A DNA stretch of 64,000 nucleotides, from NCBI RefSeq assembly GCF_007671685.1, contig NZ_VCNL01000005.1, forward strand, positions 124,001 to 188,000, in the 5' to 3' direction. The notes beneath the pieces were generated by a model, which searched no databases, was not told where the DNA came from, and was given only the letters and a program-made list of their open reading frames with translations. Each line of letters opens with the position of its first letter. Positions within the stretch are counted from its first letter, which is position 1. Both the position numbers and the translations under genes were made by a program. This DNA comes from Halorubrum salsamenti. Its GTDB lineage: Archaea > Halobacteriota > Halobacteria > Halobacteriales > Haloferacaceae. Positions 1 to 64,000 of this stretch are shown here, piece by piece.

Positions 1-1283
1 CCGACGATGTGACAGCCCTCGATGTTCCCGTCGAGGTCGATGAGAACCTTCACGAAGCCGTCGGCGCGCATCGCGCTCCCGCGGGCCGTCTCGTCGTACG
101 CGTACGTGTTGGTGGCGTACTCGACGTCGGCCGCGCGGAGGTCCTGCTCACGCGCTCCGACTCCCGCTACCTCGGGGGAGGCGAACACCGCGAACGGCAT
201 CGCCGAGTAATCGACCGGCTCCGGCTCGTCACCGAGCAGGTTCCGGATCACGGCCTTCGCCTCGTGGTTCGCGCTGTGTTTGAGCAGGTACTCGCCGACC
301 ACGTCGCCGAGCGCCCACACCCCCTCGGCGTCCGTCCGGAGGTACTCGTCGGTCTCGACGAAGCCGGCCGCGTCGGTCTCGACGCCGGTCGCGTCGAGAT
401 CGAGGGCGTCGGTGTTCGGGCGGCGGCCCGCCGCGACCAGCAGCGCGTCGCCCGTGACGGTCACGTCCTCGGCCTCGTCGGGCGCGCCGACGGTCTCGCC
501 GCCCGCGCGGACCGAGTCCGCCTCGGGGTACGGGCGGGCCTCGACGGTCACCTCGCCGTCGGCCTCGTCGGCCGCGCCGGCCTCGTACCCGGTGTACACG
601 TCGAACCGGTCGGCGTAGCGGTCGGTGAACGCCTCGCCGACCTCCTCGTCCGCCTCCGGGAGGAGGTGCTCGCGCCGGCCGACGATCGTCACGTCGGTGC
701 CGAACGTCCCGAAGAAGTGGCCGAGCTCCGCCGCGATGTACCCGCCGCCGACGATCACGAGGCGGTCGGGCGGCGACTCCAGCCGGAGCGCCTCCGTACT
801 CGTGAGGTAGTCCACGTCCTCGATCCCGTCGATCGGCGGGATCGAGGGGCGCGTGCCGGTGGCGACGAGGACGGTGTCGGCCCGAAGCGTGGCGCCCTCG
901 TCGTCGCCGTCGACGATCTCGACCGTGCGGTCGTCGACGAACTGCCCGGTCCCCGAGAACAGGTCGTGGACGTTCGAGGACGTGAGCCCACGTCGGATCG
1001 ACTCGGAGCTGCCCGAAACGTCCTCGGTGACCTTCCGGACGATCTCCGCGAAGTCGACGTCGGTCACCTCGGCGTCGATCTCGAACGCGTCGGCGCCCTC
1101 GATCGTCTCCATCACGTCGGCGTGATAGAGGAGGCGTTTCGAGGGGATACAGCCGCGGTTGAGGCAGGTCCCGCCGAGCCGCCCCTCCTCGACGACCGCG
1201 ACCGAGTTCTCCCGTCCGGCCATCGCGTTCGCCACGTCCAGTCCCGATCCCGACCCGATTACGAGGAAGTCGAACTCCTGCAT
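1..1283 (-). CDS. dihydrolipoyl dehydrogenase-type flavoprotein (3' end outside window)
   Basis: FAD- and NAD-dependent disulfide oxidoreductase. In the family it reoxidises dihydrolipoyl groups (E3 of 2-oxoacid dehydrogenases), with mercuric reductase as a close relative. The start at 1283 gives MQEFDFLVIGSGSG, a Rossmann FAD-binding loop. The redox-active disulfide is visible as GGTCLNRGCIPSK (Cys40 and Cys45), followed by an ATG-type motif (VATGTRPS) and a second dinucleotide fold (VIVGGGYIAAELG). The dimerisation domain begins (PFAVFASPEVAGVG), but its catalytic His-Glu pair lies outside the window. E1 and lipoyl genes occur 43 kb away, so partnership with them is only a guess. Mercuric reductase cannot be excluded without the C-terminus. 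Confidence 0.85.
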   Translation of the reverse strand, partial: MQEFDFLVIGSGSGLDVANAMAGRENSVAVVEEGRLGGTCLNRGCIPSKRLLYHADVMETIEGADAFEIDAEVTDVDFAEIVRKVTEDVSGSSESIRRGLTSSNVHDLFSGTGQFVDDRTVEIVDGDDEGATLRADTVLVATGTRPSIPPIDGIEDVDYLTSTEALRLESPPDRLVIVGGGYIAAELGHFFGTFGTDVTIVGRREHLLPEADEEVGEAFTDRYADRFDVYTGYEAGAADEADGEVTVEARPYPEADSVRAGGETVGAPDEAEDVTVTGDALLVAAGRRPNTDALDLDATGVETDAAGFVETDEYLRTDAEGVWALGDVVGEYLLKHSANHEAKAVIRNLLGDEPEPVDYSAMPFAVFASPEVAGVGAREQDLRAADVEYATNTYAYDETARGSAMRADGFVKVLIDLDGNIEGCHIV

Positions 1284-1366
1284 GGGCCGGCCGACGGCGG
1301 CCAGCGACATCAAAGCCCGTAATGGCGTCTCCGGCACACGGCCGCGGTGATCGGGGGCGGCGGTCT

Positions 1367-1646
1367 CTACACGCCGAACGTCGTCGCGAGGACGATCCGC
1401 ATCCAGAAGACCATCCCGCCGACCATCAGAACGAGCCCGAAGGCGAGGCCTCAGAGCACGCTTCCGACGAGGACGCCGGCGCCGACGTCGAGCGCCAGCG
1501 CGGTCGCGCCGACCGCGAACGCGACTCTCGTCCCCGACGTACTTCGCCCAGAGCGCGGCCGTCGGTGGCGGCGAGTCGTCTCCCACCGCCATCATGAACA
1601 TCGTCATGACGAGGGTCGCGATCAGTCCTGTGAGTCTGATCAACAT
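1367..1646 (-). pseudogene. decayed small membrane protein gene
   Basis: Reading from ATG 1646, a hydrophobic N-terminus (MLIRLTGLIATLVMTMFM) leads to DSPPPTAALWAKYVGDE. The frame then breaks. The other frame continues with a hydrophobic stretch (VAFAVGATALALDVGAGVLV), an in-frame TGA, and a last membrane segment ending at TAG 1367. The 280-nt span is not a multiple of three, which fits one indel plus one nonsense change. Family unknown; it looks like a three-segment membrane protein that has lost function. Confidence 0.6.
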
Positions 1647-1682
1647 GGTGTGTTACTCGCGCCGGCGAGCCGACGGGAGACC

Positions 1683-2198
1683 TCACAGATACGACTTCCC
1701 GTCCGGCAGTTCGCATTCGTCACCGTGGCACTGCGCGGCGTGTTCCACGGCCTCCAACTCCGGTTCGTCGGCCGGCTCCTCGCTTCGCCACGCGTACTGG
1801 ACGGTACGGTCGGGAGCGACCACGAAGACCGCCGAGCGCGCGACCCCGCGGTGGTCGTCTATCTCGTCGGCGCGTACCCCGTACGCCTCGGCGACGCGTC
1901 CGTCGCTGTCCGAGAGCAGCGGGAAATCGATCCGGTGCTGCGCGGCGAACGCGCGGTGGCTGTAGACGCCGTCCGTGGAGATCCCGAGCACGACGGTGTT
2001 CTCCAGCAGCGACAGCGTCTCGCTGTCCCGCAAGGTACACATCTGGCTGGTACACACCGGATGGAAGTCGAACGGGTAGAACACCACCACCACGGCCCAC
2101 CCGTTATCGGTGTACTCGGCAAGCCCGTGCGTGTCGATCCGCCCGCCCCCCGCTCCGGGGAGCTCGAACGTCGGCGCCGTTTGTCCGGCTTGGAGCAT
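1683..2198 (-). CDS. peroxiredoxin, BCP/PrxQ-type
   Basis: Thiol peroxidase of the AhpC/TSA-redoxin superfamily, 171 aa. It reduces peroxides in the cytoplasm using a reactive cysteine. The motif FYPFDFHPVCTSQMC puts the peroxidatic Cys at residue 49 and a second Cys at 54. This Cys-x4-Cys spacing is typical of PrxQ/BCP, where the pair forms an intramolecular disulfide. Start chosen at ATG 2198 (MLQAGQTAPTFELPG), because the fold begins there and an upstream in-frame extension is not protein-like. A TTAAAA-type AT-rich stretch lies directly upstream. It stands alone. A second redoxin with the same FYPFDF...C motif lies at 56530-57054. Confidence 0.9.
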   Translation of the reverse strand: MLQAGQTAPTFELPGAGGGRIDTHGLAEYTDNGWAVVVVFYPFDFHPVCTSQMCTLRDSETLSLLENTVVLGISTDGVYSHRAFAAQHRIDFPLLSDSDGRVAEAYGVRADEIDDHRGVARSAVFVVAPDRTVQYAWRSEEPADEPELEAVEHAAQCHGDECELPDGKSYL

Positions 2199-2348
2199 AG
2201 TTAAAACACGGCGGCCGAGCGATATGAGCCTCAGCCGATCGTGCGGGAGAACTACACACATGCCTAACGCGTCGACGGCGGTCGCCGTGCGTGCCCTCGC
2301 GTCGCACACCCAACGGCTATTTATCAATGACCGTCCCGTCTCGGCGGT

Positions 2349-3134
2349 ATGACCCTGGCGCTCTCGGCCGAACTGGTGGCGACGATCGCCCTCGTCGTCG
2401 CGGTCGCGGGCGCAGTCAACGGGGTCGCGGGGTTCGGCTTCGCCGTCGTCGGGACGATGGTCCTCGCGACGACGCTCGACCCCGCCACCGCCGTCGCGTT
2501 CATGATCCTCCCGATGTTCGCCGTGAACGTCGCGCTCGTCCGGGACCTCACCCGCGAGGAGCTCCGCACGTGCGGAGTCCGGTTCGCTCCCCTGCTCGTC
2601 GCCGCCCTCGTCGGGACCGTCGCGGGAATGGCGCTACTCGAACGGCTCCCGGGAGCCCCGCTCCGCGTCTTGCTCGGGGTCGTCTCGCTCGGCTTCGTGG
2701 CGGCGAACCAACGCGCTCTCCCCCTCCCGGCGCTACCGAGCGTGAGCGACCGGGCACTCGCCGGCACGCCGCACGTCATGGCGATCGTCGGCGGCGTCTC
2801 CGGCGTCCTCTTCGGGGCGACGAACGTCGGGGTACAACTCGTCGCGTTCGTCCGGAGCTTCGACCTCTCGCACGGCCTGTTCGTCGGCGTCGTCGCGCTC
2901 GTGTTCGTCGGGATCAACGGCCTGCGCGTCGTCGCTGCGGGCGCGCTCGGGCTCTATCCCGATGTGGGATTCGCCCTCGTGTCGGTCGTCGCCGCGGTCC
3001 CCGCCGTCGCCGGCGTCGCCGTCGGGAAGCGACTCCGCGGACGCGTGAGCGAGCGCCTCCGTCGGGGAGTCGTCCTCGGACTGTTGACGCTCATCGGCGT
3101 CCGGCTGACCCTCGGCGGCGCGGGAATCGTCTGA
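2349..3134 (+). CDS. TauE/SafE-family membrane exporter
   Basis: 261-aa polytopic membrane protein of the sulfite exporter TauE/SafE (DUF81) family, with about eight hydrophobic segments. The N-terminal half shows the family signature AVNGVAGFGFAVVGTM followed by an acidic/Pro loop. The second half repeats the pattern with GGVSGVLFGATNVGVQLVAF, the expected internal duplication. Known members move sulfite, sulfonates or other small anions. The substrate cannot be read from sequence. Start at ATG 2349, with an AT-rich TTTATCAATGA region just upstream. No operon partner. Confidence 0.85.
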   Translation: MTLALSAELVATIALVVAVAGAVNGVAGFGFAVVGTMVLATTLDPATAVAFMILPMFAVNVALVRDLTREELRTCGVRFAPLLVAALVGTVAGMALLERLPGAPLRVLLGVVSLGFVAANQRALPLPALPSVSDRALAGTPHVMAIVGGVSGVLFGATNVGVQLVAFVRSFDLSHGLFVGVVALVFVGINGLRVVAAGALGLYPDVGFALVSVVAAVPAVAGVAVGKRLRGRVSERLRRGVVLGLLTLIGVRLTLGGAGIV

Positions 3135-3175
3135 TTGGCGGCGATGACCCCGGTCTCTGCGCCGCGATCACCGGT

Positions 3176-3787
3176 TCAGTCGCCACCGGATGACGACGGC
3201 CGCCTCGGATCGACCTTCGTCGCGACGTACACGAGGCTGGCGAGAAGCAGCGCGATCCCGACCGGTAACAGCCAGACGAACGCCGTCAGGACGACGGCCG
3301 TCGCCTGCACGCCGACCGCGAGCAGCACGACCGGACCGCAACAGACCGTCCCGGAGAGGAGGGCGGGAACGGACGCGAGAGGACCCGACCCGGCGCCGAT
3401 CCCGCACGCCTCGGGCCGCCGGATCGCGAGGTACGTCACCCCGAGGTTGATCCCGACGAGCCCGGCGACGGCGGTGCCGATCGCGACGTTGACCGGCGAG
3501 AGAAGCAGCCGGATAACGCCGGTATCGACCGTCGCGATCGCGCCGAACGACGTCGGGCCGGTCCGGACGAACAGGCGCGCGAGAGGGTCGTCGATCACGA
3601 GCACGCCGGGGTCGATCCCCGTGCGAAGCGACAGGTCCCCAGTGGCCCAGAGATACGCCAACAGGTAGCCGATCGTCACGGCGACGACGACCGCCGCGCT
3701 GTCGCGGCGACCGAGGGTCAATCGCACCGCGCCAGCGACGTCTCCGGAGACGCCGTGGAGCGCCGCGCTCGCTCTGCGAGCGCTCAT
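3176..3787 (-). CDS. multi-pass membrane protein with a Cys-Cys-Gly-Pro segment
   Basis: 203-aa protein with about five hydrophobic segments and no family I recognise. A membrane segment carries GTVCCGPVVLLAVGVQ, an adjacent cysteine pair that could bind metal or take part in thiol chemistry (inference). The C-terminus is short and charged. Start placed at ATG 3787, which makes a four-base ATGA overlap with the stop of the DUF3179 lipoprotein gene upstream; longer starts would run into that gene. The coupling implies the two proteins work together at the cell surface. Confidence 0.7.
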   Translation of the reverse strand: MSARRASAALHGVSGDVAGAVRLTLGRRDSAAVVVAVTIGYLLAYLWATGDLSLRTGIDPGVLVIDDPLARLFVRTGPTSFGAIATVDTGVIRLLLSPVNVAIGTAVAGLVGINLGVTYLAIRRPEACGIGAGSGPLASVPALLSGTVCCGPVVLLAVGVQATAVVLTAFVWLLPVGIALLLASLVYVATKVDPRRPSSSGGD

Positions 3788-4935
3788 TGGTGGAGGTCGG
3801 TCATGGGATAGTAGCCGTACCAGGCGAACCACATGGCGTCGAAGGCGATCTCCCGCTCGAACGGCAGCGAGTCGGGAGCGTGGACGTCGCCGTCGACGGC
3901 GACGTCCCCGTCCCCCCACGAGAGGGTCGCCGCTTCGGCATCGGCGCCATCGGACCCTTCGCTCCCGTTACCGCTCTCGCCGCCACTCCCGACTCGGTAC
4001 ACGTACCCGGTGTCGAGCGATTCGTCGTAGACGGCCGCGTGGCGGACGCCGCCGACGTCGAACTCGACGAGCCGCTCCTCGCGGAGCGTCTCCTTGCGGA
4101 CGGCGACGGCGCCGTTCGCCGACCGCATTCCGACCACGACGGTTTTCGGGGTGATCCGGTCGTCCTCCGCGAGCGGCGGAAACAGAAATCCGTCGCTGGC
4201 GTAGTACCCGCTTCGCGGATTGTACCCGCCGTACGGATCGGTTCCGTAATTCCGGGCGAACCCCGTGTCCTCGGTGAGAACGACCGTTTCGGAGTGAACC
4301 GACCGCCACCGTTCCCACGTCGTCCAGACGACCTGAAACTCCGCTAAGTGATCTCCGGGGTCGTCACCGGTGATCCGCGTCGCGAGCATCTGTGGCCACC
4401 AGCGCTCCGTCGCCCGATCGAACATGACGAGGTTCGCGTTGATCAGCCGTCCCAAGACCCCGAACGTCGTCCCGCCGCGGTGGAACCCCTGTGCGGTGCC
4501 GGTGAGCGGACAGTACGTCACGGAGACGGGCGTCCCGCCGATGACATCGTTGACGATCTCGTGCCAAACGAGGACGGACTGCGGGTACGCCTTCGCCTCG
4601 CCGTCGAGCACGACGCCGAACACCGGGTCGCCGTCGTCGAGCGACGCCGGCGGGTCCGTCGCCTCGGCGAACTGCGGGTCCTCGATCGCGGGGATCCCGT
4701 CGGGCGGCGGCCCGCCGGACCGGCTCGCCTCCTCAAGCTCGTCGGCGGTGTATGCGGCCGGTAGCGACCGCTCGACCGTCGGCGGTCCCCCGGCGGCCGA
4801 GCCGGACCCTCCGTCGGATCCGTCACCAGCCGGATCCGGTTCGGCGTCGGCGTTCGAATCGCCGAGACATCCCGAAAGCGCAGATATTCCGGCGCCGAAG
4901 GTGCCGAGAAACGCCCTCCTGTCTATCGGTACCAT
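3784..4935 (-). CDS. DUF3179 domain lipoprotein, Tat-exported
   Basis: 383-aa surface lipoprotein. The N-terminus MVPIDRRAFLGTFG has the Tat twin arginine, followed by a hydrophobic run and the lipobox LSGC, then an acidic Gly/Ser-rich linker. The body fits DUF3179, with NDVIGGTPVSVTYCPLTGTA and FARNYGTDPYGGY. The biochemical role of the family is unknown. ATG 4935 is preferred over the in-frame ATG 4953, because it leaves a normal short n-region. It is followed by an ATGA-coupled membrane protein gene. The 300 bp upstream separate it from the divergent nitrate reductase cluster. Confidence 0.8.
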   Translation of the reverse strand: MVPIDRRAFLGTFGAGISALSGCLGDSNADAEPDPAGDGSDGGSGSAAGGPPTVERSLPAAYTADELEEASRSGGPPPDGIPAIEDPQFAEATDPPASLDDGDPVFGVVLDGEAKAYPQSVLVWHEIVNDVIGGTPVSVTYCPLTGTAQGFHRGGTTFGVLGRLINANLVMFDRATERWWPQMLATRITGDDPGDHLAEFQVVWTTWERWRSVHSETVVLTEDTGFARNYGTDPYGGYNPRSGYYASDGFLFPPLAEDDRITPKTVVVGMRSANGAVAVRKETLREERLVEFDVGGVRHAAVYDESLDTGYVYRVGSGGESGNGSEGSDGADAEAATLSWGDGDVAVDGDVHAPDSLPFEREIAFDAMWFAWYGYYPMTDLHQ

Positions 4936-5050
4936 ACAACAAATTGGGGCCAACGGATGTTAACGGCGTTCAGATCGTGCGTCGAGAGCGCACGGGCGGT
5001 TCAGCCGAGCGGAGAGGCCTCGAACGCCCAACTGGGAGATCGATAACTAG

Positions 5051-5105
5051 ACCGTGCCATTATACTTCACATGTTCGCCGTAAATAATTTATACCGTGCC
5101 ATTAT
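5051..5105 (+). promoter_or_regulatory. candidate nar promoter with 13-bp direct repeats
   Basis: ACCGTGCCATTAT occurs at 5051-5063 and again at 5093-5105. Between the copies lie a palindromic core ACATGT followed by TCG (5069-5077) and an AT-rich TAATTTATA stretch (about 5084-5092) that could be the TATA element. This is the only regulatory-looking sequence ahead of the nitrate reductase cluster. It could be the site of a Bat/NarO-type anaerobic activator (inference). The rest of 4936-5239 shows nothing else convincing. Confidence 0.45.
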
Positions 5106-5239
5106 CTATCAAACTTGAGCGGACGGAGCACCTGTCAAGACGAGTCCAGCAATATACCGATAATCGTCGGGTCCCGCCGGTTGCAGGTGTTTTCGACCGC
5201 AGAGGACGTACAAATGACACGATCACACACATACGAAGA

Positions 5240-5812
5240 ATGAGACAACGAATTGTTCTCATTCTCCTCGTGGCGACGGTGTTGGTTCCAATGTGGTTTA
5301 TCGCTGGACAGGGAGAACCACCATCAGAAAATGTAGAGATCGATCGAAGCGTTACAGATATCCGTCCAGTTGAGGGGTTCGTAGACTCACCGTCGAAACT
5401 ATCACCCAGTCAGGTGGGCGTAATTGTATGGATCGCACTCCTCGTACTGTTGGGAGTGTTGGCATTCTTCCATCGGTTTATGAACGAGTTGGCGAGACCC
5501 GATGGAGATGCTCGTCCGACTGCCGCCGACGGTGGTACAGTCGGACTCGAATGGATGGAGACTGAGGACCGATGGATTGTCGGCTACGATCCTCCGAGCG
5601 ATTCGCTCATCGGCCTCATCGCAATGGGTGGGCTGACCGTATTGACGATCGTTTTCTCCGCGTTGTTTACCGGTGAATACCTGACGTTGGCCCGGACGCA
5701 GTACTTCGGTATCTATGCATTTGGTATGTTTATGTCACTGACGGGACTGACGGTGTCGTATTATGCGTGGTTTATGCCACACATCGAAGTCGCCGAACGG
5801 AGGGACCATTGA
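5240..5812 (+). CDS. membrane protein at head of nar cluster (NarA-position)
   Basis: 190-aa membrane protein. A hydrophobic N-terminal segment (MRQRIVLILLVATVLVPMWF) is followed by an exposed loop and about three more membrane spans. No cofactor motif is obvious. Start chosen at ATG 5240, giving a proper signal-like N-terminus; the open frame extends upstream but is not membrane-protein-like. Its stop overlaps the Rieske gene start by one base (TGATG). In position it matches the first gene of haloarchaeal nar operons as I recall them. The role is probably assembly or scaffolding of the quinol-oxidising module (inference). Confidence 0.7.
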   Translation: MRQRIVLILLVATVLVPMWFIAGQGEPPSENVEIDRSVTDIRPVEGFVDSPSKLSPSQVGVIVWIALLVLLGVLAFFHRFMNELARPDGDARPTAADGGTVGLEWMETEDRWIVGYDPPSDSLIGLIAMGGLTVLTIVFSALFTGEYLTLARTQYFGIYAFGMFMSLTGLTVSYYAWFMPHIEVAERRDH

Positions 5813-6492
5813 TGAGTGATGAGATACCGGACGCTATTAACCAGCAATATCCGGGTACTGACTCACAAACTGAGTGTTGCTGTGATTCGCCCGGTGTGAG
5901 CCAGCCGACCATTTATCAAGACTTCTGGCGAAATACTCGGGCCGAACTTCACCGTCGTGATTACGCCAAAGGTCTGGCGACGATCGGCGGATTGACCGCG
6001 ATAAGTAGCCTCGTTGCTCCGCTCGCAGGGCTGAGTCAAGCGTTCAATCCGGGATATTCCGGCCCGGTTTATGAAGACGGTATCGCGCTTGTCGATGGGG
6101 ACGGGAACCGAATCCAAGAGGACCGCTTAGACGAAGGTGAGCAAATTACAGTCTTCCCCGAGCCACGACCGGGAATCGAAGATGCTCCGACGCTATTAGT
6201 TCGGTTTCCGGAGGACGACTATGGCGGCGAAACGGACCTCGAATTCACTGTCTCGGGATATGCCGCCTTCTCGAAAGTGTGCACGCATGCCGGCTGTATG
6301 GTAGCCAATCGCGAGGGGACCACCCTCGTCTGTCCGTGTCATTCGGGGCTGTTCGCTCCGTTATCAGGGGCCACTGTCGTCGGCGGACCGCCGCCCCGTG
6401 CGTTACCACAGCTTCCGATCACGTTGGCGAGCGAAGGGTATCTCATAGCCACTGGTGATTTCGAAGGGGCCATCGGCCCCGGAGGTGGCTGA
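5812..6492 (+). CDS. narB: Rieske iron-sulfur protein of the nitrate reductase cluster
   Basis: 226-aa Rieske [2Fe-2S] protein. The two ligand loops are clear: CTHAGC and CPCHSG, with the 2 Cys + 2 His pattern. Near the N-terminus a Tat-like motif ([13 protein letters not shown]) precedes a hydrophobic anchor, so the cluster domain should face outside. It likely takes electrons from quinol together with the adjacent cytochrome b and feeds NarGH. ATG 5812 is preferred because it overlaps the preceding stop (TGATG); the next gene overlaps in the same way at 6492. The symbol follows haloarchaeal nar usage. Confidence 0.92.
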
Positions 6493-7865
6493 TGAGCCGT
6501 ATCGATGATATTTACGACTGGTTCGACAGCCGATTTGGCCTCGGCGCGGCCCAGTCATTCCTCGGGAAAGCGTTCCCCGCAGAGGACTCCTTCCTCCTGG
6601 GAGAAGTCGCGCTGTTCTGTTTCGGACTGCTCGTCGCTTCGGGGACGTTCCTCGGGTTCTTCTACGAGCCGAGCACGACGGCGACGCAGTATCAAGGCAG
6701 TGTGATGCAGTATCAGGGAGAGGAGATGCCGGCCGCATTCGTCAGCGTGCTCCAGATCACCTACGACGTCCCCTTCGGAATGTTGATCCGCCGGATGCAC
6801 CACTGGGCCGCACACCTCTTCATCGCCTCTATCGCACTGCACATGCTACGGGTGTTCTTCACGGGGGCCTATCGGAATCCGCGAGAGCCGAACTGGCTGG
6901 TCGGACTTGGTCTCGCCGGATTGTCGATGGGAGCGGCTTACACTGGATATTCGCTCCCGTTCGATGAGTTCGCGAGTACCGCGGTGGGTATCGGATACAA
7001 CGTGACACTCTCCATTCCGATATTCGGCGAGTGGCTTTCGAACGTCGCGTTCGGTGGATCGTTCCCGTCAAGTTCGACTATCCCGCGGCTGTACTTCTTC
7101 CATGTAGTGTTGATACCGTTGGCTATCGCAGGGCTACTAGCGGTACACATGGCGATCCTCGTTCGCCAGAAACACACGGAAGCCGCACGTGACGAAGATG
7201 TCCAGGGGCGAGAAACCGTCGATGCCGACGACGGGACTGTAATCGTGGGGCTCCCTGCGGTTCCGAACCAAGCGGCCGTCAGTGCGGTCGTGTTTTTCCT
7301 CACATTAGCGACGCTTTCCCTTCTCTCTGGGTTCCTCCCGGTACACAATATCGCCGAGTATGGCCCGAACAACCCCGCATCGACACCGGAACTCATTATG
7401 CCTGATTGGTTCCTGATGTGGGGGTACGGCTTCCTGAAACTCGTCCCCTCGTGGCTCAGCTTCGATCTCCTCGGGATTCACTTCAGTGCAGAGTTCATCG
7501 GTGGGCTGTTGCTCCCGGGAATCGTGTTCGGGGTCGTCGCGCTATGGCCATTTATCGATTCCTCCTCCGAACAGGTTCACTTCACGGCGGACCCCACCGA
7601 GCGTCCGTGGCAGACCGCTGTCGGGATGGCCGGAATAACCTTCATCATGGCGGCGTCTATCGCCGGGATGGACGTCGTTCTCTCTGATGTGGTCGGGATG
7701 AGTACCGCTGCACTCCGTCCCTACCTGATCGGCCTGGTGGTCGGTGCGCCGGTTCTCATCGGCTTCGCGACCTTCGCAGTTTTGGGTGGCTTCGGAAGCG
7801 ATCCACCCACAGAAGGCACGGCGACAACCGACGGTGGAGAACGGAAAACGGAGGACGAAGAATGA
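6492..7865 (+). CDS. narC: cytochrome b (b6-type N-domain plus C-domain) of the nar cluster
   Basis: 457-aa integral membrane cytochrome b. Two haems are expected between helices carrying His-x13-His (in [17 protein letters not shown]) and His-x14-His (in [19 protein letters not shown]). The x14 spacing is the b6 type. The C-terminal half carries PDWF at the Qo-like site, in place of the PEWY motif. With the Rieske protein it forms a quinol-oxidising bc-like module that replaces the NarI subunit of bacterial NarGHI. It overlaps the upstream stop (TGATG), and the next small gene begins within its stop (ATGA). Confidence 0.93.
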
Positions 7866-8050
7866 GTCGAACTCCCGCAGCCGGTCTGAGCGGTCGACAA
7901 TATCGCTGGCTCGATCGAGTAACGAAACTCCTCGGTATCGGCCTCATTGCCGGCGGCCTCGAACTCGGTGGCGGAACACCGATAGGGATGTTACTAGCCG
8001 TTGCTGGCGTTCTTATCGGCGTCAGCACCGTCGTCATAACGACCCCGTAA
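7862..8050 (+). CDS. 62-aa membrane protein between narC and narG
   Basis: Short protein with a basic N-terminus ([20 protein letters not shown]) and one or two closely spaced hydrophobic segments ending at the C-terminus. It starts in an ATGA overlap with the cytochrome b gene and ends 7 bp before narG, so it is embedded in the operon. A small ORF at this place is also present in haloarchaeal nar operons that I recall. Function unknown; a small subunit or assembly factor of the membrane module is plausible. Confidence 0.75.
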
Positions 8051-8057
8051 CACAACT

Positions 8058-10922
8058 ATGCAAGACAACAATCAGACGTTCGAGCAAGACGACGCAAGCG
8101 AAGTGGCTGAAACATCACGGCGAGGGTTCCTCAAGGGAATCGGTGTCGTAGCCGGTGGGAGCTTCCTCCAGATGGATGGGTTGGATATCGTTGATGACCC
8201 CATCGGATCGTACGATTACCGGGAGTGGGAGGATCTCTACCGTGAGCAATGGGATTGGGATTCGAAAGCCCGCAGTACACACAGCGTCAACTGTACCGGG
8301 AGTTGTTCTTGGGAAGTGTACGTCCGTAACGGACAAATCTGGCGGGAGGACCAAGCAGCGGACTACCCGGTGTTTGATGAGGACTCTCCCAACCCCAATC
8401 CACGAGGCTGTCAGAAAGGAGCCTGTTACTCGGACTACGTCAATGCGGATCAACGTGTGCTCCACCCGCTGCGTCGGACCGGCGAACGCGGTGAGGGGAA
8501 ATGGGAGCGGATCAGTTGGGATGAGGCCCTCACCGAGATCGCAGAAGAGGTGATCGATACCGTCCAAGACGAAGAGTACGATGCGATCAGTGCGTTTACT
8601 CCCATCCCAGCGATGTCACCGGTTTCGTACGCGAGTGGTACCAGACTGACACGGTTACTTGGAGGGGTTGCTCACTCGTTCTACGACTGGTATTCGGACC
8701 TCCCGCCGGGACAGCCGATCACCTGGGGTACCCAGACCGATAATGCCGAGAGCGCCGACTGGTACCACGCGGACTACATAATCGCGTGGGGTTCGAACAT
8801 CAACGTCACGCGAATCCCCGACGCGAAGTACTTCCTCGACGCAGCGTACAACGGGACGAAACGAGTCGGCGTCTTCACGGACTACTCACAGACGGCGATC
8901 CACTGTGACGACTGGCTCAGCCCTGACGCCGGGAGCGACCCGGCACTTGCTCTGGGCATGGCACAGACGATTGTATCGGAGGACATGTATGACGAAGCAC
9001 ACCTGAAAGAGCAGACAGACATGCCGCTGCTCGTCAGAGAAGACACCGGTAAGTTCCTCCGTGCAAGCGAGGTCCCCGGCCTCGATGTCGATGCCGATAG
9101 ACCCGATCACGTCTTTGTCATGCGAGACGAGGAAGGAGACCTCCGGGTTGCACCGGGTTCACTCGGGATGCGTGACGGGCAACACGATGACTCGGTGAGC
9201 ATCGAACTCGGATTCGACCCACGGCTGGCTGTCGAGGAAACGATTTCGACCGCGGACGCCGACGAGGTCCGAGTTCGCTCGGTGTGGAATCGTTTGCTCG
9301 ACGAGCTGTCGAACTACACGCCGGACGTCGTCCACGAGATCACAGCGGTCGGGTCGGAGACCTACCAGGAGGTCGCTCGCGAATTCGCGCAGGCCGATCG
9401 CGCGAAGGTTATCCACGGGAAGGGTGTCAACGACTGGTATCACAATGACCTGGGCAACCGAGCGATCCAGTTGCTCGTCACCCTCACGGGGAATCTCGGC
9501 CGGAAAGGAACTGGGCTGGATCACTATGTCGGCCAAGAGAAAATCTGGACGTACGAGGGATGGAGTAAATTAAATTCACCCGTTCCGGGTCGCAATGTCC
9601 CGACGACACTGTGGACATATTACCATTGTGATGTATTAGCAAACGCCGACCCGGAGACGCGCCAACGCGTGCAGGAGGCCATCGATAACGACTGGATGCC
9701 AGTGTATCCCGCGGAACGCGAGGACGGCACCCGGCCGGATCCGCGGGTGATGTTCATCTGGCGAGGCAACTATTTCAACCAAGCAAAGGGGAACGTGGCG
9801 GTTGAAGAGCAGCTCTGGCCGAAACTGGACCTCGTCGTGGACATCAATTTCCGCATGGATTCGTCGGCGCTGTATTCGGATATCGTCCTGCCAACGGCCA
9901 GTCACTACGAGAAACACGACCTCTCGATGACGGACATGCACAGCTACGTCCATCCGTTTACGCCCGCTGTCGAACCCTTGGGTGAGGCGAAAACCGACTG
10001 GCAGATCTTCCGTGAATTAGCCGCCAAGATCCAAGAGCTCGCATCTGAACGCGACGACGTCGAGCCGATCGCGGATCGCCAGTTCGACAGGGAGATCGAC
10101 CTGGAATCGGTCCACGACGATTACGTACGGAACTGGGAGACGGACGAAGCAAACGCTTTAGAAGACGACAAGGCCGCTGCCGAGTATATCCTCGAAAACT
10201 CGGAGGAGACGAACCCGTCCGAGAGCGACGAACAGATCACCTTCGATAGTATAGATGAGCAGCCACAGCGGGTCGCGGCAGTCGGCGACCACTGGACGTC
10301 CGATCTCGTCGAAGGTGAACCATACACCCCGTGGCAGCGCTACGTCCAAGATAAAAATCCGTGGCCGACGTTTACCGGCCGCCAGCAGTACTATATCGAT
10401 CACGACTGGTATCTCGAACTGGGGGAGGAGTTGCCGACGCACAAGGACCCACCGACACTGCAGGACAAGTCCGAGTACCCACTCAATTACACAACGCCAC
10501 ACGGTCGGTGGTCGATCCACTCGACGTGGCGCGATAATGAGAAGATGCTCCGACTGCAACGGGGCGAACCGGTCGTCCACCTGAATCCCGACGATATGGA
10601 AGCACGGGGGATTGAAGACGGCGATACGGTTCGGATATACAATGATCTGGGAAGCATCGAGGTGCAAGCAAAGCGGTATCCGAGCGGTGAACCCGGCACA
10701 GCGCGAATGTACTTCGCGTGGGAACGGTTCCAGTTCCCTGAGCGAGGGAACTTCAATTCACTCGTGCCGCTGTATATGAAGCCGACACAGCTGATTCAGT
10801 ACCCGGAAGACACCGGCGAACATCTTGAGTTCCGACCCAATTACTGGGGCCCGACTGGTGTCAACAGTGATGTTCGCGTCGACGTTGAGCACGTTGCAGA
10901 CGGTCCCGGAGGTGACAACTGA
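8058..10922 (+). CDS. narG: respiratory nitrate reductase catalytic subunit NarG (outward-facing)
   Basis: 954-aa molybdopterin (bis-MGD) oxidoreductase that reduces nitrate to nitrite. The Tat motif SRRGFLKGIG (Arg21-Arg22) shows export, so the active site is outside the membrane. The FS0 [4Fe-4S] ligands read His75-x3-Cys79-x3-Cys83-x34-Cys118; His as first ligand is typical of NarG. The segment AESADWYHADYIIAWGSN matches the region supplying the Asp ligand to Mo in this family. Molybdopterin-binding and C-terminal domains continue to the end. Stop overlaps narH by one base (TGATG). Length is close to other archaeal NarG proteins. Confidence 0.96.
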   Translation: MQDNNQTFEQDDASEVAETSRRGFLKGIGVVAGGSFLQMDGLDIVDDPIGSYDYREWEDLYREQWDWDSKARSTHSVNCTGSCSWEVYVRNGQIWREDQAADYPVFDEDSPNPNPRGCQKGACYSDYVNADQRVLHPLRRTGERGEGKWERISWDEALTEIAEEVIDTVQDEEYDAISAFTPIPAMSPVSYASGTRLTRLLGGVAHSFYDWYSDLPPGQPITWGTQTDNAESADWYHADYIIAWGSNINVTRIPDAKYFLDAAYNGTKRVGVFTDYSQTAIHCDDWLSPDAGSDPALALGMAQTIVSEDMYDEAHLKEQTDMPLLVREDTGKFLRASEVPGLDVDADRPDHVFVMRDEEGDLRVAPGSLGMRDGQHDDSVSIELGFDPRLAVEETISTADADEVRVRSVWNRLLDELSNYTPDVVHEITAVGSETYQEVAREFAQADRAKVIHGKGVNDWYHNDLGNRAIQLLVTLTGNLGRKGTGLDHYVGQEKIWTYEGWSKLNSPVPGRNVPTTLWTYYHCDVLANADPETRQRVQEAIDNDWMPVYPAEREDGTRPDPRVMFIWRGNYFNQAKGNVAVEEQLWPKLDLVVDINFRMDSSALYSDIVLPTASHYEKHDLSMTDMHSYVHPFTPAVEPLGEAKTDWQIFRELAAKIQELASERDDVEPIADRQFDREIDLESVHDDYVRNWETDEANALEDDKAAAEYILENSEETNPSESDEQITFDSIDEQPQRVAAVGDHWTSDLVEGEPYTPWQRYVQDKNPWPTFTGRQQYYIDHDWYLELGEELPTHKDPPTLQDKSEYPLNYTTPHGRWSIHSTWRDNEKMLRLQRGEPVVHLNPDDMEARGIEDGDTVRIYNDLGSIEVQAKRYPSGEPGTARMYFAWERFQFPERGNFNSLVPLYMKPTQLIQYPEDTGEHLEFRPNYWGPTGVNSDVRVDVEHVADGPGGDN

Positions 10923-12022
10923 TGAGTTCCCACAGTAGTCGTAACGAAACCGTCGATCTCGCGGACGGAGTCGATCATCAAGTCGCAATGGTGATGGACC
11001 TGAACAAGTGTATCGGCTGTCAGACCTGCACCATCGCCTGTAAAACGAACTGGACGGACAGCGGTGGCCGCGAGTATATGTATTGGAACAACGTGGAAAC
11101 CAAACCCGGTGCCGGATATCCGAAGGATTGGGAGGAGTTAGGCGGTGGCTGGGATGACGAGGGAGAGGAACGAACGCCTGGGGAACTCCCTGAGCAGGAC
11201 GATTACGGCGCGCCGTGGGATTTCAACCACGAACAGATCATGTACGAGGGGAGCGACGAACCGCTCCGACCGATGGACGACGCTGCCGATTGGGCACCAA
11301 ACTGGGATGAAGATGAGGGCGCTGGCGAATATCCCAACTCGTATTATTTCTACCTCCCCCGGATCTGCAACCACTGTACGCATCCGTCTTGTGTGGAAGC
11401 CTGCCCTCGGTCCGCGTTATACAAGCGAGAAGAGGATGGTATCGTCCTCGTCGACCAAGATCGGTGTCGGGGGTACCGCTACTGTGTCGAGGGGTGTCCA
11501 TACAAGAAAGTCTACTACAACGCGATGAAGAAGAAATCGGAAAAATGCATCTTCTGCTACCCCCGAATCGAGGGCGAGGGTCCGGAAGGTGAGGTACGTG
11601 GACCTGCGTGTGCGGAGGACTGTCCGCCACAGCTTCGCATGGTCGGATATCTCGATGACGAAGACGGACCGATCCACAAGCTAGTTAACGAGTATGAAGT
11701 CGCCGTGCGGCTACATCCCGAGTTCCGCACGGAGCCGAACGTCTACTACATCCCGCCGTTCGCGCCACCGACGCATACTCAAGCCGGTGAGTCTACCGAC
11801 GAGGAGCCACCGACGCATACTCAAGCCGGTGAGTCTACCGACGAGGAGCGTATTCCACGGGAGTATCTCGAAGAGCTGTTCGGCCCGCAAGTGCATGACG
11901 CACTCGACACAATCAATCGAGAGCGAGAGCGGGTTCGACGCGGCGGCGAGAGTGAACTCATGGAGCTTCTGAACAGTGACAGATCCGAAAAATACCGGTT
12001 GGAGGTATTCAATGAAGCGTAA
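10922..12022 (+). CDS. narH: nitrate reductase electron-transfer subunit NarH
   Basis: 366-aa four-cluster ferredoxin-type subunit that passes electrons to NarG. The first cluster motif is CIGCQTCTIAC (Cys30/33/36/40). Further groups are CNHCTHPSCVEACP, CRGYRYCVEGCP and CIFCYP with CAEDCP. The group CRGYRYC has an aromatic residue where a ferredoxin would have Cys, as in NarH proteins that hold a [3Fe-4S] cluster (Trp in E. coli, Tyr here). It has no signal peptide, so co-export with NarG is expected. A perfect in-frame 42-bp duplication sits near the C-terminus. It overlaps the next gene by 11 nt. Confidence 0.95.
   Translation: MSSHSSRNETVDLADGVDHQVAMVMDLNKCIGCQTCTIACKTNWTDSGGREYMYWNNVETKPGAGYPKDWEELGGGWDDEGEERTPGELPEQDDYGAPWDFNHEQIMYEGSDEPLRPMDDAADWAPNWDEDEGAGEYPNSYYFYLPRICNHCTHPSCVEACPRSALYKREEDGIVLVDQDRCRGYRYCVEGCPYKKVYYNAMKKKSEKCIFCYPRIEGEGPEGEVRGPACAEDCPPQLRMVGYLDDEDGPIHKLVNEYEVAVRLHPEFRTEPNVYYIPPFAPPTHTQAGESTDEEPPTHTQAGESTDEERIPREYLEELFGPQVHDALDTINRERERVRRGGESELMELLNSDRSEKYRLEVFNEA
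11765..11848 (+). repeat. perfect 42-bp tandem duplication inside narH
   Basis: Copies at 11765-11806 and 11807-11848 are identical base for base and in frame. Each encodes PPTHTQAGESTDEE. They lie in an acidic linker after the cluster domain. Identity at synonymous positions implies a recent duplication or active slippage. Confidence 0.97.
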
Positions 12023-12827
12023 CGAGCTCCTGCTGGTCGGTGTACTGGCCACCCTTATCGCTGGGGCAGCAGTACTGCTGCCGCCGATCGCCGAAGCCCA
12101 AACTGAAAGCGGAGTCCCGGTCGAATACGTTGACAATACCAACGGACTGGAAACCCCAACCGGAAGTGGTTGGGAGGAGATCCAAACGGCGACACTCCCA
12201 CTCAGCAGTGCGGGTGCGGATGTCCCCTCCGCCAACGATGTTACTGTCGAGCAGATCCAAGTAAAGGCCGTTCGCACTAACAGCCAGATCCGCATTCGAA
12301 TGTCGTGGACGGATCCGACACGAGATATGTCCGAATCAAGCGTTCGTGAGTTCGATGATAACGTCGCTATTCAGCTCCCTGCCGATGGGGAAGAAGAACC
12401 CCCTATTGCGATGGGCAGCCCGGAGAACCCGGTGAACATCTGGTACTGGTCCGGCAGCGGAAACTCAGAAGAGCTCCTCGCTGGCGGGCCTGGGACTACG
12501 ACGCCAGTTAATGAAAGCACGCTACGCACCGAACAAGCGTACGAGAACGGCCGGTGGCACGTCATGTTTACTCGACCGCTCGACCCTCGTGGCGACGCCC
12601 GGACGACAATTCCACGTGAGGCCACTGATCTCAATATTGCGTTCGCCGTCTGGAATGGGTCGAACATGGAAGTCGCAGGACAGAAGTCAGCCAGCCAGTG
12701 GCACCGGTTGGCCGTGAGTTCCGGCCCACCACCCTACGAGAGGTTCCTGTGGGTCGTAGCCGGTGTCATGATCGTCGTTACGACTCTCTTGACCATCGAA
12801 GGGATTCGACGGACGGGTGGTGAGTGA
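12012..12827 (+). CDS. haem-b-type gamma subunit homologue of nitrate/ethylbenzene reductases
   Basis: 271-aa protein with an N-terminal signal (MKRNELLLVGVLATLIAG), a large exposed domain and a C-terminal membrane anchor. The domain resembles the cytochrome-b-like gamma subunits of ethylbenzene dehydrogenase and archaeal nitrate reductase (IRIRMSWTDPTRD, later WHVMFTRPLD and LNIAFAVWNG). These bind one haem b and link NarGH to its electron donor. ATG 12012 lies inside the narH end, and the stop overlaps narJ (GTGA). It probably anchors NarGH on the outer face and receives electrons from the Rieske/cytochrome b pair (inference). Confidence 0.75.
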   Translation: MKRNELLLVGVLATLIAGAAVLLPPIAEAQTESGVPVEYVDNTNGLETPTGSGWEEIQTATLPLSSAGADVPSANDVTVEQIQVKAVRTNSQIRIRMSWTDPTRDMSESSVREFDDNVAIQLPADGEEEPPIAMGSPENPVNIWYWSGSGNSEELLAGGPGTTTPVNESTLRTEQAYENGRWHVMFTRPLDPRGDARTTIPREATDLNIAFAVWNGSNMEVAGQKSASQWHRLAVSSGPPPYERFLWVVAGVMIVVTTLLTIEGIRRTGGE

Positions 12828-13570
12828 CCATGGCTGCTGAGGAGTCGCCTGAAATGCTCACGTATCGGCCAGCGACCCTGCCTGAGGGAGTTGCTCCGGA
12901 GCCGAGTGCACGAGGGGCGGTATACTCGCTGTGCAGCCGGATTTTCACCGACCCCGACGATGACCTATATACGCTGCTCGCCGATGGGGCAGTAACCGAG
13001 GAGTGTCGAGATCTCCTCGATCAAACGACGCTGTCGGTGGACCCTCCGGATCTCACCGTATCTGAGGACCACGAAACGCTATCAGCCAGATTCAACGATC
13101 TCTTCGTAATCGGGTACTCCGAGGTCGTCGACAAGACTGATGGCACGATGAATAACCGAGGGCCGCCCGTCTCGCTGTACGAATCCGATTATCGGTCGGA
13201 GATCTCGTGGAACGAAGTAAACGTGGATTTAGCTCGTGCCTACGAGTTTTTCGGCTGTGAGGTCGACTCGGAGATTCGCCGCAACCACGATCACCTCAAA
13301 TTAGAACTCGAGTTCATGAGCTACCTTTGTCGGCGGGAAGCAGCCGTTGATCCCGGGGTCGCCGCCGCCCGTATCGACTTCCACGACCGGCATCTCCGGG
13401 TTTTCGCCGATGGGTTGGCGAACGCCGTGGCCGACGAACCGGGTACCGGTCTCTTCGGTCGAGCGGCCGACTTCCTCGATCGGTTTTCGAAGGCCGATAT
13501 CGAAGAGTTGGCGACACGAGGGGTCGACGCCCCGACCGCCCGAGACGGAGGCGGATCAACCAATGAGTAA
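12824..13570 (+). CDS. narJ: nitrate reductase assembly chaperone NarJ/TorD family
   Basis: 248-aa soluble, largely helical acidic protein of the TorD/DmsD/NarJ family. It is needed to insert the molybdenum cofactor into NarG and hold it back from Tat export until complete. Family-like features are the YSLCSRIFTDP start of the helical domain, YESDYRSE and the ELEFMSYLCRREA helix. GTG 12824 couples to the preceding stop (GTGA); ATG 12830 is an equally good start two codons downstream. The end overlaps the next gene by 8 nt. Confidence 0.88.
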   Translation: MTMAAEESPEMLTYRPATLPEGVAPEPSARGAVYSLCSRIFTDPDDDLYTLLADGAVTEECRDLLDQTTLSVDPPDLTVSEDHETLSARFNDLFVIGYSEVVDKTDGTMNNRGPPVSLYESDYRSEISWNEVNVDLARAYEFFGCEVDSEIRRNHDHLKLELEFMSYLCRREAAVDPGVAAARIDFHDRHLRVFADGLANAVADEPGTGLFGRAADFLDRFSKADIEELATRGVDAPTARDGGGSTNE

Positions 13571-14456
13571 CGAACCGATGACCGGAACCGACCCATACGG
13601 GCATCCAGTTGTGGATCGCCTACGTACCGAGCAGAGTTCAGTAGTTGTCGGGGCGGCGGTGGTCGCCGCCGTGTCAGTTCTCGGACAAACCGGCCTCACG
13701 ATCGCTGGAAACCTCCCGTTTGACCCGATGTCCGGACTCTCACTCCTCGACGGTCTCTTTTCGATCATCACTCCGCTCAGTTTGTTCGCGGCTGCCGGCG
13801 CGATCGCGTTCACCGTCAACAATTCTTTAGTTAAAGTAGGGCTTCTATTCACCGCGGCCTTTGTCATTCTCGGATCGATTTCACCGGCAGCGGGGTTACC
13901 GGCCGTCCTCGGTGTCATCATCGGCGGGACCGTCTCACTATTCGGGGCCGTCCAGCGGGAGGTAACCGCCGGGTCCCACCGACAGGTACCGCTCGTAGGT
14001 AGTGCGATTCTCGGGATTACCGTTTCGTTAGGCGGGACAGTCGGAGTCGCACCCGGTGGAGCACAGGCGGTCGGCGTCGGTGCCACACTGGTTGCGATCG
14101 CGCTGCTCGGCCTTGAGATGCCGGTCGACCGTCCTTCAGTTTCAGTTGGCCTCATCGCCGCTGTAGGCGTCCTTTCGGTTGGGACATGGGCCCCGTTTGT
14201 GACTGGCGCGACGCTTCTCGTTGGCTTCTCGATAACGAATATCCCCGTCCTCGTCGTGGCTGTCGCAGTCCTTGGCGGGGTAACAGCTCTCACGTCGGCC
14301 GTTCGTAACCGTGTCCCGCTTCCAGTCGCCGGCTGTGTGCTGTGTTTGTTCTCTGGCATCCCCACGACACCTGCAAGTGCAGCCGCGCTGGTGATTGGCC
14401 TCACATCGATTATGTGTCGGGAAGCGCTAGCCCACCAGAGAGGTGAGTTTGCATGA
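13563..14456 (+). CDS. polytopic membrane protein of the nar cluster, unknown function
   Basis: 297-aa protein with about nine hydrophobic segments rich in Gly, Ala and Val, and no motif I can assign. ATG 13563 overlaps the narJ stop by 8 nt, and the HEAT-repeat gene begins in an ATGA overlap with its stop, so it is translated as part of the nar operon. The open frame continues upstream into narJ, but that part is out-of-frame coding. Transport or membrane assembly is conceivable. It does not look like a NarK transporter. Confidence 0.7.
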   Translation: MSNEPMTGTDPYGHPVVDRLRTEQSSVVVGAAVVAAVSVLGQTGLTIAGNLPFDPMSGLSLLDGLFSIITPLSLFAAAGAIAFTVNNSLVKVGLLFTAAFVILGSISPAAGLPAVLGVIIGGTVSLFGAVQREVTAGSHRQVPLVGSAILGITVSLGGTVGVAPGGAQAVGVGATLVAIALLGLEMPVDRPSVSVGLIAAVGVLSVGTWAPFVTGATLLVGFSITNIPVLVVAVAVLGGVTALTSAVRNRVPLPVAGCVLCLFSGIPTTPASAAALVIGLTSIMCREALAHQRGEFA

Positions 14457-15289
14457 GAGATCGCGAAGAGGCTACCGATGGGCCGACGGATCCCCGTGTT
14501 CATCCGGAGGAAAGTCCCGGCTTCGGTGAGGAATCCGACGGGTTAGAAGACATCGAGGTAAGCAGGGACGTTACGATTGGGGAGGCGACACCGCGGGAGT
14601 TACAAGCGACCGACATATCGCCGCTCGTCGGGACGGAGGCAGCGGAAAAGATCACCGCGCTCAAATCCGAGGACATCGTCGACCGCCGTCGAGCGGCTCT
14701 GGCTCTCGGAGAGGAAGAGGCCGCAGATCTCATCCTCGATGCGCTAATCAATATCGGGTTAGCCGACGACGACGCCGATGTAAGGCAGTTCTCGGTAGAA
14801 TCACTCGGCGATCTCGGCGGCGAGCGTGCCGCTGAGGCCGCCGTGGGGACACTCTCGGACCCGAACCCATGGGTTCGCTCCGAGGCGCTCATCGCGCTTG
14901 ACAAGATCGATAGAGAACAATACGCGACGACGATCGAGGCATCGCTTGCGGACGAACATCACGCCGTTCGCCGAAACGCCGCTGTATCCTTATTCAAGCT
15001 TCGGGGGACCGATACGAAGGAGATCCTATTGTCACAGACACAGGACGACAGTGAGCGTGTCAGAGAGTGGGCTGCACACTTACTCGCGGGAATCCCCGGT
15101 GAAGACGTCGAACACCGGCTCCGTGAGATAGCCAACGATGAGTCCGAACCGAAAGTGGTCAGATCGACTGCCGCCCGATCAATCGAAGAGGAACCGGGCG
15201 CGTTCCGGCGGCAATTCACTGGCGGTACGGAAGGTGCGACCGGTGGAGACCCCACGAAAAACCGACTGAACAAGAAACCCGATTTCTAA
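14453..15289 (+). CDS. HEAT-repeat protein
   Basis: 278-aa soluble acidic protein. From about residue 65 it is built of roughly 30-residue helical repeats typical of HEAT/PBS-lyase scaffolds, e.g. DDADVRQFSVESLGDLGG, DPNPWVRSEALIALDKI and DEHHAVRRNAAVSLFKL. Such repeats make protein-protein surfaces and carry no catalysis of their own. It is coupled on both sides: ATGA with the membrane protein, TAATG with the Mrp ATPase. This suggests a helper in cofactor delivery or complex assembly (inference). Confidence 0.85.
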   Translation: MRDREEATDGPTDPRVHPEESPGFGEESDGLEDIEVSRDVTIGEATPRELQATDISPLVGTEAAEKITALKSEDIVDRRRAALALGEEEAADLILDALINIGLADDDADVRQFSVESLGDLGGERAAEAAVGTLSDPNPWVRSEALIALDKIDREQYATTIEASLADEHHAVRRNAAVSLFKLRGTDTKEILLSQTQDDSERVREWAAHLLAGIPGEDVEHRLREIANDESEPKVVRSTAARSIEEEPGAFRRQFTGGTEGATGGDPTKNRLNKKPDF

Positions 15290-16557
15290 TGTCATCGAAA
15301 GCCCCGAGCGACGAGGCAGTACAGGACGATGTTGAAGCCAAACTACGGACCGTCCGTGACCCAGAGGCGGACGTCTCGGTCTTCGAGGCCGGGTTAATAG
15401 AGAATATCCACACGACAGACGGAACCGTCATCATAGAGGTCGATTTACACGATTTCCCACCACAGGAGGCGGAATCAGTGACAGCCACACTTGTCAAGGC
15501 GGCTTCCGAGGTAGAGGGCGTACGACGTGCCCACGTTGAGCAGGTCCCGTCTCGGCCCGACACCGCTGATCGAAAAGCCGGGATCGGTACCGCAGATCGT
15601 GTGATTGCTGTCGCCAGTGCCAAAGGCGGCGTTGGAAAGTCGACTATCGCAACCGGGCTTGCTCGGTCCCTCTCCGCGGCCGGCGAATCCGTCGGTCTCT
15701 TTGACGCCGATATTCACGGGCCCAACGTCCCGGAACTACTGGAGGTGAGTGGTCCCGTACATTCCGACGATACCGGGAACCCGATACCGGTCGAAAAACG
15801 GGGGATCGAGATAATGAGTGTCGGGTTGATGTCCGATTCGGCTCCACTAGCATGGCGCGGGGCGATGGCTCATGACGCACTTTCGGAGTTATTTGACGAT
15901 ACGAGTTGGCACGATCCGGAGACGATTGTTATCGATCTCCCGCCCGGAACGGGGGACATCGCGCTGACAACGTTGGAAGCGGTACCCATCGACGGGGTCG
16001 TCTTCGTGACGACTCCGTTTCACGCCGCGGTCTCGGATACGCATCGCTCGCTACAACTGTTCGAGGAGAATGACGTCCCCGTGCTCGGTATCGTCTCGAA
16101 TATGGGTGAATTCGTTTGCGAGAACTGCGGCGAACCCCACGACCTGTTCAGTGATAGCGATCCGATAGGTGCATTAAATAGACCCATCTTGGCAGAGTTA
16201 CCGTTCGACGAACAGTTCCAGGAGTTCCCCACGGTTGCAGACGAAGCGTTGCCCGGGGCGTTGCGGTCGCTCGGTGACGCGGTCTCCGAACGATACGAGG
16301 AGATCTGGTCCGTAGACACACCGCCCGAGGCGATCGATCTCAGAGGCATGGATGCCGAAACGCGATACGAGGCTATCGAGACTCACTTCTCTGAGGCTAA
16401 TGCGGGGGAAACACTGTACGTCGTCAGTGATAGAGATCCCTCCCCGTTACAGTCACATCTCATCGATCTGAGTGATAGCGTCGAATCACTTGATCGATTC
16501 GAGGTTAAAAAACAGAACCCAGAAACGTGGCTGGTACGCACCGTCTGTCCGTCATAA
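15289..16557 (+). CDS. Mrp/NBP35-type Fe-S carrier ATPase fused to a DUF2249-like domain
   Basis: 422-aa three-part protein. Residues about 10-85 resemble a MIP18/DUF59 domain. Residues 105-330 are the P-loop ATPase, with the deviant Walker A SAKGGVGKST (110-119), the switch region FDADIHGPNVPE and a CENC pair that in Mrp proteins binds an Fe-S cluster between two subunits. Residues about 335-422 (IDLRGMDAETRYEAIETHF ... WLVRTVCP) read like a DUF2249 domain. Mrp proteins transfer Fe-S clusters to apo-enzymes. As last gene of the nar operon it could load NarG, NarH or the Rieske protein. The fusion is unusual. Confidence 0.85.
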   Translation: MSSKAPSDEAVQDDVEAKLRTVRDPEADVSVFEAGLIENIHTTDGTVIIEVDLHDFPPQEAESVTATLVKAASEVEGVRRAHVEQVPSRPDTADRKAGIGTADRVIAVASAKGGVGKSTIATGLARSLSAAGESVGLFDADIHGPNVPELLEVSGPVHSDDTGNPIPVEKRGIEIMSVGLMSDSAPLAWRGAMAHDALSELFDDTSWHDPETIVIDLPPGTGDIALTTLEAVPIDGVVFVTTPFHAAVSDTHRSLQLFEENDVPVLGIVSNMGEFVCENCGEPHDLFSDSDPIGALNRPILAELPFDEQFQEFPTVADEALPGALRSLGDAVSERYEEIWSVDTPPEAIDLRGMDAETRYEAIETHFSEANAGETLYVVSDRDPSPLQSHLIDLSDSVESLDRFEVKKQNPETWLVRTVCPS

Positions 16558-16676
16558 CAATTTCGGGGACCCACGATCCTATATCAAAAAAGATTCCCAA
16601 GGTGCGGCCCGATCGACGCACCGATCGCCGTTAACCCGACAGTGACGACCCTCGGGAGGCCGTCACAGTATCGAAT

Positions 16677-18842
16677 CTATTGATCGCTGCCGCGACCGCT
16701 TCCGCGGCTCGGCGGGTCGTCGCGTCCCGGTGGATCGCCGCCTGGCGGCCCGCGTCGCTCGGGTTCTTCGGGCTCGTAGACGTACATCGCGTCGTTCGGG
16801 TAACTCCGATTACCGCCGCGCCAGCCATCCTCGCAGAGGAGGACGCGGCCGTCGCGCATCGCGTAGACGTTGTCGACGTTGCGCAGCGAATCGTCGACGT
16901 CTTTCATGGCCTCCTCGCTGGTGAAGTCGGGCCCGACAACGACCGGCTCCAGTGTCGAGACGTCGTACCGAGGTCCGAGCTCAGCGCGGTAGACGACGCC
17001 GCCATCGACGCGGTCGAGTGCGATGTCGCCGCCGTCGTTGGTCGGGCCGGCCAAGTCGTCGTTGAACTCGGAGATGCCGAAGTAGATGTAGTCGCCCGGT
17101 TTGGCGCCGTCAACGCTGTCGACGCCCTCGGCCTTGTTGAACTCGATGGAGGCGTCGATCTCCTTGGCCGCGGCGCGCGTCTCGATGAAAGGCACCCGCC
17201 GGAGCTCTTCGTCGACGCCGTCCGGACCCCGCTCTTCGCACTGCTCGGCCCACTGCAGAATTTCCTCGTCGGAGACGTAGTTCTGATTGCCGTTTGCGAT
17301 GACTTCGAGGTCGGCCTGCTTGAGGACCTCCTCGGTGACCTCGTCGCCCTCGGTCCAGTCGGCGTGGCTCTCGAGGTAGTCGGCTTGGGTGACGTCGTCG
17401 TACTCGGCGATCCAGGACTCGATCTCTCGGTTCGAGGCGTGTCCCATCGGGAGCCACTCGACTTCGAGGGGAACTTCGGCCGGCGACTTCCCGGAGGCGG
17501 CCTCGTCGTTAGTGATCTTCGGCGCGTAGAGTGTCCCCGCAACCTCCATGGGATCACGGTAACTGGAAATTGGCCGGTCGGCGACGAACTTGTAGATGCC
17601 CTTGCTGTCGCCGTCGGAGCAGCCGTAGGCAGTCCTCTCGTCGGGCAGGATATCGGGCGCTTCCCACGCCGCCCGGCCCATCACGTAGTATTTGACGGGT
17701 TCGAGATCCGCCGGGTCGCCCGTCGGGTTCCGGATGTCGACGTGATAGCCGTAGCGGTACGGGTTGGGATACTCGTCTCCGATCGGTTCGAGTGAGTTCC
17801 CGTCGCCGGCCTCGACCGGATCGGCGCCGAGGTAGTAGGCGAGGTGCTCGACGCCGGTCAGGTTCCAGTAGCCTTGGACGTACCAGCCGTCGACCTCGTC
17901 GTACTCGTTGACGGCGGTCTGGATCCGCGAGGGGTTCGGTCGGTTCCAGAAGTAGGCCGCTCCCCGTAATCCCTCGCCGTCGCCGGCCTCGACGATATCG
18001 CCGATCGTCCCCGTGAGGTTCGCGCGCGGGTGAGCGTAGTTCTCCTCGGAGGACAGCGGCGTGTGCCACGGGCTGAGGTCGCCGTAGCAGTTGATACGGG
18101 TCCCCCCGATCTCGCGGAAGGCGTCCGTGTTGACCGTGTTGATCGCGTTTTCGGGATCGGCTTCCCACTCGCCGCCCTCGTTTTGCGAGAGCGGGGTCCG
18201 CATGATGTTGCCGGGGCTATTTTCGTCGTTCGTGAAGAGGTACCCCTCGGTCCCGTCATCGTTCGTCGCGACGAAATGGTTGGCATCGGGATTGTACCCC
18301 GGGTCACCGTAGGTCGTGCCCGCGAAGTGTTCGGTCGTGACGTCTCGCCCCGTGGGCGTCTGGGTGATCCCCCAGCGTTCGGAGCCGCCGTTGATCGCGT
18401 CTCGCTCCTGGATCAGATACTCGAAGTCGCTGTCGGCGGCGAAGACCCCGTCCTGTTGTTCCTCGACCGGCGCCGGCGACTCGGTGAAGTCGTCGTTCCG
18501 TCCGTCGAACGAGAACCGGAACCCCTTGTAGTAACCGACCCCAGCCTTGTCGTACGGTTCGGGGTTGTCGCGACTCGGGTGCTGGACGCTGATCAGAACC
18601 GACCCGTCCTCGAAGACGAACGGCCCGGTCATCTCCGCGCCGAAGGCAGTCGTCGAGAACCGTTTGAGGTCACCGACGACACTCGGTGCCCCCGTAGTCT
18701 GCGTGTCACCGTCGTCCGTCGAGTCCGTGGGGTTGTACCCCCGGTAACTATCCTCCGCTCCACTTGTGACACCCGTGACGCCCGCGCCGACAAGGGTGGC
18801 GATGGAGGCCTTCATCAGGTGCCGCTTGGATTTATCAACCAT
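16677..18842 (-). CDS. phoX: PhoX-family (DUF839) alkaline phosphatase
   Basis: 721-aa extracellular phosphatase. PhoX enzymes use Ca2+/Fe3+ to release phosphate from organic esters. The N-terminus (MVDKSKRHLMKASIATLVGAG) is Tat-like, with Lys-Arg in place of two Arg. The long Asp/Gly-rich body carries DUF839 features (FEDGSVLISVQHPSRDN, GRVLLCEDGWRGGNRSYPND). The C-terminus is Pro/Gly/Arg-rich. ATG 18842 is chosen over ATG 18860 because its distance to the TATA-like element equals that of pstS. It stands convergent to the nar cluster, and the promoter element shared with pstS implies phosphate-starvation control. Confidence 0.88.
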   Translation of the reverse strand: MVDKSKRHLMKASIATLVGAGVTGVTSGAEDSYRGYNPTDSTDDGDTQTTGAPSVVGDLKRFSTTAFGAEMTGPFVFEDGSVLISVQHPSRDNPEPYDKAGVGYYKGFRFSFDGRNDDFTESPAPVEEQQDGVFAADSDFEYLIQERDAINGGSERWGITQTPTGRDVTTEHFAGTTYGDPGYNPDANHFVATNDDGTEGYLFTNDENSPGNIMRTPLSQNEGGEWEADPENAINTVNTDAFREIGGTRINCYGDLSPWHTPLSSEENYAHPRANLTGTIGDIVEAGDGEGLRGAAYFWNRPNPSRIQTAVNEYDEVDGWYVQGYWNLTGVEHLAYYLGADPVEAGDGNSLEPIGDEYPNPYRYGYHVDIRNPTGDPADLEPVKYYVMGRAAWEAPDILPDERTAYGCSDGDSKGIYKFVADRPISSYRDPMEVAGTLYAPKITNDEAASGKSPAEVPLEVEWLPMGHASNREIESWIAEYDDVTQADYLESHADWTEGDEVTEEVLKQADLEVIANGNQNYVSDEEILQWAEQCEERGPDGVDEELRRVPFIETRAAAKEIDASIEFNKAEGVDSVDGAKPGDYIYFGISEFNDDLAGPTNDGGDIALDRVDGGVVYRAELGPRYDVSTLEPVVVGPDFTSEEAMKDVDDSLRNVDNVYAMRDGRVLLCEDGWRGGNRSYPNDAMYVYEPEEPERRGPPGGDPPGRDDPPSRGSGRGSDQ

Positions 18843-18872
18843 CCGACTACGAAACCACATACCAGCGTAAAA

Positions 18873-18918
18873 CCTGTTTATAATAGGTTAACAGTCCTGT
18901 GCAGAGTGTTTATAATCC
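18873..18918 (-). promoter_or_regulatory. phoX promoter, TATA-like element shared with pstS
   Basis: In the phoX direction CTATTATAAA ends 35 nt before ATG 18842; the same ten bases precede pstS at 34 nt. A second TTATAAACA copy lies further upstream (18909-18918 on the plus strand as TTTATAATCC). The nearby CTGTT...AACAG arms form an imperfect palindrome around the TATA core. Probably the phosphate-responsive promoter. The remaining bases to 19097 hold nothing recognisable. Confidence 0.55.
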
Positions 18919-19097
18919 CTATATAGGAGACCGAACTGAGACGACTCGGAACGGGCTCCTCCCCTGCGATTTTGTCGATGTTCCAGTATCCCGTCCGTCA
19001 GAAACGCGCCGCCCCTCCGAGATGAGCGTTTTTCCGGTGGTGGCCGTCAACCTAACCGTTTCGTACGTCTCGCCGAGAACCGGTTACCCCGTCTTTC

Positions 19098-19517
19098 TCA
19101 GAGATCGGTCTCCACGTCGTTGATCTCGGTGACGTTCCGGCGGATGTTCGTCGCTCGCTTTTGAACTCGCGAGACGTACCGCTCGATCTTCCCGGGCTGG
19201 ACGCCCATGAACGAGCCGACCCACTGGCGATCCGCGTACGGCTGCGTGAGGAGATACGCCGCAAGCGTGTCCCGGCCGGCCTGAATGATGATCGGCGGGA
19301 CGCCTCGATCACCGGTACCCGCCTCCTCGAAGCCGTTGACGTCAAAGTAGATGTCTGCGTAGAGCTCGGCGATGTCGGCATCGGAGAACTCGATCCCCTC
19401 GTGGCGTGGCGCCTCAAACCGGTAGCCTCCGCCGTCCAGTTCGGCGATGCGAACGTCCATGATATACTGCCGGTGGGTCCCGATCGACTTCCCGTCGATC
19501 CGTTCTGTCGAGGCCAT
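19098..19517 (-). CDS. conserved-looking hypothetical protein, 139 aa
   Basis: Acidic soluble protein with no signal or membrane segment and no family I recognise. It shows a compact N-terminal segment (MDVRIAELDGGGYRFEAPRH), an acidic middle and a basic helix near the end (VSRVQKRATNIRRNVTEI). The segment DTLAAYLLTQPYADRQWVG, followed by GKIERYVSRVQKRA, could suit a nucleic-acid-binding helix pair (weak inference). Start ATG 19517. Single gene, codon use like neighbours. Confidence 0.65.
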   Translation of the reverse strand: MASTERIDGKSIGTHRQYIMDVRIAELDGGGYRFEAPRHEGIEFSDADIAELYADIYFDVNGFEEAGTGDRGVPPIIIQAGRDTLAAYLLTQPYADRQWVGSFMGVQPGKIERYVSRVQKRATNIRRNVTEINDVETDL

Positions 19518-19863
19518 ACGCGTGGCTCCGGCGCGGTCATCAATAAACCTCGGTAATAGTTATCAATAGCCGTTGGGAGTCCCCTACTCGGGCACGTAGC
19601 CATCCGGAAAGCCATTGAGGCGTGCAACAGAACGGCCTCGCAGAAACGACTCGAAGGCGTCCACGAAGTCGAAGCCTACGCGGTGGGCCGTTAAGGCGTA
19701 TAACACGGGAGTCGGCGCTGTGAACCGGTCGAAGGGGTTGGACCAACCACGGCCTGTCAACTCGGACGGCGCGGAGCTCGCAGTTATTTCCGACCACGCC
19801 GGGAACGGAGTTCAGATCACTATACCGCTCTATACCACTCAATATCGGTTCCAAGTAACGATT
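19518..19863. other. intergenic region with a possible coding relic
   Basis: Plus strand 19585-19695 reads VAIRKAIEACNRTASQKRLEGVHEVEAYAVGR before a stop. It looks protein-like but lacks a start and any identifiable family, so it may be a C-terminal relic. Two CTATACC repeats (about 19830-19845) just before the phosphatase-like gene may belong to its promoter. Confidence 0.35.
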
Positions 19864-20346
19864 ATGGTGATACCACCCGCATACCCAGTCGTGACCGATC
19901 ACAGCGCTCAACCGGACCACCGGATCGCGTTCGTCTGTGTCCAAAACGCAGGACGGAGCCAGATGGCGGCGGCGTTCGCAGAGCGGGAACGTGACGAGCG
20001 TGACGCGGGCGATCGAATCGAGATCATCACCGGCGGGACACAGCCCGCCGACCACGTTCACGATGTCGTCGTTGAGGCGATGCGTGAACTGACCACCGAA
20101 CTCGGCGACCGAACCCCGCGGGAAGTGACGCCCGACGAGCTACAGGCGGTCGATCTGGTCGTCACGATGGGTTGTTCGGCGTCGGACGTCTGCCCGGCGA
20201 CGTGGAACGGCGAGAGCCGCGATTGGGGACTCGACGATCCACACGGTCAGTCTCTCGGGGACGTGCGCGATATCCGCGACGAGATCGAGGATCGTGTCGT
20301 CGCCCTGTTCGATGAACTCCTGTCGAAAACTGCGGCCGCGGAGTGA
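19864..20346 (+). CDS. low-molecular-weight phosphatase / ArsC-type arsenate reductase family
   Basis: 160-aa protein with the P-loop CVQNAGRSQMA (Cys-x5-Arg) of LMW protein tyrosine phosphatases and thioredoxin-coupled arsenate reductases. The motifs DLVVTMGCSASDVCP and DWGLDDPHGQS match archaeal ArsC-like members. The second Cys group (GCSASDVCP) could serve disulfide exchange, favouring arsenate reductase; phosphatase remains possible. ATG 19864 is chosen because the homologous part starts soon after; the frame upstream is not protein-like. It overlaps the next gene region by GTGA. Its position in a phosphate block fits arsenate entering through Pst. Confidence 0.8.
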   Translation: MVIPPAYPVVTDHSAQPDHRIAFVCVQNAGRSQMAAAFAERERDERDAGDRIEIITGGTQPADHVHDVVVEAMRELTTELGDRTPREVTPDELQAVDLVVTMGCSASDVCPATWNGESRDWGLDDPHGQSLGDVRDIRDEIEDRVVALFDELLSKTAAAE

Positions 20347-20417
20347 CACGGATGCGGAATAACTCAGTCGACGACCGACCGACGCCAGCAGGCCCCTACC
20401 GAACTCCCAACCGGATC

Positions 20418-21368
20418 ATGACCGAAGCGGAATCCGACGACGACGCAGCGAAGCTCGACGGACTGCCCGTCGAGCGGGCGGCTGCCAGCGTCACTGTTGA
20501 CGAGGCAAATTCCGACGAGATTCGGGAGACACTCGCGATCGTCGCACGGGACGGCGTCGTCCGCCGGGCGGCCGTCGATGACGCGGTCGCGAACGCGTCG
20601 ATGGTAGCGACGACCGCCGAGACACGGGTAGAGCTCGCGGGCGAAAAGCTGGACAGCGCACGAGAGGCGGCCGCTCCGGTCTCAGGCCGAGACCTCGTGT
20701 CGGCACGCGTCGACACCTTCGACGCCCGTCTCGACGCTATCGAGGACCGCGCGGACGAACTCGGTGACGCCATACAGGAGGCACTCGCCATGAAGGCGGG
20801 CGGCGACCTCTTCGAGATTGCCCGACGGATCAGACGGGTGACGAGCGCTGCTACCGAGATCCAACGTGCCGCCGATGACCTCCAGTTCGAGCTCGACTCG
20901 TTCGAGGAGTGGCTCACCGACGCTGATCGCCGCGTCGAGGAACTCACCGCCGACCTCGATGCGCTCGCGGAGTCAGTGGGCGAACTCGACGACGTCGCCG
21001 AAACCCTCGCTGTCGACGACCGCGATCCAGGGAGCGAGACGGCACGCACGTGGGCTGCAGCGATGGTTCGGCACCGTGTCGCGTCGTTGATGATAGCGGA
21101 TCTCCGGGCGGAACTGGCGGCGCTTCGAACGTGGGCCGAGCGTGACGGTGGTGCTCCGCCGTCGGACATCGAGCCCCGGCTCGACGAGATTCAGGCCAGT
21201 CACGACGCCGTCGGAGCACAGCTCACCGCGAACGCCGACCCCAAGTGGACCGCCCGGTTCGACGACCAGCTGACAGCGCTCGACGAGGCGCTCGAAGCGA
21301 TGGAACCGCCGGTCGCGTGGACCGAGGTCGAAGCCGTCGTCGAAGAACACCGCCCCGCGATCGAGTAG
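20418..21368 (+). CDS. acidic coiled-coil protein (halo transducer-like)
   Basis: 316-aa very acidic, Ala-rich helical protein without membrane segments. Long heptad-like stretches (DTFDARLDAIEDRADELGDA; RRVEELTADLDALAESVGEL) predict coiled coils. Similar haloarchaeal proteins are often annotated as transducer proteins, although no methyl-accepting signalling hairpin is visible here. ATG 20418 gives MTEAESDDDAAK. GTG 20343 (GTGA-coupled to the phosphatase-like gene) and ATG 20352 are alternatives, but the extra residues look non-native. Role unknown; possibly a cytoplasmic partner of the phosphate-sensing proteins next door. Confidence 0.65.
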   Translation: MTEAESDDDAAKLDGLPVERAAASVTVDEANSDEIRETLAIVARDGVVRRAAVDDAVANASMVATTAETRVELAGEKLDSAREAAAPVSGRDLVSARVDTFDARLDAIEDRADELGDAIQEALAMKAGGDLFEIARRIRRVTSAATEIQRAADDLQFELDSFEEWLTDADRRVEELTADLDALAESVGELDDVAETLAVDDRDPGSETARTWAAAMVRHRVASLMIADLRAELAALRTWAERDGGAPPSDIEPRLDEIQASHDAVGAQLTANADPKWTARFDDQLTALDEALEAMEPPVAWTEVEAVVEEHRPAIE

Positions 21369-21416
21369 CGAACGCCGTCCCCGAAGCGACAGCAATTGGT
21401 CGTCTGCCACGGACCG

Positions 21417-22436
21417 TCAGAGATCGATGTTTTCGGTGCGGATCGCGGTTCTCGCAGCGATGTCGGCCACGTAGCGACCGCAATCAGCCGCCCGTCGCAG
21501 GTGAGAGAGCGCGTTCGACAGAGCGACGGCCGCGGGCACCGACCCCGAAACGGATTCGTCGTATAAACGTCGCTCGACCGACTCAATACCCTCGACGGCG
21601 TCGTCACATTGATCCCTCGCCCGTCGTGCCTTCGTCATGTCACTGTCGAGAACGGCGGTTACCGCGTCATCGACGGCGCCCGCGATATCGTCGGCCACGG
21701 AGCACACGTTCGCAGCCACCGCGTCTGCGGGCGCCTCGGGGAGTTTTTCTCCGGTGGTCGCGATCCGAACAGCCTGATCGGCGGCGGTTTCCAGACGACG
21801 GGCGAGAGCGTAGTAGGCGAACAGCTCGGGCCGGGAGACACCCAGCGCGTCGAGCTCGGCGTGCGAGACCAGTGACCGCGAGAAGTGCCGCGTGACCATC
21901 TCCGCGGAACGGCGCGCTTCGTCAGCACGGTCTCGGATTCTCGCGAGTGTGTCAGCACCGTCAACGAACGCGGCCGTCGCGTCGCGGAGGAGCGAAACAA
22001 CCACGTACTGGAGCTGTACGATCGACTGGTAGACGGAGACGGACGACGTGTCCAAGAGGTGTCTGATCGTAATCTCCGCATCCGATTCACTGAGAATATT
22101 CGTCCCGACGAGGTCCCGAACCGTCGACTGTACGGCTTTGCGCTCCGCGTCGGAGAACGCACCCGTCCGGCGCAGCGTTATCGTCTCGAACCCGACCGCA
22201 TGGGCCGTTCGGACGGCACGCGTGACGGCTTCGGTACCACCCTCGTCGATAGCGACCGTTGCTTCGTCCAGACAGTTGACGTCCGCGTCCGAGGACCGGA
22301 TGAGGATCGACCCGTCACGATGCGTGTACAACTGCAGTTCCATGCCGACCTCGAAGCCGTGGTTCGTCGCCCATCCCTTCGGAATCGAGACGGTGAACGT
22401 GCCGCCGCCGACCTCCTGTAGCTTTCTGGTCTCCAT
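21417..22436 (-). CDS. AbrB-domain phosphate uptake regulator (PhoU-like)
   Basis: 339-aa protein with an N-terminal AbrB/SpoVT swapped-hairpin DNA-binding domain (METRKLQEVGGGTFTVSIPK, through GMELQLYTHRDGSILI). It is joined to a long helical region with PhoU-type repeats (VVSLLRDATAAF; FAYYALARRLETAADQAVRI). This haloarchaeal architecture couples DNA binding to PhoU-like sensing. It is the last gene of the pst operon, starting two bases after the phoU stop, so it is a likely feedback regulator of pst and phoX. ATG 22436 is chosen because it opens the AbrB domain directly. Confidence 0.85.
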   Translation of the reverse strand: METRKLQEVGGGTFTVSIPKGWATNHGFEVGMELQLYTHRDGSILIRSSDADVNCLDEATVAIDEGGTEAVTRAVRTAHAVGFETITLRRTGAFSDAERKAVQSTVRDLVGTNILSESDAEITIRHLLDTSSVSVYQSIVQLQYVVVSLLRDATAAFVDGADTLARIRDRADEARRSAEMVTRHFSRSLVSHAELDALGVSRPELFAYYALARRLETAADQAVRIATTGEKLPEAPADAVAANVCSVADDIAGAVDDAVTAVLDSDMTKARRARDQCDDAVEGIESVERRLYDESVSGSVPAAVALSNALSHLRRAADCGRYVADIAARTAIRTENIDL

Positions 22437-22438
22437 GG

Positions 22439-23116
22439 TCAGTAGATCAGTTCGGGATCGCCGTCGCTCATGTACAGCGTCCGCCCGGCGATGTTGACGG
22501 CGTGATCGCCGACCCGTTCCAGGTCGCGGATCGTGAGCAGCACCCCCGACACGTCGTCGAGCAGTTGTTCGACGTCCCAGCGGTCGGACGTACCGGCGAT
22601 CAGCTCGCGCACGACGGCTTCGCTGGCGTTCTGACACGCCGCATCGAGTTCGTCGTCGCGGTCGGCGATCGCTCGACACGCCTCGGGATCGGCGTCGACG
22701 TAGGCGTCGATGGCCCCCCGGACCTGACCGTGGGCGGTCTCGCCGATCGTTTGAATCCGGACTTCTGCGATGGTCTCTGAGCCGCCGGCGAGGGCGTAGC
22801 GGGCGAGGTTCGTCGCGAGGTCACCGATCCGCTCCAAGTCGGTGAGTATCTTGAACGACGCGGCAACGAAGCGGAGATCTGAGGCGACGGGCTGCTGGAG
22901 CGCGATCAGATCGATACAGTCGGCCTCGAGCTCGAGATATCGTTGGTTGATGCGGTCGTCGCTCTCGATCACTTCGCGAGCCAGCCCGTGGTCGTCGCCG
23001 TCGAGCGCGTCGAGCGCCCGCTGGAGCTGACCCAGCACGTCGTTCGCCATCGATTCGACATCGGCCCGCAACTCGTCCAGCGACTCGCGGTACTCTTCTC
23101 GAGGCACCGCGATCAC
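22439..23116 (-). CDS. phoU: phosphate signalling protein PhoU
   Basis: 225-aa all-helical protein with the two three-helix PhoU repeats. Metal-binding/E(D)xxxD patterns appear as [20 protein letters not shown] and [16 protein letters not shown] in the first half, and [18 protein letters not shown] in the second. It links the Pst transporter to regulatory proteins and restrains phosphate uptake. GTG 23116 gives a GTGA overlap with the pstB stop; GTG 23107 is an alternative. Directly followed by the AbrB-PhoU gene. Confidence 0.92.
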
Positions 23117-24054
23117 CCGAACTTCCCGCTGATGTAGTCCTCGACGCGCTGGCTCTCGGGGTTCTCGAAGATCTTCTCCGTGTCGTCGTACTCGACGAGT
23201 TCGCCGCCGGTCAGGAAGACCGCGGTCTGGTCGGAGACCCGAGCGGCCTGTTGCATGCTGTGGGTGACGACGACCACCGTGTAGTCCCGTGCGAGGTCTT
23301 CGATGAGATCTTCGATCTTCGAGGTGGCGATCGGGTCGAGCGCGGAGGCCGGCTCGTCCATGAGGATCACCTCCGGATCGACGGCCAGGCACCGAGCGAT
23401 ACAGAGGCGCTGTTGTTGACCACCGGAGAGCCCGAGCGCGTTGTCTTCCAACCGGTCGTTCACCTCGTCCCACAGCGCGGCCCGTTGGAGCGACCGTTCG
23501 ACGAGCGCCTCCTCGCGGTCGGGCTCCGCGCGACCGGTCAGCTTGGCGAGCAGTCCGGTCTCGATATCGCCGTGTTTCCGCGGTCCGTAGGAGACGTTCT
23601 CGCGGATCGACTTCGGGAAGGGATTGGGGCTCTGAAACACCATCCCGACCCGCTTGCGAAGCTCGACGAGGTCGACGCCGTCCTGATAGATATTCTCGCC
23701 GTCGACCTCGACCGTTCCGTCGACGCTGGCGGCGCGAATACGGTCGTTCATTCGGTTGAGACATCGGAGGAAGGTCGACTTCCCGCACCCGGACGGGCCG
23801 ATGAGCGCCGTCACGCTCCGTTCGGGAACGTCCATCGAGACGCCCTTCAGCGCGTGGTCGTCCCCGTAGTGAACGTCGAGGTCGTCGACGGCGAGTTTCG
23901 TCTCGCCGCCGGCCTCGTAGCTCGTCCACTCCGGACGCGTCTCCTCGACGGTTTCGCCGGCAGTCGTGGAGACTCCGTGGCTGTCCGTGCGGTTCGTCGC
24001 GGTCGCTGCGGTCTCTGCGTTCTCTGCAGTCTCTGCGGTGTCTGTCTGACTCAT
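23113..24054 (-). CDS. pstB: phosphate ABC transporter ATP-binding protein
   Basis: 313-aa ABC ATPase. Walker A is GPSGCGKST, the Q-loop is [15 protein letters not shown], the signature is LSGGQQQR and Walker B is [13 protein letters not shown], followed by the H-loop VTHSM. The Pst-specific CLNRMND and SPNPFP segments confirm PstB. About 55 residues of acidic Thr/Ala-rich N-terminal extension precede the domain, common in haloarchaea. ATG 24054 forms an ATGA overlap with pstA, and the stop overlaps phoU. Confidence 0.97.
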
Positions 24055-25619
24055 TGGTGAAGTTTCCGTCTGAAGTAGTAGCGCGTCGCGATACCGATCG
24101 CGTAGAAGGCTAACACGACGAGCAACAGCGTCAGCGCCAGCCCCCACGCGTACTCCTGTGGGTTCTGAATGTTCCCGCTGAGCCCCGCCGTGATGAGCGC
24201 GTACAACTGATACGGCAGCGCGCTCGTCGCCTCCAACAACGCGGGGTTGCTGACGAACGGTGGCGACGCGCTCAACTGGAAGCTACCCAAGACATCGGGG
24301 GCAGCCGACTTCGCCGGGAGAACGCCGCCGCCCATGGTCAGCAGGATGGGGGCGGTTTCGCCGGCGATGCGTCCGACACCGAGGATGACGCCGGTAGTCA
24401 CCCCCGGAATCGCCGCGGGGAGGACGACGCTGCGGATCGTCTGCCACTTGGAGACGCCGAGCGCCGCGCTGGCGTCGCGGTACTCGTCGGGGACCGCGAG
24501 TATCGCCTCCCGGCTCGTGATCAACACCAACGGTAACAGCATGAACCCGAGCGTCAACATTCCGGCTATCAGCGACTTCTGGTTGCCGAATCGGGGGATC
24601 AGGAAGGCGGCACCGAACAGGCCGAACACGATGCTCGGCGTGCTCCAGAGGCCGTTGGTCGCCACCTCGACCGCCGCCGTGAACCGACCCTGTTCGGCGT
24701 ACTCGCTGAGGAACACGGCGGCGCCGACGCCGGTCGGCACGGCGAAGAGGACGGCACCGATAACTAACCAGACCGTCCCGACGAGAGCGGGGAACACGCC
24801 CGCGATATCGGCTAACAGCCCGGCACCGTTGGTCAGGAAGGGCCAGCTGATGAGAGCTGCACTCCCGACGCCGAACCCGTTGAACAGCCCGGGGAGTCCC
24901 TTCACCGTGACGAAGGCGACGAGCCCGACGAGCACGGCCAGTATCGAGCAGACGACGAGGTAGATGAGCACGTACGCGCCGACGTTGCGTCCGCGAGCGC
25001 CGAACCCGCCGTACGCTTTCGCGGCGCTCCAGCCGCTCACCAGCGAGGCGAACAGGACGATCGCGGGGACGACGGTGTCGCCGAACAGCGTCGCGTTGTA
25101 GCCGACGAGGACCTGCTCCCACCCGGGCCCGACGACGCCGGTGACGAGTGACAGCCCGCAGAGGACGGTGACGGTCCCCGCTGGGACCGTCGATCCGATA
25201 TCTTCGCGTGGCAACGCGGTCGCCGCGAACGCGATCCCGCCGGATACTACGCCGACCCCGAGCCGGCCGCCCGTTCCGAGTCCAACTGCTCCCGACACGA
25301 TCGCGCCCACGGCGACCCAGATCCCGGTGAACGCGGCCGCGGCGACGATCCCCGCGCTGGGCTGGGGTGCCGCGTCGACGTACCCCAGCCGCGAGGCCAT
25401 CCCGAAGCCAACGACCGCCACTCCGAGCGCGAGTAGCACCGCACCGAACACGACCGACAGCTCGAAGCCGACAACGGGATCGTCGATCGCGACGACGCCC
25501 AAAAGCGCCGCCAGGCCGGCCGCGAACGCGACGCCGGCGAGCCCGACCGCAGTCCCGGCAGCGGCCTCGTACAGCGTGCGGTCGTCCCGGACGAGCGCGG
25601 TCTGCGTGGCGCGGCTCAT
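24051..25619 (-). CDS. pstA: phosphate ABC transporter permease PstA with long N-terminal membrane extension
   Basis: 522-aa permease, against about 280-300 aa for bacterial PstA. The C-terminal half is the standard permease, with the EAA-type loop ([20 protein letters not shown]), [11 protein letters not shown]-like motif ([18 protein letters not shown]) and typical spans. The first about 220 residues add roughly six extra hydrophobic segments (e.g. [20 protein letters not shown]) not needed for transport. Such extensions occur in other haloarchaeal PstA as I recall. ATG 25619 overlaps the pstC stop by ATGA. Confidence 0.93.
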
Positions 25620-26740
25620 TCGACACCCCCGAGACGGCGACGCATTCTCGCCTCGATGTACTGTGAGCCGACGCTCAGACACAACACGGTCACGAACAGG
25701 ACGACGCCGGCGGCGAACAGCGCGCTCTCGTGGACGCCGTTCGCGCTGCCGTAGCCGCGCGCGATGAGCGAGGTCAGCGTCTCGTAGCCGTAGAAGACGT
25801 TAACGAGCGGCTCGCTGATCCGCGGAATCCCGGCCAGCATCACCGTCGCGGCCATCGTCTCACCGATGGCCCGACCGACACCGAGGAGCACGGCCGCCGA
25901 GACGCCCGAGAACGCCGCGGGCAGCGTGATCGAGGTCATCGACTGCCAGTCGGTCGCCCCGAGCGCGAGCGACCCGTTCTTCATCACGTCCGGGACGCTC
26001 GTCAGCGCGTCCTCGGCCACGGACACGACTGTCGGCAACGCCATCAGGCCGACCACCATTCCGACGAACAGGTACGTCGAGCCGCCGTTGAGCGCGAACG
26101 CCCCACTGGCCCACGGGTTGATGACGGTGAAGCCGATGAACCCGTAGACGATCGAGGGGATGCCCGCCAGTACCTCGATGCCCGGCTTGACGAGCTCGCG
26201 GACCCGAGGGGGTGCGATCTCGGCGATGAACAGCGCCGCGGCGACGCCGAGCGGCGCCGCCACGAGCGTCGCGATGGCGGTCACCATCACCGTCCCGTGG
26301 ATCATCGGGAGCAGCGAGTAACGAACGGGGTCCGAGACGGCGTCCCAGCGGGCCTGTGTGAACATCCCGAGTCCCGGAACGGAGACGCCGAAGGCGCTCG
26401 CCGTCTCGTACCGAAACGCCGGGACCGATTCGGCGAAGATGAACACGACGATGAGCCCGAGCGTGACGAGCGTCACCGTCGTCATCGCGAACGTGACCGC
26501 GCGAGCGACGAGCGCCTGATGGCGCGCCCAGCCGTAGCCGGTGGCGATCAGGAACGCGCCGAACGGAACGGCCGTCCACGGCGAGGCCAGTAGGAACCCG
26601 ACGAACGCGGCCAGCAGCGACCCCATCGAGACGAGGACCGCTGCCAGCGCCTCCGGGTCGGTGTCGTCGACGAACTCCCGCGTTCCGGTCAGCCGTCGCT
26701 CGATGCTCGCACGCCAATCGGTTTGGGGGGGAAGTGACAT
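25616..26740 (-). CDS. pstC: phosphate ABC transporter permease PstC
   Basis: 374-aa membrane permease. It shows a hydrophilic start, about eight spans, the GIPSIVYGFIGF segment and the EAA loop (VPDVMKNGSLALGATDWQSM) followed by GVGRAIGETMAATVMLAG, all characteristic of PstC. Start ATG 26740, 45 bp downstream of pstS. It pairs with PstA to make the channel and overlaps that gene by four bases. Confidence 0.96.
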   Translation of the reverse strand: MSLPPQTDWRASIERRLTGTREFVDDTDPEALAAVLVSMGSLLAAFVGFLLASPWTAVPFGAFLIATGYGWARHQALVARAVTFAMTTVTLVTLGLIVVFIFAESVPAFRYETASAFGVSVPGLGMFTQARWDAVSDPVRYSLLPMIHGTVMVTAIATLVAAPLGVAAALFIAEIAPPRVRELVKPGIEVLAGIPSIVYGFIGFTVINPWASGAFALNGGSTYLFVGMVVGLMALPTVVSVAEDALTSVPDVMKNGSLALGATDWQSMTSITLPAAFSGVSAAVLLGVGRAIGETMAATVMLAGIPRISEPLVNVFYGYETLTSLIARGYGSANGVHESALFAAGVVLFVTVLCLSVGSQYIEARMRRRLGGVE

Positions 26741-26785
26741 ATAATGGGGTCGGGCCGCGAAGCGAACGTCCGCGCGGCCGAGGAG

Positions 26786-27961
26786 TTACGCCTGATCGGG
26801 GAGCTTCTCGCGTTCGGCCTCGATGTCGGACGTCGGCAAGGTGATGTAGTTGACGTCCTCGACGAACGTCTTCTGGCCGAATTCGGTCAGGAACATGTTG
26901 AGGAACGCGGCCTCTCGCATGTCCGTTCCCTCGGGCGTCTCCTCGTCGATCCGGGTGTACATGTGCAGGTCGCGGTTCAGCGGGTACTCCGAGTCGAAGA
27001 TGGTGTTCTCGGCGTCTGGGTCCGGGCGGAAGACGGTGCCCTCGAAGTCGATCGCGATCGCCTGGATCCCCGACCCGGAGAACGCCAGCGCCATGTAGCC
27101 GATTGCGTTGTCGTTGTCTTGGAGGACCTGTTGGACCTGCTGGTTCTGCCCGAGGCGGGTGTCGACGTCCATCTCCGCGTCGGCGTCGCCGAGCATGTTC
27201 AGCCGGAACGAGGTGTCAGTCCCCGACCCCTCTGCGCGGCCGACCACGTAGATCTCTTGGTCCGGACCGCCGACCTCGCTCCAGTTGGTGATATCGCCCT
27301 GGTAGATCCCGCGGATCTGCTCGCCGGTGAGCTGTTCGACGCCGGCGTCGTAGATCGCCTGACTGACGAACACCGGCTGGCCGTCGCGGCCGACGACGTG
27401 GTCGACGTAGTTCTCGTCGCGCTCTTCCTCGCTGATGTCGAGTTCGGCCGTGATCGGCCCGGAGGAGTTTCCGATGTCGACGAGCCCGTCGCGGACCGCC
27501 TCACAGCCGGTCCCCGAGTGGCTCAGCGCGACGCGGGTGGCAAACGGCGGGTTCGACCGCTCGCCGGTCGTCTCGAACCCGTACAGGCCGGCGAAGTAGT
27601 CGGCGATGTTCTGGTCGGTGTCGATCTGGTCCCACCCGGCGACCGACGACTCGTCGTTGGACCCCCAGTACTCGCCGTCGCTCGCCGGCGAGTTCGAGTT
27701 CCAGTAGGAGCTCCCCTTGTTCGAGATGGGATACACCGTCGACGACCCCTCGGCCGTCACCGTCGCCGGGGCCGACGAGCCGGACTCTATCGTGTTGCTC
27801 TCCTCGCCCCCGCTCCCACCGCTGCTGCCGTCGCCACCATCGTTGCCGTTCTCGCTGTCACCGCTGCACCCAGCGAGACCGGCCGCCCCAACGGCGGCCG
27901 TCGTGAGCAGATACTTTCGGCGTGATACCGCGTCCGCCTGACGCCCCGAATCACGTGACAT
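26786..27961 (-). CDS. pstS: phosphate-binding lipoprotein PstS
   Basis: 391-aa periplasm-equivalent binding protein. The Tat signal SRRKYLLTTAAVGAAG leads to the lipobox GLAGC (Cys32). A Gly/Ser/Glu-rich tether follows, then the PstS fold with phosphate-contacting segments (VTAEGSSTVYPIS; SHSGTGCEAVRDGLVDIGN; VGRAEGSGTDTSF). It captures phosphate at the surface and delivers it to PstCA. First gene of the five-gene pst-phoU operon plus the AbrB-PhoU gene. The promoter element is shared with phoX. Confidence 0.96.
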   Translation of the reverse strand: MSRDSGRQADAVSRRKYLLTTAAVGAAGLAGCSGDSENGNDGGDGSSGGSGGEESNTIESGSSAPATVTAEGSSTVYPISNKGSSYWNSNSPASDGEYWGSNDESSVAGWDQIDTDQNIADYFAGLYGFETTGERSNPPFATRVALSHSGTGCEAVRDGLVDIGNSSGPITAELDISEEERDENYVDHVVGRDGQPVFVSQAIYDAGVEQLTGEQIRGIYQGDITNWSEVGGPDQEIYVVGRAEGSGTDTSFRLNMLGDADAEMDVDTRLGQNQQVQQVLQDNDNAIGYMALAFSGSGIQAIAIDFEGTVFRPDPDAENTIFDSEYPLNRDLHMYTRIDEETPEGTDMREAAFLNMFLTEFGQKTFVEDVNYITLPTSDIEAEREKLPDQA

Positions 27962-27984
27962 CGAGTGAACGCAGGCAAAGCTCT

Positions 27985-28010
27985 ATTAAACAGGTTTATA
28001 ATAGATTGTT
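27985..28010 (-). promoter_or_regulatory. pst operon promoter, element shared with phoX
   Basis: CTATTATAAA (27995-28004, reading on the minus strand) lies 34 nt before the pstS ATG and is identical to the phoX element. AACA and TGTT arms flank it. Probably the TATA region plus an operator for phosphate-dependent control. Confidence 0.55.
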
Positions 28011-28091
28011 ATATTGATACTTTCCGGTCTCGTGTTGGCGGTATCAAGCAGTATCAGTTGCTACCGATATGGACCGGTATATAGTTAGTTG

Positions 28092-28108
28092 GGTTCGTTG
28101 AAATCCTC
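28092..28108 (+). repeat. possible solo IS6-like end
   Basis: GGTTCGTTGAAATCCTC differs by one substitution and one missing base from the 18-bp end GGCTCTGTTGAAATCCTC found at 51557. It sits in the gap between pstS and the MaoC-GNAT gene, with no transposase. It may be a relic end or chance. Confidence 0.4.
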
Positions 28109-28178
28109 AACAGGAGATATGTCTTGAACCAGTTGCGGTCGATACAGGGGGCTCATGAATCGCTCGGTGTCAGTGAAT

Positions 28179-29234
28179 TCAGTTACGGGCCGCCGGTGGT
28201 TGTCGGACGCGAGCGACGATCGAGTGTCGTAAATCTAGCTCCAGCCGCAGTTCAGATAGCCGCTTCTCGGCGATATCGAATCCGCACTCTCGATAGACCG
28301 CACCTACCCCCTCGTTTGCCGCCGACAGATCGACCGTGAGCTTACGGTGCTGGCCATCCGCGTACGCAATGACCTGTTTCACCAGCTCCGAGTCAATACC
28401 GCGGTTTCGCTCGGCTTGGTCGACGTAGATCTGGACGGCCGGGTCGGCGGAGTCGTCGGGGGCGATGGCGGCATGTCCGACCACGCGATCGCCGTCGAAC
28501 GCGACGAGGTTCCATCCCTCAGAAGTCACCCGGTCGATCCACGCGTCGGTTCGAACGATCGCTGCCAGTGGGAGGTCCGCCGACTGCCCCTGTTCGTCGA
28601 CACCGTCGTACAACTCCGTGAGAGCTCGACGGTCCTCGGGCCGATACGGTCTGACCAGTAGCGGCCGCCCCTCGGTGCCTTCGAACCGTGGACACCGTGG
28701 TGGACAGTAGGGAGTTCCCTCACAGTCGGCGTTGTCCCACCCGTTACAGGCGATACGCGACTCGCAACGAGTTGACGGGCGTCGTTTGACCAGTGCGTAG
28801 CAGTCCAGCGACAGCACTGTCGTCTCGAACTGATTCGTCACCGTAATCTCCTCGTGAAGAACGCCTGTGTTGGGATCCCCCTCCGAGGGCTCTGTGGCGA
28901 CAACTGTCGTCGCTACCGAAATCGTATCACCGGCTCGGACCGGTTCGTGCCACTGGACGTTGTCCATCCCGATTCCGGCGATCACGGCCCATCGTTGTCG
29001 AACTGCTTCGACGAGCTTTCGAACGGAAAGCAACAGGGTGTGATAGCCGCTCGCGATGATACCGTCGAACCGACTCTCTGCAGCGGCCTCCGGATCGGTA
29101 TGAATCGCGAGCGGATCGTATTGCCGTGCGAACTCGATAATCTCGTCCCGGGAGAAGTTAACCGATCCGCAAAAGTGAGTCGAGCCCTCCTCGATATCCT
29201 CAAGATACCGTGTTGTATTAGGTTCGCTTTGCAT
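28179..29234 (-). CDS. MaoC-like hot-dog domain fused to a GNAT acetyltransferase
   Basis: 351 aa. Residues about 1-155 are a MaoC/R-hydratase hot-dog domain with the catalytic-type motif RQYDPLAIHTDPEAA (Asp40, His45). These domains hydrate enoyl-CoAs or act in related acyl chemistry. A cysteine-rich linker follows (about 165-195, six Cys, including CEGTPYCPPRCPRF), which may bind zinc. Residues about 200-330 are a GNAT fold (LLVRPYRPEDRRALTELYDG; GHAAIAPDDSADPAVQIYVD; RNRGIDSELVKQVIAYA), which transfers acetyl from acetyl-CoA. ATG 29234 chosen over upstream codons, since the hot-dog fold begins there. Physiological substrate unknown. The two folds together are rare. Confidence 0.8.
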   Translation of the reverse strand: MQSEPNTTRYLEDIEEGSTHFCGSVNFSRDEIIEFARQYDPLAIHTDPEAAAESRFDGIIASGYHTLLLSVRKLVEAVRQRWAVIAGIGMDNVQWHEPVRAGDTISVATTVVATEPSEGDPNTGVLHEEITVTNQFETTVLSLDCYALVKRRPSTRCESRIACNGWDNADCEGTPYCPPRCPRFEGTEGRPLLVRPYRPEDRRALTELYDGVDEQGQSADLPLAAIVRTDAWIDRVTSEGWNLVAFDGDRVVGHAAIAPDDSADPAVQIYVDQAERNRGIDSELVKQVIAYADGQHRKLTVDLSAANEGVGAVYRECGFDIAEKRLSELRLELDLRHSIVARVRQPPAARN

Positions 29235-29352
29235 CGATATTGAAAATCGGATCGTGACCCGCATAATTCGTTTTTCGAATATGTTCGGAAGCGCGTCGAG
29301 ATCTGTCGCTCCGTACGCGCCCGTAGCGCTGACGAGAAGCGCAACGGTTCAT

Positions 29353-29627
29353 AAGTACGTCCGCGCGATCGACGCGAGCCAAGCTGACCAGCTACTAACC
29401 GACCGACAGCAAGAAGTGCTGCTCGCCGCTGTCGAAGCTGGCTACTACCGCGCACCGCGTGAATCGACGTTAGGTGACGTGGCCGATGCGCTCGACATCG
29501 CGACCGCGACGTTAGCGACGTGCTCCATCGAGCTGAGGGGCACGTCATCCACTGGTTCGTCGAGGGCACATGGACGTGTGACACCCCTCCGACAAAAATC
29601 GGTACTCGCTCTCCAAACCCATCGTAA
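29353..29627 (+). pseudogene. relic of a Bat-type HTH-10 regulator
   Basis: Plus-strand residues LLTDRQQEVLLAAVEAGYY and STLGDVADALDIATATL are the HTH-10 (bacterio-opsin activator) DNA-binding domain. After TTAGCGAC the frame breaks. The other frame continues VLHRAEGHVIHWFVEG, the expected end of that domain, so one base was lost. The large N-terminal sensory part is missing. Dead gene between two minus-strand genes. Confidence 0.8.
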
Positions 29628-29644
29628 CGACGGCTTCGAGAGTT

Positions 29645-30298
29645 CTAGACCGTTTTCACGGTGAACGGCGAGCCGTCGCTGAGGACGACCTGCACGCGGC
29701 GGTGCCAGGCGTCGGCGAATGCCGCCCGCTGCTTGTCACTCGCCGACCCGTCGAGGATCCGCTGGAGATTCCCGATCGCGGGCCCACCGTCGGGAACCTC
29801 GCCAACGTGGTACGTGACTTCGATCGTTTCGTCCGTGTCGGTTCGACGGAAGCGGAACGTCGGGTCCGGCGTGTCCGGATCGAACGCGTCGAAGCGCAAG
29901 AGGTCACGGCGGCCGCCGTAGCCGCCGGCGAGACCCCCGAAGCCGTCGTCTTCGGTCGCACCGGTCACGTACGAGATGATGCGGCTCATCACGCCGTATG
30001 CGGCATCGTCCCGCGGACCGGCCGCTTGGACCTCGATCTCGCTTCGGACCGGATAGTCGTCGGGATACAGAGCGTCGAGTCCGAGCTGGGCGATTCGATA
30101 GGCGCCCGAAGCGGTCGGACAGGAGTGACCGGCCTCTTTCACCGCGTCCGCGTAGGTGATGACGAACGGAGCGCCCGGTTCGAGGACGCCGAGCGCCTCC
30201 GCGACGGGGTCGCGGATTTCGATCGGGTCGACGTCGTAGTCGACCTGCCAGTCGGTGCCGGTGTGCGTCGCGTCGGTCGTAGGTGAATCTGTAGTCAT
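29645..30298 (-). CDS. FmdE-like protein
   Basis: 217-aa soluble protein. The segment ADAVKEAGHSCPTASGAYRI resembles the Cys/His region of the FmdE family (tungsten/molybdenum formylmethanofuran dehydrogenase subunit E type). In many organisms such proteins stand alone and probably bind metal. A Gly-rich turn (GLAGGYGGRRDLL) follows. It lies 12 bp after a heavy-metal P-type ATPase gene and is probably in the same operon (HMA protein, ATPase, this gene), which favours a metal-related role. Start ATG 30298. The family call is moderate; no reaction can be named. Confidence 0.65.
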   Translation of the reverse strand: MTTDSPTTDATHTGTDWQVDYDVDPIEIRDPVAEALGVLEPGAPFVITYADAVKEAGHSCPTASGAYRIAQLGLDALYPDDYPVRSEIEVQAAGPRDDAAYGVMSRIISYVTGATEDDGFGGLAGGYGGRRDLLRFDAFDPDTPDPTFRFRRTDTDETIEVTYHVGEVPDGGPAIGNLQRILDGSASDKQRAAFADAWHRRVQVVLSDGSPFTVKTV

Positions 30299-30310
30299 TG
30301 GTTGTGGTGG

Positions 30311-32230
30311 TTAGTGTCGGAGCAGTCGCATCCCGTTAAGGATGACGAGGAGAACGCTCGCCTCGTGGACCAGCATCCCGGCGGCGAGCGTGACGTAGCT
30401 GGTGAGCACGCCAGCGAGCAGGACGGTTACGGTCAGCACCGCGATTCCGACGTTCTCGAGGACGTTCCAGCGCGTTGCCTTGCTCAGTTTGACCGCGTAG
30501 GGGATGCGTTCGAGGTCGTCGGCCATCAGCGCCATGTCCGCGGTTTCGATGGCGGTGTCCGTCCCGGCCGCGCCCATCGCGATACCGACGTCGGCGGTCG
30601 CCAGCGACGGCGCGTCGTTGATGCCGTCGCCGACCATCGCGACGACGTGGCCGTCGGCCTGGTAGGCCTCGATGACGGACTGCTTGTCCTCGGGGAGGAG
30701 TTCGGCGCGGTACTCGTCGATGCCCACTTCCCCTGCGACGACACTTGCCGTCCGCTCGTTGTCGCCGGTGAGCATCACGGTCTCGATGCCGGCGTCTTGG
30801 AGCGCCGCGACGACCCCAGGAGCGGCCTCTCGAAGTTCGTCGCGCATGGCGATCACGCCGACGACGCTGCCGTCTCGCACGACGTGGACGGCCGTCTCGC
30901 CGCGTTCCTCGCGGCCGCGGACGTACTCGGCGATGTGATCCGGGATATCGATGCTGCGGTCGTCGAGCAGCGCCCGGTTCCCAACGACGAGTTCATGACC
31001 GTCTGCGTGGGCGACGACACCTTTCCCGGCGACCACGTCGAAGTCATCCGGGTCCGGAACCGACCGGCGTACGGCGCTCGCGTCGTCGGACTGGGCGACC
31101 GCAGTTCCGCCATCGGTTGCGGCGGTCGGACGATCGCGTGCCGCGTCGACGATGGCGTCGGCGAGGTGGTGTTCGCTCTTCTTCTCGGCGGTCGCCGCGA
31201 GCGAGAGCACCTCGTCAGTAGTGACGCCGAACCCCTCGACGCCCGCCACGCGGGTCTCCCCCTTCGTGAGCGTCCCCGTCTTGTCGAAGGCGACGAGGTC
31301 GATCTTGCCGGCACGTTCGAGGTGTTCGCCACCCTTCATCAGGACGCCCGACCGGTCGGCGTTCCCGATGGCCGAGACGATGCTGACCGGCGGTCCGATG
31401 ACCAGCGCGCCCGGACAGCCGATGACCAACAGCGTCAGCGACAGGATTGCGTTCTGCGTGACCGCGTACGCGCTGATAGCGAGCACGATGACGGCCGGGG
31501 TGTAGTACTTCGCGAACCGGTCGATGAGGCTTTCCGTGGGGGACTGGGCCTCCTGGGCCTCCTCGACGCGGCGGATGATGCGTTCGAGCGTCGTATCCGA
31601 GCCCGCACCCGTCGTCCGGACTTCCAGCGCACCCTCTTGGTTGACCGTCCCGGCGTAGACCTCGTCGCCGTCGGCCTTGTGAACGGGCGCGCTCTCGCCG
31701 GTGACCGGCGCTTGGTTGACGGTGCTTTTGCCGTCGATGATCTCGCCATCGACCGGAATTTTCCCGCCCGGCTTCACCACGACGACCTCGCCCTCTTCGA
31801 CCTCGCGGGCGGGAACCTCCCGCAGTTCCCCGTCGCGGCGGACGGTCGCCGTGTCGGGCGTCAGCTCCAGCAGCTCCTGGAGGGCCGACCGGGTCTTCCG
31901 CATCGTCCGTCCTTCGAGGTAGCTGCCGAGGCTGAACAGGAAGACGACGGCCGCTGCCTCCCAGTACTCGCCGATGACGACGGCGCCGATAGCGGCCAGC
32001 GTCACCAGCGTCTTGATGCCGAGCGTCCGGTTGGTGATCTCGTGGTAGGCCGTCTTGGCGATGTCGTAGCCACCGATAATCGTCGCGAGGATAAGGACGG
32101 CGGCGCTTGCGGTGTCGAAACTCGTGAGGTACCCCAGGCTCCAGCCACCCCCGTAGAGCAGGCCGCTCGTCGCGGTGACGATGGCCTTCCGGTGGTTTCG
32201 GTAGTACTGCGTGATAGATTGTTTGTTCAT
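30311..32230 (-). CDS. heavy-metal P1B-type ATPase
   Basis: 639-aa cation pump. It has two N-terminal spans after MNKQSITQYYRN and no HMA domain of its own. The actuator is TGESAPVH, the phosphorylation site DKTGTLTKG, then EKKSEHHLADAI where most relatives have SEHPL, and the hinge GDGINDAPSLA. The transmembrane metal motif is CPG (VIGCPGALVIGPPVS) instead of CPC, and the last span reads HEASVLLVILNGMRLL. Substrate class (Cu, Ag, Zn or Cd) cannot be assigned safely. ATG 32230 lies 4 bp after the HMA gene stop. Cys-rich HMA and divergent regulator genes support metal-induced efflux. Confidence 0.88.
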   Translation of the reverse strand: MNKQSITQYYRNHRKAIVTATSGLLYGGGWSLGYLTSFDTASAAVLILATIIGGYDIAKTAYHEITNRTLGIKTLVTLAAIGAVVIGEYWEAAAVVFLFSLGSYLEGRTMRKTRSALQELLELTPDTATVRRDGELREVPAREVEEGEVVVVKPGGKIPVDGEIIDGKSTVNQAPVTGESAPVHKADGDEVYAGTVNQEGALEVRTTGAGSDTTLERIIRRVEEAQEAQSPTESLIDRFAKYYTPAVIVLAISAYAVTQNAILSLTLLVIGCPGALVIGPPVSIVSAIGNADRSGVLMKGGEHLERAGKIDLVAFDKTGTLTKGETRVAGVEGFGVTTDEVLSLAATAEKKSEHHLADAIVDAARDRPTAATDGGTAVAQSDDASAVRRSVPDPDDFDVVAGKGVVAHADGHELVVGNRALLDDRSIDIPDHIAEYVRGREERGETAVHVVRDGSVVGVIAMRDELREAAPGVVAALQDAGIETVMLTGDNERTASVVAGEVGIDEYRAELLPEDKQSVIEAYQADGHVVAMVGDGINDAPSLATADVGIAMGAAGTDTAIETADMALMADDLERIPYAVKLSKATRWNVLENVGIAVLTVTVLLAGVLTSYVTLAAGMLVHEASVLLVILNGMRLLRH

Positions 32231-32234
32231 TGGT

Positions 32235-32450
32235 CTAGGCGGCCTGGGGCGTGTAGCCCTGGTTTTCGATGGCCTGTGCGAAGGCGTCGGGGTCAGCGAC
32301 GTCGTCGTCGTACTCGATCTCGACGCGACCGGTCGTGTAGTGGACTTCGACGTGCTGGACGCCGTCGACGTTCGAGAGGGCGCGTTCGACGGTACTCGCA
32401 CAGGTCGGGCAGTCGAAGTCGAGGACGCGGAACTGGGTCGTGTCGCTCAT
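32235..32450 (-). CDS. HMA-domain metallochaperone
   Basis: 71-aa ferredoxin-like heavy-metal-associated domain. The metal site reads DFDCPTCASTVERAL (Cys-x2-Cys). The usual Met before the first Cys is replaced by Asp-Phe-Asp, and acidic residues near the site are more typical of Zn/Cd than Cu chaperones (inference). It likely hands metal to the ATPase encoded immediately downstream, which lacks its own HMA domain. Start ATG 32450. First gene of the operon. Confidence 0.88.
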   Translation of the reverse strand: MSDTTQFRVLDFDCPTCASTVERALSNVDGVQHVEVHYTTGRVEIEYDDDVADPDAFAQAIENQGYTPQAA

Positions 32451-32481
32451 TGCGATTTGAGGTAGTGGCCATACCGCAATA

Positions 32482-32510
32482 AGTATTTTTTAGATGATAT
32501 GTTTAGACAC
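32482..32510 (-). promoter_or_regulatory. metal-ATPase operon promoter with GTTTAGACAC
   Basis: On the minus strand an AT run (TAAAAAATACTT, 32481-32492) is a good TATA candidate about 35 nt before the HMA gene. Immediately upstream, GTTTAGACAC (32501-32510, plus strand) is identical to a half-site in the multicopper oxidase promoter at 42158-42167. Candidate operator for a metal-responsive regulator. Confidence 0.5.
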
Positions 32511-32647
32511 CGATATAGGTCGTTGGAACAGTCAAACGGGTCGTCTAGGGCTTTCGCCCTCGCGGACATTCGAGACTACATCTTCGGTGGACACCGCATC
32601 GCTCGCATCCCGCTACCTTTTCCCTCGTGCTCACACTCAGTTCCTGT

Positions 32648-33172
32648 ATGAGTAGTTCCGGTACCGACCACCGTCTCGACGACATCGCGGTGCGGGACCC
32701 CCGGGTCTCGGACGCCATTGATGAACCGATGCGGGCGATGACCCTCGACATTCTCTCCGAGGAGGCCTTGACCGCGGCCGAGGTCCACGCGCGTCTCGAC
32801 GATCGCGGTGTCGACCGGACGGAGAACACGGTTCGACACCACATCAACGAGCTTCGGGACGCCGGTCTCGTCGACGTCGTCCGCTTCGAGGAGGGCCGTG
32901 GTGGGACGACGAAGTACTATCACGCGAACACCATCGTCCTCTCGTACTCCCTGCCGGATTCGGCCGACGCCGCCGTCGAAGAGATGATCGACGCCGTCCG
33001 GCCCCAGATAACGGACGCGCTCGCTACGCTCACCGACGAGTACGATGACGCGATCGAGGAGATCGTCGCGGACATGCAGCCCTGCGAGCACTGCCGGACC
33101 CAGAAGTACGAGACGTTCGTCCTCCTAACCGTTTTGCGACGGGCGTTCGTTCGCGCTCACCGAGACTCCTGA
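32648..33172 (+). CDS. ArsR-like winged-helix regulator, divergent from metal ATPase operon
   Basis: 174-aa transcription regulator. The winged helix spans about residues 20-90 (MTLDILSEEALTAAEVHARL; NTVRHHINELRDAGLVDVVR; TTKYYHAN). A helical C-terminal part follows, ending in MQPCEHCRTQKYETF; its CxxC pair could sense metal or redox state. ATG 32648 is preferred to the in-frame GTG 32627. Divergent placement next to the HMA/ATPase operon makes it the probable regulator (inference). Confidence 0.82.
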   Translation: MSSSGTDHRLDDIAVRDPRVSDAIDEPMRAMTLDILSEEALTAAEVHARLDDRGVDRTENTVRHHINELRDAGLVDVVRFEEGRGGTTKYYHANTIVLSYSLPDSADAAVEEMIDAVRPQITDALATLTDEYDDAIEEIVADMQPCEHCRTQKYETFVLLTVLRRAFVRAHRDS

Positions 33173-33192
33173 GCTATCCTCACCCTCTGATC

Positions 33193-33430
33193 TCAGGTCG
33201 TCGATCGTTTCGTCCGCCGATATCCCTCGTACAGGGCCGGTAATCCGAGGGGGAGTGCGAGGAGTCCGAATCCGAGGAGAGCATGCCCATCACCGTACCG
33301 GCGTCGCATGGCGAGGAGCGTCGTGGTGAGTTCGACGGGATACTGCCCTTCGTTCTTGGAGCCGTTTTTGCGGGTGTAGCGATAGTTCGGACGCTCTATC
33401 AGCGATTGTCGGGTGGGACACCGTGATGGG
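33193..33430 (-). pseudogene. C-terminal relic, unidentified
   Basis: A minus-strand frame without a start runs through RPNYRYTRKNGSKNEGQYPV, then a hydrophobic run (HALLGFGLLALPLGLPALYE) and a basic end (GYRRTKRSTT) to TGA 33193. It looks like the last part of a membrane protein gene. No family recognised. It fills most of the 33173-33479 gap. Confidence 0.35.
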
Positions 33431-33479
33431 ATTATTCCTTTTTAACCTGGAGATGTATTGTCCGGGATGGTGATGTCGA

Positions 33480-34337
33480 ATGACAAGTCCTGATCGAAGC
33501 CGTCTCACGCTGTTCGTCAGTATTCTCGTTGTCTTTGCCGTCGCGCTCTATGTCGTCTCCGGGGTCACCGCGATGAGTCCGATCGCACTTGCGCCAGCAT
33601 ACATGTTCTCTCCGATGATTGCAGGACTCATCGTTTGTTTCCGCCGTGACATTCCGCTGTCGGCAGTTGGTCTGCGAATCGGCCGTGTTCGATGGCTCGC
33701 TGTGGCTGCCGTGGTTGCCCTGCCACTCGTGGGGGTGACACTTCTCATCGCGGTGGCCGTCCCCGGTGTCGGGTTTGATCCGACTGCGAATCCGACGCCG
33801 GGGCTCGAATTGCCGTCGGGAGCTCTCGGTGTGGTGGCGACATTCGGACTCGTGCTTGGCCTTGGAGCGACCGTGAACGCGGTGTTCGCCTTTGGCGAGG
33901 AGTTCGGCTGGCGAGGGTATCTGCTGTGGGAGTTGGCTCCGTGGGGGTTCTGGAAAGCGTCGTTTGCTATTGGTGCGCTCTGGGGCGGCTGGCACGCGCC
34001 GATCATCGTTACCGGCCACAACTATCCTTCGTTCCCCGTAATTGGCGTCGTCGCTATGACGATTGCCTGTCTCTCGCTTTCTCCAGTTTATACGTACCTT
34101 GTCATCCGCTCGGAATCCGTGCTCGCAGCGGCGTTACTCCACGGGGTGTTCAACGGATCCGCCGGTCTCGTTATTGCGTATGCCGTCACGGACGATGCTG
34201 CGCTCAGTGAATTAGTCGCCAGCCCGGTCGGGGTTGCCGGTGTTATCGCGTTCGGACTCGCCGCTGTCGGCATCGCGCTGTCCGGAGCACCGCCGTTGAC
34301 GCGTGAGTTCGCCCACGACGCGGCCACGTCTGCATAG
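33480..34337 (+). CDS. CPBP-family intramembrane metalloprotease (ABI/CAAX type)
   Basis: 285-aa protein with about eight spans. Family motifs are present: EExxxR as GEEFGWRGYLLWE, a WHAP segment (GGWHAPIIVTGHNYP) and HxxxN as LLHGVFNGSAG. These glutamate/histidine residues form the metal site of Rce1-like proteases; bacterial relatives include immunity proteins of bacteriocin producers. Start ATG 33480, preceded by an AT-rich stretch (TTATTCCTTTTTAA). A C-terminal fragment of a second CPBP gene follows, so the locus may have been duplicated. Confidence 0.88.
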   Translation: MTSPDRSRLTLFVSILVVFAVALYVVSGVTAMSPIALAPAYMFSPMIAGLIVCFRRDIPLSAVGLRIGRVRWLAVAAVVALPLVGVTLLIAVAVPGVGFDPTANPTPGLELPSGALGVVATFGLVLGLGATVNAVFAFGEEFGWRGYLLWELAPWGFWKASFAIGALWGGWHAPIIVTGHNYPSFPVIGVVAMTIACLSLSPVYTYLVIRSESVLAAALLHGVFNGSAGLVIAYAVTDDAALSELVASPVGVAGVIAFGLAAVGIALSGAPPLTREFAHDAATSA

Positions 34338-34445
34338 ACTTACGACAAGTGACGGTCAAGGCGGGTAACCGGAAGCGTACCCAGTTATAAAGAACGAGGG
34401 GAATACCCGCGACTTCAGGCGCCGGACGAATCCGACACTCCAGCC

Positions 34446-34747
34446 GGAGGTGGTTCATCGGCATCATTCTCTTGTCGGTCATCCTCGGGTGGGCGTACAA
34501 CGGCACCGGCAGCGTGTTGATCGTGGTGGTGCTGCACGCGATGGCGAACACCGCCGATATACTGCTGCCGCTCGCGCCGGATTTGATCGTCGTCGATGGC
34601 GTGATCGACGAACCAGCAGTCGGGACGGTCTCGATCGTCCAGTTGGCGGTTCAGTTACTCGTTGTCGTCGCTCTCATTGCGTACTACGGCCGCGACACGC
34701 TCGCTCGTGGTGCGATTCCTGGCGCAGATGCTATTGGGGATGAGTGA
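34446..34747 (+). pseudogene. C-terminal fragment of a second CPBP protease
   Basis: The frame RWFIGIILLSVILGWAYNGT through VVLHAMANTADILL to GADAIGDE holds the HxxxN motif (HAMAN) and last spans of a CPBP protease. It lacks the EExxxR half and a credible start. It overlaps the next gene start by 8 nt. Probably a remnant of a tandem paralogue. Confidence 0.7.
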
Positions 34748-35681
34748 GAACGAGCGTGTAGGTATGGTCTCCGAGCAAACGGCGGCCGATATGTTCGCTC
34801 TGCTTTCGGATGAGAGTCGGGTGGGCATTCTTCGGGCTGTCGCCGTCGCGCAATCTGAGCAAAGTCCGTCGAACTCGGGCTTTACACCGTTGTCGTTCTC
34901 GGACATCTATGAGCGTGTAGAGATCGATAATACGTCGAAACTCTCGTATCACCTTGGGGAACTCGCGGGGACGTATCTTCGGAAGGTCGAGAACGGTTAT
35001 ACGTTCACACACGCTGGTGAACAGATCGTCCGGTTCATCCTTGCGGAGAACTTCAGACAGCCACCAGGTATTGACAGTATCGAGACGGAAGGGATGTGCC
35101 TGTTCTGTGGGGAAACGCAGCTTGAGGCAGGGTTAGACGATCAGTATTTTATGGTGCGGTGTCCGTCCTGTGAGCAGCCAGTGACCGGCTATATCGTGAC
35201 GCCGGCGCAAGCGCGTGCGCGGTCGGGGGCGGCGCTGCTTGAGTCGCTCAAGCGCAAGCAAGCGACGGAGTTCAGTCTCGTTCAAGAGGGGATTTGTCCC
35301 GAGTGTGCTGGTGAGATTCAGACTGAGGTTCTGGATGCGAGTGAGCAGTCGCTGCCTGGTGAGGTACCGGTCTCATATTTCACGATCGATGCGTGTGAGG
35401 CGTGTCTGCGTCGATATAGTGGGCCACTGACGTACAGCGCGGCGTTCCGACCCCCGTCGATCGCGTTTTACTGGGATTACGGTATTGATATTCTGGGGAC
35501 CGGATGGTGGGAACTTCACGGGTATCTTACAGACGGCCGCTGGAGTGCCGAGCAGATTGCAACTGATCCGGCGGAGTATCGAGTCGAATTGCGTCACGAG
35601 GATGCAGTACTTCGAGTGTTCCTTGACGCTGATGCCCGGACCACGCGGACTGAGCGCGTGCGCGGCCGCGATCACGATTGA
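34740..35681 (+). CDS. winged-helix regulator with zinc-ribbon cysteines (DUF7351-like)
   Basis: 313-aa ArsR-type protein. The N-terminal winged helix (ADMFALLSDESRVGILRAVA; KLSYHLGELAGTYL; NGYTFTHAGEQIVR) is followed by two CxxC groups (CLFCGE, CPSCEQP). A second cysteine set follows (CPECAGE, CEACLRRY), suggesting one or two zinc ribbons. The C-terminal about 90 residues form a globular domain with FYWDYGIDILGTGWWE. ATG 34740 overlaps the fragment upstream. Typical haloarchaeal architecture; ligand and targets unknown. A perfect hairpin follows the stop. Confidence 0.8.
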   Translation: MSENERVGMVSEQTAADMFALLSDESRVGILRAVAVAQSEQSPSNSGFTPLSFSDIYERVEIDNTSKLSYHLGELAGTYLRKVENGYTFTHAGEQIVRFILAENFRQPPGIDSIETEGMCLFCGETQLEAGLDDQYFMVRCPSCEQPVTGYIVTPAQARARSGAALLESLKRKQATEFSLVQEGICPECAGEIQTEVLDASEQSLPGEVPVSYFTIDACEACLRRYSGPLTYSAAFRPPSIAFYWDYGIDILGTGWWELHGYLTDGRWSAEQIATDPAEYRVELRHEDAVLRVFLDADARTTRTERVRGRDHD

Positions 35682-35692
35682 GAGATAATCAT

Positions 35693-35717
35693 CAACTATT
35701 TTTCAAAATAGTGGTTG
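35693..35717 (+). terminator. hairpin after the regulator gene
   Basis: CAACTATTTT, two spacer bases, then AAAATAGTGGTTG forms a long stem 12 nt downstream of the stop at 35681. There is no clean T-run, so it may be an RNA end or a processing hairpin. The rest of 35718-35889 is AT-rich and carries a plausible TATA (AATATATCAC, AATATTTATG) for the methyltransferase gene. Confidence 0.45.
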
Positions 35718-35889
35718 AGTCTTTCGGAGCGGTTGTCCCTAATATGCTTCATTATATCGTGATAAGGCCCTCTAATGGGATTTGTTGCTTAACCGTGGTT
35801 TTGAAATCGGTCTGAAAATATATCACTTATTCGATAATATTTATGCGTGGTGTTGCCCTCTCTTAAGATGGAGACAGAGGCGTTCACCC

Positions 35890-36600
35890 ATGACCAACCA
35901 CGACACGATCAAGACGCCGGACTCCCCCCGGCACTCGAAAGACCGCGGAACGGAGTCGTCGAACGACACTCAGATGACCGTCCGGGACATCCAAAACGCC
36001 TACGCGCGCTACGCGACGTGGATCGACCGTCTGGGGTGGTTGAACCGCCTGTTAACTGGGCGATTTCGACGCCGTCAGTTTTCGCAAGCGACGGGACGAG
36101 TACTCGACGTGGCGTGCGGAGCCGGGACGAACTTCCAGTACGTGCCAGAATCAACGGAGATCGTCGGTATCGACATCAGCGAACCGCTGCTAGAACGCGT
36201 CCGATCGGAGCTTGAGACTCTCGAACGAGACGGGACAGTCACACAGATGGACGCGCAGGATCTCGAATTCGAGGACGATAGCTTCGACACCGTCATCTCC
36301 TCGTTTTCGACCTGTACGTTCCCTGACCCCGTCGCAGCGCTTCGAGAGATGGCGCGCGTCTGTCGGCCCGACGGGCAGATTCTGTTGCTCGAACACGGCC
36401 GGAGCGACAATACTCTCATCGCACGGTACCAAGAATGGCGCGCTGACGCTCACTACGAGAAGTCGGGCTGTCGAGTGACCCAAGAGCCTCTCTCGGTGGT
36501 TCGTCGGGCTGGATTATCCGTGGATGAAGCCGAGACCGCACAGCTCGGCCGAATCACCCGAATCGCGTGTGACCCAGTCCTAGACGAGAATAACGAATGA
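35890..36600 (+). CDS. class I SAM-dependent methyltransferase (UbiE-like)
   Basis: 236-aa methyltransferase. Motif I is VLDVACGAGTNFQYVP, the post-I acidic residue lies in EIVGIDISEPLLERV, then MDAQDLEFEDDSFDTVISSF and LREMARVCRPDGQILLLEHG. The substrate is unknown; UbiE/menaquinone-type and generic small-molecule methylation are both possible. ATG 35890 opens an acidic, unstructured N-terminus. Its stop overlaps the hydrolase gene (ATGA), implying co-translation. Confidence 0.85.
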   Translation: MTNHDTIKTPDSPRHSKDRGTESSNDTQMTVRDIQNAYARYATWIDRLGWLNRLLTGRFRRRQFSQATGRVLDVACGAGTNFQYVPESTEIVGIDISEPLLERVRSELETLERDGTVTQMDAQDLEFEDDSFDTVISSFSTCTFPDPVAALREMARVCRPDGQILLLEHGRSDNTLIARYQEWRADAHYEKSGCRVTQEPLSVVRRAGLSVDEAETAQLGRITRIACDPVLDENNE

Positions 36601-37976
36601 AAGACCAGAACCGGAGTCTACGAACCAGCGATAGCGGGTGCGCAACCCGCCGAGCGATTCTCGCTGGACTCGGTACCCTCACTCTTCCCGGACTCGGCAG
36701 TACAACAGGCACAGCGGCCGTCGGTGCGGGGTCTGAGGCTGGAACCCCTTCGTCCACCGAGAATCCGTTTCCTGATGCCGCTGAGCTCGAAGCGTTCGTC
36801 GATGACGTGATGACACAGCGGATCGGAACTACAACGCCAGGGGCGACCGTGGCTATTGTTCGAAGTGACGGTCCCGTCCTCATCAAGGGATACGGCGATG
36901 CTGAGGTGGACTCCGGCACACCGGTTCTGGCACCGAAGACCGCGTTTCGGGTTGGCTCTGTTGGCAAGCTCGTGACGTGGACTGCTGTCATGCAAGGCGT
37001 CGAACGGGGCGTCCTCAACCTCGACGAGAATGTCAACAGGTATCTCGACGATTCTGCGGTTACGATTCCGGAGACCTACGAGGAGCCGGTGACGTTACGA
37101 TACCTCGGAACCCACACCGCTGGGTTCGAGTCAGCAATCGATCCCGACGTTGTCGCTGACCCGGACGCCATCGCGCCGCTGGAAACAGTGCTCGTCGATG
37201 GGATGCCGCGTCGCGTGCGCCCGCCGGGTGAAGTAGTCGGGTACTCGAACTACGGGGCGGCCCTCGCCGGACACATCGTCGCAGAAGTCCACGACACCAC
37301 GTTCGAGGAGTACGTCCAGTCGGAGATCTTCGAGCCGCTCGGTATGACCGATAGCACGTTCGCCCAGCCCGTGCCGGACGGCTATTCCGGAAACCTCGCA
37401 GCAGGCCATCTCCGAGACGGAAACAGCTTCCAGGCCGCTGATACGGTGTACATCAATATGCGCCCGGCGGGGTCGATGACCGCGACGGCACGGGATATGT
37501 CGACATTTATGCGCACACATCTCGATGCCGGTACAGCCGACAACACGCAGATCTTGGAGACAGACACGACACGAGTGATGCACGACCAACACCACGTGCG
37601 GCATCCTGCCGTCACCAACTGGCGGTATGGCTTCCACGAATACGGGAGTCCGTCCGCTGGAGTAATCGGTCATTCAGGCGCGACAGTCCACTTTTCGAGC
37701 CACCTCGTTCTCGCACTCGAAGATGATGTCGGAATCTTCGTGAACTACAACAGCAATAGCAGCGAACAGCCCCCGCCCGGAACCGTGATCGATGAGATCC
37801 TTGCTGCATACGGACTTCAATCACCGTCAATTGAACCATCGCCGACAGTGGAGTCGGGGAGTCAGGAACGCGGTAAACTACCCTACCCTACTCCCTCGGC
37901 GCTACGCGCCTCGGTCCTTGAGGGTAGGGCTTTGATGTGGACTCCCGGCAATCAGTCGCCAGCAATAGGCTGGTAA
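36597..37976 (+). CDS. beta-lactamase-family serine hydrolase, C-terminus replaced by insertion sequence
   Basis: Exported class C beta-lactamase/esterase-like protein. It has a Tat-type signal (ATRRAILAGLGTLTLPGLG), the catalytic Ser-x-x-Lys as SVGK (Ser121, Lys124), the Tyr-Ser-Asn group (VGYSNYGAAL) and the HSG box (GHSGATVHF) replacing KTG. The catalytic domain is complete to about residue 410. From about residue 425 (GKLPYPTPSALRAS) the frame runs into the end of the TnpB element, so the last about 35 residues are not native and the original C-terminus is lost. Coupled to the methyltransferase gene by ATGA. Confidence 0.82.
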   Translation: MKDQNRSLRTSDSGCATRRAILAGLGTLTLPGLGSTTGTAAVGAGSEAGTPSSTENPFPDAAELEAFVDDVMTQRIGTTTPGATVAIVRSDGPVLIKGYGDAEVDSGTPVLAPKTAFRVGSVGKLVTWTAVMQGVERGVLNLDENVNRYLDDSAVTIPETYEEPVTLRYLGTHTAGFESAIDPDVVADPDAIAPLETVLVDGMPRRVRPPGEVVGYSNYGAALAGHIVAEVHDTTFEEYVQSEIFEPLGMTDSTFAQPVPDGYSGNLAAGHLRDGNSFQAADTVYINMRPAGSMTATARDMSTFMRTHLDAGTADNTQILETDTTRVMHDQHHVRHPAVTNWRYGFHEYGSPSAGVIGHSGATVHFSSHLVLALEDDVGIFVNYNSNSSEQPPPGTVIDEILAAYGLQSPSIEPSPTVESGSQERGKLPYPTPSALRASVLEGRALMWTPGNQSPAIGW

Positions 37977-38010
37977 CTCTCACCGTTCAACGTCCCACCA
38001 TTCACACGCA
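37872..38010 (-). ncRNA. putative TnpB guide (omega/reRNA) region
   Basis: In known TnpB elements the guide RNA overlaps the tnpB 3' end and runs to the right end, with the guide read from flanking DNA. Here that is the minus-strand segment past the tnpB stop. Its structured arms (GCCCTACCCTC ... GAGGGAGTAGGG) and inner CGAGGCGCGTAGCGCCGAG-like hairpin are visible. The guide would come from the hydrolase gene just below 37872. Inferred from family knowledge. Confidence 0.45.
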
Positions 38011-39199
38011 CGTCTACTTGTGCGTCTCCGCTCCCCGACTTGGGCGAGGAGCGGAGTTTGTGTTGTCGCTTCCGGGCGTACCGCACGCCAATATTCTTCG
38101 CGGCGTTGTAATCCGCGTTCACTTCATACCCACACTTCTGGCACTCGAACTGTTCCCCGTGGCGGTTGCCGTCGTGCGTGAACCCACAGTCTGTCCGAGA
38201 ACAGCGTTGGGACGTGTGGTTCGGCTCGACTTGCTCCACGGAGACCCCCTGTTCAGGGGCTTTGTAGGAGACGTATTCAAACAGGCGTCGGAACGCCCAG
38301 ACGTGGTGCCACTTCGCCTGTGGAAGCCGCTCTCGAATGTCGCTCAACTCCTCGAACGCGATTACGTCGCAGTCGTGTTCGACGGCTTCCGAGACGAGTT
38401 CGTTGGCGATCGTGTGGATGTACTGCTTCCGCCACGCTTCTTCACGTTTGCCGAGGCGAAGCAGGGCCTTGTGTGCGGCCTGCGTGCCGCGTTGTTGCAT
38501 CTCACCACGTCGCTTCTCGAACTCACGACACCAGTGGTCGTAGTCGTCTCCCTGCCAAAACGTGCCGGTTGAGGACACAGCAAGGCTGTTGACGCCGAGG
38601 TCGATACCGAGGACCGTTTGGTCGGAGTGCCCGGTATCTTCCGAAGCCTCATCGTCACTGTCTATCCGCCGCGTCGAAATGTTGAGGTAGAACTCGTCAG
38701 TGGCCGCGTCGTACCGAAGCGTACTCTCGCGGAACTCGTAGTTCTCGGAGAGTACGTACCGCTCGTAGGGCGTCGGACTGTCTGCCGGGAGAACGAACGA
38801 CGGTTCGACTCGGCCCTCAACAGTTGCCAACGACACCTTGTTCCGGTAGAACGTCGCGCTCCGCGTGTCGTAGTCCATCGTTTCAGCGGTGAACGTCGGT
38901 TGAGAGACACGCTGTCCCTTTTTCCACCGTTCGACACACGCTTTGACGGCTTCGACAGCGCGTTTGATAGCGGCTTGAACAAGTTGGGCCTGTAGGTCTG
39001 TCTCCTCTCGAAGTTCGGCGTAGAGCGCGTCACGAACCTCTCGCTTGTTGGTCTTACACTCAGTGTAGGAGGTGTCGGACCAACAGTAGTCGGCGGTTCG
39101 GTTCGCGCAGTACAGGTATTGCTCGGCGGTTCGGTGGAGTGCGTCGCGTTGCTCCTCGGAAACGGCGAGTTTCACGACGGCGGTTCGACGCACGTCCAT
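37952..39199 (-). CDS. tnpB: TnpB RNA-guided transposon nuclease
   Basis: 415-aa OrfB/TnpB. The RuvC residues are all present: GIDLGVNSLAVSS (Asp), VIAFEELSDI (Glu) and VNADYNAAKNIG (Asp). The zinc ribbon is SQRCSRTDCGF...FECQKCGYE. The N-terminal REC-like part (VKLAVSEEQRDALHRTAEQY; WKKGQRVSQPTF) is intact, so the nuclease looks functional. TnpB cuts DNA guided by an RNA from its own element end and is the ancestor of Cas12. ATG 39199 preferred to GTG 39214. No frameshift. Confidence 0.93.
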   Translation of the reverse strand: MDVRRTAVVKLAVSEEQRDALHRTAEQYLYCANRTADYCWSDTSYTECKTNKREVRDALYAELREETDLQAQLVQAAIKRAVEAVKACVERWKKGQRVSQPTFTAETMDYDTRSATFYRNKVSLATVEGRVEPSFVLPADSPTPYERYVLSENYEFRESTLRYDAATDEFYLNISTRRIDSDDEASEDTGHSDQTVLGIDLGVNSLAVSSTGTFWQGDDYDHWCREFEKRRGEMQQRGTQAAHKALLRLGKREEAWRKQYIHTIANELVSEAVEHDCDVIAFEELSDIRERLPQAKWHHVWAFRRLFEYVSYKAPEQGVSVEQVEPNHTSQRCSRTDCGFTHDGNRHGEQFECQKCGYEVNADYNAAKNIGVRYARKRQHKLRSSPKSGSGDAQVDVRVNGGTLNGESYQPIAGD

Positions 39200-39301
39200 A
39201 GCTTCAGAGAGCACTCGACGGTACTTATACGCTTGGGAGTCGGTCGGTCAGGGTGTGGCGGTTGTGTCGTCCCATGTCGGTTTCCTCCCCGACCTACTCG
39301 C

Positions 39302-39550
39302 TCACTCCGTTCGCTCCTTGAGGTCGGGGGCTCCACCTCGAAAATGCTGAATGTCGCTCCCGTTCGTCCATCTTACCGTCCCCCCGAACTCTATCGTCGC
39401 GGTCTTCGGCTCGAAGGTGTGGTTGTCGGGCATCGTGACGGTCTGGCTCGACGATGCCTGCCCACTCAAACAGCCAGCGGTGCTGAGGGTCGCCAGGGTA
39501 CCGGCGCCGAGTCGCAATACCGTTCGCCGATTGGATGGCTCACGTGACAT
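39302..39550 (-). pseudogene. halocyanin gene truncated by the TnpB element
   Basis: Tat lipoprotein start (SNRRTVLRLGAG, lipobox STAGC) followed by TVTMPDNHTFEPKTATIEFG and VRWTNGSDIQH, the beginning of a blue-copper halocyanin domain. After DIQHF the frame enters element sequence and stops. The copper-binding Cys-His-Met region is lost, so the product cannot bind copper. The intact gene would have been an electron carrier at the membrane face, close to the copper oxidase operon. Confidence 0.8.
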
Positions 39551-39574
39551 TGTACCAGGATCGGGCAGTACCTA

Positions 39575-40825
39575 TTAGAGCACCACGAGGAGGTCGGTCA
39601 CGTACATGACACCGAGACCGAGCAGGAACGCGAGCAGATTCGTTGCGCTGGCCACACGACCGCCAGCGTCCCGAACCATTCGCGCGATCTCCCAGTTGAC
39701 CTGCAGGATTGCACCAACCCCGATAGCGAGGAAGAAGGCACCGATCGTCGGCGAATACGCCAGACTCCCGATCCAGCCACCGAGGATGACGGGTGCGCCG
39801 GCGATGACGCCGAGCGCGGCGAAGTGTTTGATCGACGGGCGTTCTCCGCGGGCGACCGGCGCGACGACCGCCGGGCCTTCCGTCACGTTATGGAGCATGA
39901 ACCCGATCACGAGGAACGCGCCGAGAGACACACGCCCGAGTGCGAACGAACTCCCGATAGCAAGCCCCTCCGCGAGGTTGTGCAGGCCGATCCCGACCGC
40001 GACCAAATAGGCGATCCAGAGACCGCTACTCGCCCGGCTATCACCACCGGCGACACGGCCCTCACGCCACGCACTGATCGCCTGGACCAGGAGGAGTGCA
40101 CCAAAGATCCCGAAGACGACCAGAAGGTTGCCTTCGTAGGCGCCCGGAACCCGCTCGGCGAGTTCGAACGCCTCGAACCCGGCATCGAACGCCAAGAAGC
40201 CGAGTACGCCGGCCGCGAACACGAGCACGGCGTGCAGCCACCGGTCGCTCATCGTCTTGATGTAGGGGAACCACAGCATTCCGAGTGCGACGGGGATGAC
40301 GCCGACGAACAGCCCGATGACTGCAAGCGTTCCGAGTAGACTGAGGCTGAAGCCGGGCGACTGACTCGGCGCGACGATCGTGTTGTGGAACGTCGCTCCG
40401 TCAGAGAGTACGAGAGCGACCTCGAGGTCCCACCCCGGATTCCAGTGATACGGGACCACGACCTGTGCGCTTTCCATCGGGGCGAGCGTCTGGTCACCAC
40501 CGGCTCCGTCGACCCGGAAATCCCAGTACGCTTCGTCGACGAGGACCTGTGATATCGTGACGGATTCGGGCCCGTTGTTCGTCACGTGCAACACGACCGT
40601 GTCGTCGCTCGGAAGCGTCGTGTGCGTGACCGTTACGTCCGGAAGCGGTGCGCCGCTCTGAACGCCGGCGAGCGGTGACGTGAACGCGAACACGCCTAGG
40701 ACGAGCACGAGCAACACGATCGGAAGTAGCGCACTGACCCATCGCGGTAGTCCGAACGGCTGTGCGATCTCGTTCTCGGCTGGTACGCCACCGTCCGCCG
40801 TCGGGGGTTGTGTCTTGTCCGTCAT
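39575..40825 (-). CDS. ZIP-family metal transporter with extracellular Ig-like insertion
   Basis: 416 aa. After one N-terminal span (about residues 28-50), an exposed beta-rich domain of about 100 residues resembles CARDB/Ig-like folds (DVTVTHTTLPSDDTVVLHVT, VLVDEAYWDF). The rest is a ZIP permease: His/Glu metal motifs HNLAEGLAIGSSFALG and HNVTEGPAVVAP in adjacent spans are the ZIP binuclear site. The stop of the multicopper oxidase is one base upstream, so they form an operon. Direction (uptake) and metal are inferred from family only. Confidence 0.85.
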   Translation of the reverse strand: MTDKTQPPTADGGVPAENEIAQPFGLPRWVSALLPIVLLVLVLGVFAFTSPLAGVQSGAPLPDVTVTHTTLPSDDTVVLHVTNNGPESVTISQVLVDEAYWDFRVDGAGGDQTLAPMESAQVVVPYHWNPGWDLEVALVLSDGATFHNTIVAPSQSPGFSLSLLGTLAVIGLFVGVIPVALGMLWFPYIKTMSDRWLHAVLVFAAGVLGFLAFDAGFEAFELAERVPGAYEGNLLVVFGIFGALLLVQAISAWREGRVAGGDSRASSGLWIAYLVAVGIGLHNLAEGLAIGSSFALGRVSLGAFLVIGFMLHNVTEGPAVVAPVARGERPSIKHFAALGVIAGAPVILGGWIGSLAYSPTIGAFFLAIGVGAILQVNWEIARMVRDAGGRVASATNLLAFLLGLGVMYVTDLLVVL

Positions 40826-40826
40826 G

Positions 40827-42086
40827 TTAGATCACCTCGAAGAAGCTCATCCAACCGAGTTCGGCGAACTCCGACTGATGCGCGTGGAACATGTACAGCC
40901 CGGCCTCGTGGTCCGAGTAATCGGTCTCGACGATCCCACGCTGCGCCTGCGTCTGCATGACCGTGTCCACGGTCTTGCGCGTCGGCGTCAGCGTCGTTCC
41001 GTGGTCGTAGTAGTCGAAGAACTGCGAGTGCGTGTGGAACGAATTGATGAGGTCGAACTCCGTGGCGTTGGCGAGATACACGCGCTGGCGTTCGGTCTTG
41101 TCGATCTGTATGGGACGTTTCGTCTCGCCCGCCGCCCAGTTACCGTTGCCGTCGGTGCTACCGACCCCGTAGCCGAACGCCCGCGTGTTCACCGCGTAGA
41201 CCTCGTTGCCGCCGTCGAAGTCGGTGTCGAACGAGTTCATCACCATCACCATCTCGTTGACGGCGTCGTTTTCGGCGTACTCGTGATTCCGGCTCTTCGC
41301 TTCGTCGACGAACTGCGTCCGCAGGTCGTCGGTAATCGGGCCGGGGTAGTTGACGTAGTCGCGTGGGTTCTCCCTGACGCGTTCGGGGTCCGGATCGACG
41401 ATGATCGTCCCGTAGAGTCCCCGGTGGATGTGTTCTTTCAGCGGGAGCGAATGGCAGTGATAGAAGTGCGTGCCCGCGGGCTGGGCGATCCACTCGTAGG
41501 TGAAGGACTCTCCCGTATCGAGGACGCCCGGTCCGTTCTGGGGGATTCCATCCATTCGCGGGTTGAGATTCTTCAGGTGCGGATGGATCGTGTGCGCGTG
41601 ACGTCCCAGATTCGTGAACTTGATCCGGAGTAGGTCACCCTCGACGGCACGGATGGTAGGACCCGGTACCTGGCCGTTGTACGCCCACGCCTGGAACTCG
41701 ATGCCCGGCGCGATGGCAATCGTCGTGTCGACGGCGGTCAACTCGAACTCCCGAACGGTTCGGCCATCCTCCTCGTAGACCCGCTGGGGAACGTTATCCT
41801 GTCCGCCGTCTCCGGTGTTGAACGCGGTGAGAAACTCGTGAGGGTCGAAATCCAGATCTTGGTATTCGCCCACCGTACCGAAGTTACCGTGTGCATCTCC
41901 GTCTTCGTGGTCGGGCGACGCACCCGCTCGCGTACTGCCGAGTCCGACTGCAGCACTCCCGGCGACACCGAGACTGCCGAGTACCGTACGACGACTGACG
42001 CTCGTTTCACCGGTGAGTGAGTCGATCAGTCGCTGTTCGAGCCGTTCTGTGACGTCCGCCGCACTATCGTAATCTACCGATGGCAT
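40827..42086 (-). CDS. two-domain multicopper oxidase, Tat-exported
   Basis: 419 aa, Tat signal VSRRTVLGSLGVAGSAAVG. Four His-x-His groups expected for a trinuclear copper site are visible: HTIHPH, HFYHCHS, HTHSQF and HAHQSEF. The Cys of HFYHCHS with the following LPLKEHIH gives a type 1 site in domain 1; domain 2 lacks a Cys. This fits a two-domain laccase-like oxidase with T1 copper in domain 1, not nitrite reductase NirK. It probably oxidises a metal ion or phenolic donor with O2 outside the cell. Cotranscribed with a ZIP transporter. A palindromic operator lies upstream. Confidence 0.85.
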   Translation of the reverse strand: MPSVDYDSAADVTERLEQRLIDSLTGETSVSRRTVLGSLGVAGSAAVGLGSTRAGASPDHEDGDAHGNFGTVGEYQDLDFDPHEFLTAFNTGDGGQDNVPQRVYEEDGRTVREFELTAVDTTIAIAPGIEFQAWAYNGQVPGPTIRAVEGDLLRIKFTNLGRHAHTIHPHLKNLNPRMDGIPQNGPGVLDTGESFTYEWIAQPAGTHFYHCHSLPLKEHIHRGLYGTIIVDPDPERVRENPRDYVNYPGPITDDLRTQFVDEAKSRNHEYAENDAVNEMVMVMNSFDTDFDGGNEVYAVNTRAFGYGVGSTDGNGNWAAGETKRPIQIDKTERQRVYLANATEFDLINSFHTHSQFFDYYDHGTTLTPTRKTVDTVMQTQAQRGIVETDYSDHEAGLYMFHAHQSEFAELGWMSFFEVI

Positions 42087-42140
42087 GATCTCCTCCGCTG
42101 GGTGGGCCTTCGGATACTCATATGCGCTAGTTGGCTCACC

Positions 42141-42184
42141 AAATATATAAATTAGACGTGTCTAAACTTAGAGTGAGTCTAAAC
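42141..42184 (-). promoter_or_regulatory. multicopper oxidase promoter with TTAGAC/GTCTAA palindrome
   Basis: TTAGAC-GT-GTCTAA (42152-42165) abuts the TATA-like ATTTATATATTT (minus strand, 42141-42152). A further GAGTCTAAAC follows at 42175-42184. The half-site GTTTAGACAC is identical to that of the metal-ATPase promoter at 32501. Position next to TATA/BRE suits control of initiation by a metal- or redox-sensing regulator (inference). Confidence 0.6.
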
Positions 42185-42223
42185 TAATGACAGAGGTGAA
42201 ACAATTCAAACCACCAGGCGTTC

Positions 42224-42487
42224 AACACTGAGCGGGTCGTAGAGGCGATCTTCACCGCCAATATCCCGGTGGTCACTGCGATCGGACACACTGATGACTG
42301 GCAAATCGTAGCTCCGGCCGTGGATGTCGCGACGATCACGCCGACCGCCGGCAAGTGTATCCGGGACTCCCGCCAAGAGTCCCTTGCGGGTGAGATCGAG
42401 CCGCTGGAGCGACAGCTTGACGCCGCGTACGAGACTTCCCAGCAGGAGCACGAACCACGAACAGGAACTCGTCGAAGCAGGCGATGA
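42224..42487 (+). pseudogene. exonuclease VII large subunit (XseA) fragment
   Basis: The reading frame NTERVVEAIFTANIPVVTAI-GHTDDW continues through VDVATITPTA and EIEPLERQLDAAYETSQQEH. This matches the middle/C-terminal catalytic part of XseA (compare the family's VISAVGHETD and APTPSAAA segments). Start, N-terminal OB domain and the end are missing. Relic only. Confidence 0.7.
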
Positions 42488-42515
42488 GGCGACCGCACCG
42501 AGGGCATTCGTGCGA

Positions 42516-43151
42516 TCAGCTGGCTATCGGCTCCTGTAATGCCTCCTCGATCGGCTCCTCGCCGGCCGCGAGTTCAAACGTTTCGCCGTGCGTGCTCTCG
42601 ATCCCGAGCGTCGCGACCAGCGTCCGGGCGACATCCTCGCGCGGGATCTCGACATCGCCCCGATCAAGATCGGTGCCGGTTCTGATTCTCTCGGTTCCGC
42701 CCTCGTTCGTCAGTGGCCCGGGCCGGATGATCGTGTCCGTCAGATCGCTCTCCCGAAGGTACTCGTCGGCCTCGGCCTTCGCTCGGAGGTACTCTCGCAG
42801 CGCTTCCGGGCTGTTCTCGGGTCGATCAGCGTTGATTGAGCTGAGCATCACGAACCGATCGATACCCTCGGCTACGGCCTCGTCGATGAGGTTGATTGCA
42901 CCGTCGCGGTCGACACCCCACACGTCCTCGCCGCCCGACCCGGCGGCGAAAATGACCGCGTCGATTCCCTCAACGGCATGCGAGACATCTGCGGTCAGAT
43001 CCGCAACGACCGGCTCGGCGCCCAGGTCCTCAATGTCCTGCGCTTGCGACTCCGCGCGAATCATCCCCCGAACATCGTGGTCGCTCTCGGCGAGGATGCG
43101 GGTCGCATGTTGGCCGACCTGTCCGTGTGAACCGGCGACGAGCACGTTCAT
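42516..43151 (-). CDS. NAD(P)-binding atypical SDR (NmrA-like) protein
   Basis: 211-aa Rossmann-fold protein. The nucleotide loop is MNVLVAGSHGQVGQHATRIL (GxxGxxG). It is followed by PVVADLTADVSHAVEGIDAV, SSINADRPENSPEALREYLR-AKAEADEYL (a Lys where YxxxK is expected, with Tyr earlier) and TIIRPGPLTNEGGTER. This matches the short NAD(P)H-binding/NmrA-like group, often redox sensors or quinone/epimerase-type enzymes. Substrate unknown. Start ATG 43151. Single gene. Confidence 0.85.
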   Translation of the reverse strand: MNVLVAGSHGQVGQHATRILAESDHDVRGMIRAESQAQDIEDLGAEPVVADLTADVSHAVEGIDAVIFAAGSGGEDVWGVDRDGAINLIDEAVAEGIDRFVMLSSINADRPENSPEALREYLRAKAEADEYLRESDLTDTIIRPGPLTNEGGTERIRTGTDLDRGDVEIPREDVARTLVATLGIESTHGETFELAAGEEPIEEALQEPIAS

Positions 43152-43351
43152 ACGCTTGAAATCGTCCGGTATCGTGAAGAAGGTGGTGTCGTTCGGAACA
43201 GGATCACGACACGATTACGCTGCGCGTTCGAACGTTGTCTCGAGCAAAGCGAACAACTTCTGTGCCGAGGTGTGCGAGAGTCAGCAGATACCCCACCATG
43301 CGGAGCCACAGAGGGGTCGACGTTCAAGTGGTCCCAGAACGAAGCGGAGCC

Positions 43352-43708
43352 GTGACGGACGATTCGTTTCCTACCGACGAAGCCGAGGTACCGACCGTCT
43401 CGTGTACTCGGTGTGACCGAGAGTGGACTCTCGACGACGAACGTGATGATCTCGATCCGGGCAGCCACGCGATCGAGCAGTTCGCGCTTGATCATGAGCG
43501 TCACACCGGCCACTACCCGGATGACGTAAGTCCCTGGATCGTTCGGTGTCGGCACTGCCCCGACGGTGAACAGTTTCTCTCAGAGCGGCCTGCACGACGC
43601 TGGGCAGAGACTCATGCACGGCATACACGTCACGCCGTCCGTATTGAAGCACCGACGGGGGACGAGGACATCGTTTCGCGTGAAATCGACGACGCTCTCG
43701 AAGACTAG
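43352..43708 (+). CDS. small zinc-finger-type protein, unknown
   Basis: 118-aa acidic protein with two CxxC pairs (VSCTRCDREW and VRCRHCPDGEQ) plus many His (ALDHERHTGHYP; WAETHARHTRH), suggesting bound zinc. No family recognised. GTG 43352 gives VTDDSFPTDEAE, a usual haloarchaeal start. ATG 43298 would add 18 basic residues that look foreign. Convergent with the lipoyl/E1 operon, 12 bp from its end. Confidence 0.6.
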   Translation: MTDDSFPTDEAEVPTVSCTRCDREWTLDDERDDLDPGSHAIEQFALDHERHTGHYPDDVSPWIVRCRHCPDGEQFLSERPARRWAETHARHTRHAVRIEAPTGDEDIVSREIDDALED

Positions 43709-43720
43709 TCTGAGGCGTTG

Positions 43721-44008
43721 TCACTCCGAGCGAATCCAACCGAGCGTGTCACCGATCTCGAATTCGTCGTCTTCACCCACGACAATCTCATCGAGCGTCC
43801 CTGCGACGGGCGCTTGAATGTCGACGCTCACCTTTTCGACTTGGATCTCACAGAGGGTGTCACCCTCCTCGATCGACCGGCCTTCACGAGCGAACCAGTC
43901 GACGAGAATGCCTTCGGTCTCGTCGACGTCAGCCTCCCAGTCTCCGGTTGCACGGACCGCAACCCGCATGCCAGAGCCTCCGTCAGCGACGCTCCGTCGG
44001 TCACTCAT
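43721..44008 (-). CDS. stand-alone lipoyl-domain protein
   Basis: 95-aa biotinyl/lipoyl domain. The swinging-arm site is the Lys in IQVEKVSVDIQAPV (the DKV/EKV-type hairpin), and flanking strands ILVDWFAREGRSIEEGDTL and ETFEIGDTL-type (DDEFEIGDTLGWI) complete the barrel. No E2 acyltransferase core or peripheral-subunit-binding domain follows: the ORF ends there and the next gene is convergent. ATG 44008 overlaps the E1-beta stop by four bases. It presumably carries lipoyl for the E1 pair upstream. Confidence 0.88.
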   Translation of the reverse strand: MSDRRSVADGGSGMRVAVRATGDWEADVDETEGILVDWFAREGRSIEEGDTLCEIQVEKVSVDIQAPVAGTLDEIVVGEDDEFEIGDTLGWIRSE

Positions 44009-45033
44009 TTTGAGGACACAACCTCCCGGACGCTCTCTTCAATATCGGCGGCATCCGGGATCACTTCGTCTTCCATCGGGCGAGCGTAGGGGATCGGAAC
44101 GTCTGGGACAGCAACCCGCTCGACGGCGTCAAGCGCACCGAGATCGCGATCGGCGACACTCGCGACGATCTCTCCGGTGACGCCGAAGGATCGATAATCC
44201 TCGTCGACGACGACGAGTCGTCCGGTCTTTCGCACCGACTCGACGATCGTTTCGGTGTCGAGTGGAACCAGCGTCCGAAGGTCAATGACCTCCACGTCGA
44301 TACCCTCGGCTGCGAGCGATTCCGCCGCAGCGAGCGCGCGATGGACGTGGAGTCCGAGCGTAACCACAGACACATCGGCGCCCTCGCGTTTGATGTCCGC
44401 CGACCCGAAGGGAATCGTGTAGTCGGTCTCCGGAACCGGCGTCTTCGGTCCGTCGGGCGCCGGCATCCAGCCGATCCCCATGAGCCGCTTGTGGAACAGG
44501 TACATCACCGGATCGTCGTCGCGGATCGCGTTGTGCATCAGCCCCTTCGCGTCGTACGCGGTCGACGGAACGACGAGTTTCAATCCGGGGACGTGTGCGA
44601 ACGTGCCGTAGAGAGTTTGTGAGTGTTGCGCGGCGTCGTTGTACGTCCCGCCGACGGCGGCCGTGAGGACGAGCGGCACGTTCACGTTGCCGCCGCTCAT
44701 GTAGGTGTTCTTCGCGAGTTGGTTGTAGATCTGGTCCATCGCGACGCCGAAGAAGTCCACGAACATCAGCTCCGCGATGGGCCGCATTCCCTCCTGGGCG
44801 GCACCGACGGCGGCTCCGAGATACGCGGTCTCGCTGATCGGCACGTCCATGATCCGATCGCGACCGAATTCGTCGAGCAGCCCCTGAGTACTGTCGAAGA
44901 TCCCGCCGTAGTCGGCGACGTCTTCGCCCATGTAGAAGACCTCCTCGTTGTCGCGCATCTCGTGGGCGATCGACTCGACCATTGCCCGACTCATCGTCAG
45001 TTCGCGGTCGATGACGTCGTTCGTTTCACTCAT
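44005..45033 (-). CDS. 2-oxoacid/acetoin dehydrogenase E1 component, beta subunit
   Basis: 342-aa transketolase-like beta chain. Recognisable parts are MSRAMVESIAHEMRDNEEVF, MGEDVADYGGIFDSTQGLL, FGRDRIMDVPISETAYLGAA and VDFFGVAMDQIYNQLAK, with the C-terminal transketolase domain (VIDLRTLVPLDTETIVESV). With the alpha chain it forms the TPP active site that decarboxylates a 2-oxoacid or cleaves acetoin. ATG 45033 overlaps the alpha stop by 8 nt. Confidence 0.92.
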   Translation of the reverse strand: MSETNDVIDRELTMSRAMVESIAHEMRDNEEVFYMGEDVADYGGIFDSTQGLLDEFGRDRIMDVPISETAYLGAAVGAAQEGMRPIAELMFVDFFGVAMDQIYNQLAKNTYMSGGNVNVPLVLTAAVGGTYNDAAQHSQTLYGTFAHVPGLKLVVPSTAYDAKGLMHNAIRDDDPVMYLFHKRLMGIGWMPAPDGPKTPVPETDYTIPFGSADIKREGADVSVVTLGLHVHRALAAAESLAAEGIDVEVIDLRTLVPLDTETIVESVRKTGRLVVVDEDYRSFGVTGEIVASVADRDLGALDAVERVAVPDVPIPYARPMEDEVIPDAADIEESVREVVSSK

Positions 45034-46072
45034 CGGCGTTCACCTCCGCCAGCTCGAACTCCGGTTCCTCCGTTGTCACGCCTGAGGGCGGGTTGACGAA
45101 CACGTCGTCGTAGGCGTCCTCTGGGTCCGGCTGTGGCTGCTCTTTCGCCCACGCGATCGCCTCTTCGACCCGCGTTTCCGCGTCGTCGCGCATCGACGCG
45201 AGGTCATCGTCGTCGACGCCGTGATCGCGCAATTCTGATTCGATCCTGTCGATCGAATCCCGAGCGAGCGCTGCCTCCTCGTCGTCGTCGGACCGATACG
45301 TCTGCGGATCGCCCATGAAGTGGCCCATCCGACGGTGAACTTGCACCTCTAAGAGCGTGGGACCGTTTCGGTCCCGCGCACGACCGATCGCCTCTGCAGC
45401 CGCCTCGTAAACGGCGACAGCATCGTCCTGATCGACACGAACACCGGGCATGTCGAATCCGGCGGCCCTGTCTGAACCGTCTTCCACGTCGGTGACGCGC
45501 TCTTTGGGCATGCTGATCGCCCAGTCGTTGTCCTCGATGACGAACACGACGGGCAGGTTATGGACGCTCGCGAAGTTCAGCGATTCGAGGAACGCTCCCT
45601 GGTCGATTGCCCCCTCACCGAGGAACGCGACCGCGACGGAGTCTTCGTTCCGCTTTTTGGCCGCCAACGCTGCCCCGGCCGCCGGCGGACAGCCCTCGGC
45701 GATAATGCCGCTACACGCGAAGTTCACGTCGGGATCGAACAGATGCATGTGGCCGCCTTTGCCCTTTCCAAGGCCGGACTCTCGCCCGAAAATCTCGGCC
45801 GTCATCCGTTTCAGATCGACGCCCTTCGCGATAGCGACGTGGTGTGGTCGGTGCGGTGCCGTGACGGTATCCTCTGGACGAAGGTGATGGCAAACCCCCA
45901 CGGCGGCCGCTTCTTGGCCCGCTGCAAGGTGTAGCTCACCGGGAATCGGCCCTGCGGAGATATCGAACGCAGGCTGCTTTCCCTCTAGATACTCCTCCTG
46001 GAGGCGTTCTTCGTAGTGCCGGGCCGTTAGCATGTCCCCGTACATTTCGCGTATCCTGTCAGGAGATACCAT
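45026..46072 (-). CDS. 2-oxoacid/acetoin dehydrogenase E1 component, alpha subunit
   Basis: 348-aa TPP-binding alpha chain. The TPP/Mg motif is FLGEGAIDQGAFLESLNFAS ending in IEDN (GDG-x...-NN pattern with Glu-Gly variants). KGKGGHMHLFD and RMGHFMGDPQTYR are further conserved segments. These features are closest to acetoin dehydrogenase or branched-chain E1; the true substrate is open. ATG 46072 chosen; upstream in-frame codons lie in the AT-rich promoter. First gene of a three-gene operon (alpha, beta, lipoyl). Confidence 0.92.
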   Translation of the reverse strand: MVSPDRIREMYGDMLTARHYEERLQEEYLEGKQPAFDISAGPIPGELHLAAGQEAAAVGVCHHLRPEDTVTAPHRPHHVAIAKGVDLKRMTAEIFGRESGLGKGKGGHMHLFDPDVNFACSGIIAEGCPPAAGAALAAKKRNEDSVAVAFLGEGAIDQGAFLESLNFASVHNLPVVFVIEDNDWAISMPKERVTDVEDGSDRAAGFDMPGVRVDQDDAVAVYEAAAEAIGRARDRNGPTLLEVQVHRRMGHFMGDPQTYRSDDDEEAALARDSIDRIESELRDHGVDDDDLASMRDDAETRVEEAIAWAKEQPQPDPEDAYDDVFVNPPSGVTTEEPEFELAEVNADE

Positions 46073-46136
46073 GACACAGTAGCGTACATGGTTGATAATA
46101 TTAGTTAGTTCGGGCAAACCTGACAGTCGGGTTACG

Positions 46137-46481
46137 TTATTCGGTGCTGTCGTGGAATTCGATGACGAGTCGTTCTGTAGCGAGGGCGTACACTGTCATT
46201 TCTTTCCCTTTCTCGGAGTACCACGTCTCGATCGGGGTGATTAGCTCTGCTTCGCAAAGTCGGTCGAGGTGGTATGAGACGTTTTGCACCGATTGGTCGA
46301 CCGACTTGGCGATTTCCGATGCTGTTCTCGGTTTCGATTTGAGCGTACCCAATATTTTCTGCGCCGACGCTGAGGAAAGGACCTGTAGCACGTCTGTTGT
46401 CTCGTCTCGCTCAACGACGATGTTTGTCTGTTCACGGGGGGCGTGAGTGACTGGAGGCTGGTGTGGAAAGGCGCTGGCCAT
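46137..46481 (-). CDS. ArsR/winged-helix transcription regulator
   Basis: 114-aa regulator. The winged helix reads VLQVLSSASAQKILGTLKSK, TASEIAKSVDQSVQNVSYHL and DRLCEAELITPIETWYSEKG, followed by a beta-wing KEMTVYALATERLVIEF. Start ATG 46481. It lies just upstream of the E1 operon in the same direction (65 bp gap) and is divergent from a GbsR-type gene, with a palindrome between them. It may control either side. Confidence 0.82.
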   Translation of the reverse strand: MASAFPHQPPVTHAPREQTNIVVERDETTDVLQVLSSASAQKILGTLKSKPRTASEIAKSVDQSVQNVSYHLDRLCEAELITPIETWYSEKGKEMTVYALATERLVIEFHDSTE

Positions 46482-46513
46482 GGACTTGGTGAGTTCGGGG
46501 ACAATTTGTTCAG

Positions 46514-46537
46514 TTTGTTCGGCTCACTCCGAACAAA
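46514..46537. promoter_or_regulatory. palindromic operator between divergent regulators
   Basis: TTTGTTCGG-CTCACT-CCGAACAAA: two perfect 9-bp arms with a 6-base spacer, centred 45 bp from one start and about 100 bp from the other. Additional TTTGTTC-like half-sites flank it (46504, 46533-46541). A typical dimer-binding site, probably for one of the two regulators. Confidence 0.7.
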
Positions 46538-46625
46538 CAAATCAAACAGTTTAATACTTACGAAGTTCACAACAGAAGTATGACTCAACAGAGCGCCCAT
46601 CACGATGTGTGGACAACAGACATCT

Positions 46626-47132
46626 ATGAGTGAGGACGATCGTACCGTTGCGCGCGAGCGCGTCATCGAGTCGATGGAGCAGTCGGCGGAAGTCTACGGT
46701 CTCAGTCGAAGTGCAGGCCGCATCTATGGTGTGTTATACTTCTCTGAAGAGCCCCTCTCGATTCCGGAACTCGTCGACGAGACTGGGTACGCAAAGTCGA
46801 CGATCAGCAACGTCACCCGGACATTGACGCGGATCGGACTCATCCACCGTCGATCATCTGAGGGGGGTGGGCGGCGCGTTCACTATACAGCTGAACGAGA
46901 AATTTGGTTCAGCCTGCAAGACGTGTTCCAACAGTACGTCCAACGGGAGATACAGACTACCTTACGTACCATCCAACGTGCGCAAGCACAACTTCCCGAT
47001 GATAACGATACCGAGGCTGCACGGATCAAAGAGCTCCAACAAACATACGAAGATCTTCAAGAAATTGTCACGCTCACGTCAAACTTTACCGCCGCAGAAC
47101 TCCGAGACGCCCTCGAATCCTACGACCAGTAG
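46626..47132 (+). CDS. GbsR/MarR-type transcription regulator
   Basis: 168-aa regulator of the GbsR class: an N-terminal helix-turn-helix (YGVLYFSEEPLSIPELVDET; AKSTISNVTRTLTRIGLIHR) and a wing with GGGRRVHYTAEREIWFSL. A long C-terminal helix pair for dimerisation follows (IQRAQAQLPDDNDTEAARIK). Start ATG 46626; ATG 46605 is possible. Haloarchaeal relatives often control osmolyte or transport genes, but no target is adjacent except its divergent neighbour. Convergent with the next gene, with abutting ends. Confidence 0.82.
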   Translation: MSEDDRTVARERVIESMEQSAEVYGLSRSAGRIYGVLYFSEEPLSIPELVDETGYAKSTISNVTRTLTRIGLIHRRSSEGGGRRVHYTAEREIWFSLQDVFQQYVQREIQTTLRTIQRAQAQLPDDNDTEAARIKELQQTYEDLQEIVTLTSNFTAAELRDALESYDQ

Positions 47133-47699
47133 TCACCAGTATACGGTGTACAGACAGGTGTCATCGCCGTCACGACGACATGTATCCCCCGTTTCTTCAA
47201 TGAAGACGAACGCGTCGACAGACGCGTACTGTCTGGCAACGCCACGGATGAGGCCTCGATCGAACGGACAGGGGTACGGATTGTAACACGTGAGTTCCCC
47301 GGATCGATCCCCCGTCTGTTCAAACTCGTAGTAGCCGATATCGCCACCACGGTGGTTCTGTTGATAGGCATCATCGATCGACTGAAGCCCCGCGGAAACG
47401 GTATCGAAGTTGTTCGGCCACGTGGCGACTTCCGGGAGCTGTTCCCCAAGCCGATCGAGGACGTGGGGCTGCAACTCCTCAGCGATCGTCTCGAAGGCAT
47501 TCAACCAGGTCTGCTGTGGATACCACTCCTCGGGGTCTGGATCTGTGATTCCTTCCGCAGCGAGTGCCTGTAGCGCTCGTTCCTGATATGCTTCCGAAAA
47601 CCGACCCATTGCCTCTTCAACGATCGTCAGTACCGTTTGACCGTTCACCTCTACGCCTTGGTCAAACGCTTCATAGGTGGCCATTATGCGATCCACCAT
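47133..47699 (-). CDS. V4R/DUF2378-like sensor-type protein
   Basis: 188-aa soluble protein, acidic and helical in the first two thirds (EEAMGRFSEAYQERALQALA). The end, GELTCYNPYPCPFDRGLIRG followed by GDTCRRDGDDTCLYTVYW, contains a cysteine pattern similar to the C-terminus of V4R/HNOB or DUF2378-type domains. Those bind small ligands or haem in sensors. ATG 47699 is used; ATG 47684 is also plausible. The family call is tentative. Confidence 0.55.
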   Translation of the reverse strand: MVDRIMATYEAFDQGVEVNGQTVLTIVEEAMGRFSEAYQERALQALAAEGITDPDPEEWYPQQTWLNAFETIAEELQPHVLDRLGEQLPEVATWPNNFDTVSAGLQSIDDAYQQNHRGGDIGYYEFEQTGDRSGELTCYNPYPCPFDRGLIRGVARQYASVDAFVFIEETGDTCRRDGDDTCLYTVYW

Positions 47700-47779
47700 T
47701 TGAATCTTGAAAGTAACTTCGATGTGGAGAGATTGTCGGCTTCCTACCACGACGATCGGCAAAAAGAGAGTTCCTTGTG

Positions 47780-47979
47780 GCCGCCCGCGAGTTCCCGACC
47801 GTGTGTCGGACTATGCTATCCGCACTAGCATCTGCTCGATCAGTGTCAACTCCAAGAAGTCGGCTTAAGTCGCCATCTTGTGGATCGAGAGGAACAAGAG
47901 ACACGTCGAGACCAGCTCGCTGGTGAGCGACACCCACATTTGCTGCGAGCGAAGCCTTGCCGGCCGCCACCTGCTTCAC
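47780..47979 (-). pseudogene. ParA/MinD-type ATPase N-terminal remnant
   Basis: The minus frame AGKASLAANVGVAHQRAGLD, then VPLDPQDGDLSRLLGVDTDR-ADASADSIVRH, matches the start of haloarchaeal ParA/SojA-like ATPases, which partition plasmids or chromosomes. The Walker A is damaged (AAGKAS for GGVGKTS), the frame breaks after about 65 residues, and the rest is missing. It indicates former plasmid or virus-type content next to the recombinase. Confidence 0.7.
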
Positions 47980-48052
47980 TATACCGTGTACGCAAGCAGG
48001 TGAGTAGGATCGGGCTCATAGCTAATGACGGTATGCCAGACACTCACCTGTG

Positions 48053-48165
48053 TGTCTTAGAACCCTGTCTTAGAACTCTGTCTTAGATAACTGAGATATC
48101 CAAGAAAGATACCTTATAAATATATCTTAGTTCCCAGAGGAAACCACCTTAGTCTTGTATCTTAG
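48053..48165. repeat. TGTCTTAG repeat array (iteron-like)
   Basis: TGTCTTAG starts at 48053, 48066 and 48079, exactly 13 bp apart (units TGTCTTAGAACCC, TGTCTTAGAACTC, TGTCTTAGATAAC). TATCTTAG follows at 48123 and 48158, and a bare CTTAG at about 48148. The segment 48090-48130 is AT-rich. The array sits just past the recombinase stop. It could be an origin, an attachment region or a multi-site operator. Confidence 0.75.
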
Positions 48166-48169
48166 CGCA

Positions 48170-49471
48170 TTACCGTTCGTTCACCCGGTTGTCCGTCTGC
48201 GAGAACGCCTCGGTCGCCATGTCGGCGCGCTCGGCCGCCTCGATATGCTGGTACGCCTCGCGGACCTGCTCCTCGCTGTTGTCGAGGTACCGCGCCGCAG
48301 CGGCGTAACCGAACTGTCGAACCAGCACCTCACCGACGCCACGGCGGCCGCCGTGCAGTTCGAGGTAGTCGCCATCGAGCGCGAGGTCCAGCTCGTCGCG
48401 ACGCTCGGCGAGCGCGTCGTGGGTCCAGAGCCGTTCCATGATCGACCGGGCGCCGTCGGTCGTGAGCGGCTTCGGCGCGTCGAGGTCGTGCTCGGCGGCG
48501 ACGATCAGGTCGGGCGCCCCACTGCGTGTGCGCTCGATCGCGTCATCGTCGAGGCCGGTGTCGGCCAGTTCCTCGGCGACGTGCGAGGCGAGAGAGGGCC
48601 GGTGCAGCGTCGTGAACACCGGCCACGAGTTCGGTACGTCAAGCACCTCGCCGTACCGCTTCAACGGGCCGATGACGGGCTCAGGAAGCGAGGCCTCCTT
48701 CCACTCGCGACTCTTCCGGAACACCGTGACGCTGCTGTCCGCGAACGACACGTCACGCCAACGAATCCCGTTGCGACCCTCGCGGTCCTCCTTCGGCGCC
48801 GAGAGGAACTCCGACCCACGCAGGCCGGTGTAGGCGACGACGTACACGAGCGCCTGTTCGCGACACCGCTGGTACGCCTCGAACCGCGCTTTCTGTTTGG
48901 CCTGCCAGGTCTCGCTCTCTGGGTCTCCCCGATCGGCGTGGGAGACCTCGATCGCGCCGAGCGCGTCGAACGCCTCGGCGACGCGGCGATCGACGAACTG
49001 CGTGATCAGGTCGCGGTGGATCGGTTCCCACGCCTGCTGGTCGCCCGGTCGGCGGCCGTCGTTCTCCGGCAGTGGGTCTTCGGCGTCCGACTCGCGGGCG
49101 TAGTGCCGCGGAATGTACCCCTGCGCGTGCGCCCATCCGCACCACGACGCGACGTGCGCGTAGTAGGTGAGCACAGTGCCGGCAGCGTATCCCGCGGTCG
49201 AGAGGTACCGAGCGTAGTCCGAGAACACCGTCGTGTCGAGGTCCGCGAATCGGACGGTATCGCCGTCGACGACACCCACCCACGACTCGGGCGGGGACGC
49301 ATTCGCTGGGTCAGCGGTCTCGCCGAGACACCAGCGCCGGAATCGATGCAGTTCGCGATCGGCGTCAGTTCGGTACGCACCCTCTTCGCCGGCGTCGCCC
49401 TTCCCTTTGTCCGTGAGGTACTTCGTAAAGGTGTCGTCGATCGGCGTCTCGACGGAGCGGCGACCCGTCAT
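48170..49471 (-). CDS. tyrosine recombinase / phage-type integrase
   Basis: 433-aa recombinase. The N-terminal SAM-like core-binding domain (about 10-130) includes VFSDYARYLSTAGYAAGTVL. The catalytic domain has Arg I in VVAYTGLRGSEFL, the His-x-x-Arg box in LELHGGRRGVGEVLVRQFG and the nucleophilic Tyr probably in VREAYQHIEA. All catalytic positions look intact. It breaks and rejoins DNA for integration, excision or dimer resolution. ATG 49471 overlaps the stop of a 31-codon ORF upstream. TGTCTTAG motifs occur at both ends. Confidence 0.9.
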   Translation of the reverse strand: MTGRRSVETPIDDTFTKYLTDKGKGDAGEEGAYRTDADRELHRFRRWCLGETADPANASPPESWVGVVDGDTVRFADLDTTVFSDYARYLSTAGYAAGTVLTYYAHVASWCGWAHAQGYIPRHYARESDAEDPLPENDGRRPGDQQAWEPIHRDLITQFVDRRVAEAFDALGAIEVSHADRGDPESETWQAKQKARFEAYQRCREQALVYVVAYTGLRGSEFLSAPKEDREGRNGIRWRDVSFADSSVTVFRKSREWKEASLPEPVIGPLKRYGEVLDVPNSWPVFTTLHRPSLASHVAEELADTGLDDDAIERTRSGAPDLIVAAEHDLDAPKPLTTDGARSIMERLWTHDALAERRDELDLALDGDYLELHGGRRGVGEVLVRQFGYAAAARYLDNSEEQVREAYQHIEAAERADMATEAFSQTDNRVNER

Positions 49472-49563
49472 TGGGCCTCCGAGGGGTGGGGGTTGTGCCG
49501 TCGGAGTACCGCTACGGACGCGGTAGTCCGGCTGAAGCGACTGTGTGGGGAAGCGTCGGCCAT
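49468..49563 (-). CDS. 31-aa ORF translationally coupled to the recombinase
   Basis: ATG 49563 opens MADASPHSRFSRTTASVAVL and ends TGA 49468, overlapping the recombinase ATG (ATGA). A basic, Ser/Thr-rich peptide, with an operator-like palindrome 56 bp upstream. It may be a leader peptide that couples translation, or a small regulatory protein. No homology can be claimed. Confidence 0.45.
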   Translation of the reverse strand: MADASPHSRFSRTTASVAVLRRHNPHPSEAQ

Positions 49564-49604
49564 AGTTCTGGATCTGCCTCGTTTTGGGCCACGGGTGGGG
49601 GTCA

Positions 49605-49638
49605 CTAAGAACTTACTCTGTCTTACTCAACTAAGACA
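49605..49638 (-). promoter_or_regulatory. recombinase promoter operator
   Basis: TGTCTTA-CTCAAC-TAAGACA (49619-49638) is a perfect 7-bp inverted repeat built from the same TGTCTTAG word as the array at 48053. A further CTAAGA lies at 49605. Likely binding site for the recombinase or a co-encoded regulator. Confidence 0.6.
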
Positions 49639-49820
49639 AAGTACTGTGGAATCGGGGTATTTGCTCGATCCTGAGCGCTAATCGGCTGATTTCAGCCGCG
49701 AGAGTCTGTTTACTCTAAGCGAGGCAGACACTATATCTCATTTCGCTATATACAATTAGCACCCGTCGGCAATCCAGAGAATCGCAGTATGAATATCTAC
49801 AAACCGACAGATCACATACA

Positions 49821-50124
49821 TTTGATCTGAAACGTCCCTTTCAGAAACCACACACCAGGAAACAGCCGTTACTGAAGAGTGCGTATTGTTCGACTCATTG
49901 AAGGACCCCGTCTCGTTGGGCTCATCACAGAGGAACGAGTGACGACTGTGACGACCCGGCAGCGGTGGCGTACACCGGCGAGATCACCGCGAACTTCACT
50001 ATCAACAAGCTGCAGTTGAACCACGTCCATGAGGAGAACGACCGTACAGCGGTGCTCTCGTATGAACGGGAGACTAACGGGACCGAGTTGGGATGTCTCA
50101 CCTACTGAGGAGTTCAACAGAGTC
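49821..50124. mobile_element. degenerate IS6-like element remnant without transposase
   Basis: The left part (49825-49890, ...TTTCAGAAACC...CAGCCGTTACTGAAGAGTGCG) aligns with the left ends at 51557 and 57264. The right end GAGGAGTTCAACAGAGTC (50107-50124) is a mutated copy of GAGGATTTCAACAGAGCC. Inside, a start-less plus frame reads AVAYTGEITANFTINKLQLN to YERETNGTELGC, a coding relic of unknown family. The flanking 49640-49820 shows nothing recognisable. Confidence 0.5.
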
Positions 50125-50241
50125 GGAATGCAGTATTACGAGAGACAATTCGAAATCACGCGGAGCGTGGCAGTTTAATAGATCAGGCGGCGTGACCTCA
50201 TAGTAACAACGGTTTTACTGCTTTAAGAAATGATAACGAGT

Positions 50242-51543
50242 ATGCCCTCCACTGACCAAGGTCAGTCCCTCACGAAACGCCAACTTCTGGCCGCTTGTGG
50301 TTCCTGTGTTGGTGCCGGCGCACTCGGGGGATACGCATACGGGTCTGGACTCTTGCATGAAGACGACTGTAGTCCCACCCCGATGGATAACTCAGCCACT
50401 GACTGGCCCCTCCCCCACCACGATGGAAGCAACACTCGCGCAGTCCCACCCGAAAACGCGCCCGAGAGTGAACTGTCCGAACAATGGAGTGCCGCTATTC
50501 AAAACCCCGCTCAACCCATCGTAATCAACGACTCCGTTTTCGCCGTGCCAGTTGCAGGTTCGACAAAAACCGTCAGAGCACACGACTTGGTTACCGGTGA
50601 AGAGCAATGGATGAAGCGCGCCGATTTCTCAGCCCAGCAACTACCGCTCACAGCGGGTGGCGATTCCCTCTTTCTCGGTCACGGTCGAGACGACGGAGAC
50701 GTAGTTTCGAAGGCGTTAGCCACGGCTGACGGGAGCGAACGGTGGATGAGCGACGTAGCAAGTGAACAAGTTACGGTGGTACTTGATGAAGGGCTGCTCA
50801 TTTTCGAAGATTCCAACGATATAATCGCAGTTGATGCTCACCGTGGTGAAAAATGCTGGCAAAAGAGCGTCCACTCACGTCTTAGCGTGAGTGCCATTCA
50901 TGCCGGAGAAACCATCATTCTGGATACCTTCACAGATGGGAAAATTGTCGCGCTAGAGGCGAGAACGGGCGAACAGCAGTGGGAAGCCGACATTTCCGAC
51001 TATTTCCATCCTGACGAGGATGTGCTCAACGACGGAATTGACGGTCACGTCGTCGCCGGGACTAATCACATCTATTTTTCGACTATTGGCGGAATATTGA
51101 TCGCTCTCGATGCTGCGACTGGTGAAACAGACTGGGTGACGCCGGAGACACCTCCGGAGATACCTACTAAAGGTGAGCGACACTACCGCCCCCCAGGATT
51201 CGAACCAGCTGCTCTCGCTAACGATTCACTGGTGGTTATCGAATCGGATGGGGCAAATAAATCGGAACATGTGTACGCGATTGATCCGGCGACAGGAAAC
51301 GAACAGTTACTATTCGAACCAGAACCCGAGGAGAATGTACACATCGGTTCGGTAGCAGTAGCCGGAGAAACACTGTTTCTTCCCGTGATGAATGAACTCC
51401 GTCTCGTCGATCTGGCAAGTGGAGAGCCCCTCGAAACTCACAGCCTCGACGACCATGCACAGTCGGTGACTCTCGCGAATGGCTATTGTCTTGTTACCAC
51501 GACTGAGGGACTCATCGCATTTCAAGAGGAATCGGATCGATGA
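50242..51543 (+). CDS. PQQ-type beta-propeller surface protein
   Basis: 433-aa exported protein with repeated PQQ/BamB-type blades, each ending in a Gly-Glu/Asp-x-x-Trp pattern: DLVTGEEQWMKRADF, TADGSERWMSDVAS, DAHRGEKCWQKSV, EARTGEQQWEADISD and DAATGETDWVTPE. The N-terminus (SLTKRQLLAACGSCVGAGAL) is signal-like with Lys-Arg, and a Cys could carry lipid. Propellers of this type are scaffolds or bind substrate; no enzyme motif is visible. ATG 50242 preferred to ATG 50230. Lies between two relic elements. Confidence 0.82.
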   Translation: MPSTDQGQSLTKRQLLAACGSCVGAGALGGYAYGSGLLHEDDCSPTPMDNSATDWPLPHHDGSNTRAVPPENAPESELSEQWSAAIQNPAQPIVINDSVFAVPVAGSTKTVRAHDLVTGEEQWMKRADFSAQQLPLTAGGDSLFLGHGRDDGDVVSKALATADGSERWMSDVASEQVTVVLDEGLLIFEDSNDIIAVDAHRGEKCWQKSVHSRLSVSAIHAGETIILDTFTDGKIVALEARTGEQQWEADISDYFHPDEDVLNDGIDGHVVAGTNHIYFSTIGGILIALDAATGETDWVTPETPPEIPTKGERHYRPPGFEPAALANDSLVVIESDGANKSEHVYAIDPATGNEQLLFEPEPEENVHIGSVAVAGETLFLPVMNELRLVDLASGEPLETHSLDDHAQSVTLANGYCLVTTTEGLIAFQEESDR

Positions 51544-51603
51544 GAAAGAACTGCCTGGCTCTGTTGAAATCCTCTGCTTCAGACAGATTCTCATCTGAAA
51601 CAG

Positions 51604-51756
51604 CCGGTCGATGAGAGATGCGAGGAACTCGTTAGCAACGTCGTACTCGACGCTATCGATCCGCGTGAATCGTTCGTACTTTCCCGGTTCGTCGAGGTCG
51701 GGGAGCTGGTCGTCGATGCCGTCCGCGTCGCCGCCGGTGCGCTCGGCGTCACTCAC
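51604..51756 (-). pseudogene. N-terminal remnant of a DUF5806-type gene
   Basis: From GTG 51756 the frame reads VSDAERTGGDADGIDDQLPD and then KYERFTRIDSVEYDVANEFL, which I recall as the beginning of the conserved haloarchaeal DUF5806 family. After NEFL the sequence passes into the IS6-like left end. The remaining two thirds of the gene are gone. The stretch 51757-52104 otherwise holds only AT-rich promoter-like sequence before cydA. Confidence 0.55.
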
Positions 51757-52104
51757 CGGGACCACCTGCGAGCGCGGAACTGCGAGCCGAACCGTCGCTG
51801 ATCGAGGACTGTGCCTTCCGGGACCCACCGCTGCGGTGGCGACCCGAACTGTCTTTACCGGAGAGGTAATTCGTACTCATGCCGTTTGCGCGGCAGGTCG
51901 GGGGCGTTCCTGCGCCCGCGGCCATTCCGAGACCAGTATCCTGCTCTCGTGGCCGACTTCCCGCCTTAGAGTTATCGTATACTGATACGGCGATTGAGGC
52001 GTACAAAAAGTCCGGTTCTAATAATAAAAAAACTGTTGTGGTGAATACTCCAAAGTGGGAACCGTGTGGCTACTCAAAAGCTATTGTGCCGTAGCGCAAG
52101 GTGA

Positions 52105-53553
52105 ATGGGTCCAATCACACTACTGGGTGCCGTTGATCCAGTATGGGTGGCGTTCCTCTCTCCGGAACTCGCGAGTCGGATGCAGTTCGGATGGACAATC
52201 TCCGTTCACATCATCTTCGCGTCCCTTTCGATCGGGCTCGCACCGTTTATTATCTACTTTACCTGGAAAGACGTGCGGACGAACGAGCAGCGGTATGCGC
52301 GATTGCGCTCGTTCTGGGTGAAGGTTTTCGGCGTCGGCTTCGTGATGGGTACAGTCACTGGGATTCCGATGAGCTTCCAGTTCGGTACGAACTTCCCACA
52401 GTTCGCCGAGGTGGCCGGTGAACTGATCGGCGGCCCGCTGGCCTTCGAAGCGAAGATGGCATTCTTCTTAGAGGCCGTCTTCCTCGGCGTGTTGCTGTAC
52501 GGCCGCGACCGCGTCAAGGATCGGACATACGTCATCTCGTCAGTACTCGTCGGCTTCGGCGCCTGGCTGTCGGGGTTCTGGATCTTGATCGTCAACGCGT
52601 GGATGCAGACCCCACGGGGCTACGAGATGGTCACTCGCAACGGGATGGAGGTCGCCAAACTAACCGACCCGTTCGCCGCGTTCCTCACCCCGCGAATGCC
52701 CTGGATGTACGTCCACATGATGAACGCGTCGGTGATCGCGGTCGCACTGCTGGTCGCGGGCGTCTCGGCGTACATCGTCTGGAAAAAGCCCGACACTGAA
52801 GCCTGGAACACCGCACTCAAGCTGGCTGTCGTACTCCTGATCATCTCCGCACCGTTCCAAGCAGTCCACGGCGATGCCTACGGCCGCCACGTCGAGGACA
52901 CCCAGCCACAGAAGTTTGCCGCGATGGAGGCCCACTACGAGACTGGACAGGCCGACCTGCACCTGCTCGCGTTTCCGAAGTCCCCCGATGCACTCACCGA
53001 CCCGCGAGCCGAGAACCTCGTCACCGTGAGCCTTCCCGCAGTCGGGTCGTTCCTCGCCAGTGGCGGGGACTTCGACGCCGAGGTTATCGGACTGAACGAG
53101 TACGATGAGAACCCCCCCGTAGCACTCGTGTTCTGGTCGTTCCGTTTCATGGTCGGACTCGGGTTCTTGTTTATCGGGCTGTCGCTGTGGGGCGGGTACC
53201 TCACGTACCGCGGGCGGCTGTCTGACAGCACACGCTACCTGAAGGCGATGATCGCTGCATCGCCGCTCGGCTACGCCGCGTTGCTCACCGGCTGGTACGT
53301 CACCGAGATCGGCCGCCAGCCGTGGGTCATCCAAGACGAACTCAGGACCAGCGAGGCAGTCTCCTCGACACTAACCGGGGCGGAGGCGACACTGACCCTG
53401 GTCGGGTTCGTCGTCGTCTACGTTGGGCTGGTTCTGACAGCCCTATACGTCCTGAAGTGGCTGGTCCGGGAAGAACTCCAAGCGCTCGGTGTCCGAGAGC
53501 CGAATGAAGGCCGCTGGCACGGTCCGATCCCGGGAGTGAGTGACGATGACTGA
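52105..53553 (+). CDS. cydA: cytochrome bd ubiquinol oxidase subunit I
   Basis: 482-aa membrane oxidase subunit that reduces O2 to water with quinol. The N-terminal helix FGWTISVHIIFASLSIGLAP carries a haem-ligand-type His. The Q-loop is short. The family signature GRQPWVIQ (TEIGRQPWVIQDELRT) is exact, and WMQTPRGYEM and HMMNASV are also family segments. Helps respiration at low oxygen, complementing nitrate respiration. ATG 52105 starts at the conserved region. The end overlaps cydB by 8 nt. No cydX or cydCD nearby. Confidence 0.95.
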   Translation: MGPITLLGAVDPVWVAFLSPELASRMQFGWTISVHIIFASLSIGLAPFIIYFTWKDVRTNEQRYARLRSFWVKVFGVGFVMGTVTGIPMSFQFGTNFPQFAEVAGELIGGPLAFEAKMAFFLEAVFLGVLLYGRDRVKDRTYVISSVLVGFGAWLSGFWILIVNAWMQTPRGYEMVTRNGMEVAKLTDPFAAFLTPRMPWMYVHMMNASVIAVALLVAGVSAYIVWKKPDTEAWNTALKLAVVLLIISAPFQAVHGDAYGRHVEDTQPQKFAAMEAHYETGQADLHLLAFPKSPDALTDPRAENLVTVSLPAVGSFLASGGDFDAEVIGLNEYDENPPVALVFWSFRFMVGLGFLFIGLSLWGGYLTYRGRLSDSTRYLKAMIAASPLGYAALLTGWYVTEIGRQPWVIQDELRTSEAVSSTLTGAEATLTLVGFVVVYVGLVLTALYVLKWLVREELQALGVREPNEGRWHGPIPGVSDDD

Positions 53554-54541
53554 CCCGTTGTTGCCCGTCGACGCCTACCTCGTCGAGTCGCTGCCGGAGA
53601 TCTGGTTCGGCGTCGTGCTGTTCGCACTGGGGATGTACGTCGTCCTCGACGGGTTCGATTTCGGCATCGGAATGCTGTACGCGACCCGGACGGACGAACA
53701 CGAGCGGGAGACGTTCCTGTCGGCGTTCGGCCCGGTCTGGGATGCCAACGAGGTGTGGGTCGTCGCCTTCGGGACGATGCTGCTGGCGGCGTTCCCGCGC
53801 GTGTACTCGCGCCTGCTGGCGGACAACTATATGCTCGCGCTCGGGTTCGTCGTCGCGTTGGTGTTCCGCGGCCTCGGTCCAGAACTCCGCGAGCAGCGCG
53901 ACGACGAGCGCTGGAAGCGCTACGCCGACTACGCCTTCATCGGGGGCAGCGTGTTCGCGCCACTGCTGTTCGGAATGCTCGCCGGCCGCTGGCTGTTCGG
54001 CGGGGCGACGCTACCGGTGGCGTTGACTGGCGTCGGCCTGGTCGCCGTCTCAGTCGTCACAGGCGCGGCGTTCCTCGCGGCCAAAACCGAGCCCAGCCTG
54101 GCGTCAGAATTGCGTACGTACGGCATCGGTGCGACACTGGCGTACCTTGGCGGTGTGGGCGTGCTGCTGGGAACTGTTGTCCTGACCGACGCGGGTGGCG
54201 CTGCCGACGCGGTGCTCTCGCTGCCCGTCGCTGCAGTCGTCGCTCTCTCGATCGCTGTCGGGCTGGGCGGGAGCGTACTGGCCAGACGCGGCCGGTACCG
54301 AGCCTGGCTCGCGAGCGCACTGGCACTGCCCACACTGTTGACGATTTTTGTCGCAACTCTGCTGTACCCGACGATTTATCCACCGACCGGTCTACTGGTT
54401 AGAGAAGCGGTCGTGTCGCCGCTGGCGCTGAACCTCGTGACCGTCCTTGGGTTCCCGGTCCTGCTGCTGGTACTGTGGTATTTCAAGTTCCTCTACGGAG
54501 TGTTTAGCGGCCCAATCGAGGATGAGGGCTACGGGGGGTAA
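53546..54541 (+). CDS. cydB: cytochrome bd oxidase subunit II
   Basis: 331-aa integral membrane partner of CydA, with about eight to nine spans. Recognisable segments are PEIWFGVVLFALGMYVVLDG followed by FDFGIGML, then FGPVWDANEVWVVAFGTMLL and FPRVYS, all characteristic of CydB. ATG 53546 lies inside the cydA end; GTG 53540 is an alternative. Downstream of the stop the DNA has no gene up to the right inverted repeat. Confidence 0.94.
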   Translation: MTDPLLPVDAYLVESLPEIWFGVVLFALGMYVVLDGFDFGIGMLYATRTDEHERETFLSAFGPVWDANEVWVVAFGTMLLAAFPRVYSRLLADNYMLALGFVVALVFRGLGPELREQRDDERWKRYADYAFIGGSVFAPLLFGMLAGRWLFGGATLPVALTGVGLVAVSVVTGAAFLAAKTEPSLASELRTYGIGATLAYLGGVGVLLGTVVLTDAGGAADAVLSLPVAAVVALSIAVGLGGSVLARRGRYRAWLASALALPTLLTIFVATLLYPTIYPPTGLLVREAVVSPLALNLVTVLGFPVLLLVLWYFKFLYGVFSGPIEDEGYGG

Positions 54542-55138
54542 CCCCACCAACCTCTCGTCGTTCCATTCTCCGCTCAGTACTGGTGACTCTCCGATCAGGG
54601 ATGTGTACGATATGATGGAATCACATCCTCGCGATAGTGTATCACTCTCGGTGTCACACATCACCAGTGCCGGCAACTGGAACGCGACAGAGCATATCGG
54701 CTTCGGACTGCCGAGGACCGCATTATGTCGCAGTTTGTCGAGCAGACACTCTAGCTGGGGCCATCGAAGAAAGATAGTTCCAGATGCAGTGAGAACGCCG
54801 GTCTCAACTTCTGGAAGGAATTATCGAATCCACGGCTTCGTGGTCTTGTCTTGGGGTTCTTGGGAATACTTGGGTTACTCATTCACTTGGGTCTTGTACA
54901 GCGGTGGACCTGACACTTACCAATCCTCGAAACCCACGCTACTGCTAATTCGCTATCTGCTTCACCTGTATTGACCGCAACCGGATCAGAATGAATCACT
55001 TGCTGAGGATTTCAACAGAGCCGCCTAATGCTATTTCTCGGCGTTCGGATCTGAATATCGAGCGCGTATCTCGCACAGAATTTACTACGTATTCAACTAG
55101 ATCAGAGAGGTTAACAAACTAATTTTTGGCCGATTTAG
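54542..55138. other. gene-free DNA after cydB with relic coding and an inverted-repeat end
   Basis: 54820-54945 (plus) reads LNFWKELSNPRLRGLVLGFL and then GILGLLIHLGLVQRWT, a start-less C-terminal membrane anchor. The right IS6-like end sits at 55005-55022. Nothing else convincing. 55023-55138 is AT-rich and lies beyond the element, next to the convergent kinase gene end. Confidence 0.4.
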
Positions 55139-56530
55139 TCAGGCATCGCACTCGGTGAACGTGACTCCGCTGATCTCGAAACGGGTCCCGCCATCCTCGC
55201 TCTCGGTAACCGAGATAGTCCAGTCGTGCATCTCGACGAGACTCTTGACGATGTGCAGCCCGTATCCCGTGCCGTTCTCGCTCGTCGAATACCCCGCTTC
55301 GAAAATGAGGTCTCGGTCGGAAGCGGGAATGCCAGAGCCGTCGTCTTCGACGTAGAACCCGGCTTCGCCCAGCGTACCGACGCGAATCGACGTGGCGTCT
55401 CCGTGATCGAGGGCATTCCAGTACAAGTTCTCGAATATCCGTCGGAGTTGACTTGAGTATGCTGCGAACTCGGCATCGTCCCGAACGGCAAGTTGCGCGT
55501 CTCCGCCGTCGACGGTCTCCCACACCCTCGTCGCGCTCTCGTGGAGTGACACCATCGATTGGTCTCGTTCCTCCTCGCGCGCGAGCTGCAGGAGATCGTC
55601 GATGAGGTTTCGCATGCGATTGTGGGCCGTCGCTACCTGGTCGAGATGAGAGAAATCGCCGGTCTCCTGAGCCAACTGGAGGTGGCCTTCGGCGACCGAC
55701 AGCGGATTCCGGAAGTCGTGGGACACCGTGTTGGCGAACGACTCCAGAATCTGGTTGCGGCGTGTGAGCTGCTCTTCATGTTGCTTCTCCTCGCTGATGT
55801 CACGGGAGTGGACGACCAGCCCCTCGTCGACGGGATAGGCCCGGATTTCAACCCAGTAGTCGTGTGGCTCGTAGTACAGATCGCACTCGACGGACTCTCT
55901 ATCCGTCATCGCCTTCCGTAGAGTGTCGTGAAGGTCGGTCTGAGTCCCCCGTGGAAACACCTCCCGGAATTGGGTGCCGAGGACCTCCTCCGAGTCGTAG
56001 CCAGTTCGGACCGTCATCTCTTCGTTCCAGTAGAGTATCGTCCAGTCGTGTGAGAGTATGTAGAGCCCATCTGTCTGTTCGTAGAACGCGAGCAGCCGGT
56101 CGTTGGCAACCCGGGCCCGGCGTTCGGACCGACGGTGGGCAACACTCTGTTTGACTTGAGTGGCGAGGAGTTGGAACACTTCGGGGCCACCCTTCTTCAC
56201 GTAGGCGTTCGCGCCAGCGGTTGTCGCCTCTGAGGCGATCTCCTCGCTTCCCTCTCCGGTGAAGAGGATAAACGGGAGGTTCGGATAGTTCTCGCGCACA
56301 CGCTGTAGGAGTTCGATCCCATGTGGTTCGGGCATCCGATAGTCGCTGATGACACAGTCGATGGAATCGCTCGATAGGTAGTCGAGTGCTGCTCCCGAAT
56401 TTTGTTCTCCGATGACGGTGATACGGTCGTCGATACTTTCCAGCATGCCTTGGGATAGTCCGTACCACTCGGGTTCGTCATCGACATGCAACACACGAAT
56501 CTCGTCGCTTTCGTCGGGTGATGCATTCAT
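55139..56530 (-). CDS. receiver-PAS-histidine kinase (haloarchaeal hybrid sensor)
   Basis: 463-aa signalling protein with domains in the order receiver, PAS, kinase. The receiver (about 10-125) has RVLHVDDEPEW and the phospho-acceptor Asp in VISDYRMPEPHG, with the Lys in NAYVKKGG. The PAS domain (about 150-265) follows a short coiled linker. The HisKA H-box is SHDFRNPLSVAEGHL. The ATPase has N box NLYWNALDHG, G1 DDGSGIP and G2 GTGYGLHIVKSLVE. No membrane segments, so a cytoplasmic sensor. ATG 56530 overlaps the peroxiredoxin stop (TGATG), linking it to redox input. Confidence 0.92.
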   Translation of the reverse strand: MNASPDESDEIRVLHVDDEPEWYGLSQGMLESIDDRITVIGEQNSGAALDYLSSDSIDCVISDYRMPEPHGIELLQRVRENYPNLPFILFTGEGSEEIASEATTAGANAYVKKGGPEVFQLLATQVKQSVAHRRSERRARVANDRLLAFYEQTDGLYILSHDWTILYWNEEMTVRTGYDSEEVLGTQFREVFPRGTQTDLHDTLRKAMTDRESVECDLYYEPHDYWVEIRAYPVDEGLVVHSRDISEEKQHEEQLTRRNQILESFANTVSHDFRNPLSVAEGHLQLAQETGDFSHLDQVATAHNRMRNLIDDLLQLAREEERDQSMVSLHESATRVWETVDGGDAQLAVRDDAEFAAYSSQLRRIFENLYWNALDHGDATSIRVGTLGEAGFYVEDDGSGIPASDRDLIFEAGYSTSENGTGYGLHIVKSLVEMHDWTISVTESEDGGTRFEISGVTFTECDA

Positions 56531-57054
56531 CACAACCACCCGATCGCGTCATGGATCTCGTCGAGTGTGGGTTGTTCGTTAGCGTCATCAGTCACCCACC
56601 GGTACCGAATCGTACGCGAGTCATCGAGTGCGAACACCGCCCGTTTGCAGACGGCAGGGTGGTGCTCCCAGTAGTCGTACTTGACGCCGAAGGCCGCAGC
56701 CATACTCGCCAGCCGGTCGGTCAACAAGGGAAACTGCAACTCGTATTCGTTTCTGAACTGCTTATGAGAGTGTGCGCTATCAACCGACACGCCGACGACA
56801 TCGACATTTTTGGTGACCGTCAACCACTCGGCGTCCCGAAAGCCACAGAGTTGTTGGGTGCAGACTGGACTGAAGTCGAACGGATAGAACGACAGCACGA
56901 GTGTACCCTCGTCAGTAAATTCTGAGAGCCGGAACGTGTCGATGCCGTCGTCTCCAACACCGGGCAGGTCGAAGTCGGACACCTGTTCTCCAACTGGTTT
57001 TGGCGTCGTGACCCCCTTATCGCCCCCGTCGGGAGGTGGATAGTTTGTATCCAT
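56530..57054 (-). CDS. redoxin/peroxiredoxin coupled to a sensor kinase
   Basis: 174-aa AhpC/TSA-type peroxiredoxin. The active site is FYPFDFSPVCTQQLCGFRD, again Cys-x4-Cys, with a further Cys in HHPAVCKRAVFAL. It is homologous to the protein at 1683-2198. Start ATG 57054. Translationally coupled with the receiver-PAS-kinase gene, so its redox state might be read by the kinase (inference). Between its start and 57263 the DNA holds only an unassigned relic. Confidence 0.88.
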   Translation of the reverse strand: MDTNYPPPDGGDKGVTTPKPVGEQVSDFDLPGVGDDGIDTFRLSEFTDEGTLVLSFYPFDFSPVCTQQLCGFRDAEWLTVTKNVDVVGVSVDSAHSHKQFRNEYELQFPLLTDRLASMAAAFGVKYDYWEHHPAVCKRAVFALDDSRTIRYRWVTDDANEQPTLDEIHDAIGWL

Positions 57055-57079
57055 ACTGGGAAGCCTCCGAATACGGCGT

Positions 57080-57263
57080 TCAATTTTTGATTATCCGGGT
57101 AACATAAACCCCATGAGTATCCAGCATGTCCTGGCTGTAGGAATATTCAAAATAGAGATGGTAGCACCCATCGATACTCCTAGTAATAACCCATCTGAAT
57201 AGTGAGGTTTCAGCAAGGCTCAGTTGCTGATTGCTCGTCGTGATTTTGCTGAATACTCCCTCT
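57080..57263 (-). other. unassigned coding relic
   Basis: A start-less minus frame reads SLAETSLFRWVITRSIDGCY followed by HLYFEYSYSQDMLDTHG and ends at TAA 57080. Composition looks protein-like but I recognise no family. It is cut by the left IS6-like end at 57264. Confidence 0.35.
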
Positions 57264-57923
57264 GGCTCTGTTGAAATCCTATTCTTCAGACACATTATCG
57301 TCTGGAGCAGCCGGTCGCTGAAGAGTACGTACTTGGCCGAGCAACTAACAATACGGTAGGCAAACAACAGGTATGGAACACATCGACGGTGGTCGGGTCC
57401 GGAGGTACCTCTTCGGTAACCGTCTCCCTCGTTGGACCGTTATCGGTTTTGTTGTCGGCCTCTTGGGTCTCGCGTCTGTCGCGTTTCTCCTCGGTGTGGG
57501 TGTTCGCCTCTATGATTTCTGGGGCTGGCTTGTGATCGTTCCGGGAACTGCCGTCATTGCGGGGTTCCTCGGTGCGGGCTTAGTCCCAACCGTCGGTACA
57601 CTGTGGATGATTAGCCTCTGGGGGTACGCCTTTCCACCACTTGTCGGTTATCTCTCTGGTGAGTGGATGGGGGCAGGCCGGTACACCTCGCCGAGAATGC
57701 TGGGGTTCGCATACGGGTCTGCCCGCGCCGAATTACTCGGGGGACTCGAAACAAGTGTTAATTTTGGGTTGGCGCTTGCGGTCATCGTCGGAACGACCGG
57801 CTACGCTGCGGGGTCCGTCATCCGATGGATGGCGACGCGCGTACGGTCGGCTTGATTACTGAACAGCCAGTATTGACCACACCGGAGCAGAATATCTCAC
57901 TTGTTGAGGATTACAACAGAGCC
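57264..57923. mobile_element. IS6-like ends enclosing a membrane-protein gene
   Basis: Left end GGCTCTGTTGAAATCCTA (57264-57281), with about 60 bp matching the 51557 end. Right end GAGGATTACAACAGAGCC (57906-57923), with about 50 bp matching the 55005 end. A second right-type end GAGTATTTCAACAGAGCC lies at 57962-57979. The 660-bp span is about the length of an IS6 element, but a 160-aa membrane-protein gene occupies the transposase position. No target duplication is evident. Confidence 0.5.
57373..57855 (+). CDS. four-span membrane protein, unknown
   Basis: 160-aa protein with a basic N-terminus (MEHIDGGRVRRYLFGNRLPR) and about four hydrophobic segments (WTVIGFVVGLLGLASVAFLL; LVIVPGTAVIAGFLGAG; TVGTLWMISLWGYAFPPLVG; FGLALAVIVGTTGYAAG). 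No family recognised, no Cys/His motif. It lies between IS6-like ends as apparent cargo. Start ATG 57373, directly after an AT-rich stretch. Confidence 0.65.
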   Translation: MEHIDGGRVRRYLFGNRLPRWTVIGFVVGLLGLASVAFLLGVGVRLYDFWGWLVIVPGTAVIAGFLGAGLVPTVGTLWMISLWGYAFPPLVGYLSGEWMGAGRYTSPRMLGFAYGSARAELLGGLETSVNFGLALAVIVGTTGYAAGSVIRWMATRVRSA

Positions 57924-57987
57924 TACCGCCTGTATTTAGCAATCAGTACGTATCAATCTCTGAGTATTTCAACAGAGCCCCGCGTTC

Positions 57988-58113
57988 TTATTCTCCAAGG
58001 ACACGGGCGATAGCTCCCATGATAACGAGTATCCCACCGAGAATGAACGTTCCCGGAATTGGGAGGACGAATACGATCACGCCCACAATCAGGATTATTG
58101 ATGATTTACGCAT
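57988..58113 (-). CDS. 41-aa two-segment membrane peptide
   Basis: MRKSSIILIVGVIVFVLPIP followed by GTFILGGILVIMGAIARVLG: two short hydrophobic segments with a Pro-Gly turn, typical of small haloarchaeal membrane proteins sometimes labelled transporter. ATG 58113 is preferred to a longer form with a non-native N-terminus. The stop lies 9 bp from an IS6-like end. Function unknown. Confidence 0.6.
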   Translation of the reverse strand: MRKSSIILIVGVIVFVLPIPGTFILGGILVIMGAIARVLGE

Positions 58114-58549
58114 GAGGTTCCATTTTATTCTCTCGGTGGTTAACCATTGGGCCTGTTCCAGGGAAATACTCAAAGCCGGTTTCCGGAAACTCGACGCGAT
58201 AGGGGATTGTATATACTACGGTTAGAACCAAATGGAACTGTCGCTCAAGAGTGTGAAAGTGAACCCGCCCTGCTACGGTGTGTCGAAAGAGTTGTGTTTG
58301 CGGGTTTGACGCGCAAGGTGACCACAACGGTAGACACCGGCAGCGGCGGGCTCTACATGGGAGGAGTCACCGCCGGATAAAGAGGATTGTGGTCACACCA
58401 TACGAGCGCGGCACAGTCGGAATGGGAACGGAGGATATGGGTCACAACCGTGTAGCGCTTTCACATCCGCAGTAGAAATGAAGGTGGGTGTGCGTTTTTG
58501 ATCGATATAACATAAAAGATTATTATGACATCTATGTAAGATGTAGCAT
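58114..58549. other. intergenic region without clear gene
   Basis: No protein-like frame with a credible start was found. 58510-58545 is AT-rich (ATAACATAAAAGATTATTAT), probably the promoter of the HTH gene that follows. Confidence 0.5.
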
Positions 58550-58927
58550 ATGTTGGGGTACATCCCTAACGCAGAGGAGGCGGATCGAGTACTTATTGCG
58601 TTATCGGATGGCTTCCGCCGCCGATTGTTGTTTAAATTATATGCGGAAACGGACGCAGGAGTGGCATCTGTTAGTTATACCGATATCGACCACTACCGGG
58701 CTGATCGAGGTCGTAAACAACTATATCACATCCACCCCCCCAAACTCGAAGAATTGGGATATATCGATTGGAACGAATCCGAAAAGACGGTCCAGAAGGG
58801 CCCCAGCTGGACCAAAGTCGAGCCGGTTTTGAACCTCATTTACACACACATGAATGAACTCCCGCCGTTTCTCCAAGAGACGCCCTCCGAGAGCGACGAG
58901 ACCAACTGTGAATTCCGCTCGTACTGA
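58550..58927 (+). CDS. DUF7344-type winged-helix protein
   Basis: 125-aa protein with the haloarchaeal DUF7344 pattern: VLIALSDGFRRRLLFKLYAE at the N-terminus, the middle HIHPPKLEELGYIDWNES as recognition region and wing, then TVQKGPSWTKVEPVLNLI and an acidic tail. Presumed DNA-binding regulator. Start ATG 58550, with the AT-rich promoter immediately upstream. Ends 38 bp before an IS6-type element. Confidence 0.8.
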   Translation: MLGYIPNAEEADRVLIALSDGFRRRLLFKLYAETDAGVASVSYTDIDHYRADRGRKQLYHIHPPKLEELGYIDWNESEKTVQKGPSWTKVEPVLNLIYTHMNELPPFLQETPSESDETNCEFRSY

Positions 58928-58965
58928 CCGCGCCCGGTCGGGGCGTACCGCCTTTTGAAATTTGG

Positions 58966-59667
58966 GGCTCTGTTGAAGGTCGCGTTAAGTTAGAGAATGA
59001 GGCGGACGATTTCTGAGTGTCTATGCCAGAATTCGACCGCCTCAGCGAACGTATCACGTGGATCAACTTGTCGTTTGTGGAGCGAGATCGAACGCCGCGC
59101 TGGGCGATTGAAGTAGGTATCCGCTGTCACTTGGCCGGTATGTCACTACGTGAGGTAAGTAAGCATCTTGAACTGTTTGGGATCAAGCGGAGTCACGTTG
59201 CGATCCATAACTGGGTTCATAAAGCTGATCTACAGCCGATCTCAACCGTCTCCGAGGATCAACTCGCGGTTGACGAAAAGATGATCCGCCTCCACGGCCA
59301 GAAGTTCTGGCTGTACGCGCAGTTGATCCGTATACGAACGAAATCCTTCACGTGAGTCTCTATCCGACCGCAAATAAACAGACGACGCGATGGTTTTTAA
59401 CCGAGCTACACCGGCGCTATCAGCTCGATACCGTGGAATTTCTCGTCGATGACGCAGACTATCTCAGATCAGTTCTCGCTGAAGACGGCTATCGATTTCG
59501 AGTGATTCGCCATGGAAATCGGAATGCCATTGAACGTGTCTTTTGGGAAATAGAACGACGAACATCATCGTTTGCGAATAGTTTTAGCAATGTCGCGCTA
59601 GAGACAGCTCAAAATTGGCTCGAAGCCATCGCCGTCTACCACAATTCACGTCAAACTTAACGCGACC
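58966..59667 (+). mobile_element. IS6-family insertion sequence, inactivated, right tip missing
   Basis: Left end GGCTCTGTTGAAGGTCGCG continues as TTAAGTTAG. The right side carries the inverted AACTTAACGCGACC (59654-59667), but the outer 12 bp (TTCAACAGAGCC) are absent, so the tip is deleted at the junction with a host gene. One frameshifted transposase inside. The first 12 bp of the left end equal those of the other relic ends in 49.8-58 kb. Confidence 0.85.
59023..59660 (+). pseudogene. IS6-family transposase, frameshifted
   Basis: First frame: MPEFDRLSERITWINLSFVE to LAVDEKMIRLHGQKFWLYA (first catalytic Asp in VDEK). At about 59315 one base is missing. The next frame resumes VDPYTNEILHVSLYPTANKQ, then EFLVDDADYLRSVL (second Asp) and AIERVFWEIERRTSSF (Glu). 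All DDE positions survive in two frames, so it is a recently broken transposase. Confidence 0.9.
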
Positions 59668-60195
59668 GCCCAAGACCGGGATCAAATCAAGGATTGCGAA
59701 TCCGACGAGACCGACCACGAGCGCCAACCACCGATCGTCCCGTCCGGCCCGCCGGAGAACCCACGCACCGACGGCGTACTGGCCGTAGACGACTCCAACC
59801 CAAATCGCGAGCCCGAACGCGATTGCGCCGAAGATGGCAAGCGGAATGCCGATGATCGTGATGGCGACCAGCGCCAGGAGAATCGGGCCTCCGACGAGCG
59901 CCAGCAATCCAACACCGCCGGTTTTCGCTGGCTCGTCAGACACACGCCCCGCAAGCCTCGCCGAGAAGGCCGGGAAGACGACGAGCAAAATCGCTCCGAG
60001 CAGGAGATTTGCGAAGAGGCTGTATCCCCATGTCAACCAGCTGGGGAGCGTGAAGGTACCGACGTCGCCTCGGAGGTTTGGATCCTCAACGACGCCGCCC
60101 GCGACCGTCTCAGTCGTCACCACAAATCGTGCTGCAGGCTGCCGTGAGAAGTCACTCTCTGCCGCGGCGTCGGGATCGACTCGACGGTCGCTCAC
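59584..60195 (-). CDS. membrane protein of the bactofilin/polymer-forming-associated type, 3' end truncated by IS6
   Basis: Native sequence from GTG 60195 to about 59668: a soluble start (FVVTTETVAGGVVEDPNLRG), then about four membrane spans (GYSLFANLLLGAILLVVFPA; LLALVGGPILLALVAITIIG; IFGAIAFGLAIWVGVVYGQY; LALVVGLVGFAILDLIPVLG). It then runs into IS sequence, adding about 28 foreign residues (GRVKFDVNCGRRR...). The last span of the family is probably lost. GTG follows the UspA stop without a gap, so the two were cotranscribed. Function unknown. Confidence 0.65.
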   Translation of the reverse strand: MSDRRVDPDAAAESDFSRQPAARFVVTTETVAGGVVEDPNLRGDVGTFTLPSWLTWGYSLFANLLLGAILLVVFPAFSARLAGRVSDEPAKTGGVGLLALVGGPILLALVAITIIGIPLAIFGAIAFGLAIWVGVVYGQYAVGAWVLRRAGRDDRWLALVVGLVGFAILDLIPVLGGRVKFDVNCGRRRWLRANFELSLARHC

Positions 60196-60597
60196 TCAGA
60201 CTGGGACGATGGTTACTGGCACTGCTGATTCGAGCGCCACCGACTGCGTCACGCTCCCGAAGAGCGCCTTCCCGGCCGGTGAGCGTTTCCGTCCGCACAA
60301 CACCACTTCGTCGACGCGGAGTTCGTTCGACAGTTCGACGATCGACTCCGCGACCGGCACGTACAGTTCTCGCTGTTCGGTCGCGATGCCGGCGTCGGAG
60401 AGGACGTCCAGCGCTTTGATGACGCCCGGGCTCTCCTCGTCGAAGCTCTCTTCGCCGGGGCTGCTCGACTCGTCGCGATAGGCGTGTGCGACCGTGACGG
60501 TGACCTCGTCCGTCGCGCCGGGGAGCCCCGAGACGTACCGGGCCTGCGCGGCCGCCCGATCAGTGTTGTCATCTACCGGGAGTAGTATCTCGTACAT
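60196..60597 (-). CDS. universal stress protein (UspA) family
   Basis: 133-aa alpha/beta protein beginning MYEILLPVDDNTDRAAAQAR, with a central variable loop of acidic residues and the end ELSNELRVDEVVLCGRKRSP-AGKALFGSVTQSVAL, ending VPVTIVPV. The G-x2-G-x9-G(S/T) ATP motif is altered (GRKRSPAGKALFGSVTQS), so nucleotide binding is uncertain. ATG 60597 opens the first strand. Overlaps nothing; directly precedes the truncated membrane-protein gene. Confidence 0.85.
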   Translation of the reverse strand: MYEILLPVDDNTDRAAAQARYVSGLPGATDEVTVTVAHAYRDESSSPGEESFDEESPGVIKALDVLSDAGIATEQRELYVPVAESIVELSNELRVDEVVLCGRKRSPAGKALFGSVTQSVALESAVPVTIVPV

Positions 60598-60820
60598 CGC
60601 ATGCAAACAATCAGCGTGTGTCGATAAATACGTTCCCCCGGACGGCTGGGAATCCTCCGTCGAGAGGGCGCTCGGGAGCGGGGATCGTTCGGCCTCAGGC
60701 GGGTGGTCGCCGAGAGTTTACCGAGCGGGTGGCCGCCGAGATGGCGCCGAGCGAGCGTGCCCGAGAGTCGGCCTGTCGCGACCGAAACACCTACAATCCG
60801 GACGCGAATACTGGAGGTGT

Positions 60821-61987
60821 ATGCAAGCAGTTCGCATAGCCGGTGCTGGCTCGACACCGTTCGGTGTCTCGTCCGAGCGAACCGGCCGCGACCTCTTCGG
60901 GGAAGCGGCCCGCATCGCCATCGACGACTCGGGCGTTCCCAGAGCGGACATCGATCGCCTCTGTTACGGGAACTTTGTCGGCACGGTCACCGAGCGCCAG
61001 GGCCATCAGGGACCGCTGATGGCGGCGGCTGCCGGCGTGACCGCCCCGGCGACGCGGTACGAGAGCGCGTGTGCGTCGGGCGGCGTCGCACTGAAGAGCG
61101 CGGCCGAGGCGGTCCGGTCGGGAGCGGTCGACGTCGTCCTCGTCGGCGGGATGGAACGGATGCACAACGTCACGACCGAGCGGGCGACCGAGGGGTTGGC
61201 GATGGCGGCGGACGACCTCTACGAGAGCCGTGCCGGCGTGACCTTTCCCGGTGCGTACGCGCTCATGGCGCGCGCCTACTTCGCGGAGTTCGGCGGGACG
61301 CGAGCGGACCTAGCCGCGGTCGCGGTGAAGAACCACCGCAACGCCCTCGGCAACGAGACCGCCCAGTTCCAGCGGGAGATTTCGCCGACAGACGTGCTCG
61401 AAGCGCCCACCGTCGCCGACCCGCTCGGGCTGTACGACGCTTGCCCGATCACCGACGGTGCGAGCGCGTGCGTCCTCGTCAGCGAGTCGTACGCGGCGGC
61501 ACACGACCTGAACGCGCCCGTCGAGATCACGGGAGCCGGACAGGGGACCGACTCGCTGGCCTTACAGCAACGCGAGTCGCTCACCCGGACCCCGGCGACG
61601 ACCCGCGCGGCAACGACCGCCTACGACGAGGCCGAGATCACCCCCGCCGACATCGATCTGCTCGAAGTCCACGACTGTTTCACGATCGCCGAGGTGCTGG
61701 CGCTCGAGGGGTTGAGGCTGTACGACCCCGGAGCAGCCATCGACGCCGCGGCGGCCGGCGAGACGACCGCCGACGGCGACCTCCCAGTCAACCTCTCCGG
61801 CGGCCTGAAAGCGAAGGGTCACCCGGTCGGCGCCACCGGCGTGAGCCAGGTCGTCGAGTTGACGAAGCTGCTCCGCGGCGACCACGTCAACAGTGATGCG
61901 GTTCCGGACGCAACGGTCGCCCTCGCGCACAACGCCGGGGGCACCGTCGCGAGCGCGACGGTCCACGTCTTGGAGGTGTGCGCGTGA
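60821..61987 (+). CDS. thiolase-family acyltransferase (SCP-x type)
   Basis: 388-aa thiolase fold protein. Nucleophile Cys84 lies in YESACASGGVAL, the His in LEVHDCFTIAEVL (HDCF), and GLKAKGHPVGATGVSQVVEL carries the second His. These features match the non-specific lipid-transfer/SCP-x thiolase subgroup, which acts with a DUF35 partner. Archaeal pairs serve acetoacetyl-CoA or other beta-ketoacyl chemistry. ATG 60821 is chosen; the upstream frame is not protein-like. The stop overlaps the DUF35 gene (TGATG). Confidence 0.9.
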   Translation: MQAVRIAGAGSTPFGVSSERTGRDLFGEAARIAIDDSGVPRADIDRLCYGNFVGTVTERQGHQGPLMAAAAGVTAPATRYESACASGGVALKSAAEAVRSGAVDVVLVGGMERMHNVTTERATEGLAMAADDLYESRAGVTFPGAYALMARAYFAEFGGTRADLAAVAVKNHRNALGNETAQFQREISPTDVLEAPTVADPLGLYDACPITDGASACVLVSESYAAAHDLNAPVEITGAGQGTDSLALQQRESLTRTPATTRAATTAYDEAEITPADIDLLEVHDCFTIAEVLALEGLRLYDPGAAIDAAAAGETTADGDLPVNLSGGLKAKGHPVGATGVSQVVELTKLLRGDHVNSDAVPDATVALAHNAGGTVASATVHVLEVCA

Positions 61988-62370
61988 TGCGGGCACAGCG
62001 AGAGGACGGCTACGACGACCTGCTCGACGCGCTCGCCGACGAGGACGGCTACTATTACGCGTGTCCCGCGGGCCACGGGTCGCTCCCCCCCCAGCAGGTG
62101 TGTCCAACCTGCGGCGACGACGAGTTGACGACAGAGCCGCTGGCCGACACCGGAACGGTCGTCACGTTCACGGAGATCGCCGTTCCGAGCCCGTCCTTTA
62201 GCGGGCAGACGCCCGTGGTCGTCATCGCCGACTTCGGTCCGGTCCGTCTGACCGGTCGGTTCGTAGACGACTCGGACCGGCTCGAAGTGGGGTGTTCGGT
62301 GACGCCTACGGTCGCGTCATCGCCGGAGGGAAACCGTCACGTCGGCGCTCGGTTCGCGTCCGAGCGATGA
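61987..62370 (+). CDS. DUF35 OB-fold zinc-ribbon protein, thiolase partner
   Basis: 127-aa protein. The zinc ribbon is YYYACPAGHGSLPPQQVCPTCGDD (Cys, Cys, Cys plus probably His or Cys), followed by an OB fold (GTVVTFTEIAVPSPSFSGQ; VVVIADFGPVRLTGRFVDD). DUF35 proteins bridge thiolase and HMG-CoA synthase or other partners and channel acyl-CoA intermediates. ATG 61987 overlaps the thiolase stop. No HMG-CoA synthase gene follows, so the third partner is elsewhere or not used. Confidence 0.9.
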   Translation: MRAQREDGYDDLLDALADEDGYYYACPAGHGSLPPQQVCPTCGDDELTTEPLADTGTVVTFTEIAVPSPSFSGQTPVVVIADFGPVRLTGRFVDDSDRLEVGCSVTPTVASSPEGNRHVGARFASER

Positions 62371-62483
62371 CCTCGAACGCCGAGCGCTGAGATCGAACGC
62401 GGGTCGGCCCCGTGACGCGCCGTGTTGCATCGAAATTCGTCACTCCCGATAACACTATACTGTCCGATTCGCATGGTGTCGGT

Positions 62484-62984
62484 ATGCAACGTACTCTCGA
62501 AGAGATGACGCCGACCGTCTCCGAGTCGGCGTTCGTCTCAGAACAGTCGTATCTGATCGGTGATGTCGTGGTCGGCGACCGCGCGAGCCTCTGGCCGTTC
62601 ACCTGTCTTCGCGGAGACGGCGGTGCCACGGTCGTCGGGCCGGAGACGAACGTTCAGGAGTTCACGATGCTACATGGCGCGATTCTCGGCGACGAGGTCA
62701 CCGTCGGCCACAACGCCGTCGTCGACTACGCGACCGTCGAGGACCATTCTCTCGTGGGGATGGGGAGTCGTATCCTCCGAGACGCGACAGTCGAATCCGA
62801 CTGTATCGTCGCCGCCGGCGCGGTGATCCTCCAAGACCAGACAATTCCGGAAGGCCACCTGGCGTACGGCGCCCCGGCCGAGACGAAGCCACTCACCGAC
62901 GCCCAGCGCGACGAGATCGATCGGGTCCACCAACATTACGTCGACCTCGGGCGTCGGTACAAGGCGGACGGGGGGTTCGAGTAG
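62484..62984 (+). CDS. gamma-carbonic-anhydrase-like left-handed beta-helix protein
   Basis: 166-aa trimer-forming hexapeptide-repeat protein. Conserved family residues include Arg43, Asp45 and Gln59, in LRGDGGATVVGPETNVQEF. Zinc-type ligands His64 (TMLHGAIL) and His76 (VGHNAVVDYA) are present, but the third position (81) is Asp where Cam-type enzymes have His. Catalysis as a carbonic anhydrase is therefore doubtful; binding another metal or ligand is possible. ATG 62484 is used. Stands alone between the thiolase pair and acs. Confidence 0.85.
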   Translation: MQRTLEEMTPTVSESAFVSEQSYLIGDVVVGDRASLWPFTCLRGDGGATVVGPETNVQEFTMLHGAILGDEVTVGHNAVVDYATVEDHSLVGMGSRILRDATVESDCIVAAGAVILQDQTIPEGHLAYGAPAETKPLTDAQRDEIDRVHQHYVDLGRRYKADGGFE

Positions 62985-63121
62985 TCAGAGCGGCCGGGGA
63001 GGACGAGTGTTCGAAGCGCCGGAGGGAGAACCAAACGTTCGAACCGATTGGAGGTGAGAGTTCGCCCGTTGATCGCGACGTATCGACGAATCTGCCACGG
63101 AGACCCCGATATTTTATGTCT

Positions 63122-63135
63122 GTTGCTGCAGCAAC
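63122..63135. promoter_or_regulatory. perfect 14-bp palindrome before acetyl-CoA synthetase gene
   Basis: GTTGCTGCAGCAAC is its own reverse complement. It lies between a TATA-like GATATTTTATG (about 63107-63117) and the ATG at 63152, over the expected transcription start, so it suits a repressor site. Confidence 0.6.
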
Positions 63136-63151
63136 CTTGAGGTACACACCC

Positions 63152-64000
63152 ATGACAGAGGACACCTATGAAGAGTCATCCATCGTCCACGAACCGAGCC
63201 GGGAGTTCGTCGAGTCGACGAACGTCTACGAGTTCATGCAGGCGTACGGAATCGACGACTACGACGAACTCATTCGTCGAACCACCGAGTCGGTCGACGG
63301 CGTCGAGGCGTCGGGGATCGAGTGGTTCTGGGACACAGTACCCGAGTATCTCGACATCGACTTCTACGAGCCGTACGACGCGGTCCGCGACGACAGCGAC
63401 GGTCCGCAGTTCTCGGAGTGGTACCCCGGCGGCGAGATCAACCTCGCGCACAACGTGGTCGACCGCCACGCCGCCGTCGACGCGGAGGCGAGAAACAGCG
63501 TCGCGTGTATCTTCGAGGGCGAGCCGGGCGACGTGCGGGAGGTGACGTACCACGAACTCGCGCGGCAGTCGAACAAGGTGGCGAACTATCTCGAATCGGT
63601 CGGGATCGAGACCGGCGACACCGTCGGGCTGTACATGCCGATGGTCCCGGAGGTCATCTCCATCCTGTACGGCTGTTTCAAAGTCGGCGCCATCGCGGTC
63701 CCGATCTTCTCCGGGTTCGGCGTCGAGGCCACGGCCACGCGCATCGCCGACTCGGAGTGTTCGGTGCTTTTCACCGGCGACGGGTTCTACCGGCGCGGCA
63801 CGCCGCTCACGCTTAAAGAGGCGGCCGACGACGCCATCGAGGAGGCGGGACACGTCGAACACACCGTCGTCTACGACCGCCTCGACGACGACGCCGAGGT
63901 CCCGATGGGGGCGCGCGACGAGTGGTGGGACGACGCGATCGAAGGGCGCGACGACGAGTACGACACCAAGTCGCTGCCATCCTCACAGGAGTCAATGCTG
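63152..64000 (+). CDS. acs: acetyl-CoA synthetase, AMP-forming (3' end outside window)
   Basis: The first 283 residues of an ANL-superfamily synthetase that activates acetate (or a short acid) to acyl-CoA using ATP. Typical parts are WFWDTVPEYLDIDFYEPYDA, NLAHNVVDRHAAVDAEARNS, VTYHELARQSNKVANYLESV and GLYMPMVPEVISILYGCFKV followed by GAIAVPIFSGFG. The ATP P-loop and CoA domain lie outside, so substrate (acetate, propionate) cannot be fixed. ATG 63152 with a palindromic operator upstream. Confidence 0.9.
   Translation, partial: MTEDTYEESSIVHEPSREFVESTNVYEFMQAYGIDDYDELIRRTTESVDGVEASGIEWFWDTVPEYLDIDFYEPYDAVRDDSDGPQFSEWYPGGEINLAHNVVDRHAAVDAEARNSVACIFEGEPGDVREVTYHELARQSNKVANYLESVGIETGDTVGLYMPMVPEVISILYGCFKVGAIAVPIFSGFGVEATATRIADSECSVLFTGDGFYRRGTPLTLKEAADDAIEEAGHVEHTVVYDRLDDDAEVPMGARDEWWDDAIEGRDDEYDTKSLPSSQESML

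Follow-up and report, generated by a model that had tools for sequence, protein, structure and literature searches.

The window analysed here (the whole 64,000-nucleotide stretch of Halorubrum salsamenti DNA) carries on its minus strand a single uninterrupted frame of 351 codons, 28179 to 29234, that encodes a MaoC hot-dog domain followed by a GNAT domain. The sequence-only reading, made without database searches, had described this combination, and both domains exceed their Pfam cut-offs in the one frame: MaoC_dehydratas (PF01575) matches residues 25 to 118 (E of 1.9e-17; 63.5 bits, cut-off 27) and Acetyltransf_1 (PF00583) matches residues 236 to 319 (E of 1.9e-9; 38.2 bits, cut-off 20.7). 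The start at 29234 is favored because the upstream ATG at 29264 overlaps a TATA-like box and because the fusion protein of Halostella pelagica, introduced below, begins at the equivalent residue. The features are as follows.

28179-29234, minus strand: whole gene of the MaoC - Cys4 motif - GNAT fusion protein, 351 aa (single frame, full-length Halostella pelagica homologue, dN/dS)
28779-29234, minus strand: MaoC hot-dog module of the hydratase-2/PaaZ C-terminal type, residues 1-152 (PF01575, identity to relatives, fold match)
29115-29117 and 29100-29102, minus strand: MaoC dyad D40 and H45
28749-28778, minus strand: true fusion joint, residues 153-162 (unconserved, low model confidence)
28683-28748, minus strand: Pat1-type Cys4 motif C163-x7-C171-x5-C177-x3-C181-P-R-F, residues 163-184 (cysteines conserved in 35/35)
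28182-28682, minus strand: GNAT core, residues 185-351 (PF00583 and alignments against a Pat2 orthologue, L005)
28437-28439 and 28392-28394, minus strand: altered GNAT active-site positions A266 and D281
29263-29268, minus strand: TATA-like box AATTAT, ~30 nt before the start
29275-29287, minus strand: palindromic promoter element CGAACATATTCGA, 53 nt before the start, resembling AACATGTTCG of cluster Cys-GNAT genes

Beside the fused gene, the open reading frame 29254-29664 contains on the plus strand (29395-29517) a truncated HTH_10 sequence (Bat-type regulator) that covers 41 of 53 profile positions and then runs into unrelated sequence; it looks like a gene fragment. The adjoining minus-strand stretch, 29645-32230, encodes a 217-aa protein without a Pfam match and then a P-type metal ATPase. 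Many Halorubrum genomes have this pair at 78 to 90% DNA identity, the present genome has it more than once, and a match in one further genome (G117) spans from the HTH_10 fragment through the ATPase gene.

Composition of the fusion protein

The MaoC half is 61 to 67% identical to its closest relatives, which are MaoC proteins of aryl-CoA clusters. Its Asp-x4-His dyad, D40/H45, correctly recognized from the sequence as the MaoC catalytic motif, is invariant in 17/17 relatives and in both fusions and aligns with D561/H566 of PaaZ. An AlphaFold model built on a 39-sequence alignment contains two well-formed domains (mean pLDDT of 85), whose relative orientation is uncertain (pTM of 0.56). In this model, residues 8 to 155 superpose on MaoC dehydratases (3exz, Z of 19.5, rmsd of 1.9 over 147 residues; PaaZ 6jql, Z of 17.1), so that the hot-dog fold and dyad are common to the MaoC half, the MaoC-like dehydratase 3exz, and the C-terminal MaoC domain of PaaZ. 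PaaZ, however, carries an aldehyde dehydrogenase domain, which is absent from the fusion (the profile match of the fusion covers the C-terminal part only, 47.7 versus 562.8 bits); the fusion instead has a GNAT domain at the opposite end, and the position of PaaZ H583 is occupied by S62. By Pfam match, dyad, and hot-dog fold, the MaoC half belongs to its family, and hydration of a CoA thioester is predicted.

The six cysteines previously counted "in about 30 residues" are all present (145, 157, 163, 171, 177, and 181), but the six span 37 residues and five of them span 25. Conservation is confined to C163, C171, C177, and C181, which are found in 35/35 stand-alone GNAT relatives. These relatives open with C-x(6-7)-C-x5-C-x3-C-P-R-F, mostly within ~10 to 15 residues of their start, and the cysteine segment is therefore the N terminus of a Pat1-type GNAT module rather than a fusion-specific cysteine-rich linker, as it had first been described. 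C-x5-C-x3-C is a hallmark of Pat1 of Haloferax volcanii and its close homologues, with a predicted role in metal binding or redox chemistry (PMC12607858), and the fusion has this arrangement (C171-x5-C177-x3-C181) at the N terminus of its GNAT core. The motif is nearly unchanged between the two fusions (21/22 residues identical; dN/dS of 0.02), and its pLDDT is ~50 or lower. The true joint, residues 153 to 162, also has low pLDDT and retains identity at 1/10 positions.

The GNAT half is 45 to 51% identical to GNATs of the aryl-CoA clusters. Residues 175 to 335 superpose best on 4u5y (Z of 18.9; next unrelated GNAT, 17.0), the GNAT domain of Streptomyces lividans Pat complexed with an acetyl-CoA synthetase domain. 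The "full GNAT fold" of the sequence-only reading thus holds for the fold, but the active-site positions are altered. These were numbered by alignment against L005 (G000:C12:596871-600413), a protein of the same genome taken as the Pat2 orthologue because it matches the published Pat2 numbering exactly (E105, V110, N147, and Y154) and, like Pat2, has a gene overlapping one for a UspA-like protein. The catalytic glutamate (Pat2 E105, Pat1 E119) is replaced by A266 in the window protein and by N in Halostella. The equivalent of the P-loop glycine G120 is D281 in the window protein alone, whose P-loop reads R-N-R-G-I-D where Q/R-x-x-G-x-G/A is expected; the Halostella protein keeps this glycine and has the canonical R-D-C-G-I-G. 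The tyrosine equivalent to Y154 is present in the window protein (Y314) and is C in Halostella, and the equivalent of N147 (N307) is kept in both. The R-x-x-G-x-P-P loop (residues 217 to 223) is lost in both fusions, with changes at R217, G220, and P223, each conserved in 33 to 35 of the 35 stand-alone GNATs.

In H. volcanii Pat2, E105A and Y154A each abolished activity (PMC12607858). Loss at the E105 position alone nevertheless does not imply inactivity, since K or Q occupies this position in several GNATs of the clusters whose other motifs are all intact. The altered active site as a whole argues against simple acetylation by the fusion, and the earlier suggestion of a possible acylating or detoxifying role toward a CoA-linked product finds no support. 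H. volcanii Pat1 itself (HVO_1756) is a single-domain protein with catalytic glutamate E119 and a conserved P-loop (PMC12607858), whereas the fusion has a preceding MaoC domain and has replaced both the glutamate and the P-loop glycine; single-domain architecture is described as common for archaeal Pat1 and Pat2 homologues (PMC12607858). Bacterial Pat and RpPat, acetyltransferases of AMP-forming CoA ligases, include the nearest GNAT fold (S. lividans Pat, 4u5y), and the stand-alone relatives of the fusion adjoin aryl-CoA ligase genes in several clusters; the activity of the bacterial enzymes is established, while the GNAT active site of the fusion is altered.

Stand-alone relatives in aryl-CoA clusters and a promoter element

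The sequence-only reading knew no pathway for this combination of domains, yet haloarchaeal phenylacetate/aryl-CoA clusters (PaaABCD, CoA ligase, and UbiD) contain stand-alone relatives of the MaoC and GNAT halves alike. The window genome itself encodes a stand-alone Cys-GNAT (46% identity; C17:19205) and a stand-alone MaoC protein (61%; C17:46225). Both belong to a large aryl-CoA cluster (L042/L043, G000:C17:12000-50000) on the same contig as the fusion. The cluster also encodes a benzoate-CoA ligase-family protein above the TIGR02262 cut-off; PaaA-, PaaC-, and PaaD-like proteins, all below the equivalog cut-offs; enoyl-CoA hydratases, a thiolase, an acyl-CoA dehydrogenase, and UbiD-type decarboxylases; and, judged from the sequence, amidases and an ABC transporter of the branched-chain type. 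In Halostella, stand-alone MaoC and GNAT genes lie ~2.3 kb apart in a paaABCD-paaK-type cluster. One further genome (G424) has MaoC and GNAT genes adjoining, 68 bp apart and in the same order as in the fusion, which is the expected precursor of such a gene (compare PMC516016). The reaction of the cluster MaoC proteins is putatively of the hydratase type.

In eight clusters the GNAT gene has a UspA gene as its neighbor, and in four a CoA ligase gene. GNAT and UspA genes are paired in two subfamilies, that of the Pat2 orthologue L005 and, often, that of the cluster Cys-GNATs. The benzoate-CoA ligase-family proteins contain P-R-T-[DE]-T-G-K (a P-x4-G-K motif), which we take to be the type of site acetylated by Rhodopseudomonas palustris RpPat in CoA ligases. 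Both BadA and related aryl-CoA ligases are substrates of RpPat, which inhibits them by acetylation (PMC6640162). Cluster context, ligase motif, and this precedent together make it plausible, by analogy, that the stand-alone cluster GNATs are protein acetyltransferases.

The fused gene lies outside the aryl-CoA cluster in both carrier genomes, and its assignment to the pathway therefore depends on its relatives and on a promoter element. A few kilobases from the Halostella fusion (L045:3417-6357) are genes for a TPP-dependent decarboxylase-type protein and for a class I aminotransferase, with an IclR-like regulator nearby; these neighbors may possibly form a route from an aromatic amino acid to an aryl-acetate.

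The TATA-like box is consistent with a leaderless haloarchaeal promoter, and a box at similar spacing precedes the Halostella fusion and the cluster GNAT genes. Cluster Cys-GNAT genes have AACATGTTCG ~20 nt above the TATA-like box, and at the corresponding position, 49 to 53 nt before the start, each fused gene has AACATATTCGA. The matrix for this element was built without the fusions, and, with the motif picked after inspection of the data, the chance expectation for each fusion site is ~0.004 per 70-nt upstream region; the site in the window, read on the complementary strand, is the top-scoring one in the whole 64 kb. The two sites count as one piece of evidence, since the fused promoters are themselves related. 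The AACATGTTCG palindrome occurs ~45 to 50 nt before Cys-GNAT starts in several haloarchaeal families (L002, L007, L009, L038-L040, L044, L050, and L051). A general role as cluster operator was considered and is unsupported: in the clusters scanned, it is found for the most part ahead of the GNAT gene, in some cases in the interval shared with a divergent UspA gene.

Distribution and evolution of the fusion

No other fusion was found in the family sample (170 genomes). The order sample (392 genomes) contained one full-length homologue (G201; 62% over residues 2 to 351), located on the Halostella pelagica plasmid CP040679.1 (61.9% over 351/351). In the plasmid collection, this plasmid is the sole record of 217 matching in which one place covers at least 80% of the query. 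Samples at class and phylum level, overlapping with those of family and order, yielded no further fusion, and none was found in viral contigs, so that the fusion is known from two genomes among several hundred. Remnant or read-through fusions 3' of MaoC genes in four genomes (G211, G067, G166, and G013) were rejected; these candidates arose from alignments extending beyond a stop, and the sequence past the stop is unrelated.

Nearly all homologues are thus separate genes, the very pattern that the sequence-only reading had foreseen as a sign of two genes wrongly joined by sequencing or assembly. The same architecture is nonetheless carried by an independently assembled plasmid, the two fusions are sisters in both domain trees, and unfused cluster copies are present separately in the same genome, which leaves an artefact with a negligible probability and the fusion in one gene as real.

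Support for the sister relationship is 100/99 in the MaoC tree and 100/100 in the GNAT tree. The stems of the fusion clade are long (0.62 and 0.63), as are the tips (0.39 to 0.53), most likely reflecting a single fusion event and long retention. Between the two fusions, dN/dS is ~0.27 overall, 0.28 for MaoC, 0.27 for the GNAT core, and ~0.8 for the joint, figures that are approximate, as dS is near 1; they indicate purifying selection on both halves. Stops and frameshifts are absent from the gene in both genomes.

DNA similarity between the two fusion loci is restricted to the gene (72% over 1,043 bp). Relatives within Halorubrum lack the fused gene and conserve the pst flank and the P-type ATPase flank of the locus independently of each other; GC3 of the fused gene is 0.67, versus 0.83 to 0.90 in the pst and phoU genes. 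From these observations we infer acquisition of the fusion as a single gene by horizontal transfer.

Function of the fusion and its meaning

The best reading of the sequence evidence is that the fusion is a real protein of two modules, spread by horizontal transfer and derived from genes of haloarchaeal aryl-CoA (phenylacetate-type) clusters. Its ancestors would be a PaaZ-C-type MaoC hydratase gene and a Pat1-type Cys4 GNAT gene of such a cluster. Functionally we favor, tentatively and at somewhat under an even chance, a hydratase-active MaoC half joined to a GNAT half that now serves to bind metal and CoA or to dock a partner. The MaoC half would still hydrate or hydrolyze an unsaturated CoA thioester arising in ring cleavage or in the β-oxidation that follows it. 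The Cys4-GNAT half would no longer be an ordinary lysine acetyltransferase but a metal-bound (probably Zn) module that binds CoA or docks a partner, and it may tie the hydratase to the former target of the GNAT, most plausibly an aryl-CoA ligase.

Alternatively, both halves might be active: a hydratase and a Pat-type acetyltransferase that acts on the aryl-CoA ligase or on further enzymes of the pathway would combine flux and feedback in one protein. Pat1 family membership by motif, a Pat-like fold whose best match is bound to an acyl-CoA synthetase, the adjacency of GNAT and CoA ligase genes with P-x4-G-K in the benzoate-CoA ligase-family members, the RpPat precedent (PMC6640162), and purifying selection on the GNAT half all point this way; replacement of the catalytic glutamate and loss of the R-x-x-G-x-P-P loop in both fusions, together with replacement of the P-loop glycine in the window protein and of the tyrosine in Halostella, make it unlikely, if still a serious contender. 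Losses of conserved residues that differ between the two proteins could also be those of a chance fusion in decay, in which a MaoC gene, still functional or itself dying, carries the GNAT domain as a passenger. Such decay would suit a lower-GC single-gene insert next to an HTH_10 fragment with only two carriers found, but dN/dS of ~0.27 in both halves and 0.02 in the Cys motif over a long divergence, intact frames, and a promoter element kept in both genomes render it rather improbable.

Quite improbable, too, is acetylation of a small aromatic amine by the GNAT half, the product inducing or detoxifying the pathway. The model for this is BadL, a GNAT encoded in the benzoate cluster of R. palustris, which converts aminobenzoates to acetamidobenzoates that serve as inducers (PMC6191541), and an amidase-like gene, by sequence reading, adjoins the GNAT gene in the cluster of this genome; against it stand the closest solved fold and the family, both of protein acetyltransferases, the same active-site losses, and the lack of an identified BadM-like regulator. 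We give an outside chance to a more elaborate arrangement in which the MaoC half would be a built-in acyl-CoA sensor, a pathway CoA thioester gating or retargeting the GNAT half, and in which the GNAT half so gated would be a divergent metal-dependent Pat1-type acyltransferase with a noncanonical catalytic residue, yielding a one-polypeptide archaeal switch for acyl-CoA-controlled protein acylation.

Among characterized proteins, one with a related layout is Escherichia coli MadA (YiiD), a GNAT-hot dog malonyl-ACP decarboxylase whose GNAT half is dispensable for decarboxylase activity (PMC8666670). Both proteins fuse independently folded GNAT and hot-dog domains, but in the proteobacterial MadA the GNAT comes first and the hot-dog domain is PF09500, whereas in the fusion the hot-dog comes first and is PF01575; PF09500 is absent among its Pfam matches up to an E value of 1. 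BadL is likewise encoded in a catabolic cluster for CoA-linked aromatic acids but has a small-molecule substrate, and a MaoC domain is not mentioned in its description (PMC6191541). The open-access literature yielded no fusion of MaoC with a Pat1-type GNAT, the only hot-dog/GNAT fusion being of the MadA type, and no report on targets of the Pat1-type Cys4 GNAT family. Given these differences, and the commonly single-domain Pat1 and Pat2, the architecture is new, assembled from known families.

This rare gene joins two proteins of aromatic-acid breakdown that are normally made separately. If its GNAT half is inactive, it would exemplify a protein acetyltransferase turned binding module. As a Rosetta-stone fusion, it links the Pat1-type Cys4 GNAT to a specific enzyme type of aryl-CoA breakdown and makes the CoA ligases of the clusters candidate targets for the stand-alone GNATs, a proposal testable in haloarchaea, where Pat1/Pat2 genetics exist.
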